A stretch of DNA of 64,000 nt. Source: an uncultured Bacteroidales bacterium. Its GTDB lineage: Bacteria > Bacteroidota > Bacteroidia > Bacteroidales > Muribaculaceae. The translations under genes were made by a program, and so were the position numbers. Below, piece after piece: positions 1-64,000 of the stretch (positions are counted from its first letter, which is position 1; each line of letters opens with the position of its first letter). The stretch covers positions 22,207-86,206 of the forward strand of contig CACZNH010000015.1 in NCBI GenBank assembly GCA_902782465.1. Direction: 5' to 3'. The notes under the pieces are model-generated. The model searched no databases, was not told the DNA's origin, and saw nothing but the letters and a program-made list of their open reading frames with translations.

Positions 1-180
1 TCAAGGAATTAGTGCCGCCCCGACGGGGCTATAATGTTTGTGGATAGCCGTCTTGTACAGGGATGAAGTGAGGCGTAGCCGAACGGAATCCCTGCCTATG
101 ACCTTGCGTCCCTAACGGGACTCTTTTACCGGACAACAATGATTATTTATGTGTGGCAATGGCAACTATAAACTGAAATC
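1..180. other. Non-coding stretch with hairpins
   Basis: No convincing gene is seen here. Three short inverted repeats are visible: GCCCC/GGGGC at 17-29, CAGGGAT/ATCCCTG at 58-94, and GTCCC/GGGAC at 108-121 followed by a T-rich run. The last could terminate transcription from a gene left of the window. The mix of small GC-rich hairpins resembles the intergenic repeat debris common in Bacteroidales. Function unknown. Confidence 0.35.
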
Positions 181-206
181 TTACGACTTTAATCTAAAAT
201 TTGTAT

Positions 207-214
207 TAACTTTG
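207..214 (+). promoter_or_regulatory. Putative -7 box of the thiamine operon
   Basis: TAACTTTG matches the Bacteroidota -7 consensus TAnnTTTG. It lies just upstream of the TPP aptamer, so the transcript would begin near 218 and carry the whole riboswitch. No clear -33 TTTG was found at the expected distance. Confidence 0.6.
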
Positions 215-231
215 CAGCGCGATTCAATGAG

Positions 232-311
232 TTTGGGGTGCTTCCTGGCAAATCGGGAGGCTGAGAACATACCCATCGGATCTGATCCGGACAATGCCGG
301 CGTAGAGAACA
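232..311 (+). promoter_or_regulatory. TPP riboswitch (THI element)
   Basis: The conserved blocks of the thiamine pyrophosphate aptamer occur in order: GGGGTGC near 234, GGCTGAGA near 259 followed by ACCC at 271, CTGATCCGG at 282, and AATGCCGGCGTAGAGAA at 293-309. The aptamer ends about 17 nt before the ATG of the TonB receptor gene. That is the usual position for a Bacteroidota TPP switch in front of an outer-membrane thiamine receptor. Binding of TPP is expected to lower expression of the receptor and of pnuT. The closeness of the aptamer to the start codon suggests control of translation initiation, which is inferred. Confidence 0.9.
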
Positions 312-327
312 TTTATTGATTAGAACA

Positions 328-2583
328 ATGAAGAAGACCTTATTGACGGCTGCCACACTGCTGGCAAGCCTCGTTGCGGCGGCACAGCCCGCAGCAACCG
401 ACACGGTACCCGCCATCGCCCTGAGCGAAGTGGAGGTGCTGGGCACACGTGCCTCCGAGAACACTCCCGTAGCTTTTACCAACGTCACCGCCAAGCAACT
501 GGCGGCACAGAACCACGGCCTTGACATCCCGTTCCTGTTGACGATGACACCGAGCGTCATCACCACCAGCGACGCGGGTGCCGGCGTGGGATACACGTCG
601 ATGCGCGTGCGCGGTACCGACGCCACCCGCATCAACATCACGGTGAACGATATTCCCATGAACGATGCCGAGAGCCACAGCATCTATTGGGTGAACACGC
701 CTGACTTTGCTTCGTCGGTGCGCGACATCCAGGTGCAGCGTGGTGCGGGCACGTCGACCAACGGCTCGGGTGCCTTTGGCGGCAGTGTGAACATGCGCAC
801 GCAGAGCTTCTCGCGCGACCCCTATGCCGAGGTGACGAGCAGCTATGGCTCCTTCAACACCAACAAGGAGACGCTGCGTGTGGGCAGCGGTATGCTGGGC
901 GACCACTGGGCTATTGAAGCCCGCCTGTCGCACATCGGCAGCGACGGCTACCGCGACCGCGCCACCAGCGAGCTGGTGAGCTACTTTGGACAGTTGGGTT
1001 ACTTCGGGGGTGGAACTTCGCTGCGCTTTGTCACCTTTGGCGGCAAGGAAGACACCTACCATGCCTGGGACGGCATCAGCCGCGACGACCTCAAGAACAA
1101 CCGCACCTACAACCCTAACGGCGAAATCAAGCACAATGGCGAGGTGACGGGTTTCTACAAGGACCAGAAGGACATCTACCGCCAGACGCACTACCAGCTC
1201 ATCTGGAACCAGACGTTCAACCCGCTGTGGAAACTCAACGTGGCGCTGCACTATACCAACGGCTACGGTTACTACCAGGAGTACAAGAACGCCCGCACCC
1301 TCAAGGAGTATGCCCTGGAACCCGTTGTGACGGCCGACGGTGTCAGCAAGAAGGCCAGCTTGGTGCGCAAGAAATGCGTGGACAGCGATTTTGGCGGCGG
1401 CGTGTTCTCGTTGCAGTACAGCGGTGACAGGCTGAATGCCACCCTGGGCGGCGGCATCAACCGCTACAGCAACGACCACTACGGTCAGGTCATCTGGGTG
1501 GAGAACTATACCAGCACCTTGGCCCCCGACCATGAGTATTACCGCAACAACGGCCGCAAGACCGACTTCAACATATATATAAAAGGTAACTACGTCATCA
1601 CGGGCGGCTTGAGCGCCTATGCCGACCTGCAGTACCGCCACATCGGCTACCGCATCACGGGCAACAACGACAAGTGGGACTGGACGGCCAATCCCGAGCA
1701 TCTGCAGACGCTGGACATCGACGAGCCTTTCAACTTCTTCAACCCCAAGGCTGGTCTGAACTGGCAGATTGATGCCAGGAACCGCGTCTATGCCTCGTTT
1801 GCCGTGGCACAGAAGGAGCCCACGCGCAACAACTACACCGACGGCCTGTTCCTGCAGCATCCCACCAGCGAGAAACTCTATGACTGGGAGGCTGGCTACG
1901 AGTTCCGCAACGACCGTTTCGTGGCAGGAGTGAACCTCTACTACATGAACTACAAGGACCAGCTGGTGCTCAACGGCAAGATTAACGAAATCGGCGAGCT
2001 GATGGCCGAGAACGTGGACAAGAGCTACCGCATGGGTATCGAGTTGCTGGCAGGAATGCACTTCACCGACTGGCTGCGCTGGGACGTGAATGCCACGTTA
2101 AGCCGCAACCGCATCAAGGACTATGTGGGTTATGTAAGCGACTATGATGCCGACACCTGGGACGGCATGTGGACCCAGAGCGCCATCGAGAAGGGCAACA
2201 CCACCATCGCCTTCTCGCCCAGCGTGACTGTGGGCAGCATGCTGACGTTTGACTACAAGGGCTTTACCGCCTCACTGCAGTCGCAGTATGTGTCGCGCCA
2301 GTATCTCGACAACTTCGAGCGCAAGGACGACTCGCTGGACCCCTACTTCGTCAACAACCTGGACGTGGCCTACACCTTCACATTGCCGCACATCCGCAGC
2401 ATCACCGTGGGTGCCACCATCTATAACCTGTTCGACGAGAATTACGAGACCAACGGCTACTCGCAGACCTGTGCCCTGTATCCTGGCGGCAGCAAGGCGT
2501 CGCAGTACACCCTGTACAGCGACCCGCGCTTCTATCCCATGGCAGGCATCAACGCCCTGGGCCACATCACTTTTAGATTCTAA
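328..2583 (+). CDS. TonB-dependent receptor, probable thiamine uptake (OMR1 type)
   Basis: Outer-membrane TonB-dependent receptor of 751 residues. The signal peptide (MKKTLLTAATLLASLVAAAQ) is followed by a plug domain at about residues 35-160, with an RVRGTDATRINITVNDIPMN segment, and then a long 22-strand-type beta-barrel ending in HITFRF with a C-terminal aromatic residue. The first ATG after the riboswitch at 328 is chosen; an upstream TTG at 316 is in frame but would sit against the aptamer. The TPP riboswitch upstream and the PnuT-like permease downstream indicate thiamine or a thiamine derivative as substrate. The substrate is inferred from regulation and context, not from receptor residues. 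Confidence 0.87.
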   Translation: MKKTLLTAATLLASLVAAAQPAATDTVPAIALSEVEVLGTRASENTPVAFTNVTAKQLAAQNHGLDIPFLLTMTPSVITTSDAGAGVGYTSMRVRGTDATRINITVNDIPMNDAESHSIYWVNTPDFASSVRDIQVQRGAGTSTNGSGAFGGSVNMRTQSFSRDPYAEVTSSYGSFNTNKETLRVGSGMLGDHWAIEARLSHIGSDGYRDRATSELVSYFGQLGYFGGGTSLRFVTFGGKEDTYHAWDGISRDDLKNNRTYNPNGEIKHNGEVTGFYKDQKDIYRQTHYQLIWNQTFNPLWKLNVALHYTNGYGYYQEYKNARTLKEYALEPVVTADGVSKKASLVRKKCVDSDFGGGVFSLQYSGDRLNATLGGGINRYSNDHYGQVIWVENYTSTLAPDHEYYRNNGRKTDFNIYIKGNYVITGGLSAYADLQYRHIGYRITGNNDKWDWTANPEHLQTLDIDEPFNFFNPKAGLNWQIDARNRVYASFAVAQKEPTRNNYTDGLFLQHPTSEKLYDWEAGYEFRNDRFVAGVNLYYMNYKDQLVLNGKINEIGELMAENVDKSYRMGIELLAGMHFTDWLRWDVNATLSRNRIKDYVGYVSDYDADTWDGMWTQSAIEKGNTTIAFSPSVTVGSMLTFDYKGFTASLQSQYVSRQYLDNFERKDDSLDPYFVNNLDVAYTFTLPHIRSITVGATIYNLFDENYETNGYSQTCALYPGGSKASQYTLYSDPRFYPMAGINALGHITFRF

Positions 2584-2590
2584 AATCATA

Positions 2591-2694
2591 GGCATTAGGC
2601 GTTAGGCAATAGGCGTTAGCTGGCATCCGCACCCTAAAGCCTAACACCTAAAGCCTAAAGCCTAAAACCTAAAACCTAAAGCCTAAAGCCTAAC
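2591..2694. repeat. Heptad-like TTAGGC/CCTAAAG intergenic repeat
   Basis: The left half contains TTAGGC-type units and the right half about eight CCTAAAG or CCTAAAA units. The two halves are complementary, so the RNA could fold into a ragged hairpin between the receptor gene and pnuT. Similar low-complexity strings occur between other Bacteroidales genes. It may tune read-through from the receptor into pnuT. It is not a CRISPR array, because there are no unique spacers. Confidence 0.6.
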
Positions 2695-2695
2695 A

Positions 2696-3328
2696 ATGGA
2701 CGCGATTGTACAATATTTCAATAACTTCGGGTGGGTCGAGGCGATTGACCTGGCTGGCCTGGTGTTGGGACTCATTTACCTGTGGCTGGAGTTCAAGGCG
2801 AGCATCTGGCTATGGCTCGTGAGTGTCATCATGCCCATCGTACACGGCTACCTGTATTGGGAACGCGGCCTGTATGCCGACTTCGGCATGGAGGTGTATT
2901 ACGTCCTTGCCGCCATCTACGGCTACGCCATGTGGCGCTGGGTGCGCACGCGCGGAAAAAACGAAAAAAGTGGAGAGAACGGAGAGAACGGGGAGCGACC
3001 CATCACCCGTTTCCCGCTGCGGCGTGTGCTGCCCGTGGCACTCATCGGCTTAGCGCTGTGGGGCATCATCTATTGGGTGCTCATCACCTGGACCGACAGC
3101 AGCGTCCCCCTGTGCGACAGCTTCACCACCGCCCTGAGTATGGTTGCCCTGTGGGCCCTGGCTCAGAAGTATGCCGAGCAGTGGCTGTTGTGGCTCGTCG
3201 TCGATGCCGTCTGCGCCATCCTTTATATCTACAAGCAAATCCCCTTCACGGCCTGCCTCTACGCCTTCTACACCGTCATGGCCGTCCTGGGCTACCGCCA
3301 GTGGCTCAAGAAAATCCCCACTACCTGA
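2696..3328 (+). CDS. pnuT: PnuC/PnuT-family permease, probable thiamine transporter
   Basis: Inner-membrane protein of 210 residues with about seven hydrophobic segments and the PnuC-family pattern WLVSVIMPIVHGYLYW followed by FGMEVYYVLAAIYGYAMWRW. PnuC proteins carry nicotinamide riboside, while homologues under a TPP riboswitch (PnuT) carry thiamine. Here the gene follows the TPP-controlled receptor, so thiamine is the likely substrate. A charged loop rich in Lys, Glu, Asn and Gly at about residues 85-98 separates the two halves. In many Bacteroidota the next gene is thiamine pyrophosphokinase; it is absent here. The last 13 codons are duplicated 925 bp downstream, beyond the toxin-antitoxin genes. 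Confidence 0.85.
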   Translation: MDAIVQYFNNFGWVEAIDLAGLVLGLIYLWLEFKASIWLWLVSVIMPIVHGYLYWERGLYADFGMEVYYVLAAIYGYAMWRWVRTRGKNEKSGENGENGERPITRFPLRRVLPVALIGLALWGIIYWVLITWTDSSVPLCDSFTTALSMVALWALAQKYAEQWLLWLVVDAVCAILYIYKQIPFTACLYAFYTVMAVLGYRQWLKKIPTT

Positions 3329-3459
3329 TAGGGAAACAATAAGTACAACAAACACAACTCTAACAACTTGAACAATAATTGATTAATGAAATTGTTTTAA
3401 GTTGTTAGAGTTGTATTTTATTCATCGCTTGGCGGATGCCTTAGTTATTCTTGTATTTC
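3288..3459. repeat. Direct repeat copy 1, containing palindrome A1
   Basis: 172-bp segment that starts inside the last codons of pnuT and recurs at 4213-4384 with a constant offset of 925 bp and no gaps. By eye there are 8 substitutions, all in the first half; the last 100 bp are identical. It contains palindrome A1, with arms ACAACTCTAACAACTT at 3354-3369 and the exact reverse complement at 3399-3414, plus an inner AACAAT/ATTGTT pair. The palindrome may terminate transcription after pnuT. A third palindrome copy lies at 9839-9899. Confidence 0.9.
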
Positions 3460-3513
3460 AGGGTTATCATCTTATTTTTTCGAATAAAACTTGCGCATTG
3501 TTAACTAATTGAT

Positions 3514-3521
3514 TAACTTTG
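3514..3521 (+). promoter_or_regulatory. Putative -7 box of the first toxin-antitoxin operon
   Basis: TAACTTTG, a perfect TAnnTTTG match, lies 20 bp before the toxin start codon. A TTG-containing sequence around 3491-3494 sits at about the right distance for the -33 element. The toxin and antitoxin therefore probably have their own promoter separate from the thiamine operon. Confidence 0.6.
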
Positions 3522-3541
3522 CGGCGGATTAGGAACTGAAA

Positions 3542-3883
3542 ATGGAAAAAGTTCGTGATATCAGGCTTTTTAAATCCTATTTCAAGGATTTCTATGTTGC
3601 TCAATCTTCATCAGTGCGCAACAAGATTAATTATGTGCTACGATTGATTGAGATACAAAGAGTTATACCAGCCAAGTTTTTTAGAATCATAGAGGGGACT
3701 GACGGCATCTATGAAATCAGAGTTGAAGTTGGTGGCAATATTTACCGCATCTTTTGCTGCTTGGACGGTAATTCATTGGTAATTCTGTTTCATGGATTCC
3801 AGAAGAAAACCCAGAAGACGCCTAAAAATCAGATAAAGCGGGCTATAGCCATAAAAAAAGAATATGAAGACAGCAAAAAATGA
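3542..3883 (+). CDS. RelE/HigB-like toxin (phage Gp49-like family)
   Basis: Protein of 113 residues resembling the Gp49-like/DUF891 branch of the RelE superfamily. The recognisable core is IPAKFFRIIEGTDGIYEIRV, then GNIYRIFCCLDG, then ILFHGFQKKTQKTPKNQIKRA near the C-terminus. Members are usually ribosome-dependent mRNA endonucleases. The gene overlaps the downstream HTH antitoxin gene by 20 bp, and toxin-first order is typical of the HigBA type. Its base composition is clearly more AT-rich than the flanking genes, which with the flanking direct repeats suggests acquisition. Cleavage activity is inferred from the family. Confidence 0.85.
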   Translation: MEKVRDIRLFKSYFKDFYVAQSSSVRNKINYVLRLIEIQRVIPAKFFRIIEGTDGIYEIRVEVGGNIYRIFCCLDGNSLVILFHGFQKKTQKTPKNQIKRAIAIKKEYEDSKK

Positions 3884-4202
3884 TAAGACTATGGACGAGA
3901 AAAAGAAGCAAGCGATAATGGAGAGCGAGTCGTTTGACGACTTGCTCAATGCCGAGTATGGAGAGCGTGGCACCGAAGCAAGGGAAACGTTTGAAGCTGA
4001 GGCCGACGCCTTCTGTCTTGCAGAGTGTCTAAAGGAACAACGCCGCCTTGCAGGACTGACCCAAGAACAGTTGGCAGAAAAAATCGGCACGAAAAAAAGC
4101 TATATCTCAAAGATTGAGAACGGTAGAGCAGATGTGCAACTATCGACTCTTTTCCGCATTTTCGCCGGACTGGGTAAACGTGTCTCAGTCACGATATTAT
4201 AA
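3864..4202 (+). CDS. XRE-family HTH antitoxin (HigA-like)
   Basis: Protein of 112 residues. A variable, acidic N-terminal half is followed by a helix-turn-helix at about residues 52-108 (LKEQRRLAGLTQEQLAEKIG, then KSYISKIENGRADVQLSTL). It should neutralise the preceding Gp49-like toxin and repress the shared promoter. The start at 3864 gives a 20-bp overlap with the toxin gene; a start at the internal ATG near 3891 is possible and would give a non-overlapping arrangement. AT-rich like its partner. Confidence 0.85.
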   Translation: MKTAKNDKTMDEKKKQAIMESESFDDLLNAEYGERGTEARETFEAEADAFCLAECLKEQRRLAGLTQEQLAEKIGTKKSYISKIENGRADVQLSTLFRIFAGLGKRVSVTIL

Positions 4203-4212
4203 ATTGCACCCT

Positions 4213-4384
4213 TGGGCTACCGCCAGTGGCTCCGCAGAATCCCCACTACCTGAAAGGAAAACAATAAGTACAACAAATACAACTATAACAACTTGAACAA
4301 TAATTGATTAATGAAATTGTTTTAAGTTGTTAGAGTTGTATTTTATTCATCGCTTGGCGGATGCCTTAGTTATTCTTGTATTTC
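4213..4384. repeat. Direct repeat copy 2 with a relic of the pnuT 3' end and palindrome A2
   Basis: Second copy of the 172-bp repeat. Its first 41 bp (4213-4253) still read in the pnuT frame as GYRQWLRRIPTT plus a TGA stop, against GYRQWLKKIPTT in the intact gene. The protein-level changes are Lys to Arg, as expected if this copy came from a different functional pnuT allele rather than from simple decay. Palindrome A2 has arms at 4279-4294 and 4324-4339, with one arm mismatch. The toxin-antitoxin pair lies exactly between the two copies. Confidence 0.88.
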
Positions 4385-4499
4385 CTCGAAAAACGCAGAA
4401 TGAAGTTCATTTTCCCAAAAATGAACTTTTTCTTTTTGATACCATTGAAAATCAACGGGTTACGATGAACAAAATGAAGTTAAAAAACTACCGAATCCC

Positions 4500-4531
4500 T
4501 TGGTCGTTAATAGCCAAAAGCAGTAACTTTG
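4500..4531 (+). promoter_or_regulatory. Putative promoter of the small barrel gene
   Basis: TTGG at 4500-4503 and TAACTTTG at 4524-4531, separated by 20 bp, fit the Bacteroidota -33/-7 pattern. Transcription would start near 4535 and leave an untranslated leader of about 130 nt before the gene at 4665. An open frame that runs across this leader from 4327 is rejected as a gene. Confidence 0.6.
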
Positions 4532-4664
4532 CAATCGACGAAAAGCCGCAAAATCGGCCTCAGCAAAAAACACCCTTTTGGGTATTGCAGGCCCTAACGC
4601 GACGCGGTACTTTTGCGACAGACATAACCTCGACAATTATTAACCAAAAAACAATAAAAGAAAG

Positions 4665-5168
4665 ATGAAAAAGATTGTATTATTCCTTGTGATGGCAGCG
4701 GCTATGCTGATGGCCAATGCCGAGAGTGGAGAGTGGAACGTTGGCGGACAGGTTGTGTATGGCACTAAGGCCGAGACCGCCGGCCTCGGCTTGCACGTGA
4801 AGAAATGTCTAACTGACGCTTTCAGGCTCAACCTGTCAAGCAACTACTACTTCAAGCACGCCGGGGTGAGCGCCTTTGACGTGAACCTTGAGGGCAATTA
4901 CTTGTTCAACGTGGGCGAGAAGGTGCGCGTGTATCCTCTTGCGGGCGTGTGCGTGGGCATTTGGCATGCCGATGGCATCAACGTGAGCCACGGCGAAATA
5001 AGCATCGGCATGGACAGCCAGACGGAATCTAAAGTGGGCGGCAACCTGGGCGGCGGCATCGATTATCTGCTGACGGACCACTTCGGGCTGAACGCCGAGG
5101 TGAAGTACCAAATCATCAGCCACGCCAGCCAAGTGGTATTCGGCATCGGCGCATCCTACCGATTCTAA
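4665..5168 (+). CDS. Small outer-membrane beta-barrel protein
   Basis: Protein of 167 residues with a signal peptide (MKKIVLFLVMAAAMLMANA), then alternating hydrophobic/polar strands typical of an eight-stranded OmpW/OmpX or porin-family barrel. It ends in GIGASYRF with the C-terminal Phe used for barrel assembly. Repeating turns such as LTDAFRLNLSSNYYF and LTDHFGLNAEVKYQI support the barrel reading. No ligand or enzymatic motif is visible, so the role is unknown beyond outer-membrane location. It has its own promoter and long leader. Confidence 0.75.
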   Translation: MKKIVLFLVMAAAMLMANAESGEWNVGGQVVYGTKAETAGLGLHVKKCLTDAFRLNLSSNYYFKHAGVSAFDVNLEGNYLFNVGEKVRVYPLAGVCVGIWHADGINVSHGEISIGMDSQTESKVGGNLGGGIDYLLTDHFGLNAEVKYQIISHASQVVFGIGASYRF

Positions 5169-5193
5169 TGATAATAATAATAAGGAGTCGGAA

Positions 5194-5225
5194 TTTGGTA
5201 TTTATCCTCAAATTTCCTAACTTTG
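5194..5225 (+). promoter_or_regulatory. Promoter of the dockerin protein pair
   Basis: TTTG at 5194-5197 and TAACTTTG at 5218-5225, spaced 20 bp, are a strong match to the Bacteroidota promoter. The predicted start near 5229 gives a leader of about 50 nt. It probably drives both large secreted-protein genes at 5281 and 7514, which are 19 bp apart. Confidence 0.7.
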
Positions 5226-5280
5226 TCATTTCCAAACTACAAATCGATTACTAGAAACCAAATAAAGAAAGAAAGGAATT

Positions 5281-7494
5281 ATGGAACTGAAAACGTTTAG
5301 AAAAGGAATTGTCGCGGCCCTGGTGGTGCTGGCGGCAATGATGCCAGCCCAAACGGCTGCATACTCCTTTAAGGAGGGTGGCATCTACTATAACGTGGAT
5401 GGTACCCAAGCAACGGTAACCTACAACTCCAGTAGCGGCAACAGCTACTCAGGCAGTGTGGCGATTCCCGAGACAGTCACCCATGGAGCCAATACTTACC
5501 GAGTGACTGCCATCGACAACCATGCGTTCTCGCACAGCAGCGGGCTGACCGACGTGACCATCCCCAACACGATTGTCAGCATCGGCAACCATGCCTTTGT
5601 GTCCTGCACGTCGCTGAGCAATATCGTCATCCCCAACTCGGTTCAGACGCTGGGACGATGCGCTTTCCACGGCTGTAGCGCACTGGAATCGGCAGTGATT
5701 GGCAACAACGTTAAGATTATTGACGAATATGCCTTCCAGTACTGCTATAATCTGACGAAAGTTGTACTCGGCTCTTCGGTTGACAGTCTGGCCATCAAAG
5801 CTTTCTTTGACTGCTATAAATTGGTCGATGTGACCTGCCTGGCAACAACTCCCCCGGGAATGTATGCATCCTACAGTTTTGATGACGCAGTTTATCACGG
5901 CGCTACACTGAGTGTGTTGGGGTCTGCCATGGAAGCCTATCAGCAACACAAGTACTGGAAAAACTTCCACCGCATCAAGAGTCTGACGCTTGCCGAGCAA
6001 CTGACGCTTGACAAGGCCCTGATTACCCTGCACGGTGGAGAGAGCCAGCAACTCACTGCCAAGGTATTGCCTGCCGATGCCAGTCATTCCCTCAAATGGA
6101 GCAGCGAAGACGAGAACGTGGCAACAGTCAATGCCGAGGGCCTGGTAAGTGCTATCGGCTCCGGCCAAACCGTGATTACGGCAACGACAACCGACGGTTC
6201 CAATCTGAGTGCCACTTGCCTGGTACGTGTGCTGTCAAACGGTGTTCAGGACAACAATGTGCTGACGCTTCCCGCCACGTTTACCGTCGAGAAAGGCAAG
6301 TCTTACATACTGCCCATCGGCATGACCAACAAAAATGCCATCACCGCAGTGCAATGTGACATCAACCTGCCCGAAGGCATCGAACTGGCTGCCGATGACA
6401 ACGGCTATCTCATTGACATGGCGGACAACCGTGCCAGTGCGAGCCATGGCTTGTATGCCCGCCTCGTCGCTCCGCGGGTGGTGCGCGTCGTCATTTCGTC
6501 GCCACAGTCTGAGGTCTTCACGGGTAACAACGGCGACCTGATGCTGCTGCACCTCGATGTGAATGGTGAAATGGAAGATGGTGACTATAACGTGACGCTG
6601 ACCAACGTCATCCTGGCCGATGCTGCCGGCGTGACCTACTTTGCCCCTGATGTCGCCACCATTGTGACGGTGAAATCCTACGCTACTGGCGATGCCAACG
6701 GTGACGGCACAGTCAACGTGGGTGACTATGTCGCTGTAGCCAATTATATCCTGCAAATGAATCCCGAGCCGTTCATCTTCAGCGCTGCCGATGTCGATGA
6801 GAACGGAATCATCGACGTGGGTGACCTGGTGGGCGTCGCCAACATCGTGCTGGGTGACTTTGTGACGCCCAGCGCAGCCCCGCATCACGATGACGGTACC
6901 GTTACACTCACGGGCGAGTCGGCAAACAACGGCGAGCAGCAGGTGGTGGTAACGCTGAATCTGGACAACGAGGTGGACCTGACCGCTTTGCAGATGAACC
7001 TCGCCCTGCCCGAGGGCTTGACACTCGCCCAGGCCAGCCTATCGTCCCGCGCTATGCACCACAGCCTTGCCGTGAACGAGCAGAATGACGGCAAAGTCAG
7101 ACTGCTGGCTTCCTCGGTCGCCAATGACCTTGTGACGGGCCATGAGGGTGCCTTGCTGACCCTTGTCCTAGAAGGCACAGCAAGCGCAGATGCTGCAGTA
7201 ACTATCAGCGATGTTGTGCTTGCCGAGGCCGACATGACGACCCACGCAGTGAACCCCTTCAGCATCAGTGTGGGCAACAGCGCCGTCAAGGAAGTCAACA
7301 GTGACGTCCGCATCTACGCCCTTGGCACGGACATCATCGTCGAGACCCCTGTCGACACCACGGTTGAACTGATTGCTCCCAACGGCATGGTACGCGTCTT
7401 TAAGGCTAAGGCCGGTATCAACACCTATCCTGCCGAACGTGGTATCTGCATCGTGCGTGCTGCCGGTAGCGTGGCTAAAATCAGTGTGATGTAA
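5281..7494 (+). CDS. Secreted BspA-like LRR, Ig-like and dockerin-like protein
   Basis: Protein of 737 residues. Domains in order: signal peptide (about 1-27); BspA/LRR_5-type leucine-rich repeats at about 45-230, with units such as NHAFSHSSGLTDVTIPN; a bacterial Ig-like (BIG2) domain at about 238-318; a cohesin-like beta-sandwich at about 330-465; a dockerin-like pair of calcium loops at about 470-527 (GDANGDGTVNVGDYVAVANY and ADVDENGIIDVGDLVG); a second cohesin-like segment at about 540-665; and a C-terminal module ending VRAAGSVAKISVM, which looks like a type IX secretion sorting domain. Likely a cell-surface adhesin or scaffold. It shares about 400 C-terminal residues with the next gene. 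Confidence 0.75.
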   Translation: MELKTFRKGIVAALVVLAAMMPAQTAAYSFKEGGIYYNVDGTQATVTYNSSSGNSYSGSVAIPETVTHGANTYRVTAIDNHAFSHSSGLTDVTIPNTIVSIGNHAFVSCTSLSNIVIPNSVQTLGRCAFHGCSALESAVIGNNVKIIDEYAFQYCYNLTKVVLGSSVDSLAIKAFFDCYKLVDVTCLATTPPGMYASYSFDDAVYHGATLSVLGSAMEAYQQHKYWKNFHRIKSLTLAEQLTLDKALITLHGGESQQLTAKVLPADASHSLKWSSEDENVATVNAEGLVSAIGSGQTVITATTTDGSNLSATCLVRVLSNGVQDNNVLTLPATFTVEKGKSYILPIGMTNKNAITAVQCDINLPEGIELAADDNGYLIDMADNRASASHGLYARLVAPRVVRVVISSPQSEVFTGNNGDLMLLHLDVNGEMEDGDYNVTLTNVILADAAGVTYFAPDVATIVTVKSYATGDANGDGTVNVGDYVAVANYILQMNPEPFIFSAADVDENGIIDVGDLVGVANIVLGDFVTPSAAPHHDDGTVTLTGESANNGEQQVVVTLNLDNEVDLTALQMNLALPEGLTLAQASLSSRAMHHSLAVNEQNDGKVRLLASSVANDLVTGHEGALLTLVLEGTASADAAVTISDVVLAEADMTTHAVNPFSISVGNSAVKEVNSDVRIYALGTDIIVETPVDTTVELIAPNGMVRVFKAKAGINTYPAERGICIVRAAGSVAKISVM

Positions 7495-7513
7495 TTGTTT
7501 CACCTCTAACGAC

Positions 7514-9814
7514 ATGAAAGCTATGAGCATTAAAAATATGATACTGACGGCTGCTGTAGCGGCATTCAGCCTGACGGCGTACGGCCAGACCAACGGCGAG
7601 TATGGGTGTAAAGCTGACGGCTCAGCAGACAAAGTCGGACAAGCCACAGCCGACCACCTGTTTGTGCGCGGCGACTATGATAACGTGACTGTTGACAACA
7701 ACGTTACCTTTGACCAGGGCGACACCAAACTCGTCTGGCTTTGGCTCAACGATGATGCGATTTACAACAACGCCACGGTGCAGGCACTCACTCCCGTGCC
7801 CTATAATTCGGCGGGTGACCTGTACAACGAAATCACCTATAACTCGTTTCAGTGCGACTTGTATCTACCCGAGGGCGTGAAGATCATCAGCGTTGAGGAC
7901 GAGGAAACGGGCGATGAAGTGGCGTGGGCGCTGGGCGACCGTATGCCCCGCAGTGCACAGATCTTCTACAATCTGAACGGCACCAAGACGATTGACGGCA
8001 AGACTTATAACACCTACAGCATCTTGTGCGCCAACACCAACAATTACGGTTGCCACTTCTCGGCCAAGAGTGCGGCTAGCTACCGTGCCAACGGTGCGCT
8101 GAAGAAGGACGATGCGCCCCTGTTCGGCCTGTATCTGCAGTGCGAGGGTGCCTCGACGTTCATCGGTGAGATGCCCAACATGATTATTGCTAATCTGGAG
8201 TTCGGTTTCCGCGAAGCCTTCACGGCAACGCCCCGTTGGGAGCCCAACGAGTATCGTTTCTTCTATGGCAGCGGCGGCAACAACAAGACGCAGCGCTTCC
8301 AGTACTACCAGCGCGTGAGGTTGTTCGGCAATGGCAAATATGAGGTTACCGAAACGCCGACCATTTCCTATACTGTCAATTCCACCTCGGTGGTCGTTAC
8401 GGCTACGGGCCTAGGCGACGTCGCGCTGAGGATTGACGGCCAACGCGTGAACAATCCCTGCAATATCGAGCGTGGCGAACAGTCCAAGACCATCCAAGCC
8501 ACTGCCACCGCCCAGGAACAGGGCAAGGTCGTGAGCGACGTTGCATCCCAGTCGATTCTCATTCCCGCCAAACCCGGCTCGACCAGCGACAATGTGCTGA
8601 CTGTGAATGGCCCCATCCTTGCCGTTACGGGCTGCGACTTTGACCTGCCTGTGGCTCTGGAGAACGGTGTTCCCATCTCGGCACTGCAGTGCGACGTCTA
8701 TTTGCCTGATGGCATTACTTTCACCCAGGAGGGTGTCACTCCTGTCGATAGCCGCATGTCCGAGACCCACAGCATTTCAGTCAGGACGCTCAGTGACGGT
8801 GCCGTGAGGATACTGATTGCCTCGCCCGATGCCGAGGTATTCAACGGCAACGAGGGCGACCTGTTTGTGCTGCACCTCAATGCCGCTCCCGAACTGGCCG
8901 ATGGCGCCTACAACATCATGCTGGGCAATATTGTCCTTGCCGACGCCATGGCAGCCACCTACTATGCCCCCGATGTGGATGCAACCGTCATTGTGAAGTC
9001 TTATGCCAAGGGCGATGCCAATGGTGACGGGCTGGTCAACGTGGGCGACTATGTGACCACCGCCAATTACATCATGGCGCTGAATCCCGACCCGTTCATC
9101 TTCACAGCCGCCGATGTTGATGAGAATGAGACCATCGACGTGGGCGACCTGGTGGGTATCGTCAATATCGTGCTGGGAGAATTCTCGATGCCCGAGAATG
9201 CGCAGCGCATCAATGATAGCGACGTGGCCCTCACAGGCGAGTCGGTGAACATGGGCAATAGCCGTTATGTCGTAACCATGAATCTGGATAACAGGGTGAA
9301 CCTTACAGCCCTGCAGATGGACATAGTCCTGCCCGATGGTTTGAGGCTGGCCGAAGCCACACTTTCCTCACGTGCCTCGCACCACAGCCTTGCTGTGAGC
9401 GAGTTGGCCGACGGCAACATCCGCCTGCTGTGCTCCTCGTCGATGAACGATGTGGTGAGCAATCACGAGGGAACACTGCTGACGCTCGTGCTCGAAGGCC
9501 TTGCCGCCGATGATGCCGCACTCACCGTCAGCGACGTCGTACTTGCCGAGACTGACATGACGACCCACGCCGTGAATGCGTTCAGTGTGAATCTGGGCTA
9601 CAGTGCCGTCAAGGAACTGAAGGATGGTCTGCGCATCTACGCCCAGGGCGAGAACGTTGTGGTTGAAACGCCCATCGACACGACTGTTGACATCATCATG
9701 ACGAACGGCATGAGCCGCACCGTGACCGCCAAGGCCGGTGTCAACACCTATCCCGCCGGTCGCGGCATCTTCATCGTTCGTGCCGCCGGTCAAGTCGCAA
9801 AACTCAAAATCTGA
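7514..9814 (+). CDS. Secreted cohesin-like/dockerin-like protein, paralogue of the preceding gene
   Basis: Protein of 766 residues with a signal peptide (MKAMSIKNMILTAAVAAFSL and on to about 25). The N-terminal half (30-360) is a different beta-rich region without leucine-rich repeats. From about residue 365 it parallels the upstream protein: cohesin-like segment, dockerin-like calcium repeats at about 500-557 (GDANGDGLVNVGDYVTTANY and ADVDENETIDVGDLVGIVNI), second cohesin-like segment, and a C-terminal sorting-type module ending VRAAGQVAKLKI. The pair looks like a tandem duplication in which the N-terminal modules were exchanged. Probably co-transcribed with 5281-7494. Partners are unknown. 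Confidence 0.72.
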   Translation: MKAMSIKNMILTAAVAAFSLTAYGQTNGEYGCKADGSADKVGQATADHLFVRGDYDNVTVDNNVTFDQGDTKLVWLWLNDDAIYNNATVQALTPVPYNSAGDLYNEITYNSFQCDLYLPEGVKIISVEDEETGDEVAWALGDRMPRSAQIFYNLNGTKTIDGKTYNTYSILCANTNNYGCHFSAKSAASYRANGALKKDDAPLFGLYLQCEGASTFIGEMPNMIIANLEFGFREAFTATPRWEPNEYRFFYGSGGNNKTQRFQYYQRVRLFGNGKYEVTETPTISYTVNSTSVVVTATGLGDVALRIDGQRVNNPCNIERGEQSKTIQATATAQEQGKVVSDVASQSILIPAKPGSTSDNVLTVNGPILAVTGCDFDLPVALENGVPISALQCDVYLPDGITFTQEGVTPVDSRMSETHSISVRTLSDGAVRILIASPDAEVFNGNEGDLFVLHLNAAPELADGAYNIMLGNIVLADAMAATYYAPDVDATVIVKSYAKGDANGDGLVNVGDYVTTANYIMALNPDPFIFTAADVDENETIDVGDLVGIVNIVLGEFSMPENAQRINDSDVALTGESVNMGNSRYVVTMNLDNRVNLTALQMDIVLPDGLRLAEATLSSRASHHSLAVSELADGNIRLLCSSSMNDVVSNHEGTLLTLVLEGLAADDAALTVSDVVLAETDMTTHAVNAFSVNLGYSAVKELKDGLRIYAQGENVVVETPIDTTVDIIMTNGMSRTVTAKAGVNTYPAGRGIFIVRAAGQVAKLKI

Positions 9815-9838
9815 CAATTTCTGACAGCCTCAATTAAT

Positions 9839-9955
9839 ACAACTCTAACAACTTGAACAATAATTGATTAATGAAATTGTTTTAAGTTGTTAGAGTTGTA
9901 TTTTATTTATCGGCAAGCGGATGCCTTAGTTTTTATTGTCTTTATTGTCGTTAAT
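9839..9955. repeat. Dispersed palindrome family A, copy A3
   Basis: Arms ACAACTCTAACAACTT at 9839-9854 and its perfect complement at 9884-9899, with the same inner sequence as the two copies near 3.4 and 4.3 kb. The trailing GGCGGATGCCTTAG motif is replaced by a close variant (AGCGGATGCCTTAG). It lies between convergent genes, so a role as a bidirectional terminator is plausible. Confidence 0.88.
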
Positions 9956-11877
9956 TAGCGTTGCCCGCGGACGGTCTGGATGTATTCGTAGAGTTGCCGG
10001 TAGAAGGGGTGGCGCGTCATGGTGGGGGCATCGCCCAGGATGAAGAGTTTCATGCGGGCACGGGTGATGGCGACGTTCATGCGGCGCAGGTCGCGCAAGA
10101 AACCGATTTGGCCCGTGTCGTTGGCGCGAACCAGCGAGATGAGGATGACGTCACGCTCCTGCCCCTGGAAGCCATCGACGGTATTGACCGATATCAGGTG
10201 GCGGTAGGGTTTGAAAAAGGCGCGTTTCTTGATGAGGCGCCTCAGGTACTGCACCTGGGCGCGGTAGGGCGAGATGATGCCCACGTTGATGCGGTCATCG
10301 AGGATGCGCTGCTTGCCCACTCGCTGGAAATAAATCTGCAGCAGACTCAGGGTGAGGTTGGCCTCGCCCTTGTTGATGCGGCCAAAGGTCTCTCCGACAA
10401 ACTGCTCACGAAAGTTGTCGCGTTCGTCCTCGCCCAACTCGATGGTCGAGGTGTCGAACCACAGGATGGGGGCATCGCCCTCATGGATAAGGCGGTGGGC
10501 GACCTCGGGGGCCGACGTCATCTTGCCATGATAGAAATAGTCGCTGCTGAACTGCATGATTTCGTCGTTCATGCGGTACTGCACCTGCAGCAGCGAGACG
10601 CACTCGGGCTTGTTCTCGACGATACGTTCCATGAGCGTTTTGCCCAGGCCACCCTTCAGCGCCTCGAGGCATTTGACGGTGGGTGGCAGCTGGCAGTGGT
10701 CGCCGGCAAAGATGACGCGGCTGGCGCGACGGATGGGTATCCAACAGGCCGCTTCGAGGGCCTGCGCCGCCTCGTCGATGAACAGGGTACCGAACTTCTG
10801 GCCGTCGAGCAACTTGTTGGCAGCGCCCACGAGGGTCGAGGCGATGACACGCACCTGCCCGAAGATGTCGGCGTTGATGCGCACCTCGAGCTCCACAGCG
10901 AGCTCCTTGAGGCGGTCAAGGCGCTGGTGGAAACGTTCGCCCGTCTCACGCCGCTTGCGCCGCATCTCGCGGATGGTACGCCGCAGTTGCCACAGCTTAG
11001 GGTAGTCAGGATGGTCGGCAAATCGGTGCTCATAGGTGAAGCTGAGCATCTTGTCGTTGACGCGAGTGGGGTTGCCGATGCGCAAGACGGGGATGCCGCA
11101 GTCCACCAGTTTCTCACTAATCCAATCGACGGCGGTATTGCTTTGGGCGCACACAAGCACCTGAGTCTCGCGCATGAGGGTCTCATTGATGGCCTCGACC
11201 AGCGTCGTCGTCTTGCCTGTGCCGGGAGGGCCGTGCAGGACGCGCACATCCTTGGCACGCAACACGTCGTTGACAGCGCGCTGCTGGCTCTCGTTGAGCC
11301 AAGGGAAGCGCATAGCGTCAAAAGAAAAAGTCTCAGCCCGCTGGTGGCTATAAAACAGGTCGCGCAGATAGGCCAGGCGGTTGCCCTTAGCGTTGATGAC
11401 GCGCTCCAGAGCATCGAACATGATGCGGTAACTCGTCTCGTCAAAGAACAGTTGCACGCCCACGGGCGACGGGGCATTCTGCAGTTCCAGCGCATGCCCC
11501 TCGGGGATGGCGACGACCATGCGGTCGCCGTCGACAAACGAGATGGTCCCCGTGAAGCCATAGTAGCGGATGCGGCCCACCTGTTTGGCCTTGTCCTCGA
11601 CCTCCTCAACGTTGAAGAACACAACAGGTTTACCGTACTCGAAGTTATGGTCGATTTCCTCGTCGGACTGACGCGTCACCTCGATGCAGTACTGGTTCAG
11701 CGAATTGTAATAAGCACGGCCCACGCGCAACGGATACCAGGCGTCGCCTCGTGTCACCTTGCGCCCCAGGCCCATATTCTGGCTGTGCAGGCGATAGGCC
11801 TCCTTCTCCTCCTGGTATTCCAGTTGGAGCAGGTGCCGCTGCTGTTGCAGTTGCGCTATGGCCGCCCCGTGATTCAT
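9955..11877 (-). CDS. Superfamily 1 DNA/RNA helicase (Upf1/IGHMBP2-like)
   Basis: Protein of 640 residues. An N-terminal OB-like/stalk region (1-190) precedes helicase motif Q/Ia (NESQQRAVNDVL) and Walker A GPPGTGKTT at about 216-224. A Walker B type LFIDEAAQALE lies near 370, followed by GDHCQLPPTV (motif III), QYRMND (motif IV region), NTVDGFQGQERDVI (motif V) and VAITRARMKLF (motif VI). This is the complete motif set of SF1B Upf1-like helicases, which are widespread in Bacteroidota and expected to move 5' to 3' on DNA or RNA. The cellular target is unknown. The start ATG at 11877 lies just after a family B palindrome. Confidence 0.88.
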   Translation of the reverse strand: MNHGAAIAQLQQQRHLLQLEYQEEKEAYRLHSQNMGLGRKVTRGDAWYPLRVGRAYYNSLNQYCIEVTRQSDEEIDHNFEYGKPVVFFNVEEVEDKAKQVGRIRYYGFTGTISFVDGDRMVVAIPEGHALELQNAPSPVGVQLFFDETSYRIMFDALERVINAKGNRLAYLRDLFYSHQRAETFSFDAMRFPWLNESQQRAVNDVLRAKDVRVLHGPPGTGKTTTLVEAINETLMRETQVLVCAQSNTAVDWISEKLVDCGIPVLRIGNPTRVNDKMLSFTYEHRFADHPDYPKLWQLRRTIREMRRKRRETGERFHQRLDRLKELAVELEVRINADIFGQVRVIASTLVGAANKLLDGQKFGTLFIDEAAQALEAACWIPIRRASRVIFAGDHCQLPPTVKCLEALKGGLGKTLMERIVENKPECVSLLQVQYRMNDEIMQFSSDYFYHGKMTSAPEVAHRLIHEGDAPILWFDTSTIELGEDERDNFREQFVGETFGRINKGEANLTLSLLQIYFQRVGKQRILDDRINVGIISPYRAQVQYLRRLIKKRAFFKPYRHLISVNTVDGFQGQERDVILISLVRANDTGQIGFLRDLRRMNVAITRARMKLFILGDAPTMTRHPFYRQLYEYIQTVRGQR

Positions 11878-11889
11878 CGGTTTTCTATT

Positions 11890-11966
11890 TAAAACTACGA
11901 ATTACGCTAATTCACTAAATTATTGACTTTATAGAGTTAATTCATTCGCTAAATTCGCGTAATTAT
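11890..11966. repeat. Dispersed palindrome family B, copy B1 (degenerate right arm)
   Basis: Left arm AAACTACGAATTACGCTAAT begins near 11892. The right part contains TTCGCTAAATTCGCGTAATT at 11944-11963 but lacks the terminal CGTAGTTT found in the copies at 52.6 and 58.7 kb. It fills the gap between the protease gene and the helicase gene, both on the minus strand. Confidence 0.7.
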
Positions 11967-13120
11967 TTTATCTCTTCTTTCTTATAACTATCAAGGAGCC
12001 AGTGCATGAGGTCGAGGCTCATGGCGACATCGGTCTGGTGGATGTACTTGTCGCGGTTGGCTTCGAGCTGTTGCATGATTTCCTCGGCTTGGGGGCGGTC
12101 GCCGTCCAGGGATAGGGCAACGGCCATGAGGGTCAGCTGCTTGTCACTCTGGGTTGTGGCATGGCGGTTGACGTGCTTGGCGACGTCAGGGGTGTAGTGC
12201 TGGCGTGCCTCGTCGATGCGTCCCGTGGCAATGCATGCCAGGGTCATCATGTTCTCCAACTCGAGCTGGTACAGGATCATCATGTCGGCCTTGTGAGAGC
12301 AAGCCTCGGTCAGCAGCCCGTAAGACTCTTCCCACTGGTGTAAAGCCTGCTTGCGTGTGGCTGCAGCTAACACCGAGGCCACATGCATACTGTTTTTCCA
12401 GTCGATGGGTTCAGGCACCTCAAACAGGCGCCCGGGCAACTCGCTGTACAGCTCGCCCTCCTGATTGCGGGCATTGAGTTCCAGCACGTTGCAGAAACTC
12501 TGTTTCCCCGGCAGGTCTTTTTCCAGCTGCAGCAGATTCAAGGCGTCGTTGGCAACGCCGCCAATTTTCATGGGGATACCGTTCATCAGCACAAAGAAGA
12601 TGCCTATGAGCACCATCATCATCAGGAAAATATCCAACAAAGCAGGCAAATCGCAGGTCCAAATCAGCAGGATGCAAATCAGGGTTGTGATGACGTTGGC
12701 CAGCACGCCGCCAGCATTGTACCAGCGCGTGTCAATCTGCTCTAGCGGCCTGTCGGGTGGAGCGAGCAGGCATTGGCCTCCCGTCCCAGCCAAGTCATAT
12801 TTGCGCCACTGCAGACGTCCATCCTTGCGAATGAGCGTCCAACTGAGGAGACGGAATGACACGAACTTGTAGCCCGTCAACAATCCCGCCACCAGATGTC
12901 CACCCTCGTGGATGACAATCTGCAGTAAAAAGGCGACAATCAGGGTTAGAAACGCCCATACACACACAGCAATATCCAACAGGTCGATTTTGGTGAACAC
13001 TTTACGTGCTACCGTCACAATCGACTCGCCATCAATGAGCGCAATCAGCGGAATGACAATAACCAGTCCGATGCAAATGCCCACCAGCAGCGACCCGATT
13101 AGCTTAAATAACGCTTTCAT
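11963..13120 (-). CDS. M50-type (site-2 protease-like) membrane metallopeptidase
   Basis: Protein of 385 residues with membrane segments at about 8-28, 48-70, 138-160 and 165-185. H71-E-G-G-H75 is an HExxH zinc motif at the end of a hydrophobic helix, as in M50 intramembrane proteases. The later segment NGIPMKIGGVANDALNLL stands where the third zinc ligand motif would be, but the classic LDG is absent. The C-terminal 170 residues are soluble and helical, resembling tetratricopeptide repeats. Substrate unknown; proteolysis is inferred. It has its own TACCTTTG box upstream and reads toward the helicase gene, which it may precede in an operon. Confidence 0.7.
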   Translation of the reverse strand: MKALFKLIGSLLVGICIGLVIVIPLIALIDGESIVTVARKVFTKIDLLDIAVCVWAFLTLIVAFLLQIVIHEGGHLVAGLLTGYKFVSFRLLSWTLIRKDGRLQWRKYDLAGTGGQCLLAPPDRPLEQIDTRWYNAGGVLANVITTLICILLIWTCDLPALLDIFLMMMVLIGIFFVLMNGIPMKIGGVANDALNLLQLEKDLPGKQSFCNVLELNARNQEGELYSELPGRLFEVPEPIDWKNSMHVASVLAAATRKQALHQWEESYGLLTEACSHKADMMILYQLELENMMTLACIATGRIDEARQHYTPDVAKHVNRHATTQSDKQLTLMAVALSLDGDRPQAEEIMQQLEANRDKYIHQTDVAMSLDLMHWLLDSYKKEEIK

Positions 13121-13150
13121 AATATGCTACGTTTTTCTATATTTCTGCCG

Positions 13151-13158
13151 CAAAGGTA
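13151..13158 (-). promoter_or_regulatory. Putative -7 box for the M50 protease gene
   Basis: On the minus strand this reads TACCTTTG, a TAnnTTTG match, giving a start near 13147 and a leader of about 26 nt. No good -33 element was seen. Confidence 0.5.
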
Positions 13159-13192
13159 GTGATAAAAAACTATATTATAAACTTTATCAACA

Positions 13193-13350
13193 AAACGCTT
13201 TGCGGGATAGGAAATAGCAACCCTTCCCTCGAAAGGCTGCAACAAATAGCCGATGAGCTTGGCGTTCCCGTGGCAGAACTGTTCGGTGAACATTCCTTGA
13301 CCTGTCCCAAGTGCGGCGCAAAGCTCAAGCTGGTGGAAGATAAAGACTAG
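13193..13350 (+). pseudogene. Remnant of an XRE-type HTH protein with zinc-ribbon tail
   Basis: The frame encodes the second half of a helix-turn-helix domain (GNSNPSLERLQQIADELGVP, then VAELF) and a C-terminal zinc-ribbon pair (TCPKCGAKLKLVED). The first half, including helices 1 and 2, is missing. The upstream sequence is AT-rich and reads without homology back to the promoter of the protease gene. Small regulators of this layout are common in Bacteroidales, so this looks like a 5'-truncated copy. A short functional peptide from the ATG at 13159 cannot be excluded. Confidence 0.6.
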
Positions 13351-13365
13351 AAGGCGTTCCTTACA

Positions 13366-13528
13366 GGTGGGCACGAAATAGGGGCAACCTTTCTGCTTCG
13401 GTCACCCCCTGCGGGTTTTTCGCTGCGCTACTTCTTGCGCCTGCGTTTCACCTTAACTGACAAGGTATTACAACCCGCCCAATTTTAACTGATACAAACA
13501 TTGGAGTTAAAATTGTTTCGTGCCCACC
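13366..13528. mobile_element. MITE-like element with 13-bp perfect terminal inverted repeats
   Basis: GGTGGGCACGAAA at 13366-13378 is exactly complementary to TTTCGTGCCCACC at 13516-13528. The 163-bp interior codes for nothing recognisable and contains another inverted pair, CAATTTTAACT/AGTTAAAATTG, forming a hairpin near the right end. No target-site duplication is obvious. It sits next to a truncated HTH gene, consistent with an accessory insertion spot. The transposase that would move it is not in the window. Confidence 0.6.
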
Positions 13529-13875
13529 CTTTTCTCGGCAGCAGGCAAACACCACCGACAAACACTTTGTCTGCATTACAAATATACTAAATATCAGCGA
13601 ATTAGCAAAAACATTTAAATTCCCATCATAATATTACGTAAAGGTCACTGGCATCATGCAGATAATAGCGTGTATTGTCTATATATTTTGGCGGAACTCT
13701 GTTTTAACTTGTTAGATCCGCGACAAGCCGGAAAGCATTGTATTTATTGTTTTCCTTTTTAAAAATGTTGGCCTAGTTGTGTGAGTTGTATTAAGAATTC
13801 TTACTACCTTTGCAGTTTGAATCAGTTGTACTGTTGTAGGGTACAACGCAAACATTTAATTATCAAATAGTTATT
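13529..13875 (+). promoter_or_regulatory. thrS upstream region with -7 box and small hairpin
   Basis: About 270 bp of AT-rich sequence without a gene precede a TACCTTTG box at 13805-13812. The leader then contains a perfect 7-bp inverted repeat, GTTGTAC/GTACAAC, around 13826-13848. A leader hairpin before a tRNA-synthetase gene may be regulatory, but none of the conserved T-box sequences are visible. Confidence 0.5.
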
Positions 13876-15785
13876 ATGATTAACATCAAGTTTCCTGACG
13901 GCAATGTACGTGAATATGAGAGCGGTGTAACGCCTCTTGACATTGCCAAGAGTATTAGCGAAGGCTTTGCACGCAACGTGCTGGCCGCATCATTGAACGA
14001 CGAGGAATGGGATATCTCACGCCCCATTTGTATGGATGGCGATATCAAGTTCTTCAAGTGGGAGGACGCCGAGGGCAAGCACGCCTTCTGGCACCATTGC
14101 AGGAGCTCTATGACGGCATCCAGTTCGGTATCGGACCGGCCATCGAGAACGGCTTCTACTATGACATCGACACAGGCGGCAACCCCCTGACCGATGCAGA
14201 CTTCACCAAGATTGAGAAAAAGATGATGGAGCTGGCACAGAAGAACGAGACCGTTCAGCGCGCCGACATCAGCAAGGCCGACGCCCTGAAGTTCTTTGGC
14301 GACAATGGCCAGACCTTGAAATGTGAGCTCATCAATGACCTGGAAGACGGTCACATCACTACCTATACACAGGGCAACTTCACCGACCTGTGCCGTGGCC
14401 CGCACATCCCCTCGACAGGTGCCATCAAGGCCGTGAAGGTGATGTCGCTCGCCGGCGCCTACTGGCGCGGTGACGAGACCCGCCCGCAGCTCACCCGCGT
14501 CTATGGCATCTCCTTCCCCAAGAAGAAGATGCTCGACGAGTACCTGGTGCTGCTCGAGGAGGCCAAGAAGCGTGACCACCGCAAGATTGGTAAGGAGATG
14601 GAGCTGTTTGCCTTCTCCCAGAACGTGGGCCAGGGTCTGCCCCTGTGGCTGCCCAAGGGTGCCGCACTGCGCAACCGCCTGCAGGACATGCTGGCCAAGA
14701 TTCAGAAGCGCTACGGCTACCAGCAGGTCATCACGCCGCACATCGGCAACAAGCTGCTGTATGTGACCAGCGGCCACTATGCCAAGTACGGTAAGGACTC
14801 GTTCCGTCCCATCACCACTCCCGAGGAGGGCGAGGAGTACATGCTCAAACCCATGAACTGCCCCCACCACTGCGAGATTTACAAGACGTCGCCCCGCAGC
14901 TACCGTGACCTGCCCATCCGCTATGCCGAGTTCGGTACCGTTTACCGCTACGAGCAGAGTGGTGAGCTCCACGGCCTGACCCGCGTGCGCAGCTTCACAC
15001 AGGACGACGCACACCTGTTCTGCACCCCCGACCAGTTGAAGCAGGAGTTCCTCGGTGTGATGGACATCATCTCGTTCATCTTCCGTGTCTTCGGTTTCAA
15101 TTACGAGGCCCAGATCTCGCTGCGTGACCCCAACAACAAGGAGAAGTATGTGGGTACTGACGAGGTATGGGAGAAGGCCGAGCGTGCCATCATCGAGGCC
15201 TGTGAGGAGAAGGGTCTGGTGGCCAAGCAGGTGACCGGCGAGGCCGCCTTCTACGGTCCCAAGCTCGACTTCATGGTCAAGGACGCCCTGGGCCGCCGCT
15301 GGCAGCTGGGTACCATCCAGGTGGACTACAACCTGCCCGAGCGCTTCCAGCTCGAGTACACCGGTGCCGACAACCAGAAGCACCGTCCCGTGATGATTCA
15401 CCGTGCCCCCTTCGGTTCGCTGGAGCGCTTCGTCGCCGTGCTGCTGGAGCACACCGCCGGCAAGCTGCCGCTGTGGCTCGTTCCCGACCAGTGCGTCGTG
15501 CTGCCCATCAGCGAGAAGTTCAACGACTATGCCCACCATGTGGCTGACGAGCTGAACAAACTCGACGTGCGCGCCATCGTCGATGACCGCAACGAGAAAA
15601 TCGGCCGAAAAATCCGTGATAACGAGCTGAAACGCATCCCCTATCTGCTCATCGTTGGTGAAAAAGAAGCCAGCTGTGAAGAAATTTCTATAAGAAAACA
15701 GGGCGAAGGTGACCAAGGTTCGAAAAAAATTACTACCTTTGCGGCCGATATTAATCGCGAAGTGGCAGAAATGACCAACTTTTAA
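13876..15785 (+). pseudogene. thrS: Threonyl-tRNA synthetase, frameshifted in the editing domain
   Basis: Threonyl-tRNA synthetase attaches threonine to tRNA-Thr. The reading frame from 13876 gives the TGS domain (residues 1-62) and the start of the editing domain up to FWH73. The sequence then continues in another frame at 14097 with [20 protein letters not shown] and the full catalytic domain. Class II motif 2 is [20 protein letters not shown], motif 3 is [17 protein letters not shown], and an anticodon-binding domain follows. The conserved segment usually written as H-x-S-A-H plus five more residues is missing, fitting a deletion of about 25 nt. The second editing motif (CRGPH) is intact. 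Because thrS is essential, an assembly or sequencing error is a serious alternative to a real mutation. Confidence 0.8.
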
Positions 15786-15860
15786 GCCATTTCCGCGCGA
15801 CTTGTGTCGCACGGAAGTGCTTGATTGTCACGATAATAATAACAATTGTAAAACTGTTGA

Positions 15861-16538
15861 ATGAACAAAAAACCGTATCGTCCCGGGCCTAAGCGCCCGA
15901 GCAACGCCACCAGGCCCCGAGGCCGCAATCGCAAGATGAGCGGCAAAAACGAGCAAGACACCAACCTGATCAACGATGAAATTCGTGCCAGCGAGGTGCG
16001 CCTAGTGGGTGACAACGTGGAGCAGGGCATCTATCCCATCGAGGAAGCCCTGAAAATCGCCGAAGGGCAAGAGCTGGACCTCATCCTGATTGCGCCCCAA
16101 GCCGAGCCCCCCGTGTGCCGCGTGATGGACTACCAGAAGTTCAAGTTCCAGCAGCGCAAACACGCCAAGGAACAGAAGGCCAAGTCCACCAAACTCGTGG
16201 TCAAGGAAATCCGTTTCGGACCACAGACCGACGAGCATGACTACAACTTCAAGTTGAAACATGCCATCGGATTCCTCAAGGAAGGTGCCAAGGTGAAGAG
16301 CTACGTCTTCTTCAAGGGACGTTCCATCCTGTTCAAGGAACAGGGCGAGGTGCTGCTGCTCAGGTTCGCCAACGACCTGGAAGAATATGGCAAGCTGGAC
16401 CAGATGCCCGTGCTCGAAGGCAAGCGCATGACCATCATGCTGTCGCCCAAGAAGCCCGGCAAGAAGAAAGAGGCTAAAGACGCCCCCGAAGGCGGTACGG
16501 CCGTTCAGCAGGACGACAACACTCCCGTTGAGGAGTAA
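15861..16538 (+). CDS. infC: Translation initiation factor IF-3
   Basis: Protein of 225 residues that binds the 30S subunit and checks start-codon pairing. A basic N-terminal extension (1-35) precedes the IF3-N domain ([20 protein letters not shown], then [19 protein letters not shown]) and the IF3-C domain ([20 protein letters not shown]). The C-terminal tail is acidic, low-complexity and about 35 residues long, as in other Bacteroidota. The start is an ordinary ATG. The order thrS-infC-rpmI-rplT is the classic conserved translation cluster. Confidence 0.97.
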
Positions 16539-16624
16539 CCGAATAACTGAGAAAGAGAAGAGCATCAGGCTTGGTAAGTGCCTGGTCTCGATTAATTAAT
16601 AATCATTTTTTAAACTAAAACAAA

Positions 16625-16819
16625 ATGCCAAAAGTTAAGACGAATTCCGCTGCAAAGAAAAGGTTCACCTTTACCGGCACCGGAAAGATTAAAAGAAGAC
16701 ATGCTTACAAGAGTCACATCCTGACCAAGAAGAGCAAGAAGCGTAAACGCAACCTGGGTAAGATGAGCATCGTGGACAAGGCCAACTTGAACATCGTGCG
16801 TCAGCTCCTGGTGAAGTAA
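16625..16819 (+). CDS. rpmI: Ribosomal protein L35
   Basis: 64-residue, strongly basic protein of the large ribosomal subunit. It starts [20 protein letters not shown] and carries the [20 protein letters not shown] block typical of L35. It lies 86 bp after infC and before rplT. A short hairpin (CAGGC/GCCTG, about 16566-16585) in the gap could take part in autogenous control, but no known L20 leader motif was recognised. Confidence 0.97.
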
Positions 16820-16926
16820 ACAACTCAACTTTCTTTTAATCACAAGATTTTTATCTTTTATTATTAACCGAATGTCTAGCTCAAAGTGCCGGAAACGGAC
16901 GCTAGCAATCAAAACAATTTAAAAAA

Positions 16927-17280
16927 ATGCCAAGATCAGTTAATCACGTGGCTTCAAGAGCCAAACGCAAGAAAATCTTAAAACTTACAAGGGGTTACTT
17001 TGGCGCTCGCAAGAACGTTTGGACCGTTGCTAAGAACACCTGGGAGAAGGGTTTGACCTACGCTTACGCAGACCGTAAGAAGAAAAAACGCAACTTCCGC
17101 GCCCTGTGGATTCAGCGTATCAACGCTGCCGCACGCATGGAGGACCTCTCCTACAGCAAGCTGATGGGCCTGATTCACAAGTCCGGTATCGAGATCAACC
17201 GCAAGGTGCTCGCCGACCTGGCCATGAACAATCCCGCCGCTTTCAAGGCAATCGTTGACGAGGCTAAGAAGCACGCCTAA
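16927..17280 (+). CDS. rplT: Ribosomal protein L20
   Basis: 117-residue large-subunit assembly protein. The sequence begins [20 protein letters not shown] and contains [40 protein letters not shown] and [19 protein letters not shown], all diagnostic of L20. Full family length. In several bacteria L20 represses its own operon through mRNA binding; whether this happens here cannot be seen. A strong terminator follows 40 bp downstream and ends the operon. Confidence 0.98.
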
Positions 17281-17320
17281 TCACACGGTTCAACCAGAGT
17301 ATTAAATTCCGCAAAATGCC

Positions 17321-17367
17321 ATCAGGCTCCAAGAGGCAACCCCTCAAGGAGCCTGATTCTTTTTTTT
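17321..17367 (+). terminator. Intrinsic terminator after rplT
   Basis: Perfect 10-bp arms ATCAGGCTCC (17321-17330) and GGAGCCTGAT (17348-17357), extended by an inner GAGG/CCTC pair, are followed by a run of eight or more T. A textbook Rho-independent terminator closing the thrS-rplT cluster. Confidence 0.92.
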
Positions 17368-17369
17368 AC

Positions 17370-17484
17370 TTGTCTGAAATCGCATTTTTCGAACGTTTTT
17401 AGACAAATATAATTTTTAATTTGTCTAAAAACGCTATTTTTCTTCAACTTTAGACAAGTATATTCGAAAAATTGATTATCTTTG
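17370..17484 (+). promoter_or_regulatory. Promoter region with four alternating TTGTCTAAAA-type sites
   Basis: Related sites occur at 17370-17379 (TTGTCTGAAA, forward), 17395-17406 (reverse), 17421-17432 (TTGTCTAAAAAC, forward) and about 17448-17457 (reverse). Sites 2 and 3 form a nearly perfect palindrome, GTTTTTAGACAA/TTGTCTAAAAAC. A TATCTTTG -7 box follows at 17477-17484, and the fourth site lies where the -33 element would be. The layout suggests an operator array that controls the ATPase gene. The binding protein is unknown. Confidence 0.6.
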
Positions 17485-17515
17485 TGGCGACAAAAACCAC
17501 TAAAACGAGGCAACT

Positions 17516-18931
17516 ATGTTAATTGGACGAATTCAAGAACAGAAAGAGCTCATGGGAGCATATCAAGCAGCAGAGTCCAAGTTTGTCGTTGTGTATGGCC
17601 GACGACGAGTCGGCAAGACTTATCTGGTACGACAGACGTTCAAGGAAAAGTTCACCTTTGCCCACTCAGGACAGGCAAACGCCTCACTGAGCGAACAGTT
17701 GTTCGGATGGTGTGCCTCGCTGAAAGATTCAGGCATGGCAGTTGACAAGATGCCACATAGTTGGCTTGAAGCGTTTGAACTGCTCAAAGACCTCATCCGG
17801 CAGTCACAAGTGCGCAAGAAAGTCATTTTCATTGATGAATTGCCGTGGCTGGACACGCCACGTTCACGCTTCGTGAATGCGCTGGAGTTCTTCTGGAACA
17901 GTTGGGCATCGGGGCGAGATGATGTGCTGCTCATTGTGTGCGGGTCAGCAACGTCATGGATTGTGAACAAGATTTTCAAGAATCACGGCGGGTTGCACAA
18001 TCGTGTTACTAATCAGATTTACTTAAAACCTTTCACCCTGAACGAGTGCGAGAAATATATCGAGAGCATGAGGTTGAATTACGCCCGTTATGACATTCTT
18101 GAGGGCTATATGGTAATGGGTGGAATTCCGTATTATTGGTCTTTGCTTCAACGCGGTGAGAGTATGGCACAGAACATTGACAGGCTGTTTTTTGCCGATA
18201 AAGGGAAGCTACGATTTGAGTTTAACGAACTCTACGACTCATTATTCCGCAACCCAGAGAAATATGTCACTATCGTCAGAGTCCTAGGTCAGAATCCATC
18301 AGGACTGACACGTGATGAAATTATCAAAATGACCAAAATTGAGAATGGCGGCAACCTGAGCAAGGTGCTAGAAGAACTGGGGCACTGCGGATTTATACAA
18401 TATGTCAACACCAATCCTCGCAAAAAAAATGGCGGTCTATATAAACTGGTGGACAATTTCACCCTGTTCTACTTTAAATTTATGAGTGAGAACAAGACAA
18501 ATGATGAGTTATTCTGGACACATAACTACAATGCAGCGGTGAGGTTGTCATGGGTGGGACTAGCCTTTGAAAGGGTATGCTTCCAACATATCAGGCAAAT
18601 CAAGGATGCCTTGAAAATTGGAGGGGTTTTAACAAACGTCTATTCACTTCGCATCAAGGATGACCACGGAAAGGGCGCACAGATTGATATGCTCATTGAC
18701 CGTGCCGATAATACCGTCAACCTGTGCGAAATGAAGTTCTCCAACCAAGAATACTTGATTGACAAGAAAGACAGCGAAAACTTGCAAAACAAAATCGATA
18801 TATTCCAAAAGTTCACCAACTATAAGAAAACCATTCTGCTCACAATGATTACTCCCCGAGGGATTGAACACAACGGCTATTGGGGCATGGTACAAAGCGA
18901 AGTCACCGCCGACGACCTTTTCAAAGAATAA
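17516..18931 (+). CDS. AAA-type ATPase with C-terminal DUF234 domain
   Basis: Protein of 471 residues of the archaeal-type/STAND-related ATPase family found in many Bacteroidota. Walker A is VVYGRRRVGKTYLV at about residues 24-37, and Walker B is KVIFIDELPWLD near 106. Then comes a winged-helix segment (about 255-310) and a C-terminal DUF234 domain (about 315-470) with LAFERVC and EMKFSNQEYLIDKKD, the latter resembling a PD-(D/E)xK nuclease-like core (D-x(n)-E-M-K). The function of the family is not established. The gene is AT-richer than its neighbours and carries its own unusual repeat-rich promoter, which suggests horizontal gain. Confidence 0.82.
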   Translation: MLIGRIQEQKELMGAYQAAESKFVVVYGRRRVGKTYLVRQTFKEKFTFAHSGQANASLSEQLFGWCASLKDSGMAVDKMPHSWLEAFELLKDLIRQSQVRKKVIFIDELPWLDTPRSRFVNALEFFWNSWASGRDDVLLIVCGSATSWIVNKIFKNHGGLHNRVTNQIYLKPFTLNECEKYIESMRLNYARYDILEGYMVMGGIPYYWSLLQRGESMAQNIDRLFFADKGKLRFEFNELYDSLFRNPEKYVTIVRVLGQNPSGLTRDEIIKMTKIENGGNLSKVLEELGHCGFIQYVNTNPRKKNGGLYKLVDNFTLFYFKFMSENKTNDELFWTHNYNAAVRLSWVGLAFERVCFQHIRQIKDALKIGGVLTNVYSLRIKDDHGKGAQIDMLIDRADNTVNLCEMKFSNQEYLIDKKDSENLQNKIDIFQKFTNYKKTILLTMITPRGIEHNGYWGMVQSEVTADDLFKE

Positions 18932-18972
18932 AAGATTTTAATCTCACCTATGTGAGGTTGCTGGATTTTTAG

Positions 18973-18980
18973 TATCTTTG
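18973..18980 (+). promoter_or_regulatory. Putative -7 box of the glnS operon
   Basis: TATCTTTG matches TAnnTTTG, 50 bp before the glnS start. A small inverted repeat, CTCAC/GTGAG, lies just upstream at about 18943-18956 and may end the ATPase transcript. Confidence 0.55.
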
Positions 18981-19029
18981 CAGGTTAATTAGTGATTTTA
19001 GAAATAAAACGAGATTACATTTATATAAT

Positions 19030-20751
19030 ATGGCGGAGAATATTGAGAATATCAACCTGGAGGGCGAGGAGAAAAAGCCCTTGAACTTTGTACAGCAGAT
19101 TGTCGCCGATGACCTGGCGGCTGGTAAGAACGGAGGAAGACTGAACACGCGCTTCCCGCCGGAACCCAACGGCTACCTGCACATTGGCCATGCCAAGGCC
19201 ATCTGCATGGACTTTGGCGTAGCCGAGATGTTCGGCGGCACGTGCAACCTGCGCTTTGACGACACCAACCCGCAGAAGGAGGACACCGAGTATGTCGAGG
19301 CAATTATGCGTGACATCCACTGGTTGGGCTATGACTGGGGTGACAGGCTGTACTATGCCAGCGACTACTTCCCCAAACTGTATGACTTCGCCATCCGCCT
19401 GATCAAGGAGGGAAAGGCATATGTCGATGACCAGACGAGCGAGCAGATTGCCCAGCAGAAGGGCACCCCCACTGTCGCCGGCACCAACAGTCCCTACCGC
19501 GACCGCAGCGTCGAGGAGAACCTGGACCTGTTCCAGAGGATGAATGCGGGCGAGTTTGAGGAGGGCAGCCACGTGCTGCGTGCCAAAATCGACATGGCAT
19601 CGAGCAATATGCACTTCCGCGACCCGATTATGTACCGCATCATCAAGACGCCGCACTGGCGCACGGGCAACAAGTGGAATGTATATCCCATGTATGACTT
19701 CGCCCACGGCCAGAGCGACTATTTCGAGGGCGTGACCCACTCCATCTGCACGCTGGAGTTTGTGCCTCACCGCGACCTGTACGACTACTTCGTGCACGAG
19801 CTGGCCGGTGAGAGCGCTGCCGAGTACTGCCCCCGTCAGATTGAGTTCAACCGTCTGAACCTCACCTACACCGTGATGAGCAAGCGCAAACTGCTGCAGC
19901 TCGTCAAGGAAGGCCTCGTGGCAGGCTGGGACGACCCCCGCATGCCGACACTCTGCGGCCTGCGCCGCCGCGGCTACACGCCCCAGAGCATCAAGAACTT
20001 CATCGAAGACATCGGCTACACCAAATATGAGGCCCTGAACGACATCGGCCTGCTGGAGCACAACATCCGCGAGGAGCTGAACCGCCACGCCAACCGCGTG
20101 AGCGCCGTGCTCAACCCTGTCAAGGTCGTCATCACCAACTATCCCGAGGACAAGGTGGAGATGATGGAGATGGACAACAACCCCGAGCAGGAGAACGCCG
20201 GCAAGCATCAGATGCCCTTCTCGCGCGAGATTTACATCGAGCGTGACGACTTCATGGAGGAACCGCCCAAGAAGTTCTTCCGCCTCACCCCGGGCAAGGA
20301 AGTACGCCTCAAGGGAGCATACATCATCATGTGCACCGGCTGCACCAAGGACGCCGACGGCAACGTGACCGAAATCCAGTGCACCTATGACGCCGACACG
20401 CTGAGCGGCAGCGCTGGCAGCCAGCGCAAGGTCAAGGGCACCCTGCACTGGGTGAGCGCACGCCACTGCGTGGATGCCGAGGTCAGGCTGTATGACCGCC
20501 TGTTTGCCGTGGAGAATCCCAGTGCCGACACCGAGCACGACTTCCGCGAGCTGCTCAACCCCGAGTCGCTGCGCGTGATTTCCGACGCCAAGATTGAGCC
20601 GTTCCTGGCCGAGACCGCCAAGGTGGGCGACACCTACCAGTTCCAGCGCATCGGCTACTTCTGTGTTGACCAAGACTCTACCGAGGGCCACCTGGTATTC
20701 AACCGCACCATCGGCCTGAAAGACAGCTGGGCTAAACAGCAAGGGAAGTAA
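19030..20751 (+). CDS. glnS: Glutaminyl-tRNA synthetase
   Basis: Class I synthetase of 573 residues that charges tRNA-Gln directly. The HIGH motif is in [16 protein letters not shown] (about 40-55), and the KMSKS-type motif is [13 protein letters not shown]. The FDDTNP element and the two-domain anticodon-binding barrel after about residue 340 fit GlnRS rather than GluRS. Length is normal. It probably heads a run of same-strand genes (tsaC, sugar transferase, ClC); the 50-bp gap to the next gene contains repeated AGCTTTTAGCTAT units. Confidence 0.95.
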
Positions 20752-20801
20752 GCTATTAGCTTTTAGCTATCAGCTTTTAGATTTATCGTCTTTAAACTAT
20801 C

Positions 20802-21398
20802 ATGAAGAAGGAACAGATAGAGCAGATCAAGGCGCAAATGGATGCCGAAATCACTCAGTGCCTGAAGGTGTTGAGCGATGGTGGACTTATCCTCTACCCT
20901 ACCGACACGGTGTGGGGCATCGGCTGTGACGCCACCAATGCCGATGCCGTGAAGCGCGTCTATCAGCTCAAGCAGCGCGATGACAGCAAGGCGCTCATCG
21001 TGCTCATCGACAGTGCCGACCATCTGGACCACTATGTGGTGGATGTGCCCGTCATTGCCCGCGAACTGATTGACGTGGCCGTGAAGCCGCTGACCATCAT
21101 CTACGAGGGAGCTTACAACCTGGCTCCCAACGTATTGGGCGACAAAGACAGCGTGGGCATCCGCATTCCCCATGACGAGTTCTGCCACCGCCTGTGTGAG
21201 CGTTTCGGCAAGCCCATCGTCTCCACCTCGGCCAACGTGAGCGGCCAGCCCACTGCCAAGACCTTCAAAGATATCGCACCTGATATCGTCAAGGGTGTGG
21301 ACTATGCCGTGGAATACCGTCGCGGCGACGCCACCGCGCACCAGCCGTCGAACATCATCCTGCTGGCTAGCGACGGCACATTCAAGATTATCCGCTAA
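20802..21398 (+). CDS. tsaC: L-threonylcarbamoyladenylate synthase (TsaC/Sua5/YrdC family)
   Basis: 198-residue enzyme that makes threonylcarbamoyl-AMP from threonine, bicarbonate and ATP for the t6A37 modification of ANN-decoding tRNAs. The family signatures are ILYPTDTVWGIGCDATN (about 30-46), SKALIVLI, VGIRIPHDEFCH and PIVSTSANVSGQP. Only the YrdC domain is present; the Sua5 C-terminal domain is lacking, so it is the TsaC-type short form. It lies between glnS and a sugar-transferase gene, 16 bp before the latter. Confidence 0.92.
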   Translation: MKKEQIEQIKAQMDAEITQCLKVLSDGGLILYPTDTVWGIGCDATNADAVKRVYQLKQRDDSKALIVLIDSADHLDHYVVDVPVIARELIDVAVKPLTIIYEGAYNLAPNVLGDKDSVGIRIPHDEFCHRLCERFGKPIVSTSANVSGQPTAKTFKDIAPDIVKGVDYAVEYRRGDATAHQPSNIILLASDGTFKIIR

Positions 21399-21414
21399 CC
21401 AATTGTAAACCACT

Positions 21415-22851
21415 ATGAAAGTAAGGCTCGACATCAACAACAAAGCGCACCGCCAACGCATCAAGTATGTGGTGGGCGACTTCGTGATGTCGAATCTCGC
21501 CTGGTTCATCTACAACATCATCCGTTACCAGACAGGCAACGTCGTGGGATGGCCCTACCTGGTGAGCTACCTCAAGAGCGATATGGTGCTGTTGGGGCAG
21601 CTGTTCTTCCCGTTGCTGATGATGGTCACCTACGCCTTCAGCGGCTATTACAACAACGTGTGCCGCAAGTCACGCATCCAGGAGCTGCTCACCACGCTGG
21701 CCAGTGCGGGCATCAACACGCTGATGATTTTCTTCCTGGCGCTAATTAACGACGTCATCGGCGTCCGCAGTGCTGACTATGGGATGATTCTGATTCTGTG
21801 GGCATTGCTGTTCGGCTTGGTTTATCTCGTGAGAGCCATCATCACCAATAACGCCTCCAAGCAGATAAAAGCCCGCAAATGGACCTTCCCGACGCTCATC
21901 ATCGGCAGCGGCCCGGCAGCGGTGGCTTTTGCCGACAAGTTGGAGGGCAAACGCAATTTCTCGGGCCACGACGTCAAGGGTTTCGTCAACATTCCCGGCG
22001 AGGACCCCGTCAAGGACAATCCCCTGCCCCAATACGAACTCAATGACATCCAGGACGTGTGCCAGCGGCTCGGCATCTGGGAACTCATCGTGGTACCCTC
22101 GCGCGACGACACCTTCAGCACCATGAATGCCATCAACAAGCTCTTCCCTGTGGGCTTGCCGATTATGATTTCGCCCGAGTACTTCAACAAGATGCAGACG
22201 CCGGTGACCATCTCTGACCTCTACGGCGAGCCGCTGGTGAATATCTCGCGCAGCAGCATGAGCGACAGCGGCAAGAATATCAAGCGTGCGTTGGACATCA
22301 TCATCTCGCTAGTCGCTCTTGTCGTACTCCTGCCGTTTTTTGCGATAGTGGCGCTCATCATCAAGCTGACCAGCCCTGGCCCCATCTTCTATCTGCAGGA
22401 ACGCATCGGTCTGCACAACAAGCCGTTCCAAATCATCAAGTTCCGCTCGATGGTGCAGAACGCCGAACAGGCGGGAAAACCCCAACTGTCATCGGACGAC
22501 GACCCGCGCATCACCTCCTTCGGCCGCTTTATGCGCAAGTACCGCATCGACGAGCTGCCGCAATTCTGGAACGTGCTCAAGGGCGAAATGTCGCTCGTGG
22601 GTCCCAGACCCGAACGCAAGTTCTACATCGACCAGATCACTCCGATAGTCCCGGCCTACGCGCTGCTGCATCAGGTGCGACCCGGCATCACGTCGATGGG
22701 CATGGTCAAATTCGGTTACGCCAAGAATCTGGACGAGATGCTGGAACGTGTGAAATATGACTTGATGTATCTGAATAACGCGTCGTTGATTAATGACATC
22801 AAGATACTTATTTACACCATCAAAATCGTGCTCACAGGACGCGGAATGTGA
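21415..22851 (+). CDS. Polyprenyl-phosphate sugar-1-phosphate transferase (WcaJ/WbaP-like)
   Basis: 478-residue membrane enzyme expected to move a sugar-1-phosphate onto undecaprenyl phosphate and so start an exopolysaccharide or O-antigen repeat unit. There are four to five N-terminal membrane segments, a CoA-binding-like central domain (about 155-260), a further membrane helix (about 285-310), and the bacterial sugar transferase domain with KFRSMVQNAEQAG, RYRIDELPQFWNVLKGEMS (printed here in frame as KYRIDELPQFWNVLKGEMS) and VGPRPER. The donor sugar cannot be read from the sequence. Its stop codon overlaps the next start by one base. Confidence 0.87.
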   Translation: MKVRLDINNKAHRQRIKYVVGDFVMSNLAWFIYNIIRYQTGNVVGWPYLVSYLKSDMVLLGQLFFPLLMMVTYAFSGYYNNVCRKSRIQELLTTLASAGINTLMIFFLALINDVIGVRSADYGMILILWALLFGLVYLVRAIITNNASKQIKARKWTFPTLIIGSGPAAVAFADKLEGKRNFSGHDVKGFVNIPGEDPVKDNPLPQYELNDIQDVCQRLGIWELIVVPSRDDTFSTMNAINKLFPVGLPIMISPEYFNKMQTPVTISDLYGEPLVNISRSSMSDSGKNIKRALDIIISLVALVVLLPFFAIVALIIKLTSPGPIFYLQERIGLHNKPFQIIKFRSMVQNAEQAGKPQLSSDDDPRITSFGRFMRKYRIDELPQFWNVLKGEMSLVGPRPERKFYIDQITPIVPAYALLHQVRPGITSMGMVKFGYAKNLDEMLERVKYDLMYLNNASLINDIKILIYTIKIVLTGRGM

Positions 22852-24695
22852 TGAATCAGCCCATCTCCACACATCGTCCCGACAAAGCCGCCAGCGATAC
22901 TGCCAACGACCGCAGCAACTGGTGGATAAGGCTGTTATTGTGGCGCGAGAAGCACCTGCCTGAGAAGACCTTTGTCGTGATTCTGGCACTCATCGTGGGC
23001 ATCGCGTCGGGACTTGCCGCTGTGCTGCTCAAGACGCTCATCGCACTCATCGCCGGCTTCCTCACCAGCCGATTCAGCATCGAGTCGGGCAACCTGCTAT
23101 ACCTCGTCTTCCCCGCCATCGGCATCCTGCTGGCAAGCATGTATGTCTATTACATCGCCCGTGAGCCCATCTCGCATGGTGTGACGCGCGTGCTCTATGC
23201 TCTGGCGCTGAAGCAGAGCCGCCTGAAATTCCACAACATGTACTCGTCGCTCATCGCCTCGTCGCTCACCATCGGCTTCGGTGGTTCAGTCGGTGCCGAG
23301 GGTCCCATCGTGTTCACAGGTGCCGCCATCGGCAGTAACCTGGGGCAGGCCTTCAGGCTATCGCCGCAAACGATGGCGATGCTGGTCGCCTGTGGTGCGG
23401 CAGCGGGTATTGCGGGCATCTTCAAGGCCCCCATCGCGGGTATGCTGTTCACCATCGAGGTGCTCATGCTCGACCTGACGGCGGGCGCCGCCATCCCGTT
23501 GATTGTGTCATCGGTGGCTGGCGCTACCGTGGCCTATGTTTTCACGGGTTACAACGTCGAGTTCTTCTTCTCGCAGAGTGAGCCGTTCTATGCCTCGCGC
23601 ATCCCCTTCGTCATCCTGCTGGGCGTGTTCTGCGGCTTCGTTTCGCTGTATTTCATCACGCTCATCGACCGCATCGAGGCACGTTTCAAGCGGTTGCGCA
23701 ACCGCTGGGTGCGCTTTGCCGTGGGCGGCGTGACGCTGAGCATCCTCATCTTCCTGATGCCTCCGCTCTACGGTGAGGGTTTTCAAGGTGTGACACAGCT
23801 CATCAGCGGTGATGTAGCGGGCATCTTCAACAACAGTATGTTCTACGGCCTGCGCGACAACGTCGTGGCTGTGCTGCTGTTCCTGTTTGCCCTGGGCGCC
23901 TTCAAGGTGTTTGCCACGGCAGCGACCAACGGCGGCGGTGGTGTGGGTGGAACCTTCGCCCCCTCGCTGTTCGTGGGCTGTATGGCAGGTGTCTTTTTCG
24001 CCTACCTGTTCAACCATTTGGGTTTTATCGATCCCGAGACACCGCTGAGCATCAAGAACTTCGCCTTGATGGGCATGGCGGGTGTCATGGCGGGTGTGAT
24101 GCACGCCCCGATGATGGCCATCTTCCTTACCGCCGAGATGACCGGCGGCTACGAACTGTTCCTGCCGCTGCTCATCGTGTCGGCTAGCAGTTACGGCATC
24201 TGCCGTATCTTTACCCCTTACGGCATCTATGCCCGCCGTCTTGCCAAGCGCGGCGAACTGCTCACGCACCAGAAGGACCGCTCGGTGCTCACGCTGTTGA
24301 AGATGGACAGCGTCATTGAAAAGGACTTTTCGATTGTACATCCCGACATGAGCCTTAAGGACATGGTGGATACCATCGCCCAGAGCCACCGTAACCTGTT
24401 CCCCGTCACCGACGATGACGACAAACTGATTGGCGTGGTGCTGCTCGACGACATCCGCAACATCATGTTCCGCCCCGACCTGTACCGGCGCATGCACGTG
24501 AACCGCTTCATGTCGATTCCGCCCGCCAAGGTCGTTGTCGGCACGCCCATGGAACAGGTGATGAAGACCTTTGACGACACAGGGGCATGGAACCTCCCCG
24601 TCATCGACGAGGATGGCCGCTACGTGGGCTTCGTCTCCAAGAGCAAAATCTTCAACAGCTACCGCCAGGTCCTCAAGCACTACACCTACGACTAA
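22851..24695 (+). CDS. ClC-family chloride channel/transporter with CBS domains
   Basis: 614-residue polytopic protein. Anion-selectivity motifs are present as GSVGAEGP (with the gating glutamate) and GGVGGTFAPSLFVG. Two CBS domains occupy about residues 460-610 (FPVTDDDDKLIGVVLLDDIR and LPVIDEDGRYVGFVSKSKI). At the position of the second, proton-handling glutamate of the E. coli ClC exchanger (IEE), this protein reads IEV, so it may work as a channel rather than a proton-coupled exchanger; that is an inference from one residue. The start ATG at 22851 shares one base with the upstream stop, suggesting translational coupling. Confidence 0.87.
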   Translation: MNQPISTHRPDKAASDTANDRSNWWIRLLLWREKHLPEKTFVVILALIVGIASGLAAVLLKTLIALIAGFLTSRFSIESGNLLYLVFPAIGILLASMYVYYIAREPISHGVTRVLYALALKQSRLKFHNMYSSLIASSLTIGFGGSVGAEGPIVFTGAAIGSNLGQAFRLSPQTMAMLVACGAAAGIAGIFKAPIAGMLFTIEVLMLDLTAGAAIPLIVSSVAGATVAYVFTGYNVEFFFSQSEPFYASRIPFVILLGVFCGFVSLYFITLIDRIEARFKRLRNRWVRFAVGGVTLSILIFLMPPLYGEGFQGVTQLISGDVAGIFNNSMFYGLRDNVVAVLLFLFALGAFKVFATAATNGGGGVGGTFAPSLFVGCMAGVFFAYLFNHLGFIDPETPLSIKNFALMGMAGVMAGVMHAPMMAIFLTAEMTGGYELFLPLLIVSASSYGICRIFTPYGIYARRLAKRGELLTHQKDRSVLTLLKMDSVIEKDFSIVHPDMSLKDMVDTIAQSHRNLFPVTDDDDKLIGVVLLDDIRNIMFRPDLYRRMHVNRFMSIPPAKVVVGTPMEQVMKTFDDTGAWNLPVIDEDGRYVGFVSKSKIFNSYRQVLKHYTYD

Positions 24696-24706
24696 CCCCC
24701 GTTTTT

Positions 24707-24847
24707 AACAACAAGAAATACAAGAATAACTAAGCCATCCGGCTTGGGTTTTAACGACAAGAAAGACAAGAAGAACAATTTTCTTGACATCCTGTTGACA
24801 AAATTGTCAATCGGGATTTCCTATTTGTATATCTTGTCTTTCTTGTC
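24707..24847. repeat. Inverted-repeat intergenic element related to family A tails
   Basis: GACAAGAAAGACAAGA at 24756-24771 is perfectly complementary to 24832-24847. An inner TTGACA/TGTCAA palindrome sits near 24795-24810. The segment at 24714-24750 (GAAATACAAGAATAACTAAG, then CCATCCGGCTTGG) is close to the reverse complement of the tail that follows palindromes A1 and A2, so this is probably a rearranged member of the same repeat set. A half copy of its right end lies at 51131-51172. Confidence 0.75.
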
Positions 24848-24897
24848 TTCCAAAACCACTTTTTTGATAGTTATTGAGTTGTTTTGGTTGCTCAAAG

Positions 24898-24929
24898 TTG
24901 TTATGGTTGTTTGAAAAGTTATATCTTTG
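24898..24929 (+). promoter_or_regulatory. Promoter placing the start codon at about +1
   Basis: TTG at 24898-24900 and TATCTTTG at 24922-24929 are spaced 21 bp. Transcription is expected about four bases after the box, at roughly 24933, directly at the ATG at 24934. The mRNA may therefore be leaderless. Confidence 0.6.
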
Positions 24930-24933
24930 CGGT

Positions 24934-26073
24934 ATGATGAGAAAGAGAATTCTGATAGCCGTTTTGGCGGTGTTGGGCGTGGTGACGGCGATTGACGCCT
25001 GCACGTCGGCGATTGTGAGTGGCAAACTGACGGCCAACGGAAGGCCGCTGATGTGGAAAAACCGTGACACCAACGACCTGAACAACCGGGTGGAGCGCAT
25101 CGAGCGCCACGACGGGCTGATGGAGTTCGTCGCCCTGTTCGATGCCCGTGACCTGCAGGACACGGCAGCGTGGATGGGATTTAACGAGGCGGGCTTTGCC
25201 ATCATGAACACGGCTTCCTATAACCTGAACGGCAATGACGGTGTGAAGAACATGGACCGCGAGGGCGAACTCATGCGCTATGCGCTGGAACGCTGTAAGA
25301 CCGTTGACGACTTCGAGGGCTTGCTCAAGACGCTGCCCAAACCGCTGGGCGTGGAAGCCAACTTCGGCGTCATCGATGCACAAGGCAACGGCGCCTACTT
25401 CGAGACGGGCAACTACAAATATGTGAAATTTGACCTCGCCGAAGCCCCCGATGGCATCCTCATGCGCACCAACTACAGCTACAGCGGCGTTAAGGACAAG
25501 GGCATGGGCTATGTGCGCGAGAAGAACGAAAAAACGCTGCTTGCGCCTCATATCGCCGCCCAGGACATCACTCCGGCGGTGTTTACCGAGGAGCTGTCGC
25601 GCACCTTCTATAACGCGCAGCTAGGCAAGGACTTCACCCGCAGCGGCGACACGTGGATTGTGGACCAGGACTTCATCCCGCGCCGCATCTCCAGTGCCAG
25701 CGTTGTCATCGAGGGCATCGTGCCAGGCGAGAACCCGCTGCTAACCACGATGTGGATTGCCCTGGGCTATCCCCCCTGTGCAGAGGTCTATGCCGTGTGG
25801 GTGGGCGAAGATGGCGTGGCTCCCGAGCTGACGGGCACCACGGCCGAAAACCACTCGGTGCAGTGCGACAAGGTGAACAAGCGCAAGGAGGAAGTCTTCC
25901 CCGTCACCCGTGGCAACGGCAAGCAGTACCTGAACCTGTCGAAACTCTATAACAACGAGGGCACGGGCTACTGCCAGACGCTGATACTGAAAAACAAGCA
26001 GGCCTATAAACGCGGCTATGAGGAAATCTCCCGCCGCCGCGCCCTGTACAACAAGGGCAAGAAACGTCGTTAG
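24934..26073 (+). CDS. Secreted Ntn-hydrolase (C45/linear amide C-N hydrolase-like)
   Basis: 379-residue protein. A signal peptide runs to about IDA, and the next residue is a cysteine in CTSAIVSGKLTANGRPLMWK. That is the pattern of Ntn hydrolases (acyl-CoA:6-APA acyltransferase, bile-salt or dipeptidase relatives), in which an N-terminal Cys is the nucleophile. RDTNDLNN and GFNEAGFAIMNTAS are further family-like blocks. Signal-peptide cleavage would itself expose the catalytic Cys; alternatively the Cys is lipidated. The substrate is unknown: a peptide, acyl-amide or conjugated bile acid are all possible. A longer reading frame begins at 24874, but its start lies upstream of the promoter. 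Confidence 0.7.
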   Translation: MMRKRILIAVLAVLGVVTAIDACTSAIVSGKLTANGRPLMWKNRDTNDLNNRVERIERHDGLMEFVALFDARDLQDTAAWMGFNEAGFAIMNTASYNLNGNDGVKNMDREGELMRYALERCKTVDDFEGLLKTLPKPLGVEANFGVIDAQGNGAYFETGNYKYVKFDLAEAPDGILMRTNYSYSGVKDKGMGYVREKNEKTLLAPHIAAQDITPAVFTEELSRTFYNAQLGKDFTRSGDTWIVDQDFIPRRISSASVVIEGIVPGENPLLTTMWIALGYPPCAEVYAVWVGEDGVAPELTGTTAENHSVQCDKVNKRKEEVFPVTRGNGKQYLNLSKLYNNEGTGYCQTLILKNKQAYKRGYEEISRRRALYNKGKKRR

Positions 26074-26082
26074 TTTATTCCC

Positions 26083-26173
26083 CACGCTAAGGCGCTAAGA
26101 CGCTAAGATATATTATATTTGCTCGCAGAAGTCTAACAATATAAAAACTTAGCGCCTTTGCGGCTTAGCGTGA
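26083..26173. repeat. Palindromic CGCTAAG repeat
   Basis: CACGCTAAGGCGCTAAG and a further CGCTAAG unit at 26083-26107 are complementary to CTTAGCGCC and GGCTTAGCGTG at 26148-26173. The AT-rich centre separates the two arms by about 40 bp. It lies between two same-strand genes and may act as a terminator or attenuator. Confidence 0.7.
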
Positions 26174-26190
26174 GGATTTCAGGCAATAAC

Positions 26191-26661
26191 ATGAGGATTG
26201 AGAACTGCAGTGTCACGGCGGGTGCTTACATGAGGCACCTGTGTTACACCTTTCTGGCCGACAACTGGCTGTGGATGGTGCTGCCAGTGGCGGTGTGCGG
26301 TGTGCTCGCCTACTGGATTGACGTGCGCTTCGTCATCGTGGCGTTGATGGTGCTTTTTGTCGTGATGCCCATGATACTGAGCCTGCTCTACTTCTACTAC
26401 GGCCTGTCGCCCGAGGCTCGCTGGTCCATCATGGAAAAGACGGCGACGCTCGGCAACGAGGACCTCACGCTGCAGTTTACCGATGAGCGCATGAAAACGC
26501 ACGCCATCCGTTGGGATGACGTGCGCTATATCATTGAGAAAAAAGATGTGGTGATGCTAATGCTCAAGGGCAGCCGTTACCGCTGCTTCATGTTTCCCGC
26601 ATCAGTTGTAAATCCAGACGTCGCGCAAGCGCTCAGGCAATTCGTCGCGCAGGCTCATTAA
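26191..26661 (+). CDS. Small membrane protein, YcxB-like
   Basis: 156-residue protein with two hydrophobic helices (about 29-49 and 51-74), then a soluble C-terminal domain containing LQFTDERMKTHAIRWDDVRY and GSRYRCFMFPASV. This resembles the YcxB-like pattern, a domain of unknown function. The ATG at 26191 is chosen because the earlier in-frame TTG at 26158 falls in the palindromic repeat. The last 60 bp overlap the 3' end of the convergent HU-CCDC81 gene, which is unusual for two genes that both look real. Confidence 0.6.
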   Translation: MRIENCSVTAGAYMRHLCYTFLADNWLWMVLPVAVCGVLAYWIDVRFVIVALMVLFVVMPMILSLLYFYYGLSPEARWSIMEKTATLGNEDLTLQFTDERMKTHAIRWDDVRYIIEKKDVVMLMLKGSRYRCFMFPASVVNPDVAQALRQFVAQAH

Positions 26662-27525
26662 CTGGCTGTAGTCGTCGCTGCTGGCGACATACACACACAT
26701 CATTCCCTTATAATCCAACATCTTCATGTGGGGCACCAGGTCGGCGTACTTTGTCCTGAAGGCGTCCAGTTCCTGCTGGTTGCGCAGGGTGGCCACTACC
26801 ATGCGGTACTTGCCGGCGGTGTTACCCACCTGGGCGATGCCCGGATAAGCCTCGACACGGGTGATGCCCGTGTTCACCACGCCCTGCTCGACGGTCGGTG
26901 CCAACTGCTGGTGCTGCGGAGCCGTCACCGTGGGAGCCATGCTGGCCGTGTCGTGGTTGCGGTCAACAATGATGGGCGTAGAGAGCACGATGCCCAAACC
27001 TATCAGTACGGCAACCGACGCGGCGACGCGCGTTGCCTTGCGCACAAACTCGTTGCGGCGTGTCGGCACTGCAGGCAGTTCGTTGACGTTCTCCTCCTGC
27101 TCCAACATGGTCACCGATTGGATGTTCAAGTCGGTGAGACCATAATAGCAGTCACGGGACTGAGGCAGCGGCACAAACTCATTGTAGCGGCCATCGACGC
27201 GGCGGAAGTAGCCCACACTGCCCATCGACACCTCGCCACCCTTTTCCAACTGGCGGCGGAAGGATGCCACGCTGTCGGTGATGTGACGCATCGCGTTGTC
27301 ATAGGTAATGCCCTCGCGACGCACCAGCGATTGAGCCAGCAGGCCGTCGTTATGGTTAACGCTGGAATTGAAGCCGATGCTGCGGCACGGACGCGCAAAC
27401 ACATCCGAGCCATCTTCGCAATAAGCCGCAGGGGTATAATTGGCGATGAAAGCGCCCCAACCGGGAACAACCACGCAGTCGTGGCGCATCATCAGGTATT
27501 CTATATGTTCAACAATTGAAATCAT
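26602..27525 (-). CDS. HU-CCDC81 and SPOR domain protein
   Basis: 307-residue single-pass membrane protein. The N-terminal HU-CCDC81 module (about 1-125) has a DNA-binding HU-like fold (PGWGAFIANYTPAAY, then VSMGSVGYFRRVDGRY). A membrane helix lies at about 168-188. The C-terminal SPOR domain (about 235-307; KYRMVVATLRNQQELDAF) normally binds denuded septal peptidoglycan. The pairing suggests a cell-division or envelope role, which is inferred. The true ATG is at 27525; the codon before it is TTG. The promoter lies directly upstream, so the mRNA is probably leaderless. Confidence 0.82.
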   Translation of the reverse strand: MISIVEHIEYLMMRHDCVVVPGWGAFIANYTPAAYCEDGSDVFARPCRSIGFNSSVNHNDGLLAQSLVRREGITYDNAMRHITDSVASFRRQLEKGGEVSMGSVGYFRRVDGRYNEFVPLPQSRDCYYGLTDLNIQSVTMLEQEENVNELPAVPTRRNEFVRKATRVAASVAVLIGLGIVLSTPIIVDRNHDTASMAPTVTAPQHQQLAPTVEQGVVNTGITRVEAYPGIAQVGNTAGKYRMVVATLRNQQELDAFRTKYADLVPHMKMLDYKGMMCVYVASSDDYSQLMSLRDELPERLRDVWIYN

Positions 27526-27529
27526 CAAG

Positions 27530-27560
27530 CAAAATTACTGCTAATGGCCGCAACCACAAA
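27530..27560 (-). promoter_or_regulatory. Strong promoter at the HU-CCDC81 start codon
   Basis: On the minus strand TTTG (27560-27557) and TAATTTTG (27537-27530) are separated by 19 bp, an excellent match to the Bacteroidota consensus. The start codon begins five bases after the box, so transcription should begin at or next to the ATG. Confidence 0.7.
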
Positions 27561-27652
27561 ATTTTATTCCCAAAAAATCAAAAAAGTTATCAACAAACCC
27601 ACGACAAATCAAAAAATGTGTTGAAAAAGGGCATCATTAACAAGAAATTATC

Positions 27653-27660
27653 TACCTTTG
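27653..27660 (+). promoter_or_regulatory. Putative -7 box for the PCMD lipoprotein operon
   Basis: TACCTTTG matches TAnnTTTG and lies 45 bp before the ATG at 27705. It argues for that start (or the ATG at 27687) over the earlier start at 27516. Confidence 0.55.
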
Positions 27661-27704
27661 CGGGTTTGAAAATGGTTTGTTTTGAAATGACCCAGATAAT
27701 TAAG

Positions 27705-28865
27705 ATGTTACGACATACATTTGTCATGGCGGCATGCGTCGCGATGATGCTGTTGAACACATCCTGCTTTGGCGATGAGCCCAAGGGATGCGAGGCTGAC
27801 ATTGAGACCGCAACGCTGCATGTGGCATATCCCGAGCAGTTCTTTTTCCAGGCTACTGACTCCATGAAGGTGGTGTTCTCGACCGACAGCGTCATCTCGT
27901 TCACTGTGCGCAGTGATGCCGATGTTAGCGCTCTGGCTCCGGTTTTCACTCTCTCGCAGGGTGCGACCGTTGAGCCCGCCAGCGGCAGCATGCATGACTT
28001 CAGCAAGGGTCCTGTCCTGTACACGGTGACTTCCCAGGACGGCAAGTGGCAACGCCGTTACAGCGTTAGTGTCGTGCCCACCTCATTTACCGTTGCCGAC
28101 ACGTTGCGCTTCAACTTTGAGCACTACGAGTTGGAGACGGGCACGGGTCGCCAGTGTTTCTATGTGTGGCACAATACGCTGGCCGATGGCACACTGGGCA
28201 ATGACTGGTCCACTGCCAACGACGGCTTCCGTATCTCGATGAGCACAGCCAAGCCCATGGAATACCCCTCCACCCCGCTGCTGGAAGGCTATGACGGAGC
28301 TGCCGTGTGCCTGATGACCAAGGACACGGGACCGTTCGGCAAGATGGCGAACAAGCGCTTGGCAGCCGGCAATATGTTCCTGGGCACCTTCGACATCCGC
28401 ATTGCGATGAGTGACCACCTGCATGCCACACGCTTCGGCATCCCCTTCACGGCACGTCCCGAGCGCTTCACGGGCTATTATACCTACGAGCCCGGGCCTA
28501 CGGTGCAGGATTTCTACGGCAATCCCATCGCAGGGCGCACCGATTCAGCTTCGGTCTATGCCGTGTTCTACCGCAACCACGATGCTGCGGGCAACGAGAC
28601 GGTACTCTACGGCGACAACATCCTGTCGAGTGAACTGATTGTAGCAATTGCCAACATGGGCTACGTCACCCCGACGACACAGTGGATGCCGTGGGACGTG
28701 AAGTTTGAGTACCGCGAGGAGGTGGACGAAAAGTTGCTTGAGGCCCGCGGCTACAGCCTTGCCATCGTCTTCTCGTCGAGTGCCAGCGGCGGTGACTTCA
28801 TCGGTGCCATCGGCAGCAGGCTGTGCATCGACAAGGTTAGGCTCATTACCACTCATGAGGAATAA
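27705..28865 (+). CDS. PCMD-domain lipoprotein
   Basis: 386-residue protein. The signal peptide ends in a lipobox-like LLNTSC (Cys about residue 21). An Ig-like beta region (about 30-125) is followed by a PCMD (putative carbohydrate metabolism) domain, about 135-385. Such proteins are abundant in Bacteroidales next to outer-membrane barrels and are thought to act at the cell surface on glycans, but no activity has been shown for the family. The next gene is a barrel protein, and the calycin/PCMD-like dockerin protein at 29724 lies further on, so a small surface locus is likely. Confidence 0.75.
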   Translation: MLRHTFVMAACVAMMLLNTSCFGDEPKGCEADIETATLHVAYPEQFFFQATDSMKVVFSTDSVISFTVRSDADVSALAPVFTLSQGATVEPASGSMHDFSKGPVLYTVTSQDGKWQRRYSVSVVPTSFTVADTLRFNFEHYELETGTGRQCFYVWHNTLADGTLGNDWSTANDGFRISMSTAKPMEYPSTPLLEGYDGAAVCLMTKDTGPFGKMANKRLAAGNMFLGTFDIRIAMSDHLHATRFGIPFTARPERFTGYYTYEPGPTVQDFYGNPIAGRTDSASVYAVFYRNHDAAGNETVLYGDNILSSELIVAIANMGYVTPTTQWMPWDVKFEYREEVDEKLLEARGYSLAIVFSSSASGGDFIGAIGSRLCIDKVRLITTHEE

Positions 28866-28936
28866 ATGCCTGCGGCATGTGTATAGTGTATTTGCGGGCT
28901 AACACCCGTGTATATGGTGTATAAGACTTAGCAAGA

Positions 28937-29692
28937 ATGAACGGAAAAAAATATATCATCATATTTGCCTTGATGGCCGTCATGACGGCATTGGCTGGCC
29001 AGGCATCGGTGCTCGACAGCCTGCGCGTTGACGCGCGGTTGGGATATACCGTGGGTGGTACCCTGCCCACCAAGCTGGACAACAAGATTCGCCACGTCAA
29101 CAACTACGACCTGGGACTGAATTTTGCCGTCTCGATTGAGGCCGACCTGCCCCTCAACAAACATTGGGGACTGCACTCGGGTCTGCGCTACGAGATAGCC
29201 GGTATGGATGTGGACAGCCGCGTCAAGAACTATGACATCGAGGTCGTCAGGGGCGACGAGTCGCTGGACGGCATCTTCAATGGCAACGTACGCATCAAGA
29301 GCGCCCAGCGCCGCATCACCCTGCCCATCCAAGCCAGCTACTATTGCAGCCCGCAGCTGCAGCTGCGCGGAGGCGTGTTCATGGGGTGGCTCACCAACAG
29401 GCGCTTTTGGGGATGGGCCTATGACGGCTACCTGCGCGAGGGTTCGCCCGTTGGTCCCAAGATTGAGATGGGGCGTGAACCGGGCGAACGCGGCGACTTT
29501 GACTTTGACAAGGACATGCGCCACATGCAGTGGGGTGTAGACGTCGCGCTGGACTGGCATTTCCACACCCGCTGGGGCCTGTTTGCTGAACTGACCTACG
29601 GTCTGAACGGCCTGTTCAAGAGCGGCTTCACGTCGGTTCAGACACTCCATCCCATGTACGGTACATTGGGTATTTCTTATCGCATCAAATAA
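28937..29692 (+). CDS. PorT-like outer-membrane beta-barrel protein
   Basis: 251 residues. A signal peptide (about 1-22) precedes a barrel of the outer-membrane beta-barrel type (PorT-like family) with strands such as DLGLNFAVSIEADLPLNKHW and WGLHSGLRYEIAG, ending TLGISYRIK. It lies 71 bp after the PCMD lipoprotein gene, a gap that holds a CGGG/CCCG hairpin. It is probably in one operon with that gene. Specific role unknown. Confidence 0.75.
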   Translation: MNGKKYIIIFALMAVMTALAGQASVLDSLRVDARLGYTVGGTLPTKLDNKIRHVNNYDLGLNFAVSIEADLPLNKHWGLHSGLRYEIAGMDVDSRVKNYDIEVVRGDESLDGIFNGNVRIKSAQRRITLPIQASYYCSPQLQLRGGVFMGWLTNRRFWGWAYDGYLREGSPVGPKIEMGREPGERGDFDFDKDMRHMQWGVDVALDWHFHTRWGLFAELTYGLNGLFKSGFTSVQTLHPMYGTLGISYRIK

Positions 29693-29723
29693 CAATTATC
29701 CATAACCAACTTATTTAAAAGAA

Positions 29724-31217
29724 ATGAAGAAGACAATTTTGACTATTTGTTTGGCAGTGATGGCCGTTCTGGCTATTCATGCCGAGACCTACACTGGCAC
29801 CATCGTTGTAACCGGTATGGGACAGACCAACACCGAAACCGTCACGGTTACTGTTACCGAGCAGAGTAACGGACTCAGTACCTTGGTATTAAATGTAACA
29901 TTCATGGGAAGCCCCATGACCTTAAACATGACCGACGTGCCTGCAGCAACAGTCAATGACATCACCACCTACAGTGCAGTACGCGATGTTCCAACCGCCT
30001 ACGGCACGATGAAAACGACCGTGTTTGCCCGCGTCACCGACGGCATGATGGCAGCCAACGTATCCATTCCTGCATACGGCGTCACCATGTGGTTCAACAC
30101 CGTTGGCGACCACTTCCAGTTACCCAACAGCGACATGGAGTCCTGGACCAACGAATTTGGTGAGCCCGACCGCTGGCACGGCTTCAAGACCGCTGGCGGC
30201 ACCTATGCCGGCATGTCATCAGGCCTTGTCAAGCTGGAGCAGAGCAATGATGTGCGCAGCGGTGCAACAGGCCACAGCGCCGTGATGACCGCTGGCTCCA
30301 TCTTTGGCATCGTTGCTAACGGCACCATGACCAACGGTATGCTGATGGCAGGATCCATGAGCGCTACCAGCACCTTAAACCACGCCGAGATGGACAAAGC
30401 CAATGGCACTGAGGACTTCTACATGCCCCTGTATGCCAAGCCCGACAAGTTCAACGTGTGGATGAAATACACCCAGGGCACTACCAATGCCAACTACAAG
30501 GCTGGCGTGAGCGTGAAGACCTTTGACGGCACCTATTATCAGGAGCCCGTGGACAAGGAATACACCAACCTGTCGGGCAGCATCGTCGGTGGCGAAATTC
30601 CCGCTGGTGACTGGACGCAGTACTCGTTCCCGTTTGACTACGACAGCTATGCAGCCAATGGTGCTGCCAGCGAGGCCATCTTCGTGACCTTCTCGACCAA
30701 TGGCACTCCCGGCCAGGGTAACGGTGGCGACGCCCTGTATGTTGACGACATGGAACTGGTTTACCTTGCCGACATGACCGACCTGCGCTACCAGGGCGAG
30801 ACCATCAACGGCTGGGACCCCGCTGTGACCGCCTATAACATGGAGTTCACCGCCGTTCCCGACCTTGATGACTTCACCGCCGACATCACCGGCGCCAGCG
30901 CTGTGTTGACCAAGACGATGGAACAGAATGCCGACGGTACCTACCGCATCGCCATCAGCGCTGTGGCCGGCGACCTGCAGGCCGCTACCTGCTACCTCAT
31001 CACTGCCACCGTTGTTGAGCCTCAGGGAATGCGCGGTGACGTTGACGGCGACGGCGTTATCGGCATCGGTGACATCACGACACTCATCGACTACGTCCTC
31101 AATGGATACGCAATCAATATTGTCCTTGAGAACTCTGATGTGGATCAAGACGGTATCATCAGCATCGGCGACATTACCGGACTTATCGACTACATCCTCA
31201 ATGGATTTTTTAGTTAA
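29724..31217 (+). CDS. Secreted calycin-like, PCMD-like protein with C-terminal dockerin repeats
   Basis: 497 residues. The signal peptide (MKKTILTICLAVMAVLAIHA) is followed by a calycin-like beta-barrel (about 22-130), then a PCMD-like beta-sandwich (about 133-350; PNSDMESWTNEFGEPDRWHG at its start), and a C-terminal dockerin-like pair of calcium loops at about 436-496 (GDVDGDGVIGIGDITTLIDY and SDVDQDGIISIGDITGLIDY). The dockerin is the last element, with no sorting domain after it. The likely role is cell-surface binding, perhaps of glycans. The cohesin partner is unknown. Confidence 0.75.
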   Translation: MKKTILTICLAVMAVLAIHAETYTGTIVVTGMGQTNTETVTVTVTEQSNGLSTLVLNVTFMGSPMTLNMTDVPAATVNDITTYSAVRDVPTAYGTMKTTVFARVTDGMMAANVSIPAYGVTMWFNTVGDHFQLPNSDMESWTNEFGEPDRWHGFKTAGGTYAGMSSGLVKLEQSNDVRSGATGHSAVMTAGSIFGIVANGTMTNGMLMAGSMSATSTLNHAEMDKANGTEDFYMPLYAKPDKFNVWMKYTQGTTNANYKAGVSVKTFDGTYYQEPVDKEYTNLSGSIVGGEIPAGDWTQYSFPFDYDSYAANGAASEAIFVTFSTNGTPGQGNGGDALYVDDMELVYLADMTDLRYQGETINGWDPAVTAYNMEFTAVPDLDDFTADITGASAVLTKTMEQNADGTYRIAISAVAGDLQAATCYLITATVVEPQGMRGDVDGDGVIGIGDITTLIDYVLNGYAINIVLENSDVDQDGIISIGDITGLIDYILNGFFS

Positions 31218-31244
31218 CTAAATGAATACTAGGTAATTAACTAT

Positions 31245-31784
31245 ATGAAAAGGATTTTTGTTTTTCTGGCAGCAGTGTGCTGTGTGATGGCCATGAGTGC
31301 CACCAACTATATGTGCCACCTCAAGGTTTCCGTTAACGGCAGCGTATCGGAGCAGGACCAGGTTCTGGTCGAGGTCAACCAGAACAATGGCGCTTATGAC
31401 CTGAATCTGAAGAATTTCTGCCTCGTGGCCGAAGGTATGGCTTTGCCCGTGGGCAATATCGCCGTGAGCGGTGTAGAAGGTGTTGACGAGTACGGTTTCA
31501 CCACCATCACCATCAAGCAGCCCATCAACATCACCGCTGGTGATGACCCCGCCTACAGCGAGGGTGAATGGCTCGGCCCCATGCTGGGTGAAGTGCCCAT
31601 CGACCTGACTGCACGCTTTACCAGCACCGCCATGGACGCCAATATCGACATCGAAATGCCTGGCATGATCATCGGCGTTTCCATTTTCGGTATCGCTCCC
31701 ATGCTCAAGGGCGATGTCAACAATGACAACGTAGTCAACATCGGTGACATCAACGCCGTTATCGGCATCATCCTGGGCAACTGA
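31245..31784 (+). CDS. Small secreted calycin-like protein with a single dockerin repeat
   Basis: 179 residues: signal peptide (about 1-19), calycin-like beta domain (about 20-150), then one calcium-loop repeat at the C-terminus (GDVNNDNVVNIGDINAVIGI). Dockerins normally carry two such loops, so this is half a dockerin. It follows the preceding calycin-dockerin gene by 27 bp and is probably co-transcribed with it. A terminator follows directly. Confidence 0.7.
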   Translation: MKRIFVFLAAVCCVMAMSATNYMCHLKVSVNGSVSEQDQVLVEVNQNNGAYDLNLKNFCLVAEGMALPVGNIAVSGVEGVDEYGFTTITIKQPINITAGDDPAYSEGEWLGPMLGEVPIDLTARFTSTAMDANIDIEMPGMIIGVSIFGIAPMLKGDVNNDNVVNIGDINAVIGIILGN

Positions 31785-31813
31785 TTTCAATAGCAGAAAC
31801 TAACTTATCTATG

Positions 31814-31853
31814 CTGGCGGTGGTTGATTGCATCAATCACCGCCGGTTTTTTT
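31814..31853 (+). terminator. Intrinsic terminator after the calycin-dockerin pair
   Basis: GGCGGTGGTTGAT at 31816-31828 pairs with ATCAATCACCGCC at 31832-31844, followed by TTTTTTT. It lies within an open frame that would extend the next gene upstream, and so supports the later start of the PIG-L gene. Confidence 0.88.
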
Positions 31854-31854
31854 A

Positions 31855-31884
31855 TTGGGATTTGAGAAATAATCCCTATATTTG
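31855..31884 (+). promoter_or_regulatory. Putative promoter of the PIG-L deacetylase gene
   Basis: TTGG at 31855-31858 and TATATTTG at 31877-31884, separated by 18 bp. This gives a leader of about 28 nt to the ATG at 31916. Confidence 0.55.
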
Positions 31885-31915
31885 TGGTCTGAAGAAACCA
31901 ATAATTCCAACGACA

Positions 31916-32677
31916 ATGAACCGACGAGAAATGATTAAGATGACAGGGACGGCAGCCGTGGGAGCCACGGTGCTGGGCATTCCTGTAGGAGCTAATGCTC
32001 AAGATAAAGGTACCGGTAGTGCAAAACCCAAACGCAAACTCAAAGTGCTCGCCATCGGGGCTCATCCCGATGATCCCGAGACATGCTGTGGCGGCACGAT
32101 GTGCCTGTTCACCGAGGCAGGCCACGAGGTGGTGTGCGTCTATCTCACACGCGGCGAGGCAGGTATTGCAGGCATGAGCCACAGCGAGGCTGCCGCGGTG
32201 CGTGTGGTCGAGAGCGAGAACGCCTGCAAGGTGACCGGGGCACGCCACATCTTCATGAACCAAGTCGACGGCAATACCGAGGTGAACCTGGAGCGTTACA
32301 AGGAGATGCGCGAACTCATCGACCGCGAGAATCCCGACATCGTCATGACCCACTGGCCACTGGACGGCCACCGCGACCACGCCGTCTGCGGCATCCTGGT
32401 GATGGATGCCTGGCGACGTCTCGACCGTCGTTTCAAGCTCTATTATTTCGAGGCCATGTCAGGCACTCAAAGCCAGATGTTCCATCCCACGCACTGGGTC
32501 AACATCGAGAGCGTGCTGGAACGCAAACACGAGGCCTGCAACTGCCATGTGAGCCAGCACATGGACGAGGTCTATCACTGGCACAAAACAATGGAGCACT
32601 TCCGCGGCCTCGAGTGCCGTTGTGAAGCCGCCGAGGCTTTCGCCCAGCACAGCGATGCCCTCCCCACCCTGCTATGA
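31916..32677 (+). CDS. PIG-L (LmbE-like) family deacetylase, probably exported
   Basis: 253-residue enzyme. The N-terminus MNRREMIKMTGTAAVGATVL resembles a Tat-type signal, although the twin arginine lies very near the end, so Sec export is also possible. The LmbE/PIG-L zinc motif AHPDDPETCCGG at about residues 53-64, plus the later GHRDH block, mark a zinc-dependent N-acetylglucosamine-type deacetylase. The substrate is probably an N-acetylated sugar or glycoconjugate in the periplasm. It is a single-gene unit with its own promoter. Confidence 0.8.
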   Translation: MNRREMIKMTGTAAVGATVLGIPVGANAQDKGTGSAKPKRKLKVLAIGAHPDDPETCCGGTMCLFTEAGHEVVCVYLTRGEAGIAGMSHSEAAAVRVVESENACKVTGARHIFMNQVDGNTEVNLERYKEMRELIDRENPDIVMTHWPLDGHRDHAVCGILVMDAWRRLDRRFKLYYFEAMSGTQSQMFHPTHWVNIESVLERKHEACNCHVSQHMDEVYHWHKTMEHFRGLECRCEAAEAFAQHSDALPTLL

Positions 32678-32687
32678 CCATTGAACG

Positions 32688-32844
32688 ATCAAAACGAAGG
32701 CGCTGTGTCATAATTGCTACATGGTAATATAACCGTGCTTTCGCACGGGAAAGCTTGTGCAAACTGAAGGCAAACGAGTTTGCTCGATTTGCTGAAGTGT
32801 ATAATCCTTGCAATTGAATTATGACACGGCCGCTTCGTTTTGAT
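32688..32844. mobile_element. Structured MITE-like element with 28-bp inverted ends
   Basis: The first and last 28 bases are inverted repeats: the outer 12 (ATCAAAACGAAG) and inner 10 (TGTCATAATT) are perfect, and the middle 6 differ. The interior holds two more hairpins, CCGTGC/GCACGG and GCAAAC/GTTTGC. No coding sequence is seen. It sits between convergent genes. It could be a non-autonomous transposon or a bidirectional terminator; no target-site duplication was identified. Confidence 0.6.
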
Positions 32845-32881
32845 GGGACATTGATACCGCAATGCCCTTGCAATTCTTTAC

Positions 32882-34723
32882 TTAGAAGGTGAGGCTCAGG
32901 CCTGCCATGATGCCGATGCGCTGTGCTCCCATGCCGTAGAGGATGTCGTAGCGACGGTTCAGCAGGTTGTGGGCCTCGGTCCAGACGGTGAAACGGTTGG
33001 TGATGCGGTAGCTGGCACCGGCGTGCAGCTCGATAGCGTCATCCATATTCACGAACGTGTAATTTTCGGCAACGTCGGCGCTTGCCGTCATATCCATCTG
33101 GTGGAACAGTGCCATGCGGCCACCACGGTAGTCGAGACCGACGTTAACCGACAGAGGCTTCCACGGGGTGACCTTCAGGTCGATATTGGCGACCGTCGAT
33201 GCGCGGTCCACACCCAGTTTGTAGCCGTTATAATGCTTGTCGGTGGGGAACAGTTCGTTATCGTGGGGGGCATACTTGACGCCAGCCTTAGCCTCAATCA
33301 ATGAGCGGTACTTGTAGGCAACCTCGGCATTGATATAGTAGCCACGACCGTCCAGCACATGATAGGTGCTCATCATGCCAGCATATAACGCATGAGTCGG
33401 GTAGTCGGTGCGATAGCAGATGCCCGGCTGGTCCTTCACGATGGCATAACCCAGCGAGACCTTGGCACTCAAGCCCTCGAACGGGCCGATTTTGATACCC
33501 GCCTCGGCATCCAACGGCATATAAATGCTGCCGTACATCAGCAGCGGGCTGTCATAGCGATGATTGGCGAAGTGGGTAGGCAATCTATAACCCAGATACT
33601 TGCCGCCCAAGGCATTGGCAAACACGGTGAAACCGTTGACGAGAGCCAGATTGAAACGCACATTGGGGGAGATGCGGAAGACGGGGCCATCGCTGATGCT
33701 GAAGTAGCCGTTCAGTCCCAGCTGCAACTTGTACATGTCGCCCTTGACGGTAAACGTCGGCGAGAGGGTTATCAGTCCCGCGTCATCCTTGAGGTCATCG
33801 ACATCAAAGGTTTTGGCCTTGGTGCCGCGGCTGAGGTATTCACCCTTAATCGCCAATCCGGCCGACAGCAAGTCATTGATGCCATACTCCCCTGCCAGCG
33901 TGAGGATTCCCCAGTTGTCATGAACACCTTTCTTATATAGCTGGTTGAAGGACTTGTCATAACCTGCGTGCCCATACAAGGCGCTGACATTGTAGTTCAA
34001 TGGGTTGTCACGGAACTTGACCATGCTTTTCCAGCCGGCTTTCACCGTAAAGTCGTAGAAGGTCTGCTTCTCCTTCTCCCAGTCATAGGGAGCATTAATC
34101 GTCATCCCCGGCTGATTGTCATACAACGTGTAAACGGGGTCTAGAGTATTCCAGCCGCCATAGTAGTTGTAGTTGTCCATGTGGCCTTTCAGCCCCAACG
34201 ACAGTGTACCGTTACCAAGGGCCCTGCTGTAGTCCACACCGAGGGTATTGTCGTTGTATTTCTGTTTCAGGCGGTTCTTGCCATCGGTAATCATCTTGCT
34301 GCTGTTCTTACCGTTCCAAGTGCTATTGTGATTGATCCACACGCCCAGTTTCTCGCGTTCCGTTTCGAGGATGCGGTAACCGAAGTCGAGCCTGAAATTG
34401 GCCTGCGTGCCGCCACCCACATCCAGATAGCCGCGCCTGTCATTGAAGTTGTGCGCTGTGCGGTAGCCGTAGGGCAAAAGCGTGGGGATGTCGGTAGGCA
34501 CCTCGATGGGCGCCATCAGATCGCTGTAACCCAGGTTGGTCTTGGGCTGGTTATTGTCCAACGTCTTCACCTTGGGGAGCTGGTTTTTCTTCACCGCCTT
34601 CTTCTGCAACGGTTCGATGTCCTTCTCCAGGGTAATTTCCTTGTTCAGGTTCTTGTTATCCTGGGCGTAAACGGTAGTGAGCGTAAACGCCGCCAGTAAT
34701 ATGCTGAAATAAAACTTTTTCAT
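32882..34723 (-). CDS. Outer-membrane beta-barrel protein (TonB-receptor-like, no plug)
   Basis: 613 residues with a signal peptide (about 1-20). A Lys-rich linker (about 28-55) and a short conserved segment lead into a long barrel of many amphipathic strands. The C-terminus resembles TonB-dependent receptors (TVWTEAHNLLNRRYDI, then GIMAGLSLTF). A plug domain is not recognisable, so it is probably a large passive or partner-gated barrel. It is 13 bp downstream of the large TPR gene in the same operon, a pairing seen repeatedly in Bacteroidales. Function unknown. Confidence 0.75.
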   Translation of the reverse strand: MKKFYFSILLAAFTLTTVYAQDNKNLNKEITLEKDIEPLQKKAVKKNQLPKVKTLDNNQPKTNLGYSDLMAPIEVPTDIPTLLPYGYRTAHNFNDRRGYLDVGGGTQANFRLDFGYRILETEREKLGVWINHNSTWNGKNSSKMITDGKNRLKQKYNDNTLGVDYSRALGNGTLSLGLKGHMDNYNYYGGWNTLDPVYTLYDNQPGMTINAPYDWEKEKQTFYDFTVKAGWKSMVKFRDNPLNYNVSALYGHAGYDKSFNQLYKKGVHDNWGILTLAGEYGINDLLSAGLAIKGEYLSRGTKAKTFDVDDLKDDAGLITLSPTFTVKGDMYKLQLGLNGYFSISDGPVFRISPNVRFNLALVNGFTVFANALGGKYLGYRLPTHFANHRYDSPLLMYGSIYMPLDAEAGIKIGPFEGLSAKVSLGYAIVKDQPGICYRTDYPTHALYAGMMSTYHVLDGRGYYINAEVAYKYRSLIEAKAGVKYAPHDNELFPTDKHYNGYKLGVDRASTVANIDLKVTPWKPLSVNVGLDYRGGRMALFHQMDMTASADVAENYTFVNMDDAIELHAGASYRITNRFTVWTEAHNLLNRRYDILYGMGAQRIGIMAGLSLTF

Positions 34724-34736
34724 ATTCTTTCAGTTA

Positions 34737-37700
34737 TCAATTGCCTTTCTTGTTGCTCTTCTTTTTCCCGTTGTCGGTGCTGGCGTTGGAGGTACTCGAC
34801 GACTTGCCACCGCTCCACTTCTTCAAGCGTGCGTCAATCTCGTTGAAAATCTCCTTTTCCTTGCCCGGATAGTTGCTCTTGAGGCTCTGGAGGTACTCTT
34901 TGGCTTGAGAAACGTTTCCCTGCTTGTAGTAAATGTCGGCAAGGGTGAGGAAACTCTTACCCAGCCAGTAGTTGTGCGGAGTGCCTTTGTCAACCAGTGC
35001 GTTGATGGTCTGCTCGGCGCCCTTGTAGTTGCCCAGCTCATACTGCATGCGCGAGAGCTCATAGGAAGCCTGTGCGCCATACTCGTTGCTCGGGTCACGG
35101 GCGAGTTCCCTGAAGGCCGTCTCGGCATCCTTGGTATTGCCCACCTGGGCATAGGCGAGAGCTCGGTCAAGGGTAATTTCCTTTTCCTCGCTAGAGGTGA
35201 GGCCGCCCCGCTTCAACAATGTGCTGGCCAGCGTCTGCACCTCGTTCCACTTGCCCATCTTCTTGGCGATACGCATGGCACCGATTTGTGCCAGTGTGCG
35301 GTTGTCGTCACTGGATGCACGCTCAGCGAGGTCTTTATAGCCCTGGAGGGCCTCATCGAGCTTACCCTGACGTGCGAGGATGTCGCTGCGCATGGCGATA
35401 GCATCCTGGGCATAGGAGGCGTCACCGCCACCCTTGAGTGCCTCGTCGAGTGCAGCCATCGCCTCGTTGTAGTTGCCCTTGCCGTAGTGATAACGGGCGA
35501 TATAATACTTTGCCTTGGCGGCATAGGCACCGTCGGGATTGTCTTTCAGGTACTGCTCCAGCCTGTCGATACTGGGCTTGTCGCTGATGGCGGCTTTCTC
35601 GGCAGCCTCAAAGGTAAGACGCTCTGCCTCGTTAACATCCATCTGGGGAGCGTTGGGCACACTGCTCAGGAACTTGCTGAACTCGGTCAGCTGACCCTTG
35701 TCGGCATAGATGAGCTTCATGTCCTCGGCAGCGGCCTGAGCCTCGTCGCTGGTGGGATACTGACGGATAATGGTCTTGTAGGCCTCGATGGCGGCATCTT
35801 CTTTGCCAACGCTCTTGTTGACCAGCGCGGTCTGCAAGAGTCCCTTACGGGCCTCGACGCTCTTGGGATAGTTCTTGAGCAGGGTGGCATAGGTGTTGAG
35901 GGCGTCTGCGTTCTTGCCCATCAATGCCTGGGCATTGCCCTTCTCGAGCAGCGCCTGCGGGGCAAAACTGCTCTTGGGATAAGCCTTGACAAGGGCGTCC
36001 ATCTGTGCAATTTCATCGGCATACTGGTGACTCATGCCCATCATGATACCCTTGTGATACATGGCGTAGTCACCGCTGGCATTCTTGTCGGCTTGCATAG
36101 CCTGGTCGTAGGATGACTGCGCCCCAGCAAAATCACGGGCATAATATTGCGTGTCACCGATTCGGTTGTAGGCGTCGGCCATCAGCTCAGAGCTCAGCAT
36201 CTTGCTGTCGATGGCGTTGCGGAAGGCCGTACGCGCCTCGGCATACTGTTTCTGGCCGAACAGGCTGTAGCCCAAGTTATACTGTGCGATGCCGTAATTG
36301 TCATCGCCTTTTTTAATCTGCTTGACATACTCCTGCTGGTTGCGTGCTGCCTCCTTGTAGTTGCCGGCGCGGTATTGTGCCTCGGCGAGCCACAGGCGGC
36401 TCTCGTTAAGGGCGGTCTTGTCATAGCTGCCCACGGCAATGGCCTGCTTGAAGTAGTCGGCAGCTTCATCGTTGTTGTTATTGGCAAGCGACTGCACACC
36501 CAGGTTATAGAGCACCTTCTGCTTGGCGGTAAGCACCTTGGTGCCGGGGCTCTTGATGCGGTTGATGCTCGTGAGGGCACGCTTGTAGTCGGTGGTGCCG
36601 GTATAGGCATCCACCAGATAGCCCTCCACATTATCTTTATATCTGGAATTGGGATACTCGTTGAGGAAGTCCTCAAACAGGTCCACACTGCGGTCAAAGG
36701 GCGTGCGGGCGCCCTTGCTCAAGCCGACGGCGTAGTTGTAATAGGCCGTCTCCTTGACACTGCGGTCACAGTCCATCGTCGCCGCCTGCTGGAAAGCCAT
36801 ATTGGCACCGTTGATGTCGCCCAGCTGACGCTTGGCCTGACCCATGTACAGGTAGGCGCTCTGCGTCAATGCGTCCTTGCCGTCGGTGACGTGGAGCATA
36901 TCATCGACCACAGCCTTGTAATTGCCGTCGCGGTAATCCAGCACGCCCATGGTGTAGGCAGCGGTGCGGTATGGTTCACCCTCGGGGTTCTCGAAATAGC
37001 GCTTCAGATAGATGCAGGCCTGGGCGTCATTGCCCTGGTGGTAATAGCTCTCGCCGACCAGTCGGTTCAGCTCAGCGTCAAAGTAGTCGTTCTGCCCCAT
37101 TTCAAGCAGTGATTTGCCCTGCTCAATCACCTCCCAGTAGTGCTTGTCGTTATAAGCCATCTGGGTGAGGTAGTATTGGGACTGGAAACCCAACTCACTG
37201 GACTGGGGGATGGCACTGAAACGGGTGCGGGCAGCGGCATAGTCGCCACGGGCATAGTCCAAATAGGCCTTATAGAAGTCGGTGGCACCGCTATAGCGCG
37301 GGCTCTGCTCGAGTTCATAATAGAGACGCTCGGCCTCGCGGTAATCCTCCATGCGCAGGTAGCAATAAGCCCTCCTGTACATCAGGTCCTCGTCGGCATC
37401 CTTGTCCAGGGCACGGTTGCGGACCATCGAATAGCTGAGCAGCGCGCTCTCCCACTGTCCACGGTAGAAGTAGTAGTTACCCACTTTCATCTGTGCCTCC
37501 ATCGCCAACGGTGAGGCAGGATAGTTCTCGATGAAACGCTGCAATGCCATGAGACTGGCCTCCTCGCCACGCTCAAAACGGCTCAAAGCTATGTAATACT
37601 CGGCCTGTTCACGCATCGAACTGGTACTGGGAAGGTGACCGACGTGTTCCAACTGGTCAATGGCTCCCACATAGTTGTGGGACTCATACATCGACAAGCC

Positions 37701-37808
37701 ACGCTCCAGGTAGCCGGTAGCCTCGCTGCTCATCACGCCAGGCTGGGCTGCCGCCACCATCGGAGCCGCCGCAATCACTGACACAAAAACTTTTTTGATT
37801 CTCTTCAT
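34737..37808 (-). CDS. Large periplasmic tetratricopeptide-repeat protein
   Basis: 1023 residues. A signal peptide (MKRIKKVFVSVIAAAPMVAA) is followed by some 20 or more TPR-type helical hairpins across the whole length (for example ALMGKNADALNTYATLLKNY and AQYNLGYSLFGQKQYAEART). The basic low-complexity tail is rich in Ser, Gly and Lys. TPR arrays bind protein partners; the outer-membrane barrel gene immediately downstream is the obvious candidate, so the two may form an envelope-assembly or transport unit. The ATG at 37808 is chosen over an upstream in-frame start at 37844, which lacks a signal sequence. Confidence 0.82.
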   Translation of the reverse strand: MKRIKKVFVSVIAAAPMVAAAQPGVMSSEATGYLERGLSMYESHNYVGAIDQLEHVGHLPSTSSMREQAEYYIALSRFERGEEASLMALQRFIENYPASPLAMEAQMKVGNYYFYRGQWESALLSYSMVRNRALDKDADEDLMYRRAYCYLRMEDYREAERLYYELEQSPRYSGATDFYKAYLDYARGDYAAARTRFSAIPQSSELGFQSQYYLTQMAYNDKHYWEVIEQGKSLLEMGQNDYFDAELNRLVGESYYHQGNDAQACIYLKRYFENPEGEPYRTAAYTMGVLDYRDGNYKAVVDDMLHVTDGKDALTQSAYLYMGQAKRQLGDINGANMAFQQAATMDCDRSVKETAYYNYAVGLSKGARTPFDRSVDLFEDFLNEYPNSRYKDNVEGYLVDAYTGTTDYKRALTSINRIKSPGTKVLTAKQKVLYNLGVQSLANNNNDEAADYFKQAIAVGSYDKTALNESRLWLAEAQYRAGNYKEAARNQQEYVKQIKKGDDNYGIAQYNLGYSLFGQKQYAEARTAFRNAIDSKMLSSELMADAYNRIGDTQYYARDFAGAQSSYDQAMQADKNASGDYAMYHKGIMMGMSHQYADEIAQMDALVKAYPKSSFAPQALLEKGNAQALMGKNADALNTYATLLKNYPKSVEARKGLLQTALVNKSVGKEDAAIEAYKTIIRQYPTSDEAQAAAEDMKLIYADKGQLTEFSKFLSSVPNAPQMDVNEAERLTFEAAEKAAISDKPSIDRLEQYLKDNPDGAYAAKAKYYIARYHYGKGNYNEAMAALDEALKGGGDASYAQDAIAMRSDILARQGKLDEALQGYKDLAERASSDDNRTLAQIGAMRIAKKMGKWNEVQTLASTLLKRGGLTSSEEKEITLDRALAYAQVGNTKDAETAFRELARDPSNEYGAQASYELSRMQYELGNYKGAEQTINALVDKGTPHNYWLGKSFLTLADIYYKQGNVSQAKEYLQSLKSNYPGKEKEIFNEIDARLKKWSGGKSSSTSNASTDNGKKKSNKKGN

Positions 37809-37891
37809 ATATCTATCGTTGTTTTCATTTTCCACACAGGTCACGTCCTATCCCACGGGGACAGGAGGAGCCGTCACATTAATATTAACTG

Positions 37892-37921
37892 CAAATTTAG
37901 CGATAAATTGCCAAACAGCAA
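37892..37921 (-). promoter_or_regulatory. Putative promoter of the TPR/barrel operon
   Basis: On the minus strand TTG (37921-37919) and TAAATTTG (37899-37892) are spaced 19 bp, leaving a leader of about 80 nt before the TPR gene. Divergent to the ppiD promoter. Confidence 0.55.
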
Positions 37922-37990
37922 CAACCCTGCATCTAAAATAATCCTAAAAAAGAGCCGATTCAAGAAAAATAAAGAAAAAACTGCAACTTT

Positions 37991-38021
37991 TTTGGTATAA
38001 TGCAAAAAATAACTACCTTTG
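37991..38021 (+). promoter_or_regulatory. Promoter of the PpiD-like gene
   Basis: TTTG at 37991-37994 and TACCTTTG at 38014-38021, 19 bp apart, are a near-ideal Bacteroidota promoter. The leader is about 58 nt. Confidence 0.75.
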
Positions 38022-38082
38022 CGTGTTTATTTGGCGAAAAGCCCTGAAAACGAAAGAAAAAACATCATAAAAATATTTGTAA

Positions 38083-40161
38083 ATGGCTACATTAGAGAAG
38101 ATTAGACAACAGAAGTTTTGGCTCGCCGTCTTGATTGGCGGTGCATTGCTCGCATTCATTATTGAGGTAGGTGTGGAGGCCATCGGCCGCTCCGCTGGTA
38201 AAAGTGTTGCCGCCAAGGTCGGCAATGAGAAGATCGACATCATGGAGTTCTCGAAGCGCGTAGAACAGGATGCTGCCAACGACAAGAACCAGCAGCAATA
38301 TGATGCTGCCCAGCGCAACCAGAAGGTACTGGATGAGATGATTAACGAGAAGCTGCTCAACAAAGAGTATGAGAAGCTGGGTATCTATGTTACCGACACT
38401 GAGCTCAGTGAGCTGACTATCGGCAAGAATCCCGCTCCCGCAATCGTTCAGTTCGCACAACAGCTGAATGCCAAGTCACCGGCTGAGCTTTATGACTTCA
38501 TCACCAACCCCGGCAAGCACGGCATTCCCGACGGAAGCGTTGCCGAGTTGCGCAATGAGTGGAACAAGATGACCAACGAGGTAGTAAAGGGCTACAAGCA
38601 GTTGAAGCTCCAGAACCTGATTGCCGGCTGTATGCAGGCTAACGATCTGGATCGCGCACAGATGGCCGAGGACGAGGCTATGACCAACGTCGTGCTGTTT
38701 GCCAAGCAGGCCTACTCAACGCTGCCCGACGACCAGTTCCCTGTTACCGACGAGGAGCTGAAGGCCGAATGGATGAAGCACCAGTCCCTGTTCAAGCTTG
38801 ATGAGGAGACCAGGGCTATCCACTATATCGCTGTAAACATCGAGCCCAGCGCTGCCGACATCGCTGCAGCCCAGAAGATTGCCGACGCTGCCTATATCGC
38901 ATTGCAGAAGGGCCGCGGCATCGACTCGGTACGCGTTCTTGGCACTGTACGTATCGACACCGCCAAGATGCTCCAGAAGGACATGCCCGCATCGGTACGC
39001 GACCTGTTTGCCGGCGCACAGATTGGTACGACTCGCCGCGACAGCGTCATGAACAACCACCACGTGATGTATAAGCTCATCAATAAAGAGGTGAGCCTCG
39101 ACTCAGTAGAGCTCGTATCGGCTGCGGTACAGGGCGACGCCAAGACTCAGAAGTCTGTCCTCGACCAGCTCAATGCAGGCAAGAGCCTCGATGAGATGAG
39201 GAAAGCTTTCCCGCAGAAGTTTGATGCCAACGAGAAGGCCTGGCAGCGTATTTATAACCTGCCCGACAGCCTGAAGGCTAAGATTGCCAACGCAGCTCCT
39301 GGTGTATTTGTTACCTTCGCCAGTGGCGACCAGGGTGCCCAGTATATCAAGGTTACCGACAAGAAGGCTCCCAAGACCTTCTACACCGTCGCAACCGTTT
39401 CCTATGATGCTTATGCCAGCACCAAGACCAGCGAGGACCTGCGCGACAAGCTGCAGAACTTCCTGAACAAGAACAAGACCGTGAAGGAGTTCACCGAGAA
39501 CGCTGCTAAGGAAGGCTTCAACGCCGTTGAGACCATGATTTCCCCGAGCACTCCTCAGCTTGGCATGGGCCAGTTCGGCTACGGAGGCATCAAGGACACC
39601 CGCAAGGCCATCAAGTGGGCGTTTGACAACAATAAGGGCGACGTTTCCCCCATCTTCAGTGACAACAACACCATGCTGGTTGCCGTTGCCATCGACGACA
39701 TCTACAAAGAGGGCGTCATGGACTACAACGTCAAGGAGGTTAAGGAACTGCTCACCACGCTCGTTCGCAACAGCAAGAAGGGCGATGCTCTTGTACAGAA
39801 ACTCCAGGGCAAGGCCAACAGCCTTGACGCCTATGCAGGCCTGATGAACACCCAGGTTGACACCGTGGATGTTTCCTTTGGCATGCAGAACGCTCCCAAG
39901 TTGGCTGACGACTACGGCGTAATCGGCCGCATGGCTACCGCCAAGGTGGGTGAGCTGAAGGGTCCGTGGAAGGGTCAGAACTCGGTTTATGTTTACCAGG
40001 TTATCAAGCAGGAGAAGGCCGAGCGTCAGCCCACCAAGGAAGAGCTCGACCAGCGCTACGCACAGACTCGTGGTGCACAAATCTTCGCTAACCCGCGCAC
40101 CATCAACGGCATTCTGAGCAAGGCCACCAAGGTGAAGAAGCAGCTCATTGATTTCTATTGA
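38083..40161 (+). CDS. PpiD-like peptidyl-prolyl isomerase/chaperone
   Basis: 692-residue protein anchored by one N-terminal membrane helix (about 12-32; FWLAVLIGGALLAFIIEVGV). A SurA-N-like chaperone region (about 40-190) precedes parvulin-like segments in the middle (about 235-350) and a second SurA/PpiD-like helical part to the C-terminus. The family folds or escorts outer-membrane and secreted proteins in the periplasm. The parvulin part is divergent, so isomerase activity is uncertain. It is a single gene with strong promoter and terminator. Confidence 0.85.
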   Translation: MATLEKIRQQKFWLAVLIGGALLAFIIEVGVEAIGRSAGKSVAAKVGNEKIDIMEFSKRVEQDAANDKNQQQYDAAQRNQKVLDEMINEKLLNKEYEKLGIYVTDTELSELTIGKNPAPAIVQFAQQLNAKSPAELYDFITNPGKHGIPDGSVAELRNEWNKMTNEVVKGYKQLKLQNLIAGCMQANDLDRAQMAEDEAMTNVVLFAKQAYSTLPDDQFPVTDEELKAEWMKHQSLFKLDEETRAIHYIAVNIEPSAADIAAAQKIADAAYIALQKGRGIDSVRVLGTVRIDTAKMLQKDMPASVRDLFAGAQIGTTRRDSVMNNHHVMYKLINKEVSLDSVELVSAAVQGDAKTQKSVLDQLNAGKSLDEMRKAFPQKFDANEKAWQRIYNLPDSLKAKIANAAPGVFVTFASGDQGAQYIKVTDKKAPKTFYTVATVSYDAYASTKTSEDLRDKLQNFLNKNKTVKEFTENAAKEGFNAVETMISPSTPQLGMGQFGYGGIKDTRKAIKWAFDNNKGDVSPIFSDNNTMLVAVAIDDIYKEGVMDYNVKEVKELLTTLVRNSKKGDALVQKLQGKANSLDAYAGLMNTQVDTVDVSFGMQNAPKLADDYGVIGRMATAKVGELKGPWKGQNSVYVYQVIKQEKAERQPTKEELDQRYAQTRGAQIFANPRTINGILSKATKVKKQLIDFY

Positions 40162-40192
40162 TTCTAGCGCGATAACGCGACCAGATAATATC

Positions 40193-40230
40193 CAAGTCCC
40201 GATGGCACCAGTGCCACCGGGACTTGTTTT
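40193..40230 (+). terminator. Intrinsic terminator after the PpiD-like gene
   Basis: CAAGTCCC (40193-40200) pairs with GGGACTTG (40219-40226), with an inner TGGCAC/GTGCCA pair, followed by TTTT. Confidence 0.88.
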
Positions 40231-40299
40231 ATCAGCGACGAAAAACGGTAAAAAGCATTTTTATCACCTCAAAAGGGGCGTTATCTCAAAAAAAAAGCC

Positions 40300-40307
40300 T
40301 AATTTTG
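40300..40307 (+). promoter_or_regulatory. Putative -7 box of sufE
   Basis: TAATTTTG matches TAnnTTTG, 29 bp before the sufE ATG. No clear -33 element was seen. Confidence 0.45.
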
Positions 40308-40336
40308 GAGGTTAAACTAAAAACAACCTTTTTTTC

Positions 40337-40771
40337 ATGTCAACCATCAACGAACGACAAGACGAAATCATTGAGGAATTTGAGGGTCTGGACGACTGGA
40401 TGGACCGCTATAGCGTCATCATCGACATGGGCAATGCCATGCCCGCGCTCGACGAGCAATACAAGACGGCCGACAACCTGATTGACGGTTGCCAGAGCCG
40501 TGTGTGGCTGCAGGCCGACTGCATCGACGGCCGCATGCGCCTGCAGGCCGACAGCGACGCCATCATCGTCAAGGGCATCATCTCGATGCTCGTGCGCGTG
40601 CTCGACGGGGCAACGCCCCAAGAGGTGCTCGATGCCGACCTCTACTTCATCGAGCGCATCGGGCTGCGCGAGCACCTCTCCCCCACCCGCAGCAACGGTC
40701 TGCTGGCGATGGTGAAGCAGATTCGCGCCTATGCCATCGCGTTCCAGTCGCGCGAGCATTGCGGTTGTTGA
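40337..40771 (+). CDS. sufE: SufE-family cysteine desulfuration protein
   Basis: 144 residues. SufE accepts sulfur from the cysteine desulfurase SufS on an invariant Cys and passes it to the SufBCD scaffold for Fe-S cluster assembly. The active-site motif GCQSRVWL (Cys about residue 52) and the N-terminal EEFEGLDDWMDRYSVIIDMG are diagnostic. No suf partner genes are in the window; lone sufE genes are normal in Bacteroidota. It is followed 57 bp later by a peptide transporter gene. Confidence 0.92.
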   Translation: MSTINERQDEIIEEFEGLDDWMDRYSVIIDMGNAMPALDEQYKTADNLIDGCQSRVWLQADCIDGRMRLQADSDAIIVKGIISMLVRVLDGATPQEVLDADLYFIERIGLREHLSPTRSNGLLAMVKQIRAYAIAFQSREHCGC

Positions 40772-40828
40772 AACAAGACGACAATAACACATTATTAATA
40801 ATATTAACCTATCAACCAAAACAGAATT

Positions 40829-42415
40829 ATGTTTAAAAACCATCCCAAGGGTCTAATCCCTGCCGCGTTGAGCAACATGGGCGAGCGCTTCGGCTACTAC
40901 ATCATGAACGCCGTGCTGCTGCTGTTCCTGTGCTCCAAATTCGGCCTTGACGAGGGCACATCGGGTGCCATCTACAGCGTCTTCTATGCCGGTATCTATG
41001 TGTTAAGCCTCGTTGGCGGTTTCATTGCCGACCGCACCCAGAACTACAAGAGCACCATCCAGTGGGGTCTTGTCATCATGGCCGTTGGCTACGTGCTGCT
41101 CTCAATTCCCGTTCTCCACACTGCAGGCAACCACATGTGGCTGCTCGTGTTCACCTGCGTGGCCCTATTCCTGATTGCCTTCGGTAACGGTCTGTTCAAG
41201 GGCAACCTGCAGGCTATCGTGGGTCAGATGTATGATAACATGGAGGCCGATGCCATTGCCACCGGCAAGAGCGAGGAGGAAATCAAGTCCATCAAGGATC
41301 GCCGCGACTCGGGTTTCCAGATTTTCTACGTGTTCATCAACATCGGTGGTCTGATTGCCCCGTTCGTTGCTCCGCTGCTGCGCCAGTGGTGGCTGGGTGT
41401 CAAGGGCATGGTCTATGATGCTGGTCTTCCCGCCTTGTGCCACCAGTACCTGAAAGAAGGTGCCAATATGGCCGGTGAGCAGATGACCAACCTCACCACG
41501 CTGATGGAGAAGGTGAACCAGGGTGGTCTGGACCTCAGCGACATGGGTGCTGCATGCAACAGCTACCTTGAGGTCTTCAACACCGGTGTTCACTACAGCT
41601 TCATCGCTTCGGTGGTTGCCATGTTCATCTCGCTGTTCATCTTCATGGCATTTAAGAAAATCTTCCCCACTCCCGCCAAGAAAGAGGCTGCTGCAGTCGA
41701 AGAATACACTGCCGAGGAGAAGAGGGCTATGGCCAAGGAAATCAAGCAGCGCATGGCAGCGTTGTTCGCTGTGCTGGGCGTTTGCGTCTTCTTCTGGCTG
41801 TCGTTCCACCAGAATGGCCAGTCGCTGTCGGTATTCGCACGCGACTATGTCATCACCGACAAGATTGCTCCCGAGATTTGGCAGGCCGTGAACCCGTTCT
41901 TCGTGATCGTGCTCACCCCCATCATCATGGCTATCTTTGCCTCATTGGCAAGAAAAGGTCACGCCATTTCCACACCTCGCAAGATTGTCATCGGTATGGC
42001 TATCACGGCATTGGCCTACCTGTTCCTGGTAGTGCTGAGCATGGGTTATGATTATCCCAATGGTGAAACCTTCCGTGCATTGGGTATCGACCAGCAGGCT
42101 GCCATGAAGTCACAGTGGTGGGTACTGATTGCCACCTACTTCTTCCTGACCGTTGCCGAGCTGTTTATCTCGCCGCTGGGCCTGTCGTTTGTTTCCAAGA
42201 TTGCTCCCAAGCACCTGCAAGGTATCTGCCAGGGCTTGTGGCTGGGTGCCACCGCACTGGGCAACCTGTTTATCTGGATTGGTCCGGTTATGCTCAACAA
42301 GATGCCCAAGCTGTGGATGTGCTGGGCCGTCTTCCTGGTTATCTGCCTCGTCGCCATGGGCGTGATGTGGGGCATGGTCAGCTGGCTGGAGCGCGTCACT
42401 GGCGAGAAGGAGTAA
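40829..42415 (+). CDS. POT-family (proton-dependent oligopeptide) transporter 1
   Basis: 528-residue major facilitator of the PTR2/POT family with about 12-14 membrane helices. The N-terminal SNMGERFGYYIMNAVLLLFL corresponds to the ExxER proton motif, but the first glutamate is replaced (N-M-G-E-R). GNGLFKGNLQAIVGQMYD and FFWLSFHQNGQSLSVFARDY are further conserved blocks. The likely substrates are di- and tripeptides, driven by protons. It has a closely related neighbour in tandem. Confidence 0.85.
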   Translation: MFKNHPKGLIPAALSNMGERFGYYIMNAVLLLFLCSKFGLDEGTSGAIYSVFYAGIYVLSLVGGFIADRTQNYKSTIQWGLVIMAVGYVLLSIPVLHTAGNHMWLLVFTCVALFLIAFGNGLFKGNLQAIVGQMYDNMEADAIATGKSEEEIKSIKDRRDSGFQIFYVFINIGGLIAPFVAPLLRQWWLGVKGMVYDAGLPALCHQYLKEGANMAGEQMTNLTTLMEKVNQGGLDLSDMGAACNSYLEVFNTGVHYSFIASVVAMFISLFIFMAFKKIFPTPAKKEAAAVEEYTAEEKRAMAKEIKQRMAALFAVLGVCVFFWLSFHQNGQSLSVFARDYVITDKIAPEIWQAVNPFFVIVLTPIIMAIFASLARKGHAISTPRKIVIGMAITALAYLFLVVLSMGYDYPNGETFRALGIDQQAAMKSQWWVLIATYFFLTVAELFISPLGLSFVSKIAPKHLQGICQGLWLGATALGNLFIWIGPVMLNKMPKLWMCWAVFLVICLVAMGVMWGMVSWLERVTGEKE

Positions 42416-42448
42416 TCCTCACACGCAATACACATTATTAATTATAAA

Positions 42449-42489
42449 AGAATCTAGGGAGTCTAGAATAACTGGATTTCCTAGATTCT
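42449..42489 (+). terminator. Hairpin between the two POT genes
   Basis: AGAATCTAGGGA at 42449-42460 pairs with TTCCTAGATTCT at 42478-42489 with one mismatch. No T-run follows, so it may be an attenuator or mRNA-processing stem rather than a full terminator. Confidence 0.55.
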
Positions 42490-42510
42490 CTAGTAAAAAT
42501 CGAAATAATT

Positions 42511-44049
42511 ATGTTTGAAGGACAACCTAAAGGACTATTCGCGTTGGCACTGGCCAATACGGGCGAACGCTTCGGCTACTACACGATGATTGCCGTGTTC
42601 GCTCTCTTCCTCAGGGCCAACTATGGCTTGTCACCCGCAGTTGCCGGCACCATCTACAGTTCATTCCTGATGGTGGTGTATTTCCTCCCGCTCATCGGCG
42701 GCTGGATGGCCGACAAGTTCGGCTTCGGCAAGATGGTGACCATCGGTATCATCATCATGTTCCTGGGATACCTGCTGCTGTCGGTGCCCCTGGGCGGCAA
42801 CATGTTTGCACTCATCGTGATGATTGGCGCATTGTTGCTCATTGGACTAGGCACGGGTCTGTTCAAGGGCAACCTGCAGGTGATGGTGGGCAACTTGTAT
42901 GACGACCCGCAGTACGCTGCAAAGCGTGACTCCGGCTTCTCGATTTTCTACATGGCCATCAACATCGGCGCCCTGTTCGCTCCGACGGCCGCCGTTAAAA
43001 TCAAGGAGTATGCCGAGACCGCACTGGGCTTCTCGTCCAATGATGCCTACCACTTCTCGTTTGCCGTGGCTTGTGCCTCGCTGATTCTGTCGATTGCCAT
43101 CTATTATGCCTTCCGCAGCACCTTCCGTCACTGCGAGGGTGGCAAGAAGGCCGCCGTCAAGGACGACAACACCGTGAAGGAGCCTGAGCTGAGCAAGGAT
43201 GAGACCAAACAGCGCATCATCGCCCTGTGCCTCGTGTTTGCCGTCGTGGTATTCTTCTGGATGGCATTCCACCAGAACGGACTGTCGCTTACCTTCTTTG
43301 CCGACGAATTCACCGCCAACACGTCTAGCGGCCTGCAGAGCATGGCCTTTGACGTGTGGAACCTGGTACTGGTCATCTTCATCGTCTATGCCGGCTTCTC
43401 ACTGTTCCAGAGCAAGACGGCCAAGGCCAAGGGCATCTCGGGAGCCATCATCCTGGCGGCGCTGGGTATCCTGTACTACAAGTACGCCCGCACCACCGGC
43501 AGCATCGACATCGCAGCCCCGATTTTCCAGCAGTTCAACCCGTTCTACGTCGTAGCGTTGACGCCCGTTTCGATGGCCATCTTCGGCTGGCTGGCCGAGA
43601 AAGGCAAGGAGCCGTCGGCTCCGCGCAAGATTGCCTACGGTATGGTAGTCGCCGCCATCGCCTATGCCCTGATGGCATTTGCCTCGACAGGTCTGCCCAT
43701 GCCGCAGCAGGCGCCCGACGCCAGCGGCAACCTCGTGGGCCAGCATGTTGCCGACGTGACGCCCAACCTGCTCATCAGCGTCTATCTGATTCTCACCTTC
43801 GGCGAGCTGCTGCTCTCCCCGATGGGCATCTCGTTCGTCAGCAAGGTGGCGCCTCCCAAGTACAAGGGTGCGATGATGGGTGGCTGGTTCGTTTCCACCG
43901 CGCTGGGTAACCAGCTCGTCCTCGTGGGCGGTGCCCTGTGGGGCAAGGTGCCCTTGTGGGTATGCTGGAGCGTCTTCATGGGTGTCTGCCTCGTCGCAGC
44001 CATCTTCATGTTCGCCATGATGAAGCGCCTCGAGAAAGTCGCGAAGTAA
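42511..44049 (+). CDS. POT-family (proton-dependent oligopeptide) transporter 2
   Basis: 512-residue paralogue of the upstream transporter. It has the same layout of membrane helices and motifs (ANTGERFGYYTMIAVFALFL, GTGLFKGNLQVMVGNLYDDP and FFWMAFHQNGLSLTFFADEF). It differs in the central loop, which is shorter and charged, and in the loop sequence after helix 9. Tandem POT genes suggest specialisation for different peptides. Immediately downstream is the palindrome of the RAYT element. Confidence 0.85.
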   Translation: MFEGQPKGLFALALANTGERFGYYTMIAVFALFLRANYGLSPAVAGTIYSSFLMVVYFLPLIGGWMADKFGFGKMVTIGIIIMFLGYLLLSVPLGGNMFALIVMIGALLLIGLGTGLFKGNLQVMVGNLYDDPQYAAKRDSGFSIFYMAINIGALFAPTAAVKIKEYAETALGFSSNDAYHFSFAVACASLILSIAIYYAFRSTFRHCEGGKKAAVKDDNTVKEPELSKDETKQRIIALCLVFAVVVFFWMAFHQNGLSLTFFADEFTANTSSGLQSMAFDVWNLVLVIFIVYAGFSLFQSKTAKAKGISGAIILAALGILYYKYARTTGSIDIAAPIFQQFNPFYVVALTPVSMAIFGWLAEKGKEPSAPRKIAYGMVVAAIAYALMAFASTGLPMPQQAPDASGNLVGQHVADVTPNLLISVYLILTFGELLLSPMGISFVSKVAPPKYKGAMMGGWFVSTALGNQLVLVGGALWGKVPLWVCWSVFMGVCLVAAIFMFAMMKRLEKVAK

Positions 44050-44060
44050 ACATCCACTAC

Positions 44061-44135
44061 AGCGAGCCGGAGGCTCGCAATACCTCGACAACCACGGCTG
44101 GCCCGTCGGAGTATTGCGAGCCTCCGGCTTGCTTT
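44061..44135 (+). repeat. Left REP-like palindrome
   Basis: AGCGAGCCGGAGGCTCGCAA at its start is complementary to TTGCGAGCCTCCGGCTTGCT at its end. The loop has a second, imperfect stem (CTCGAC/GTCGGAG). It is a strong stem in RNA or single-stranded DNA and the likely substrate of the transposase between the two copies. Confidence 0.88.
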
Positions 44136-44149
44136 AAAAACAACAAGAC

Positions 44150-45112
44150 ATGGACGATAAGCGCAACGAGGGCCGCAAGCTGTGGTCACAAAATCATTCC
44201 GACGTGCCCGCCACGCCCTCAATGAAGCGCCGGATGGTAAGCCACGACTACCAGGGCAAAGCCATCTACCTGATTACCCTGTGCGTGGAGGGGCGTGTCC
44301 CATGCCTCGGCACCCTGTGCAGTCCTGACGAGGACCATACTCAGCCGTGGGTCGCCCCCACCCCATTGGGAACAAAGGTCAAAGCCGAATGGGAGGGCAT
44401 CCCGCGATACTACCCTCAAATCAGGATACTGGCATTGACCCTCATGCCTGACCACATACATGGTATCCTGTTCGTCACCGATGTGCTCCCCGTGCATTTG
44501 GGTAAAGTCATCAACGGCTTCAAGGCTGGCTGCAACAGGGCAGCACAGGAGTTGGGACAAGCTGTTCCGCTATGGGAGAAAGGGTATACCGACGGTGTGC
44601 TCCGCGGTAAAGGGCAACTCAACCGTTGGATGGCTTACCTAGCTGACAACCCTCGACGGTTATGGATAAAGCGGAACCAGCACGACTATTTCAAGGTTTC
44701 CCATCTTCTCACCGTTGGCGGTGCTACAGTCAGCGCAGTGGGCAACCATCAGCTCCTGCATCACCCGTCAATCATGCAGGTCTATTGCTCGCGACGCATG
44801 AGCCAGGAGGAGATTGCCCGTGAGGGAGACCGCCTACTCGCACAAGGAGCCGTGCTTGTGTCCCCCGCCATCAGTCTGGGAGAGAAAACCATCATCAACA
44901 GAGCACTCGAGGCTGGAGTCCCCGTCATCCTCATCACCAACAATGGCCTCGGCGAAATGGCAAAGCCTGGCGGCAAGCTGTTCGACGCCTGCGCAGCAGG
45001 CAAGTTGCTTTTCGTCTCTCCATTCGAGCACCGCAACGACTACCAGCCATTGACGGCCGAATGCTGCCGCGAGATGAATGCCCTGGCCAGGTCCATCGCC
45101 AACAGGCAGTGA
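44150..45112 (+). CDS. RAYT (Y1) transposase fused to a Rossmann-like (DprA/LOG-like) domain
   Basis: 320 residues. The N-terminal part is a Y1/IS200-like HUH nuclease, with H102-I-H104 in LMPDHIHGILFV; candidate nucleophile tyrosines are Y146 (GYTD) and Y163 (AYLADNPRR). Such REP-associated transposases nick single-stranded hairpins. From about residue 185 a second domain follows (MQVYCSRRMSQEEIAREGDR, then GAVLVSPAISLGEKTIINRA and FDACAAGKLLFVSPF). It looks like a Rossmann fold of the DprA/LOG kind; this assignment rests on pattern only. DprA proteins bind single-stranded DNA, so the extra domain might hold the nicked strand. An alternative start is M25 at 44222. Confidence 0.8.
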   Translation: MDDKRNEGRKLWSQNHSDVPATPSMKRRMVSHDYQGKAIYLITLCVEGRVPCLGTLCSPDEDHTQPWVAPTPLGTKVKAEWEGIPRYYPQIRILALTLMPDHIHGILFVTDVLPVHLGKVINGFKAGCNRAAQELGQAVPLWEKGYTDGVLRGKGQLNRWMAYLADNPRRLWIKRNQHDYFKVSHLLTVGGATVSAVGNHQLLHHPSIMQVYCSRRMSQEEIAREGDRLLAQGAVLVSPAISLGEKTIINRALEAGVPVILITNNGLGEMAKPGGKLFDACAAGKLLFVSPFEHRNDYQPLTAECCREMNALARSIANRQ

Positions 45113-45120
45113 CACCACAC

Positions 45121-45195
45121 AGCGAGCCGGAGGCTCCTAATACTCCGACGGGCCAGTCGTGCTTGTCGAGGTATTGCGAGCCTCCGGCTCGCTTT
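45121..45195 (-). repeat. Right REP-like palindrome, inverted
   Basis: Same 75-bp length as the left palindrome and close to its reverse complement. Differences include CTCCTAA in place of CTCGCAA in the outer stem and a few loop bases. Together the two bracket the transposase gene. Confidence 0.88.
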
Positions 45196-45240
45196 ATAAT
45201 AAAAAACACGCGTGGCGTGATATAACTGACAAATTTTCAC

Positions 45241-45248
45241 TATATTTG
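45241..45248 (+). promoter_or_regulatory. Putative -7 box of pepT
   Basis: TATATTTG matches TAnnTTTG and gives a leader of about 45 nt before the pepT start at 45297. No clear -33 element is seen. Confidence 0.5.
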
Positions 45249-45296
45249 CAAGTTGAAAACGATAATAACCATTAACAACTAGAACATATCAACGCT

Positions 45297-46514
45297 ATGA
45301 CAAAATTAGTTGACAGATTTTTGAAGTATGTGAAGTTCGACACCCAGAGTGACGAACTCACCAACTTGACGCCCTCGACACCGGGCCAGATGGTGTTTGC
45401 CAAGGAGCTGGAAAAGGAATTGCACGCCATGGGCCTGAGCGACATCTCACTCGATGACAACGGCTACCTGTTTGCCACGCTGCCCGCCAACACCGACAAG
45501 CCCGTGCCCACCGTGGGCTTCATCGCCCACATGGACACCGCCCCCGACATGAGCGGCCATGACGTGAAACCCCGCATCGTGAAGTATGAGGGCGAGCCTA
45601 TCGTGCTCAGCGAGGAGCCCCGCATTGTCCTCGACCCTGTGCAGTTCCCCGAGATGAACGACTACAAGGGCCAGGACTTCATCGTCACCAGCGGTGACAC
45701 GCTGCTCGGTGCCGACGATAAGGCAGGTATTGCCGAGATTCTGTCTGCCATCGAATGGCTGCAGGAGCACCCCGAGGTGAAACACGGCAACATCCGCGTG
45801 GGCTTCAACCCCGACGAGGAAATCGGCTTGGGTGCCCACCACTTTGACGTGGAGAAGTTTGGCTGTGACTGGGCCTATACCATGGACGGTGGCGCCGTGG
45901 GCGAGCTGGAGTATGAAAACTTCAATGCCGCCAGCGCCAAGATTACCTTCAAGGGCCTGAACGTCCATCCCGGTGCCGCCAAGCACAAGATGCTCAACTC
46001 GATGCGCGTTGCCCTGCAGTTCGCTGCCATGCTGCCGCGCTGGGAGACGCCCGAGCACACCGAGGGCTACGAGGGTTTCTACCACCTCATCCACATGGAA
46101 GGTGGCGTTGAGCAGACCACGCTGAACTACATCATCCGCGACCACGACCGCGCCCGCTTTGAGAGCCGCAAGCGCGAAATCGAGCACCTGTGCCGCAAAA
46201 TCAACTCCGAGTTCCCCGATTGCGCTTCGTGCGAAATCAAGGACCAGTACTACAACATGCGCGAGAAGATTGAGCCGGTGATGAACATCATCGACATCGC
46301 CAAGCAGGCTATGGAGAATGCCGGCGTCACCCCCAAGGTGCAGCCCATCCGTGGCGGTACCGACGGTGCCCAGCTGTCGTTCAAGAACCTGCCCTGCCCC
46401 AACATCTTTGCCGGCGGCATGAACATGCACGGTCGCTTTGAGTATGTGCCCATCCCCTCGATGGAGAAGGCGATGATGACCATCATCGAGATTTGCAAGC
46501 TGGTGGCCGAATGA
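45297..46514 (+). CDS. pepT: Peptidase T (tripeptide aminopeptidase)
   Basis: 405-residue cytoplasmic M20 metallopeptidase that removes the N-terminal residue from tripeptides. Zinc-binding and catalytic blocks are [14 protein letters not shown] (His78/Asp80-type), [28 protein letters not shown] (catalytic Glu) and [20 protein letters not shown], and the C-terminal zinc ligand region is [11 protein letters not shown] followed by [14 protein letters not shown]. It is complete and of family length. It may act on peptides brought in by the two POT transporters encoded just upstream. Confidence 0.95.
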
Positions 46515-46532
46515 CAAAAAACAGTTAAATAA

Positions 46533-46564
46533 TTTGGCAGGTATAGAAAAAAGCTATACCTTTG
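46533..46564 (+). promoter_or_regulatory. Promoter of tRNA-Lys
   Basis: TTTG at 46533-46536 and TACCTTTG at 46557-46564, spaced 20 bp, lie 17 bp before the tRNA. Confidence 0.72.
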
Positions 46565-46581
46565 CACCGCTTTTTTACGGA

Positions 46582-46654
46582 GATTCGCTAGCTCAGCAGG
46601 TAGAGCACATCCCTTTTAAGGATGGGGTCGTGGGTTCGAGCCCCACGCGAATCA
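46582..46654 (+). tRNA. tRNA-Lys (anticodon UUU)
   Basis: 73-nt cloverleaf. The acceptor stem GATTCGC/GCGAATC, D-loop GCTCAGCAGGTAGAGC, anticodon stem CATCC around CTTTTAA giving UUU, T-arm GTGGGTTCGAGCCCCAC and discriminator A are all in place. CCA is not fully encoded. It is followed directly by a strong hairpin. Confidence 0.97.
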
Positions 46655-46696
46655 CAAGAGAACGGGCCTGAAGAAATCTTCAGGCCCGTTCTCTTG
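46655..46696. terminator. 20-bp perfect hairpin after tRNA-Lys
   Basis: CAAGAGAACGGGCCTGAAGA (46655-46674) is exactly complementary to 46677-46696 with a two-base spacer. It lies between tRNA-Lys and the convergent CotH gene, so it can end transcription from both sides, although T-runs are weak. Confidence 0.85.
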
Positions 46697-46717
46697 TTCA
46701 GTTCAAAAACCCTTGTA

Positions 46718-48445
46718 TTACAGGATGATACTGATAATTGCGTTGATGTCACTGATGTTGACTACGCCATCTTTATTGACGTCGGCATTCTTGTCAAAGC
46801 CACCCGCCAGGATGATGTTGATGACAGCATTAATGTCGCTGATGTTGACCACGCCATCCAGATTCACGTCACCAGGCAGTACAGGTTCCGGTCCGGGATC
46901 CCTGGGAATAAAGACGTTCTCATCAAGATACACCATGCGGCGGCGAATCCAATCCTCGACATACTGCATCTCATTGATGAGATTGAGTTCTTTCCTATTG
47001 AGGTCAGTGTCCCTGCTCCATCGAGCCTCCTCGCGTTCAGCAGCGCCACAATCCACCAGGTTGTCAATAGCAGCCCAATAGCGGTTCACGAGGCTGTCGG
47101 TGTGGAGTTTGGTCTTCCTCAGTTCAGCATAGCGCTCGTTGAGCTGGTCAACCCACTCATCGACTTCCATCATGTCGGCCATGGGAATGTGCATCATCCA
47201 CTCGGTCACGGGACGCTCAGGCTTCACCATCTCAGGATGACTGGCATTGGGGGCATAGTTGGCACCCAAGCAGATGTCAAGGTCCCAGGGAACCATGGTC
47301 AGCAGAAGGCTGTCTTGCGTGTCATAGCATGCATAGTAGATGTTCTTGCATGAATTGTCCAATGCCTGCAACGCAGCGACAAAGATGTAATAGTCCTGCA
47401 TAACGGGCATGTCGAAGTAATATTTCATGCTATCGATGCGCAATTGGATATCGCTGTTGTCGGCCCGATAGGCAAACTTGACAGCCTTGTCAAGAGCGGT
47501 CCAGTTGGAACGGCCAATCTCGTCGTAGTCGGGATACTTGTACTCAAAACCGTCCCAATAGGTGGGAAGACTGGTGTACCTCCTTTGCGGATCACTCATT
47601 GCAGTGGTGGTGGTCATCTTGTAAGCGGTCCAGAGCACACCGTGGAACATCCTGTTCTCCTCATCGTAACGTTTGATTTTGAGCTGCTTGCGGTCAATGG
47701 GCTCACACATGTTGTAGATACCCATATAGGCACCGTTCAAGAGCACCTCAACCATTTGGCCACGTGAACCGTTGTTCACCTTTCCTACCGAGTCGGCATA
47801 CCAGGGCTGGCGGGCAAAGTCCAGCCACAGGTCGGTGCTCACGCGGTTGCGCACACGCAGGAAGTCCATCTGTCCAGCATCCAGAATCCAGTTGTTGTCA
47901 TTGCGCAGGCCGAAGAAGCGGTGGTTGGCCTTTGTCGAGTCCTCGTTGACAAATTTGACACGGTAGTTGCGTTTGTGCTTTCCGGAGACATTGGTTGCGC
48001 CGCCGCGCCACTTCACCTTTGCCTTCAAGGGTTCAGCGTATGCCGAGTCTGGCTCGCTCACCCTCACGGTGCCATAGGTGTATTCGGTGTTGAACACGCC
48101 CTCCAGTTCCACTATCGGGAGCCAGGTGAAGGTGATGTGTCCCGTAACGAGTTCACTTCCCTTATACACGGTGACGGTGTAGTTCTTGCCTCCGGCAACA
48201 CGCGCGAAGGTATAGGTCTCGCCGTTGTCTACGGCAGTGCCATCGATAACGAGAGTCCTCACATCGGCGTCAAAGTTTACCGTCGCAGTGAAGTTCTGGC
48301 CGAAGTAGTCCTGCGGAATACTGCACAACCAGATGTTATTGAGGGTGTCGAGCACCGCGCGGTGGCCACCAATGTTAAACGCCTGTGCCCAGCATCCGAT
48401 GCCGGCCATGAGGCACAATGTCAATAAAAGTAACTTCTTTCTCAT
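46718..48445 (-). CDS. Secreted CotH-kinase-family protein with C-terminal dockerin
   Basis: 575 residues with a signal peptide (about 1-20). A beta-rich N-terminal part (about 25-125) precedes a CotH-like atypical kinase domain (about 130-480). Recognisable pieces are KVKWRGGATNVSGKHKRNYR (nucleotide-binding region), NGAYMGIYNMCEPIDRKQLK and MVPWDLDICLGANY (metal-binding DxD-like). C-terminal dockerin-like calcium loops lie at about 520-575 (GDVNLDGVVNISDINAVINI and ADVNKDGVVNISDINAIISI). CotH proteins phosphorylate secreted proteins; in gut anaerobes they are often linked to dockerins. The start at 48445 is chosen because it opens the signal peptide. Confidence 0.82.
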   Translation of the reverse strand: MRKKLLLLTLCLMAGIGCWAQAFNIGGHRAVLDTLNNIWLCSIPQDYFGQNFTATVNFDADVRTLVIDGTAVDNGETYTFARVAGGKNYTVTVYKGSELVTGHITFTWLPIVELEGVFNTEYTYGTVRVSEPDSAYAEPLKAKVKWRGGATNVSGKHKRNYRVKFVNEDSTKANHRFFGLRNDNNWILDAGQMDFLRVRNRVSTDLWLDFARQPWYADSVGKVNNGSRGQMVEVLLNGAYMGIYNMCEPIDRKQLKIKRYDEENRMFHGVLWTAYKMTTTTAMSDPQRRYTSLPTYWDGFEYKYPDYDEIGRSNWTALDKAVKFAYRADNSDIQLRIDSMKYYFDMPVMQDYYIFVAALQALDNSCKNIYYACYDTQDSLLLTMVPWDLDICLGANYAPNASHPEMVKPERPVTEWMMHIPMADMMEVDEWVDQLNERYAELRKTKLHTDSLVNRYWAAIDNLVDCGAAEREEARWSRDTDLNRKELNLINEMQYVEDWIRRRMVYLDENVFIPRDPGPEPVLPGDVNLDGVVNISDINAVINIILAGGFDKNADVNKDGVVNISDINAIISIIL

Positions 48446-48489
48446 GTTGTAATTACCTGATATGTATTGCAATGCATTAATTTAGAGCG

Positions 48490-48497
48490 CAAAGATA
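48490..48497 (-). promoter_or_regulatory. Putative -7 box of the CotH gene
   Basis: Minus strand reads TATCTTTG, 45 bp before the ATG. Divergent from the box at 48635. Confidence 0.5.
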
Positions 48498-48634
48498 ATA
48501 AAAAAGTCATTATCAAGCCGCCTCACACTTGTTATTTTCAATAATATTTACAGCAGAATCGGCGGACAAGCATTTTTTTTGAAATAAAACTCCAGTTTTT
48601 TTGTTTTTTTTCATTCTATCAACTAAAAAAGAAG

Positions 48635-48642
48635 TAACTTTG
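48635..48642 (+). promoter_or_regulatory. Putative -7 box of the NAD(P)HX repair gene
   Basis: TAACTTTG matches TAnnTTTG. It lies downstream of the first possible in-frame start (48601), which supports the ATG at 48682 as the true start. Confidence 0.55.
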
Positions 48643-48681
48643 CATCTCTTACAAATTAACAATGAAAATCACCCGATAGCA

Positions 48682-50205
48682 ATGAAAATATTTACCAATG
48701 ACGGCATGCGGCGCATTGGCGACCGTACTATAGAAAAAGAAGATATAACGATGCTTGACCTGATTGAAAGGGCCGCATCGGCTGTGTCCTACGAACTCAT
48801 TTCGCGCTGGAGGACCTCCAAGCGCTTCGTGATATTTGCCGGCCCCGGTGACAATGGTGCCGACGCACTGGCTGTGGCCCGCATGATGTATGAACAGGGC
48901 TACCGTCCTGAGGTGTACCTGTTCAATATCAAGTCGGCACAGCTCTCACCCTGCTGCCTTGCCAACCGCGACCGTTTTTTGGAAACCATCGGTGACGACG
49001 ATGTGGACTTCATCGAGGTGATTCAGAACTTCACGCCTCCCGAACTTGACGAGAACGATGTGGTGGTGGACGGACTGTTCGGCAACGGCCTGCGCACCCC
49101 GCTCAAGGGCGGCTACACCGCCCTGGTGCAGTACATCAACTCCAGCGGTGCCTATGTCGTGTCGATTGACATCCCCTCGGGCATGTTCGGCGAGTGGAAC
49201 ATGGGCAACGACCGCCGCAACATCATCCGCGCCAACCTGACGCTTACCTACAACAGCAAGCGTCTAGCCTTCTACTTCTCGGAGAATGCCGAGTTTGTCG
49301 GCGAGTGCAAGGTGCTGGACATTGAGCTGGACCCCGAGAGCATTGCTATCACGCCCACCGACTACTACCTCATCGAGCGTGACGACGTGCACGACCTGAT
49401 GCACCCGCGCAATCCCTTCAGCAACAAATATGACCACGGCACGCTGCTGCTCATTGCCGGCAGCTATGGCATGATGGGTGCCGCCGTGCTGGCAGCCCGC
49501 GGTGCCTTGCGCACCGGCGCCGGCCTGGTGACCGTGCATGCTCCCCGTTGCGGCTATCAGGTGCTGCAGACCGCCGTTCCCGAGGCCCTCTTCGAGCCTG
49601 ACCGCAACGAGATTATGACCTCGTCTATCGACCTGCGCCACACCTATAGCGTGGTGGCGCTGGGTCCCGGCATCGGCTACAACGATGAGACGCTCGAGGC
49701 AGTCCACCAGTTCATCATGAACTTCAAGCGTCCGTGCCTGCTCGATGCCGACGCGCTGAACTGCATCTCACGCCGTCCCATGCTGCTCAGGAGCATTCCT
49801 TCACGCTCCATCATCACGCCTCACGCCATCGAGTTTGACCGCCTCTTCGGCGAGCACAACACCGACGAGGAGCGCCTCAAGAAGGCCATCGATGTGTCCA
49901 AGCTCTACCAGATTACCATCGTGCTCAAGGGTCACTACACGATGACCGTGCGCCCCGACAGCAAGATTTACGTCAACAGCAGCGGCAACGCCGGTATGGC
50001 AACCCCTGGCAGCGGCGACGTGCTCACGGGTGTCATCTCGGCCCTCATTGCACAGAACTATCCCGCCGACTGGTCGGTCGTCCTCGGCGTCTATCTCCAC
50101 GGCCTGGCAGGCGACCTGGCAGCACAGGCCCACGGCACCTACGGCATGATAGCCTCGGACATCGTCGACAACCTGGGCAAAGCCATCATGGAAGTGATGA
50201 AATAG
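48682..50205 (+). CDS. nnr: Bifunctional NAD(P)H-hydrate epimerase/dehydratase
   Basis: 507-residue two-domain repair enzyme that restores hydrated NADH and NADPH. The N-terminal epimerase domain (about 1-210) has FAGPGDNGADALAVARMM and the SIDIPSGMFGEW region. The C-terminal ADP-dependent dehydratase domain (about 225-505) has GTLLLIAGSYGMMGAAVLAA, VALGPGIGY, LLDADALNCI and NAGMATPGSGDVLTGVISAL with the catalytic aspartate. Fused forms are usual in bacteria. It has its own promoter and terminator. Confidence 0.93.
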   Translation: MKIFTNDGMRRIGDRTIEKEDITMLDLIERAASAVSYELISRWRTSKRFVIFAGPGDNGADALAVARMMYEQGYRPEVYLFNIKSAQLSPCCLANRDRFLETIGDDDVDFIEVIQNFTPPELDENDVVVDGLFGNGLRTPLKGGYTALVQYINSSGAYVVSIDIPSGMFGEWNMGNDRRNIIRANLTLTYNSKRLAFYFSENAEFVGECKVLDIELDPESIAITPTDYYLIERDDVHDLMHPRNPFSNKYDHGTLLLIAGSYGMMGAAVLAARGALRTGAGLVTVHAPRCGYQVLQTAVPEALFEPDRNEIMTSSIDLRHTYSVVALGPGIGYNDETLEAVHQFIMNFKRPCLLDADALNCISRRPMLLRSIPSRSIITPHAIEFDRLFGEHNTDEERLKKAIDVSKLYQITIVLKGHYTMTVRPDSKIYVNSSGNAGMATPGSGDVLTGVISALIAQNYPADWSVVLGVYLHGLAGDLAAQAHGTYGMIASDIVDNLGKAIMEVMK

Positions 50206-50230
50206 CCCCATACAAGGTATCAAATACAAC

Positions 50231-50261
50231 AACCGCACCCCTCATGAGGTGCGGTTTGTTT
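50231..50261 (+). terminator. Intrinsic terminator after nnr
   Basis: AACCGCACC (50231-50239) pairs with GGTGCGGTT (50248-50256), followed by TGTTT. Good Rho-independent pattern. Confidence 0.85.
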
Positions 50262-50700
50262 ATGTGTGCCCATATTTTGAGATACTGTCGCCTGAAACAA
50301 GGATCGTGCTAACGCACGAAAAATCTAAACAAATCATTAACAAATTGAAACTAATATATGATTGATTCTGTCAGGATTTGTTTTCTAATTTGTTTTGATT
50401 TTTGCCCGTTTGCGGGCACTCGTGTTGCTCAATCATTGACTCTTTGGCGACATGACGAAAGGTTCGGAACAAACTCACTGTGTCGTTGGCCCATTGAGGA
50501 GACTGCGCGACAGCGATGCCCACGAAGAAACGCATTTAATTAGCCCTCGCTACGCTCGGGCGAAGATAAACTTATTCTAAATGTTTTGAACTGCATGGTA
50601 ATAAATCCAAAGCAAGAAGCTCATTGTTGAAATGCGCTTCTTACGCGCTATCGCGCTGTTTTAGCGCATTTCAACAATTCACTAGTTATTTAAGTGTATA
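50262..50700. other. Gene-free region with a strong hairpin
   Basis: No protein is supported here; a 61-codon frame at 50358-50543 has no recognisable features. A perfect 14-bp inverted repeat, TTGTTGAAATGCGC (50624-50637) and GCGCATTTCAACAA (50664-50677), encloses a 26-base loop with its own GCGC/GCGC stem. Short hairpins such as CGTGC/GCACG near 50306-50318 also occur. The area looks like accumulated repeat or decayed mobile material. Confidence 0.6.
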
Positions 50701-50854
50701 GGTCATTTTGCAGGATGAAAATTCAAGAGGATTATTGCATATCAGAAAAGAGTGATTATCTTTGCCGATACACAATACTCGGCTTGAAAATTCATCCTGC
50801 AAAATGAACCTTAGAACCACTATATGTGATTTTCATCCTGCAAAATGGACCTTA
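50701..50854. repeat. Inverted repeats bracketing a promoter-like sequence, plus a third direct copy
   Basis: GGTCATTTTGCAGGATGAAA and on to 50727 is nearly the reverse complement of 50783-50810. A third copy of the TCATCCTGCAAAATG core lies at 50833-50847, in the same orientation as the second. Between the inverted copies sits TTG (50735-50737), 19 bp, then TATCTTTG (50757-50764), a good promoter reading rightward. No gene follows on that strand; the next features are on the minus strand. Confidence 0.75.
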
Positions 50855-50945
50855 CGCCTAAAATTCAGATATCGCAAAGGTGCAAATAAAATGTGAAACC
50901 ACAAAAAAATATTGCCGATAATCAAATGATTATCAGCAATATTTG

Positions 50946-51030
50946 TACCTGAAGTGGGACTTGAACCCACACGGCCGCAATGGCCAAGGGATTTTAAGTC
51001 CCTCGTGTCTACCGATTCCACCATTCAGGC
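50946..51030 (-). tRNA. tRNA-Leu (anticodon UAA)
   Basis: 85-nt class II tRNA. Minus strand: acceptor GCCTGAA with TTCAGGT, anticodon loop ACTTAAAA with UAA, long variable arm TGGCCATTGCGGCCG, T-arm GTGGGTTCAAGTCCCAC and discriminator A. The long variable arm and the anticodon fit leucine. Confidence 0.96.
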
Positions 51031-51051
51031 TTGCGGTTGCAAATTCGGGTG

Positions 51052-51083
51052 CAAAGATAGTGCAAGACGAGCGAAATGCCAAA
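51052..51083 (-). promoter_or_regulatory. Promoter of tRNA-Leu
   Basis: Minus strand TTTG (51083-51080) and TATCTTTG (51059-51052), spaced 20 bp, about 21 bp before the tRNA 5' end. Confidence 0.72.
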
Positions 51084-51130
51084 TTTATTTGAGCATTTCT
51101 GAAGCTCAGTCAAGATTATCCACTTGTCCA

Positions 51131-51172
51131 TCGGGATTTATCGATTGTACTTCTTGTCTTTCTTGTCGTTAA
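51131..51172. repeat. Half copy of the 24.8-kb inverted-repeat element
   Basis: TCGGGATTT near 51131 and CTTGTCTTTCTTGTC at 51153-51167 match the right end of the element at 24811-24847. The left arm is absent here. Confidence 0.6.
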
Positions 51173-51223
51173 AATTAATACAACGGCAGCAGGTACTACA
51201 ACATGCTTATAAACCTTTGTCGT

Positions 51224-52540
51224 TTACACGAGGTCTAGCAGGGGGATGTCGTCAACGGCCTGCTGGCGCTGGCGCAACTTGGAGAGGCCCTCGACTACCG
51301 GGGCAAAGCAGGTGTCGGCCTTGACGATGAAATTGGACGAGCCGACGGCAGTAAGGGCATTGAGGGCGGTGTTGACGGTCAGGTCATCAGGGTCATAGGC
51401 AGGTTGATAGCGCTCCACACCCTCGGCATCACCCGTATTGATGGCCGTGAGCAGTCCTGCACGCTGCAATCGCTCAATGACGTCCTTGACCAGCGGCCCC
51501 GGAATGCTATAATCATTAATGAGTATGCCGGCAGTGAGTGGCGCTTCACGTTGTTTGAAACGCTTGGCGGCAAAGGCGAGAACGGCAATCGCCATGTCGT
51601 TGGCGTAGGCCTGCGAGATGTCTTTTACCTTATCATTATATGAGAAGCGGTCGAAGTTCTGCCAAGCATAGGTCAGCACCACACCCGACAGGGCGATGAG
51701 CCACGACAGTTGGAGCCACACCAACAACAAGGGCAGGAAGGCGAAACTGCCGTAGATGGCGTTGTACTTGGAGACATAGACCTGCCCCGTGAGGAAGAGC
51801 CACTGCACAATCTGGAACATAGTGCCGCACAGCACGCCCGCGAACAGGGCGCCCTTGAAGCTCACCTTGGTGTTAGGCACCAGATAATAGGCTGAAGTGA
51901 AGATTATCCAGGCGATGACAGTGGGGGTAAATGCCAGCAGACGATGGGCCACCGGCGAGAGCGCATGGCCTGCAAACACATGCTGCACCGCGTCGCTCAT
52001 GAAGATGGAGATGCCCGCAGAACACAGCATGAGCATGGGCAACAACAGGAACAGGGCGGTATAGTCGGTGAATTTGCGCTTGATAGACCGCTTGACGGTG
52101 ATGCCCCAGATATGGTTGAAGGTATCCTCGACATTGCTCATCAGCGAGACCAGCGTCCAAAGCAATAAAATGAGGCCGATGCCAATGAAAATGCCCTGCG
52201 AGGCGTGAGCGAGGTAATTGTCCACATCGGTCAACGCCGTTTCCAGGGCCTGACGCTGGGACGGGAAATAGCGGAACAGCTCGTTCTGCATCAGGTTCTG
52301 AAAGCCGAAGCCTCGCGCGATGGCAAAAATCATTGCCAGAGCAGGGACGACGGCCAGCACAGTATTATAGGTGAGTGAACCAGCGCGAATCTGCAAGTCG
52401 CGGTCCAAGTATGAGCGGATACTCAAGTTGATTACTTTCACGACCCTGACATGCAACAACGTGCGGGTATCGTCCCACACATCACTGACGCAATAGCGGA
52501 CATTGCGCATCATGCGCTGCCAAATGCTCTCACTTGCCAC
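51224..52540 (-). CDS. YihY/BrkB-family inner-membrane protein
   Basis: 438 residues. A cytoplasmic N-terminus (about 1-45) leads into six membrane helices over about 50-300, with the family's SLTYNTVLAVVPALAMIFAI and SMSNVEDTFNHIWGITVKRS-like region (written SLMSNVEDTFNHIWG here). The C-terminal soluble extension of about 120 residues contains a winged-helix-like segment. The family was once called ribonuclease BN in error; its real function is unresolved and may be transport or envelope related. It lies just downstream of adk on the same strand, separated by palindrome B2. Confidence 0.85.
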   Translation of the reverse strand: MASESIWQRMMRNVRYCVSDVWDDTRTLLHVRVVKVINLSIRSYLDRDLQIRAGSLTYNTVLAVVPALAMIFAIARGFGFQNLMQNELFRYFPSQRQALETALTDVDNYLAHASQGIFIGIGLILLLWTLVSLMSNVEDTFNHIWGITVKRSIKRKFTDYTALFLLLPMLMLCSAGISIFMSDAVQHVFAGHALSPVAHRLLAFTPTVIAWIIFTSAYYLVPNTKVSFKGALFAGVLCGTMFQIVQWLFLTGQVYVSKYNAIYGSFAFLPLLLVWLQLSWLIALSGVVLTYAWQNFDRFSYNDKVKDISQAYANDMAIAVLAFAAKRFKQREAPLTAGILINDYSIPGPLVKDVIERLQRAGLLTAINTGDAEGVERYQPAYDPDDLTVNTALNALTAVGSSNFIVKADTCFAPVVEGLSKLRQRQQAVDDIPLLDLV

Positions 52541-52557
52541 TTTCCTTGCTCATTTTT

Positions 52558-52625
52558 AAACTACGAATTACGCGAATTACACTAAAAGGCAGAATAATTC
52601 GCTTAATTCGTGTAATTCGTAGTTT
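52558..52625. repeat. Dispersed palindrome family B, copy B2
   Basis: AAACTACGAATTACGCGAAT at the left pairs with AATTCGTGTAATTCGTAGTT at the right, nearly perfectly over about 20 bp. It fills the gap between adk and the YihY gene and is the most complete of the three copies. Confidence 0.88.
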
Positions 52626-52629
52626 TTAT

Positions 52630-53205
52630 TTACAGACTGTCGAGAGTGTCGCTAATCGACTCAAAGATGTCGTCGATGCTTCCCAAGCCGTTGATGGCGC
52701 GGTACTTGCCCTGCTCCTCATAATAGGCCTTGAGGGGCGACGTCTGCTTGTGGTAAGTCTCCAGACGCTTACGTGCGGTGTCCTCGTTGTCGTCTGAACG
52801 GCCGCTCATCTGTCCACGCAGCAGGATGCGCTTGATGAGTTCCTCCTCGGGAACCTCGAGGCCCACAACGGCGTCAATCTTTGTGTCACGGTCAGCGAGC
52901 AGCTGCTCCAGCGCCTCGGCCTGCGGGATGGTGCGGGGAAAACCGTCAAAGATGACGCCCTCGCTGGCGTTTTCCTTATTCTCGTCAAGCACCTGAGCCA
53001 GGATGTCGATGATGAGCTCGTCGGGGACGAGCTGACCCTGGTCGATGTAGCCCTTGGCAACCTTGCCTAGTTCGGTACCTCGGCGGATATTGTCGCGCAG
53101 CACGTCGCCCGTCGAGATGTGGAACAGCTTGTACTTTTCAATAATCTTATCGCTCTGGGTGCCCTTACCTGAGCCGGGAGCACCAAAAATAACAATGTTC
53201 AGCAT
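52630..53205 (-). CDS. adk: Adenylate kinase
   Basis: 191-residue enzyme interconverting ATP, AMP and ADP. The P-loop is GAPGSGKGTQ (residues 8-17), the AMP-binding stretch is HISTGDVLRDNIRRGTELGK, and GVIFDGFPRTIPQAEAL is also present. The LID is the short, zinc-free kind, giving a total length shorter than E. coli Adk. It lies 31 bp downstream of hpt on the same strand; adk-hpt pairing is common in Bacteroidales and joins purine salvage with nucleotide balance. Confidence 0.97.
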   Translation of the reverse strand: MLNIVIFGAPGSGKGTQSDKIIEKYKLFHISTGDVLRDNIRRGTELGKVAKGYIDQGQLVPDELIIDILAQVLDENKENASEGVIFDGFPRTIPQAEALEQLLADRDTKIDAVVGLEVPEEELIKRILLRGQMSGRSDDNEDTARKRLETYHKQTSPLKAYYEEQGKYRAINGLGSIDDIFESISDTLDSL

Positions 53206-53236
53206 AATGTTATCTCGTTAAAAAATATACTTGTGG

Positions 53237-53779
53237 TTATTCTTCTTTCAACACATAGATGTCGGACAGATTGCGTGCCAGACCGTCGATGTCGAGTCCG
53301 TAGCCCAAAATGAACTTGCGGGGGATTTCAAAGCCCACATATTCGGGAGGATTTCCCACCTCAAGAGCCTCGGGCTTGAAAAGCAGTGACACCATCTTGA
53401 CCGACTTGGGATTATACTTATCCAATTCTTGACGCAGCTTGACAGCAGTGAGACCGCTGTCGATGATGTCCTCAACAATCAGCACGTTGCGGCCAGTGAT
53501 GTCCTCGCTGAACCCCATCACCTGTTGCACCTCGCCCGTCGATTCCATACCTTCATAGGACTTCAATCGGACAAAGGTTATCTCAGCGTCTTGCAGATCG
53601 CAGGCACGGAACAGGTCGGCGGCAAAAACGAACGAGCCGGTGAGCACACACAGAAACAGTGCATTCTTGCCCTCGTAGTCACGGCTGATTTCAGCACCCA
53701 GGCGCTGCACTTGTTCTGCTATCGCATCACGTTTGATATAAGGCACAAACGTCAAGCCTTGATAAGTTACTTCTTCCAT
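53237..53779 (-). CDS. hpt: Hypoxanthine phosphoribosyltransferase
   Basis: 180-residue purine-salvage enzyme converting hypoxanthine or guanine plus PRPP to IMP or GMP. The PRPP-binding motif VLIVEDIIDSGLTAVKLRQE, the flexible-loop region RLKSYEGMESTGEVQQV and the C-terminal FILGYGLDIDGLARNLSDIY are all family-typical. The start at 53779 (MEEVTYQGLTF) is preferred over an 85-codon upstream extension, because a TACCTTTG box lies between them and normal Hpt length is about 180. Co-directional with adk. Confidence 0.94.
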   Translation of the reverse strand: MEEVTYQGLTFVPYIKRDAIAEQVQRLGAEISRDYEGKNALFLCVLTGSFVFAADLFRACDLQDAEITFVRLKSYEGMESTGEVQQVMGFSEDITGRNVLIVEDIIDSGLTAVKLRQELDKYNPKSVKMVSLLFKPEALEVGNPPEYVGFEIPRKFILGYGLDIDGLARNLSDIYVLKEE

Positions 53780-53803
53780 CGTTCTGTTTTGAATAATAAA
53801 ATG

Positions 53804-53811
53804 CAAAGGTA
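53804..53811 (-). promoter_or_regulatory. Putative -7 box of hpt-adk
   Basis: Minus strand TACCTTTG, 25 bp before the hpt start codon. No good -33 element was recognised. Confidence 0.55.
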
Positions 53812-53915
53812 GTGCAATAATCTTAATCTTGGCGATTTCATACCATTTTTTCCTTCGCCAATCGTCAGAATTCGTACAGCAATCGTATTGAAAAGCAAAA
53901 AAATCGTTAAATCCA

Positions 53916-53945
53916 TTGATTGACATGAAATAATGTGTACATTTG
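53916..53945 (+). promoter_or_regulatory. Promoter of the BspA/dockerin gene
   Basis: TTG at 53916-53918 and TACATTTG at 53938-53945, spaced 19 bp; leader of about 42 nt to the ATG at 53991. Confidence 0.6.
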
Positions 53946-53990
53946 CGGGTTAAAACAGACAAAATATCAACATCAATACAGAAATACGAA

Positions 53991-56132
53991 ATGCGCAAAT
54001 TGTTTTCACTCCTGCTGTTGACCGTTGCCAGCACACTGGCTTGTCAGGCCATTACAGCCGATGTAACACCAGGTGAACTTGCCCAAATTATTGGCGATGA
54101 CACCAGCATCACAGAACTGGTGCTGACTGGCACGATGGACGCCCGTGATTTCCAATTTATCTCGGAGAACCTCAACAATCTAGCCACGCTGGACATGAGC
54201 CAGGTGACGATTGTGCCTTACAACAACAGCACTCCTGTCTATAGCACTTATGTCAATTATTACGCCAACGAGATTCCCCGCACGGCATTCTTCGGCAAGC
54301 CTCTGACATCTGTCGTCTTGCCCGCAGGCATCGAGGGTATCGGCTATGCAGCCTTTGCCGGCTGCGACCAGCTCCAGAGCGTTGTCCTGCCCGCCTCGGT
54401 GACATACATCGAGGACTATGCTTTTGCCGGTTCCGGCTTAACGAGCATTGATTTGCCTTCTGCCATTGTTTTTATGGGTGATGGCGTTTTCTCGCGTTGC
54501 ACAGCTTTGACCTCTGCAACAATCAATTCCTCGGAAATCGGGGCATTTGCATTCCTGGGTGACATCGCACTTACCGAAGTGAACATCGGTACCAAGGTGG
54601 GTTATATCAACGAGGGCGCCTTTAACGGCTGTACAGCATTGACTACGGTCAATTTCGACCCCAAGTGCTCGATAGCCCGCATTGGCGACGAGGCCTTCAT
54701 CAACTCGGGTCTTGAGACGCTGGACATCAAGTCTATCAAATTGTCAACCATCGGTGACTGGGCGTTGGCCCAGACACATCTGTCGAGCATCGAACTGACC
54801 GATGGCATGACGCATCTGGGTGTTGGTGCTCTGGCTCACAACCCCTACCTGACCAGCGTGAAGCTGCCCAGCATCCGCTCTAGAGGTAACGGCACTGGTG
54901 GCAAAAAGGACACTGAGAAACCTGAGTTAACTCCAAGTCTTTTCGGTGCCAAGGGTTCTATCCGCATTAATCCCACGCTGGAACGCATCAGCGCTTATAC
55001 TTTTGCCGACGACAGTCTGCTCAACGACAGCCAGCTGCTCAAGCGTGGCGTAAAGGTGATTGAGCCTTATGCTTTCTATAACAACAGTCTGGAGATGGAT
55101 ACCATGTACCTGCCTTCAACACTCGTATTCCTGGGTGACTCGGCCATGGCCGGTATGACTGGCATGCAGGTGCTCAAGACCGATGCCGAGAGCGTTCCCG
55201 AGGTGGGAATCGATGTATGGGCAGGCGTGGACCAGCCTTCGATACCGCTCATCACCCCCAGTAAAGAAGCCACAGCCCTTTATCAGGAAGCCGACCAGTG
55301 GATGTACTTCTTCTTTGCTCCCAGCTACCTGCGTGGTGATGTGAACATGGATGGCGATGTCAACATTGCCGATATCACATCGCTCATCGACTATATCTTG
55401 AATGGTGAGGAAACTGCAGAGCCGATTAATCTCCTGGCAGCAGATATGGACGAGGATGGCGTCATCGGCATCACGGATGTCACTGACTTGATTGACTATG
55501 TTGTCAACATGGTTTCCCTCATGACTCCAAACCAACGGAAAGATGAGTTGGAGCGCCGATTTGCCACGACAAGCGATGCGCTGATGATGGAACCGATTTC
55601 ATTGAGGGCTGGCGAGACCCGCACCATTGACGTCATGCTGAACAATGACGAGCACGACTATACCGCACTGCAGTGCGATATCGTACTGCCTCACGGTGTG
55701 CAGCTGGTAGCCGCCAACGCCATTGAACGTGGACGCGACCACAACTGCTATAGCGTCAAGAATGTCAATGACGATAACGTTTACACCTTGATGGGTATAT
55801 CTGACGCCAACAGCTTGTTTGCTGGTGACGAAGGCAAGATTCTGCGTCTCACGGTCACTGCCGGTGACGAGTTTGATGCCACTGCAGCCCAAGTTGAACT
55901 CAACAACATCATGCTCGTTACCGAAAAGAACTCGATTGTCCTTGCCGGCAGCACGATGACAAAACTCAACGAGAACACTGCTGTTGAGCAGTTGAACAAC
56001 GACAGGCAGATTGCCAAGGTGACCTATGTCAACGTTTCGGGCCAGCAGAGCGAGAATCCCTTCGATGGCATGAACATCGTGGTGACCACCTACACCGACG
56101 GCACGACCTCGACGGTTAAGGTCATCAAGTAA
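53991..56132 (+). CDS. Secreted BspA-like LRR protein with dockerin and cohesin-like parts
   Basis: 713 residues. A signal peptide (about 1-22) is followed by BspA/LRR_5 leucine-rich repeats at about 80-420 (SVVLPASVTYIEDYAFAGSG, LTEVNIGTKVGYINEGAFNG). Dockerin-like calcium loops occupy about 449-515 (GDVNMDGDVNIADITSLIDY and ADMDEDGVIGITDVTDLIDY). A cohesin-like beta segment follows at about 535-665 (DYTALQCDIVLPHGVQLVAA), and the short C-terminal end (VTYVNVSGQQSENPFDGMNI) resembles a sorting module. The domain set is the same as in the protein at 5281 but in a different order around the dockerin. Probably a surface adhesin. Chosen start opens the signal peptide; an earlier start at 53943 overlaps the promoter. 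Confidence 0.75.
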   Translation: MRKLFSLLLLTVASTLACQAITADVTPGELAQIIGDDTSITELVLTGTMDARDFQFISENLNNLATLDMSQVTIVPYNNSTPVYSTYVNYYANEIPRTAFFGKPLTSVVLPAGIEGIGYAAFAGCDQLQSVVLPASVTYIEDYAFAGSGLTSIDLPSAIVFMGDGVFSRCTALTSATINSSEIGAFAFLGDIALTEVNIGTKVGYINEGAFNGCTALTTVNFDPKCSIARIGDEAFINSGLETLDIKSIKLSTIGDWALAQTHLSSIELTDGMTHLGVGALAHNPYLTSVKLPSIRSRGNGTGGKKDTEKPELTPSLFGAKGSIRINPTLERISAYTFADDSLLNDSQLLKRGVKVIEPYAFYNNSLEMDTMYLPSTLVFLGDSAMAGMTGMQVLKTDAESVPEVGIDVWAGVDQPSIPLITPSKEATALYQEADQWMYFFFAPSYLRGDVNMDGDVNIADITSLIDYILNGEETAEPINLLAADMDEDGVIGITDVTDLIDYVVNMVSLMTPNQRKDELERRFATTSDALMMEPISLRAGETRTIDVMLNNDEHDYTALQCDIVLPHGVQLVAANAIERGRDHNCYSVKNVNDDNVYTLMGISDANSLFAGDEGKILRLTVTAGDEFDATAAQVELNNIMLVTEKNSIVLAGSTMTKLNENTAVEQLNNDRQIAKVTYVNVSGQQSENPFDGMNIVVTTYTDGTTSTVKVIK

Positions 56133-56160
56133 GACATCGGTTTATCATTCTGATATCAAG

Positions 56161-56199
56161 AGCAGGGGCGCTTCACGAAGAGGCACCCCTGCTACTTTT
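56161..56199 (+). terminator. Intrinsic terminator after the BspA/dockerin gene
   Basis: AGCAGGGG (56161-56168) pairs with CCCCTGCT (56186-56193), followed by ACTTTTA. Confidence 0.8.
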
Positions 56200-56220
56200 A
56201 TCTTGTGACCTTGATGACGG

Positions 56221-57243
56221 TCAGTCCTTCAGACTCTGCAAGCGCTCATAAACCTCGTCGGCAACCACCTGGGCGGCCTTGTAGGACCAGTGGGTATCGT
56301 TGTAGAGGTACACGTCCTGTTCCCCTCGGTCAACCATGGGCTGGAGCACATCCTTGGCAATGACGATGTGGGGATCATTGTTGAAAATTGACTTGATTTT
56401 CTCGTTGGTCGCTTTCTCGGGATAAGGGTTGTCGACGATATACTGCTGGTAGAGGTCATACTTGTCGACAGGAACAAGCAGGACGAGGGTGAGATGCTTT
56501 TCCCGTGCCTTGTCGAGCAAGGCCTGATAGGTGGAGCGGATTGTGGGGATGTGGCTCTCGCTCATGTTGATGGTCTTGATGTCATCGACATAGAAGTAGA
56601 GTGTGCTGGGATGGTCGCTGGTGAAAAAGTCACGGTTGAGCTGTTTCTTGATGATGGGCGGCGTCATCAGTCCTGAGTTATAGACGATGAAGTCCCGCAC
56701 ACGCAACAGCGACCACTCGTTAGGAGAACCCACAAGCTTTTCTTTCCCCTTGGAAGCCGCCACCAGTTCCTTCTTGGGGTTGAACCCCGTGAAGAATTCG
56801 TCAAACGCTCTCTCGACACACTCGACGATAAGCACCGACGCGTTAGTAGAATCTATCACGCCCAGGTCCATCATCTCGTAGGCAAAGGTCACGGGGCTGT
56901 AATACAGGTAACGGCCTGCATTGACAACCTTGAGACCTTTCAAAGCCAGGTAGTTCTGATAACCATCCCTGCCACGCTCCGAGAACGAGTCTCCGATGGT
57001 AATCACATCACATTGAGCGTTACGCAGTTCATCAATATCAAAGACTGTCGTGAAAACCTGCTCTTCGGGAAAGTTCTTCTCAAGATTATCGTCATACTCG
57101 TGGCCAAAGGGAATGAACGCCAGACGTCCGATATCGCCCGTCACATTGGGGCAGATAATTAAGGTGAAATAGCACACGCCTGCCACAGCAAGCAGCCAGA
57201 CAGGCAAGAGCGTATAAGTTATTTTTTTCAGGAACTTTTTCAT
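56221..57243 (-). CDS. SGNH/AlgJ-like membrane-anchored protein paired with MBOAT
   Basis: 340 residues: an N-terminal membrane anchor (about 12-32), then an SGNH-hydrolase-like domain. Block I is ITIGDSFSERGRDG (Ser about residue 87), and a late Asp-x-His block, NDTHWSYKAAQVVADEV, supplies the rest of the triad. This layout is typical of AlgJ/AlgX-type partners that move acetyl groups onto a polysaccharide in the periplasm. It lies six bases downstream of the MBOAT gene, whose product brings the acyl group across the membrane. Confidence 0.8.
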   Translation of the reverse strand: MKKFLKKITYTLLPVWLLAVAGVCYFTLIICPNVTGDIGRLAFIPFGHEYDDNLEKNFPEEQVFTTVFDIDELRNAQCDVITIGDSFSERGRDGYQNYLALKGLKVVNAGRYLYYSPVTFAYEMMDLGVIDSTNASVLIVECVERAFDEFFTGFNPKKELVAASKGKEKLVGSPNEWSLLRVRDFIVYNSGLMTPPIIKKQLNRDFFTSDHPSTLYFYVDDIKTINMSESHIPTIRSTYQALLDKAREKHLTLVLLVPVDKYDLYQQYIVDNPYPEKATNEKIKSIFNNDPHIVIAKDVLQPMVDRGEQDVYLYNDTHWSYKAAQVVADEVYERLQSLKD

Positions 57244-57249
57244 CGTCTT

Positions 57250-58698
57250 CTAGAATTGGAAATAGATGAATGTTTGAACCTGTCCCGCCATGAAAAACAT
57301 CGCCAACAGGATGCACACATACAGCAGATAGCGGACAGCAGTAAACTTGAGCACACCCCGTGCCGGGTCGAGTTGCAGGGCGTGCTGCTTGTCGCGCTGC
57401 AACCACTCCACCAGCAGCACGATGAGACCCATGTACAGTCCCTTCCTGCCATAGATGACAAACGGGCCGTCGAACAAAGTCGCAAACATGTGCCCAATGA
57501 AATGCACCGCCTGATTCATGTCCTCGCAGCGGAAGATAATCCATCCGATGACCGCCAAGACAAAGGTTATCACCATTTGCAGCAGTTCTTTCAGGCTTGG
57601 CAGCCAACGGCCTGCAGCTACTGCCGGTTTCTTCTTGGAGCTGATACCTAACACATTGTATATAATCAGTAAGACGGCATGATAGAGTCCCCAACAGATG
57701 AATGTCCAGTTGGCACCGTGCCACAGGCCACTGACGGCCCAAACAATCAGCACGTTGGCCATCATGCGTCCACGTCCGCAGCGGTTACCGCCCAAGGGGA
57801 TGTAGATGTAGTCGCGGAACCAGGACGTCAGCGAGATGTGCCAGCGCCGCCAAAACTCGGGAATGTCACGTGAGAAATACGGGAAATTGAAATTGCGCAT
57901 CAGGTTGAACCCGAAGAGCCGGGCACACCCGATAGCGATGTCACTGTAGCCCGAAAAGTCGCAGTAGATTTGCAGGGTGAACATGACGCCGAGCAGGAAC
58001 ACGCTCATGCCAGACAAGGAGTCATAGGCATTCCACATGTTGTTGACCACCGTGGCGCAGTTATCGGCAACAACGAGTTTCTTGAGAAAGCCCCACAGCA
58101 TCTGACGCAGGCCGTCAACGGCACGGGCATAATCAAAGTACCGCTCGCGCTGGAACTGCGGCAGCAGGTTGGTGGCACGCTCGATGGGGCCAGCCACCAA
58201 TTGCGGGAAGAAACTGATGTAGGCACAGAACTCTATGATGTCATGTGTGGCACGAATCTGGCGACGGTAAACGTCGATGGTGTAGCTCAGCGCCTGGAAG
58301 GTATAGAAACTGATACCCACGGGCAGGATGATGTCGGTCGTCACCCAGTCGAGATGATAGCCCGTCATCGAGTGCACCAGCAGGTCCAGATTCTCGACAA
58401 AGAAGTTGAAATACTTAAAGTAACCCAATATCAACAGGTTGACCACGATATTGGCGGCACTGACAAGGCGCTGGCGCACCCTGTTGCCCTCATTGCGCTC
58501 GATGAGCAGTCCACTGGCATAGCTGCACACCGACGTCAACACTATCAATCCGAGGAAGCGCCAATCCCACCAGCCGTAGAAGACGTAGCTGGCCGCGATG
58601 ACCAGCAGATTCTGCCAACGTCGCTCACGAAAGACGAACCAATAGAGCAGGAACACTATCGGCAGGAATATCAGGAATTGGAATGAGTTAAACAGCAT
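57250..58698 (-). CDS. MBOAT-family O-acyltransferase (AlgI-like)
   Basis: 482 residues with about ten membrane helices. The catalytic histidine lies in VSGLWHGANWTFICWG. FNFPYFSRDIPEFWRRWHIS and SWFRDYIYIPLGGNRCGRGR are classic AlgI/DltB-like signatures. It passes an acyl group, usually acetyl, toward a periplasmic acceptor with the help of the adjacent SGNH protein. The start at 58698 (MLFNSFQFLIFLPIVF) matches the family's usual beginning; an ATG four codons upstream is possible. The glycan it modifies is unknown. Confidence 0.9.
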   Translation of the reverse strand: MLFNSFQFLIFLPIVFLLYWFVFRERRWQNLLVIAASYVFYGWWDWRFLGLIVLTSVCSYASGLLIERNEGNRVRQRLVSAANIVVNLLILGYFKYFNFFVENLDLLVHSMTGYHLDWVTTDIILPVGISFYTFQALSYTIDVYRRQIRATHDIIEFCAYISFFPQLVAGPIERATNLLPQFQRERYFDYARAVDGLRQMLWGFLKKLVVADNCATVVNNMWNAYDSLSGMSVFLLGVMFTLQIYCDFSGYSDIAIGCARLFGFNLMRNFNFPYFSRDIPEFWRRWHISLTSWFRDYIYIPLGGNRCGRGRMMANVLIVWAVSGLWHGANWTFICWGLYHAVLLIIYNVLGISSKKKPAVAAGRWLPSLKELLQMVITFVLAVIGWIIFRCEDMNQAVHFIGHMFATLFDGPFVIYGRKGLYMGLIVLLVEWLQRDKQHALQLDPARGVLKFTAVRYLLYVCILLAMFFMAGQVQTFIYFQF

Positions 58699-58717
58699 AA
58701 TCAGTTTCAATTATTTA

Positions 58718-58785
58718 AAACTACGAATTGCGTTAATTATACCAATCAGTTTGCTAATTCGCTAAATTCGTGTAATTCGTAGTTT
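58718..58785. repeat. Dispersed palindrome family B, copy B3, overlapping a gene end
   Basis: AAACTACGAATTGCGTTAAT on the left and AATTCGTGTAATTCGTAGTT on the right are complementary over most of their length. The right arm runs into the glycosyltransferase gene and encodes its last residues (KLRITRI) and stop codon. Confidence 0.85.
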
Positions 58786-59712
58786 GTTTTCTGATGCCAT
58801 GTCATAGTGCATCAGCATGAGTTCATATTGTTTCCAATGGTTACGGGTGATGACCTCCAGAATAACGCCTGCAACCCACAGCAGCATGGCGAGCAAGGCG
58901 ATGAATCCGCTGACAATCAGTGTCGGGAAACGCGGCACCAGACCCGTCTGGAAATATTCGATAAACACAGGCGTCACCATGACCACAGCTATGACCATCA
59001 GCACTGCGGCGATGATGGTGAACAGGCGCAGAGGGCGGTGTTGCCCGAACAGCGCCAATGCCATCTTCAAGGCACGGTATCCGTCGCCGAAGGTGTTCAG
59101 CTTGGAGTGGCTGCCGTCGGGACGTTCACAGTAATCCACGGGCATTGAATCCACCTTAAAACTGTGTTCCAATGCATGCACAGTCATCTCGGTCTCCACC
59201 TCAAAGCCCTGTGAGCGCAAGGGGAAATTCTTGACAAAGCGGCGGCTCAACGCCCTGTAACCCGTGAGGATGTCCTGCACGTCGCTGCGGCACATCCAGT
59301 TCACCAGCCGTCTCATCAGCCTGTTTCCCGAATTATGAAAAGGTCGCTGGTTCACAGCAAAATAAGTGGACGATAAGCGGTCTCCGATGACCATATCACA
59401 GCCGTCGTTCAGCACCTTGTCACACAGGGAGGCAGCCTGAGCGGCAGGATAGGTCGCATCACCGTCAACCATCAGGTAACAGTCGGCATCGACAGTATTG
59501 AACAGCGTGCGCAGCATGTTGCCCTTGCCCTGGCGATGCTCAGCAATGACGGTAGCTCCAGCAGCACGGGCAACATCGGCAGTGCCGTCATGCGAATTAT
59601 TGTCGCCGACCACAATCTGTGCATCGGGCAAGGCCTTCTGGAAATCTTTCACCACCTGTCCGATGGTGCCGGCCTCGTTATAGCAAGGTATGATTACTGC
59701 AATGCGATTCAT
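58762..59712 (-). CDS. Family 2 glycosyltransferase (DPM1/DolP-mannose synthase-like)
   Basis: 316 residues. The N-terminal GT-A domain has IPCYNEAGTIGQVV, VVGDNNSHDGTADVA and the metal-binding MVDGDATYPA (DxD-like); FEVETEMTVHALE and the CERPDGSHSKLNTFGDG region fit polyprenyl-phosphate sugar synthases. Two C-terminal membrane helices lie at about 232-255 and 268-292. It probably transfers a sugar from a nucleotide donor to a polyprenyl phosphate, feeding the membrane protein encoded next to it and the MBOAT cluster. The extreme C-terminus is encoded by palindrome B3. Confidence 0.85.
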   Translation of the reverse strand: MNRIAVIIPCYNEAGTIGQVVKDFQKALPDAQIVVGDNNSHDGTADVARAAGATVIAEHRQGKGNMLRTLFNTVDADCYLMVDGDATYPAAQAASLCDKVLNDGCDMVIGDRLSSTYFAVNQRPFHNSGNRLMRRLVNWMCRSDVQDILTGYRALSRRFVKNFPLRSQGFEVETEMTVHALEHSFKVDSMPVDYCERPDGSHSKLNTFGDGYRALKMALALFGQHRPLRLFTIIAAVLMVIAVVMVTPVFIEYFQTGLVPRFPTLIVSGFIALLAMLLWVAGVILEVITRNHWKQYELMLMHYDMASENKLRITRI

Positions 59713-59730
59713 TTCTTTAGTTTTTAGACT

Positions 59731-60945
59731 TTAGGGGGTTGAATTAACTTCGGACTCCCGTTGATGGAAAAGGTAGAGCAGCACGCCAATGAACAGCACG
59801 ACGAATGTGCGCCAGGTGAAATGCAGATGATGCCAAGTGTGCTCCAGCAGCACCAGCACCCACACGAAGCTGGAGGCCGCCAACAGCAGCATCCAGCCGT
59901 TGCTCTTCAGCGCCTGCAGGGCATTACCCAACAACCATGATATCACTGCCGTGAGCAGCGATACAAGCGCCAGAAGCGATAACGTCCTCGTCAGGCTCCA
60001 TCTCATGAAGTCTTGCTCTCCGTGTCCAACCGTGCGCTGTGTGACGGCGCCCATGGCATCTCCAAAGACGTCAAAGTCCGTCACCAGCCATGCCAGCAGC
60101 CATTTCGTGCCCCACAATAAGGCATAGCCAGCCAACCAGGCCAACGCCATCACAATCATCGTGCGGCAGGCATCATCAGGACGGCGAAAGAGCATATATA
60201 CCATCAGGGGCACCGCCATCGCCACCATGGGCGTGGTCAGCAGGTCCATAAATGCCGTCACGCCGCCAATGATGAAAAACAGCACCATAGCATTACCTCG
60301 ACAACCCGTCGGCTTGTCCCATAGCAGGATAAGCAACGAGGCGGCAAGCGCGATGACAAACGTGGGCATATAGTTCAGGCACAACGGCACAGTGGGCACC
60401 ATCACTGCCGCCAGGGGCAGTGTGATGATGAGCGCATCGCCGATACCTAGCCGCTTGATCACAACGACCATCGTCACAATCAGCAACAACGTGATTAGCA
60501 ACACGTTAAATATCCTGATACCACGCATTGTGGTGACACACAACAGGGGACGCAACAAGCACTGGCTGCCGTGCCAATAGCGGCTGTAAACGACCGGTTG
60601 AAGCCGGGGATTGTCGGGGTCGCTCAGGAGTGTCTTCATGCCCGCTACAGGCGACGCATCGGCCATGAAAAACCTGTTTTCCATCGCTGACTGCAGCGGA
60701 CGGTTCTCGTCAGAGCAATAGGCGATGTCCAGCATCAGGCACTCGGTGAACACCCCGATGATGTAAGGCTTGAAAAAGCCTACCTGCCAAGTAAACTTCT
60801 GGCCGTCCTCCACCACCTCGGCTACCGACTGACGCACATTACCCTCAATCGCATCGCGAGGGATGAGCGATGTCGCCACTACCGCCCCCGTGAACAGGAG
60901 CAACAGTACCAAATAGCTCAACAATATGCGCCCAGCCAATCTCAT
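59731..60945 (-). CDS. Polytopic membrane protein, unknown; possible lipid-linked-sugar glycosyltransferase
   Basis: 404 residues with about 10 membrane helices and a periplasmic loop at about 25-125 between helices 1 and 2. No family is recognised with confidence. The topology (large first extracytoplasmic loop, many helices) and its place 18 bp upstream of a polyprenyl-sugar synthase gene suggest a GT-C-like enzyme that uses polyprenyl-phosphate sugars. That is inference from context. Its ATG overlaps the stop of a tiny lysine-rich frame upstream (ATGA), suggesting coupling. Confidence 0.6.
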   Translation of the reverse strand: MRLAGRILLSYLVLLLLFTGAVVATSLIPRDAIEGNVRQSVAEVVEDGQKFTWQVGFFKPYIIGVFTECLMLDIAYCSDENRPLQSAMENRFFMADASPVAGMKTLLSDPDNPRLQPVVYSRYWHGSQCLLRPLLCVTTMRGIRIFNVLLITLLLIVTMVVVIKRLGIGDALIITLPLAAVMVPTVPLCLNYMPTFVIALAASLLILLWDKPTGCRGNAMVLFFIIGGVTAFMDLLTTPMVAMAVPLMVYMLFRRPDDACRTMIVMALAWLAGYALLWGTKWLLAWLVTDFDVFGDAMGAVTQRTVGHGEQDFMRWSLTRTLSLLALVSLLTAVISWLLGNALQALKSNGWMLLLAASSFVWVLVLLEHTWHHLHFTWRTFVVLFIGVLLYLFHQRESEVNSTP

Positions 60946-61046
60946 CTTTTCTTAGCTTCTTTCTTTGCTTTCTTATGGGCCTTCTTTTTTTCTTTCATCG
61001 ATTTACTGACTGAATCATCTAAACGAAATGACTTGTATCGGTCCAT
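60942..61046 (-). CDS. Tiny lysine-rich ORF coupled to the membrane protein gene
   Basis: 34-codon frame: MDRYKSFRLDDSVSKSMKEK followed by an AK-rich tail ending KKR. Its TGA overlaps the ATG of the downstream gene as ATGA, a classic coupling arrangement, and a TATTTTTG box lies about 40 bp upstream (61086-61093, minus strand). It might be a leader peptide or a small basic protein. No homologue is known to me, and the lysine-rich composition could be chance. Confidence 0.4.
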   Translation of the reverse strand: MDRYKSFRLDDSVSKSMKEKKKAHKKAKKEAKKR

Positions 61047-61123
61047 AATACAACTTTTTCATACCGAGATGATTATGTTTTGTCACAAAAATAGTGCATT
61101 TGTCACATATCCACTCAAGGCAA

Positions 61124-61468
61124 TTAAAGCACTGCTGCCACGCGTCTGATACGTTTGAGTTTTTCCATAAAGGACTCATCACGCTCAGCCATCATCATAT
61201 CATATTCGTTTTGCATGGCCAGCAGGGGGGCTGCATCAATGCCTAATGCTGCCTCCATCATCATAGCCATCTCTAAATTAAGGGCTCGTTTACCATTAAG
61301 CACTTCGTTTAAAGACGAATAGGATATGTCAATCTTTTTTGCCAGTCCACGCTGTGAAATTCCTCTAAACGCCAACTCATCTTTCAAGACTTCGCCTGGA
61401 TGAGTAGGCTGAGAGGGTTTCAGGTTATTGGCTATCATCTGTGGATTCACGCCTTCAATTGTAATCAT
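61124..61468 (-). CDS. higA: HigA-family antitoxin (XRE HTH)
   Basis: 114 residues. The characteristic HigA opening PSQPTHPGEVLKDELAFRGI is followed by an HTH (SQRGLAKKIDISYSSLNEVL) and NGKRALNLEMAMMMEAALGI. It represses its promoter and binds the toxin encoded just upstream, with a 16-bp gap between the genes. This is the second toxin-antitoxin pair of the window and belongs to a different subfamily from the one at 3.5 kb. Confidence 0.9.
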   Translation of the reverse strand: MITIEGVNPQMIANNLKPSQPTHPGEVLKDELAFRGISQRGLAKKIDISYSSLNEVLNGKRALNLEMAMMMEAALGIDAAPLLAMQNEYDMMMAERDESFMEKLKRIRRVAAVL

Positions 61469-61484
61469 AACGATGTACCTCCTT

Positions 61485-61790
61485 TTATTTCAATTCTATG
61501 ATGTTACAGATGGTTGCAATATGCTTTCCGTTCTCCATCCCTTCGGTAAACTCGATACGGCATTGGTCATTTACTCTAACTGATGAGATACCTTCTTTAT
61601 CGCCATGCAGTTTCTCGTAATGCAAAGAGCCATACTTGACAAGGCCAAGAACATTTTCAACCTGTTTCATGATGTTAACCACTTTAACATATTTAGTGAC
61701 AATCTGAGGCTGAATACGATGCTTCTTGTCGCTAGTCTTGCCCGTGACATAAAGCTCTTGAAGGTATGGATGAACAAAAGTAACTATCAT
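61485..61790 (-). CDS. higB: HigB-like RelE-superfamily toxin
   Basis: 101 residues. The end of the protein, KLHGDKEGISSVRVNDQCRI and then EFTEG, and the overall length fit the HigB/RelE killer-protein family of mRNA interferases. The gene order toxin-then-antitoxin is that of HigBA. The start at 61790 follows a promoter box by seven bases; the longer frame beginning at 61946 lies upstream of that promoter and is discarded. AT-rich compared with the neighbours, as expected for an acquired module. Confidence 0.85.
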   Translation of the reverse strand: MIVTFVHPYLQELYVTGKTSDKKHRIQPQIVTKYVKVVNIMKQVENVLGLVKYGSLHYEKLHGDKEGISSVRVNDQCRIEFTEGMENGKHIATICNIIELK

Positions 61791-61797
61791 TTCGCTG

Positions 61798-61828
61798 CAA
61801 AGATAAGACAAAAATCCAATGTTCGCAA
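61798..61828 (-). promoter_or_regulatory. Promoter of the second HigBA operon
   Basis: Minus strand TTG (61828-61826) and TATCTTTG (61805-61798), spaced 20 bp. The predicted start is about four bases before the higB ATG, so the transcript is nearly leaderless. Confidence 0.65.
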
Positions 61829-61998
61829 TTTTGGGAACACTATTTTTATAAAAACAGCATGATGAGATGCCGTGGGGGTTGATGAAATGGTGTGGGGGTG
61901 TGCCAGTTTTTGGATAAGTTTGGCGGCGCCTCAGCCATTGAAGCAAGTTTCATCGCCTTCGGCTTGCTCAAACTTTGGCAAAATTGTGGGCGCAAGTG

Positions 61999-62029
61999 TT
62001 GAATAATTGATTCAAATGCCCTAATTTTG
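61999..62029 (+). promoter_or_regulatory. Promoter of namZ
   Basis: TTG at 61999-62001 and TAATTTTG at 62022-62029, spaced 20 bp; leader of about 24 nt to the ATG at 62057. The rest of the gap between higB and this promoter (61829-61998) holds no gene that I can see. Confidence 0.6.
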
Positions 62030-62056
62030 CGGTATCCAACCATTAATTATCGACTT

Positions 62057-63325
62057 ATGAGAAAAATGACAAAGATTTATCTGCTCGTGTTTGCGGCCTG
62101 GCTGTCGTTGACATCGATGACTGCCCTGAAGACGTGTGACGGCAATACCGGCAAGACGTTACCCCAGGCCAAGGAGGCCGGCCAGCAAGCCAAGGGCGAC
62201 GACGCCACTGGAGGCGAGCTGGTGCTGGGTGCAGCCCGCACTGATGCGTATGTGCCCCAGCTGGAGGGCAAACGTGTGGCGCTGCTGAGCAACCAGACGG
62301 GTATGGTGGGCGACAAGCACACCCTGGACCTGATGCTGGAGAACGGCGTTAATGTGGTGACGATTTTCTCGCCCGAGCACGGATTCCGTGGCAATGCCGA
62401 CGCTGGCGAACACGTGTCGAGCAGTGTTGACGAGAAAACGGGCATCCCCATCGCTTCGCTCTATGACGGCAAGTCGCCGATGCCCAGCAAGCAGGTAATG
62501 GACGGCATCGACGTCATCGTTACCGATATCCAGGACGTGGGACTGAGGTTCTACACCTATTATGTGACGATGATTAACCTGATGGATGCTGCTGTGACCT
62601 ACAACAAGCAGTTTATGGTACTCGACCGTCCCAACCCCAACGGCATGTATGTCGATGGCCCTATCCTGGACATGTCGCTCAAGTCGGGCGTAGGGCGCCT
62701 GCCCATTCCCACCGTTCACGGTATGACGCTGGGCGAGCTGGCGCAGATGGCCAACGGCGAAGGTTGGCTCAAGGATGGCAAGAAATGTGACCTCACAGTC
62801 ATCCCCTGCCAGAACTACACCCACCAGACGCGCTACGTGCTGCCCATTGCCCCGAGTCCCAACCTGCCCAATATGCTCAGCATCTATCTCTACCCCTCGA
62901 TGTGCTACTTCGAGGGCACAACGGTGAGCCTGGGTCGCGGCACCGACTGGCCCTTCCAGGTCTATGGTCATCCCGACATGACGGGCTACGACTTTGAGTT
63001 CACCCCCAAAAGCCGACCCGGTGCCAAGACGCCGACGCAGATGGATATGCTGTGCCACGGCGTGGACCTGCACAACCTGGACGCTGAGGCTGTCATCGCC
63101 AAGGGCATCAACCTGGAATACGTCATCGACGCCTACCGTAACCTCACAAAGAACGGCAAGCAGTTCTACCTGAAGAGCAACTTCTTTGATCTGCTGATGG
63201 GTACCACCCGCGTGCGCCAGATGATTGCCGACGGCAAGAGCGCCGCCGAAATCAAGGCCACCTGGCAAGCCGACGTGGAACTCTTCAAAGTCCAGCGCCA
63301 ACCTTATCTCCTCTATCCCGAATAA
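62057..63325 (+). CDS. namZ: Exo-beta-N-acetylmuramidase NamZ (DUF1343)
   Basis: 422 residues with an N-terminal hydrophobic export signal and a low-complexity linker to about residue 60. The DUF1343 domain then covers the rest: GKRVALLSNQTGMVG, FSPEHGFRGNADAGE, DVIVTDIQDVGLRFYTYYVT, LDRPNPNGMYVDGP and LGRGTDWPFQVYGHP. NamZ removes N-acetylmuramic acid from the non-reducing ends of peptidoglycan fragments. The following gene is a sodium:solute symporter, so the pair may recover cell-wall sugars. It is preceded by its own promoter. Confidence 0.88.
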   Translation: MRKMTKIYLLVFAAWLSLTSMTALKTCDGNTGKTLPQAKEAGQQAKGDDATGGELVLGAARTDAYVPQLEGKRVALLSNQTGMVGDKHTLDLMLENGVNVVTIFSPEHGFRGNADAGEHVSSSVDEKTGIPIASLYDGKSPMPSKQVMDGIDVIVTDIQDVGLRFYTYYVTMINLMDAAVTYNKQFMVLDRPNPNGMYVDGPILDMSLKSGVGRLPIPTVHGMTLGELAQMANGEGWLKDGKKCDLTVIPCQNYTHQTRYVLPIAPSPNLPNMLSIYLYPSMCYFEGTTVSLGRGTDWPFQVYGHPDMTGYDFEFTPKSRPGAKTPTQMDMLCHGVDLHNLDAEAVIAKGINLEYVIDAYRNLTKNGKQFYLKSNFFDLLMGTTRVRQMIADGKSAAEIKATWQADVELFKVQRQPYLLYPE

Positions 63326-63329
63326 TGTC

Positions 63330-63374
63330 CCCGTGGGCCGTGGCTCTGTCCCGTGGGCCGTGGCTCCGCCACGG
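63330..63374. repeat. CCGTGG tandem/hairpin repeat
   Basis: CCCGTGGGCCGTGGCTC occurs at 63330-63346 and again at 63350-63366. The second copy continues into a CCGTGG/CCACGG hairpin ending at 63374. It lies between namZ and the symporter gene. Confidence 0.7.
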
Positions 63375-63424
63375 TAAACCGAATCAACTCCTAACTTCTA
63401 ACTAAAAAACTCATAACTAATATA

Positions 63425-64000
63425 ATGACTCCCTGGATTGTACTTGCCACGATTGTTGGCTACTTCATTCTGCTGTTTATCATCTCGTGGGCCGCTTCGC
63501 GCAAGAGCGACACCGCCACCGCCCTGAGCGGCGGCCGTCAGGCCCCATGGTTCATTGTCGCCATCGCCATGCTGGGTGCGCCCATCTCGGGCGTGACCTT
63601 TATCTCGGTGCCCGGCTATGTGGTCGGGTCGAGCTACAGCTACATGCAGATGGTGCTAGGCTTTGCCGTGGGCTACTTCGTCATCGCCTACGTGTTGCTG
63701 CCATTGTTCTATAAGCGCAATCTGGTATCCATCTACGGCTACCTGGAGCAGCGCTTCGGCGCCAGCACCCACAAGAGCGGTGCATGGTTTTTCTTCATCA
63801 GTAAGATGCTGGGAGCCGCCGTGCGCTTCCTGGTGGTCTGCGTCACCTTGCAGATGCTGGTGTTCGAGCCCTTGCACATCCCGTTTGTCTTCAACGTCAT
63901 CGTCACCATCGCCCTCATCTTCCTCTACACCCTGCAGGGTGGTGTAAAGACCGTGATTTGGACCGACACGTTGAAGAGCTTCTGCCTCATCCTGTCGGTG
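63425..64000 (+). CDS. Sodium:solute symporter (SSS family), cut by the window end
   Basis: The first 192 residues are present, with at least five membrane helices and the SSS-family beginning: a helix (VLATIVGYFILLFIISWAAS), SGGRQAPWFIVAIAMLGAPI with the sodium-site region GAPISGVTFISVPGYV, and a conserved YLEQRFG. The C-terminal half lies outside the window. The substrate is unknown; proximity to namZ suggests N-acetylmuramic acid or a related amino sugar, which is inferred. Confidence 0.85.
   Translation, partial: MTPWIVLATIVGYFILLFIISWAASRKSDTATALSGGRQAPWFIVAIAMLGAPISGVTFISVPGYVVGSSYSYMQMVLGFAVGYFVIAYVLLPLFYKRNLVSIYGYLEQRFGASTHKSGAWFFFISKMLGAAVRFLVVCVTLQMLVFEPLHIPFVFNVIVTIALIFLYTLQGGVKTVIWTDTLKSFCLILSV

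Follow-up and report, generated by a model that had tools for sequence, protein, structure and literature searches.

A RAYT-type Y1/HUH gene fused to a DprA-like domain and flanked by REPIN-like palindromes in an uncultured Bacteroidales bacterium

Introduction

To our knowledge, the reason that bacteria keep RAYT genes is an open question, and a gene in the 64,000-nucleotide stretch of uncultured Bacteroidales DNA analysed here (the window) raises it in a specific form: what does such a nuclease do when it is fused to a second domain and set between two palindromes? The open reading frame (44150..45112, plus strand; 963 bp, 320 aa) encodes a single-tyrosine HUH (Y1) domain followed by a C-terminal domain (CTD) of about 135 residues, and a palindrome of about 75 nt lies on either side of it. 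Its upstream neighbour is the peptide-transporter gene POT2 (42511-44049) and its downstream neighbour is pepT (45297-46514), both names having been read from the translations. The first-pass annotation had recognised a Y1/HUH transposase with an H102-x-H104 motif and an extra C-terminal domain of ~135 residues, and our analysis bears this out, with the CTD spanning approximately residues 184-320. Its statement that REP-associated transposases are known from Gammaproteobacteria is too narrow, as Bacteroidetes subclasses are described in PMC6006769. In the literature collection searched, no paper combines RAYT with DprA, or DprA, HUH, transposase and fusion.

We propose that the fused gene and its hairpins are a variant of the REP/RAYT system that is new in architecture and that probably takes its own hairpins, in the form of single-stranded DNA (ssDNA), as substrate. 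The reading that we favour, and that we consider reasonably likely, is a settled REP/RAYT unit that would nick its own tagged hairpins with a DprA-type domain as helper or restraint.

The fused gene is a RAYT in the broad sense

The HUH motif of the N-terminal Y1/HUH domain (residues 1-183; 44150..44698, plus strand) reads D101-H102-I-H104 in the window protein. H102-I-H104 (44453..44461, plus strand) is invariant in a 20-member alignment, and both histidines are kept in 13 of 14 orthologues (alignment A2), the exception being orthologue L010, which has Asn at 102. Judged by its sequence, this copy may be inactive, having lost the first histidine of the motif; it also has a single downstream REP-like unit and is perhaps decaying. 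The candidate catalytic tyrosine, Y163 within YLADNP (44636..44638, plus strand), to which a role is assigned by homology, is the same residue throughout the 20-member alignment and in 14/14 orthologues. It lies 59 residues past H104, and in the window gene no hairpin is inserted between HUH and Y.

The NCBIfam model REP_Tyr_transpos (NF047646) matched the window protein with an E-value of 9.3e-9 and 35.3 bits, which is below its curated cut-off of 80, and the gene was therefore placed with the RAYTs in the broad sense and outside this equivalog. Pfam Y1_Tnp matched the window protein under its cut-off (E 0.088) and 17 of 20 homologues at E-values up to 1, the best being 2.3e-5. An AF2 model of the whole protein, built from 14 sequences, was poor (mean pLDDT 55); the Foldseek matches to this model nevertheless included the TnpA proteins of ISHp608 and ISDra2 (E ~1e-5) and, at E 4.2e-4, 4er8, the RAYT-REP complex of E. 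coli. On the strength of these model-based matches, the first half of the protein is predicted to fold like IS200/IS605 and RAYT transposases.

The gene is thus a RAYT/TnpA_REP in the broad sense, by its fold, its catalytic residues and its flanking hairpins, although it falls short of the NCBIfam cut-off and of the abundance of REPs. As with REP-associated tyrosine transposases (RAYT, TnpA_REP; for example E. coli RAYT 4er8), a Y1/HUH fold is combined with tagged hairpins that flank the gene and with orthologues at a fixed site, and the gene diverges faster than its neighbour, as PMC2817692 reports for RAYTs. Unlike these, the fused gene adds a DprA-like domain of ~135 residues, has few unit copies and resides in a Bacteroidales host, and its tag is GTATT, as against the GTAG-type tags that published descriptions give for REPs. 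IS200/IS605 elements also join a Y1/HUH domain to hairpin substrates; unlike them, the fused gene keeps to a fixed locus, and this genome contains no second gene nearly identical to it.

Two TnpA_Y1 subclasses were compared through their descriptions in PMC6006769 (Quentin et al. 2018). Subclass 2.4 is found in Bacteroidetes and carries hairpins in frame between HUH and Y, as do sister fused genes, though not the window gene. It is described as having no extension after the core, unlike the window protein with its ~135-aa CTD, and its motifs are given as NH[IFV]H, WQ and YIxNNP versus DH[LI]H, WE and YLxDNP here. Subclass 2.6 also occurs in Bacteroidetes and is flanked by 'atypical secondary structures', but its members have a median length of 179 aa and a short tail (29, as read from the table). 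These descriptions set the gene apart from both, and it belongs to neither subclass 2.4 nor subclass 2.6.

Each palindrome is a pair of facing REP-like hairpins

The left palindrome, an inverted repeat (44058..44136), begins 8 nt past the end of the transporter gene, and the right one, likewise an inverted repeat (45119..about 45197), begins 6-8 nt past the stop codon of the fused gene. Each had been taken for a single unit; we found instead that each consists of two 22-nt REP-like hairpins, GTATT followed by GCGAGCCnnnGGCTCGC, placed face to face, with a 7-bp stem and a 3-nt loop. On the left, unit 1 (44062..44083, minus strand) forms 7/7 stem pairs and unit 2 (44111..44132, plus strand) 6/7; on the right, unit 3 (45122..45143, minus strand) is imperfect with 5/7 and unit 4 (45171..45192, plus strand) forms 7/7. 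A REPIN is two REPs that face each other and form one hairpin. The facing pairs at this locus resemble REPINs in folding as one long hairpin and differ from them in number, with 0-14 units per genome here. When folded as ssDNA, the left palindrome reaches -33.1 kcal/mol (z -9.55) and the right one -29.0 kcal/mol (z -7.87), and in neither case were any of 200 shuffles as good.

To each other, the two palindromes match at 92% over 76 nt when inverted and at 76% over 91 nt when direct. The inverted arrangement that had been described for them therefore stands for the window, but it is not the rule: across 15 orthologues the mutual orientation is direct in 10, inverted in two (the window and L037) and undecided in three.

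A search with the tag alone recovered the hairpin. At least 5/7 stem pairs followed 45 of the 48 GTATT tags that lie within 250 nt of 14 orthologues, versus only 5 of 155 GTATT tags elsewhere in the same sequences. These 45 units (19 distinct; the three other tags, with fewer than 4 pairs, were dropped) were then used for a covariation test of five measures, two of which were equalled by some shuffles. Pairing holds in 97% of cells and falls to 8-40% when the partner is slid. None of 500 shuffles equalled the covariation score or the number of cells in which both sides had changed; the number of pairs changed in this way was 2, which 64/500 shuffles reached, and the further pair types were reached by 46/500.

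That the palindromes belong to the gene had been made to depend on their presence beside homologous fusions. With up to three substitutions allowed, no orthologue among the 15 lacks a unit on either side; two units stand upstream in 13 and downstream in 10. The genome-wide search that had been proposed gave the core GAGCCGGAGGCTC at three places, all of them at the fused-gene locus, and the generalised unit GTATTRCGRGCYNNNRGCYCG at six places, two of them at this locus.

The position of both palindromes, 6-8 nt past stop codons, raises the alternative that they are mere transcription terminators of the transporter and RAYT genes, the latter being an ordinary domesticated nuclease. Solitary units on two other contigs (C19 and C34) also stand a few nucleotides after an apparent stop codon, as judged by eye, and T runs follow the downstream units in several orthologues. 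A fixed GTATT tag, a facing hairpin pair and linkage to a particular gene are, however, not required of a terminator, and the units flank both sides of every orthologue, so we consider this alternative unlikely. In the mechanism that we prefer, the Y1/HUH domain would recognise the tagged hairpin (5'-GTATT + GCGAGCCnnnGGCTCGC) as ssDNA, probably at replication, and Y163 would nick and rejoin it. The flanking REPIN-like pairs would then be the substrates of this domain and the source of the few dispersed copies.

The gene occupies a fixed site in related genomes

The orthologues form a clade of 15 with support of 100/100 in the tree, and the fused gene sits directly after POT2 in 13/13 loci (in L006, the contig holds only the end of POT2). 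The orthologous proteins differ from the window protein at 22-28% of residues. Codon alignments of 91 pairs gave median dN/dS values of 0.119 for the N-terminal domain and 0.100 for the CTD (finite in 91 and 87 pairs, respectively), and by these values both domains are under purifying selection. The fused gene diverges faster than POT2, with a median dN of 0.138 versus 0.026 for the same 15 pairs from 6 genomes. A lasting union of nuclease and DprA-type domain, with similar purifying selection on both, points to a concrete job for the fusion, either the handling of single strands or self-restraint.

Of 61 same-genus genomes, 47 gave a match to the whole protein, as did 12 of 40 others (most of the latter reach the Y1 part only or were left unresolved). 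In an order-level search of 344 genomes, 125 gave a match, with the fusion present in at least 14 genomes from 8 families, and 65 distinct fused proteins were collected, the window protein counted among them. Searching 295 genomes of the class with the CTD profile gave matches in this genome and two others, one of them by chance. No relative of the fused protein was found in a scan of viral contigs, and PHROGs had no family for the two proteins submitted.

For the comparison of occupied and empty sites that had been suggested, we read the sequence following POT2 in 30 loci and judged the units there by eye. The fused gene is present in nine of these loci (L133, which is the window, and L135, L137, L138, L142, L145, L146, L147 and L150). 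Two loci, L134 and L140, lack the gene and retain one palindrome, with the same downstream neighbour as at most occupied sites. A single unit stands ahead of pepT in L144 and L148 and a partial unit in L149; L136, L139 and L141 are without any unit after POT2, and the other 13 loci have different downstream sequence. The gene-less sites with a solo palindrome fit loss of the gene via the repeats and fit insertion at a palindrome equally.

A site that the gene occupies in some related genomes and not in others would be expected of a still mobile IS-like element with the palindromes as its transposon ends, and this genome holds two divergent fused paralogues besides the window gene. These paralogues are, however, merely 52% and 47% identical to it (in an assembly that may be incomplete), the gene keeps to one site in all 13 loci while its orthologues differ by the amounts given above, and the palindromes keep no single mutual orientation. 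As the gene-less sites can be read as loss just as well, we regard a mobile element as very unlikely and retain the settled REP/RAYT unit as the preferred reading.

Dispersed units were sought in 61 genomes. Of 37 same-genus genomes, 18 contain the unit pattern, compared with 0 of 24 others; a reversed-pattern control gave 0 in all 61. Within the genus, the pattern was found in 0 of 7 genomes without a fused-protein match versus 18 of 30 with one (Fisher p 0.008; such tests overstate independence here, since the genomes share ancestry and the assemblies are incomplete). The mean number of copies, the locus included, is 8.3 in the nine genomes with this orthologue versus 0.9 in the 28 others; this genome has 6, and the 37 same-genus genomes range from 0 to 14. 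Since the cognate REPs of RAYTs usually exceed 100 copies per genome (PMC2817692), the small number of units here suggests that mobilisation is rare or past.

One of the solitary units (L065, near 2323-2343; G000:C34:11322) stands at a junction whose two halves match different places in those same-genus genomes for which matches to both were listed. This suggests a rearrangement at the unit and is uninformative on insertion.

The C-terminal domain is probably of DprA descent

The CTD (residues 184-320; 44699..45109, plus strand) had been described as DprA/LOG-like. When it is aligned with Bacteroidales DprA, the GNxxLL segment, xSR, a VS(P/G) turn and an NG segment follow in the same order, and the same succession (GNxxLL entry, xSR, VS(G/P), NG/GL) is shared with DprA/Smf and PsyrA-type domains. 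Unlike these domains, the CTD stops soon after the fourth strand, lacks the Arg of motif 2 and is fused to a Y1 domain.

We compared the CTD with the ssDNA motifs 1 and 2 of DprA as quoted in PMC9769556 and with the key DprA residues given in PMC4489622. In the alignment with Bacteroidales DprA, C213-S-R-R216 (44786..44797, plus strand) is the counterpart of motif 1 (G-S/T/A-R); it is identical in 14/14 orthologues, the Ser and Arg of the motif being kept and the Gly replaced. N310 (45077..45079, plus strand), the counterpart of the Asn in motif 2 (F-x-x-R-N), is invariant in 24/24 CTDs and aligns with the R-N of two stand-alone relatives. The motif itself (F/L/Y-x-x-R-N/D) is represented by C-x-x-M-N in 14/14 orthologues and mostly by L-N in paralogues, so that almost every aligned CTD has Met or Leu in place of the Arg, the window protein having Met. 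The loss of this Arg argues against simple ssDNA binding in the manner of DprA.

A profile of 24 CTDs was searched against 177,635 PDB sequences, and the four best matches were all DprA chains (E 0.047-0.14); with the two stand-alone relatives added, the best DprA match improved to E 0.0027. Taken alone, none of these PDB matches is convincing, and the two stand-alone proteins (L060:1432-1965 and L099:1414-1866) form a better bridge. They match the CTD profile at 8.3e-9 and 9.5e-11, and hhalign of the CTD alignment against theirs gave E 2e-8 with a probability of 95%. On the other side, they match Pfam DprA (PF02481) at E 7.5e-6 and 2.7e-6, with 25.7 and 27.1 bits, just short of the gathering score of 29.6. 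Direct hhalign comparisons with Bacteroidales DprA gave E 0.0095 and a probability of 4% for the CTD (the same with 6 DprAs), E 0.017 and 3% for the two bridge proteins, and about 5.4e-4 and 30% for the CTD and bridge proteins together. The L099 bridge protein alone found no DprA in the PDB, and a Pfam scan called PF02481 in none of the 24 CTDs. When the CTD profile was run against 620 ORFs, a carboxylase-like ORF ranked above DprA.

An AF2 model of the CTD alone (pLDDT 66, with blocks within residues 21-80 at 72-94) has a strand-helix order that is Rossmann-like and DprA-like. Of the predicted-structure check that had been proposed, this beta-alpha order agreed with expectation, but no DprA was among the best 50 of 652 Foldseek matches to the model; asparaginases came first there (E 0.04 and up), with pyruvate kinases and a few others. 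Neither of the outcomes that the first-pass annotation had named as refuting it came about, although on the fold the picture is mixed.

Other identities were considered for the CTD. Within the same best 50 matches, the MoCo-binding protein 6y01, which we take to be LOG-like, appeared at E 0.14 as the sole item of this kind, and the Pfam, NCBIfam and PDB profile searches gave no LOG match, so the LOG half of the original assignment is favoured by no sequence search. Glycosyltransferase and HAD identities were set aside, each having been matched by one or two members at E 0.036 or worse. The top weak match to the CTD profile (L100, E 0.0056) lies in an ORF whose translation resembles, on reading, a subunit of acetyl-CoA carboxylase, and it was taken as chance.

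By its profile matches and the stand-alone bridge, the CTD is probably a diverged, shortened DprA-type Rossmann domain by descent. We call it DprA-like and keep it out of the DprA family because its Pfam score and its motif 2 both fall short.

The bridge protein L099 also matches the PADLOC model of PsyrA (E 1.3e-14), presumably an antitoxin, and this match together with the lost motif-2 Arg would suit a CTD that has no DNA-handling role and acts as an antitoxin-like or ligand-sensing SLOG-type restraint on the HUH nuclease, with the palindromes serving as in our main explanation. Stand-alone relatives beside DarG and DarT in two genomes point the same way. Against this, PsyrA is matched directly by only 2 of 24 CTDs (best E 7.1e-5), and DarG/DarT matches occur at only 3 of 22 stand-alone loci, two of which are one locus (L213 repeats L060); we rate a purely restraining CTD as the less probable option. 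In the settled REP/RAYT unit that we prefer, the CTD would most likely hold or present the single strand beside the HUH site, or else restrain the nuclease; the first-pass annotation had put forward a guarding or presenting role towards the hairpin, which so far is a hypothesis.

In the two genomes mentioned, which belong to different families, the DprA-like gene (150-177 aa) adjoins DarG, with DarT next (L060:359-1965 and L099:1414-3323), and it is possible that the stand-alone gene is the third gene of some darTG loci. Other stand-alone genes adjoin, by reading of the ORFs, a restriction-modification-like ORF (L214) and Fic/Doc-type and RhuM-type ORFs (L217 and L219). In L215, the DprA-like gene (1498-1962) lies upstream of a Y1/RAYT-like ORF (2606-3019, judged by eye) at a distance of ~640 bp, perhaps as an unfused pair and perhaps by chance.

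Hairpins lie outside or inside the fused genes

We asked where hairpins lie in 59 of the 65 fused proteins' genes, the other six (L010, L067, L069, L071, L111 and L113) having been left out for want of a recognisable motif pair. Matching palindromes on both sides were found for 23, the window gene among them, and an inner stem for 20, one gene (L004) having both, and by our thresholds 17 had neither. An inner hairpin was defined as a mismatch-free stem of 8 bp or more in the ORF between HUH and Y, which was reached by 6 of 118 control stretches from the same ORFs. The flank thresholds were set after the control had been seen (400 mismatched pairs, some of them related; 99th percentile 16 and 17, maximum 28 and 22), and the cut of 18 admits some chance matches, so that weak cases such as the AT-rich L112 may be false. 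In a comparison set of single-domain Y1 genes, 1 of 11 exceeded the control's 99th percentile for flanking palindromes.

The hairpins change in sequence and in place. The stem TTGCGTT/AACGCAA becomes TTGTGGC/GCCACAA within one subclade, and well-supported branches force at least five changes of the 'inside' label (on a tree whose long branches may be misplaced). We tentatively suggest, as a possibility that falls short of an even chance, that a REP transposase lineage acquired a domain of the DprA/PsyrA type, either to handle single strands or to act as a restraint, and that the home of the hairpin shifted repeatedly, outside both ends or in frame, with the gene always carrying its own target. 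The gene-present, gene-absent and hairpin-inside states in close relatives offer a natural series on the persistence and decay of REP systems.

The two paralogues in this genome (L063:3602-4558 and L064:5593-6570, on other contigs) each lie between their own, different palindromes, which are directly repeated. A sister fused gene (L049; G006:C13, ~47870-47890) contains a GTATT-tagged unit in frame. In L053, three tandem copies of a paralogue's repeat unit stand right behind the fused gene, as if units multiply locally.
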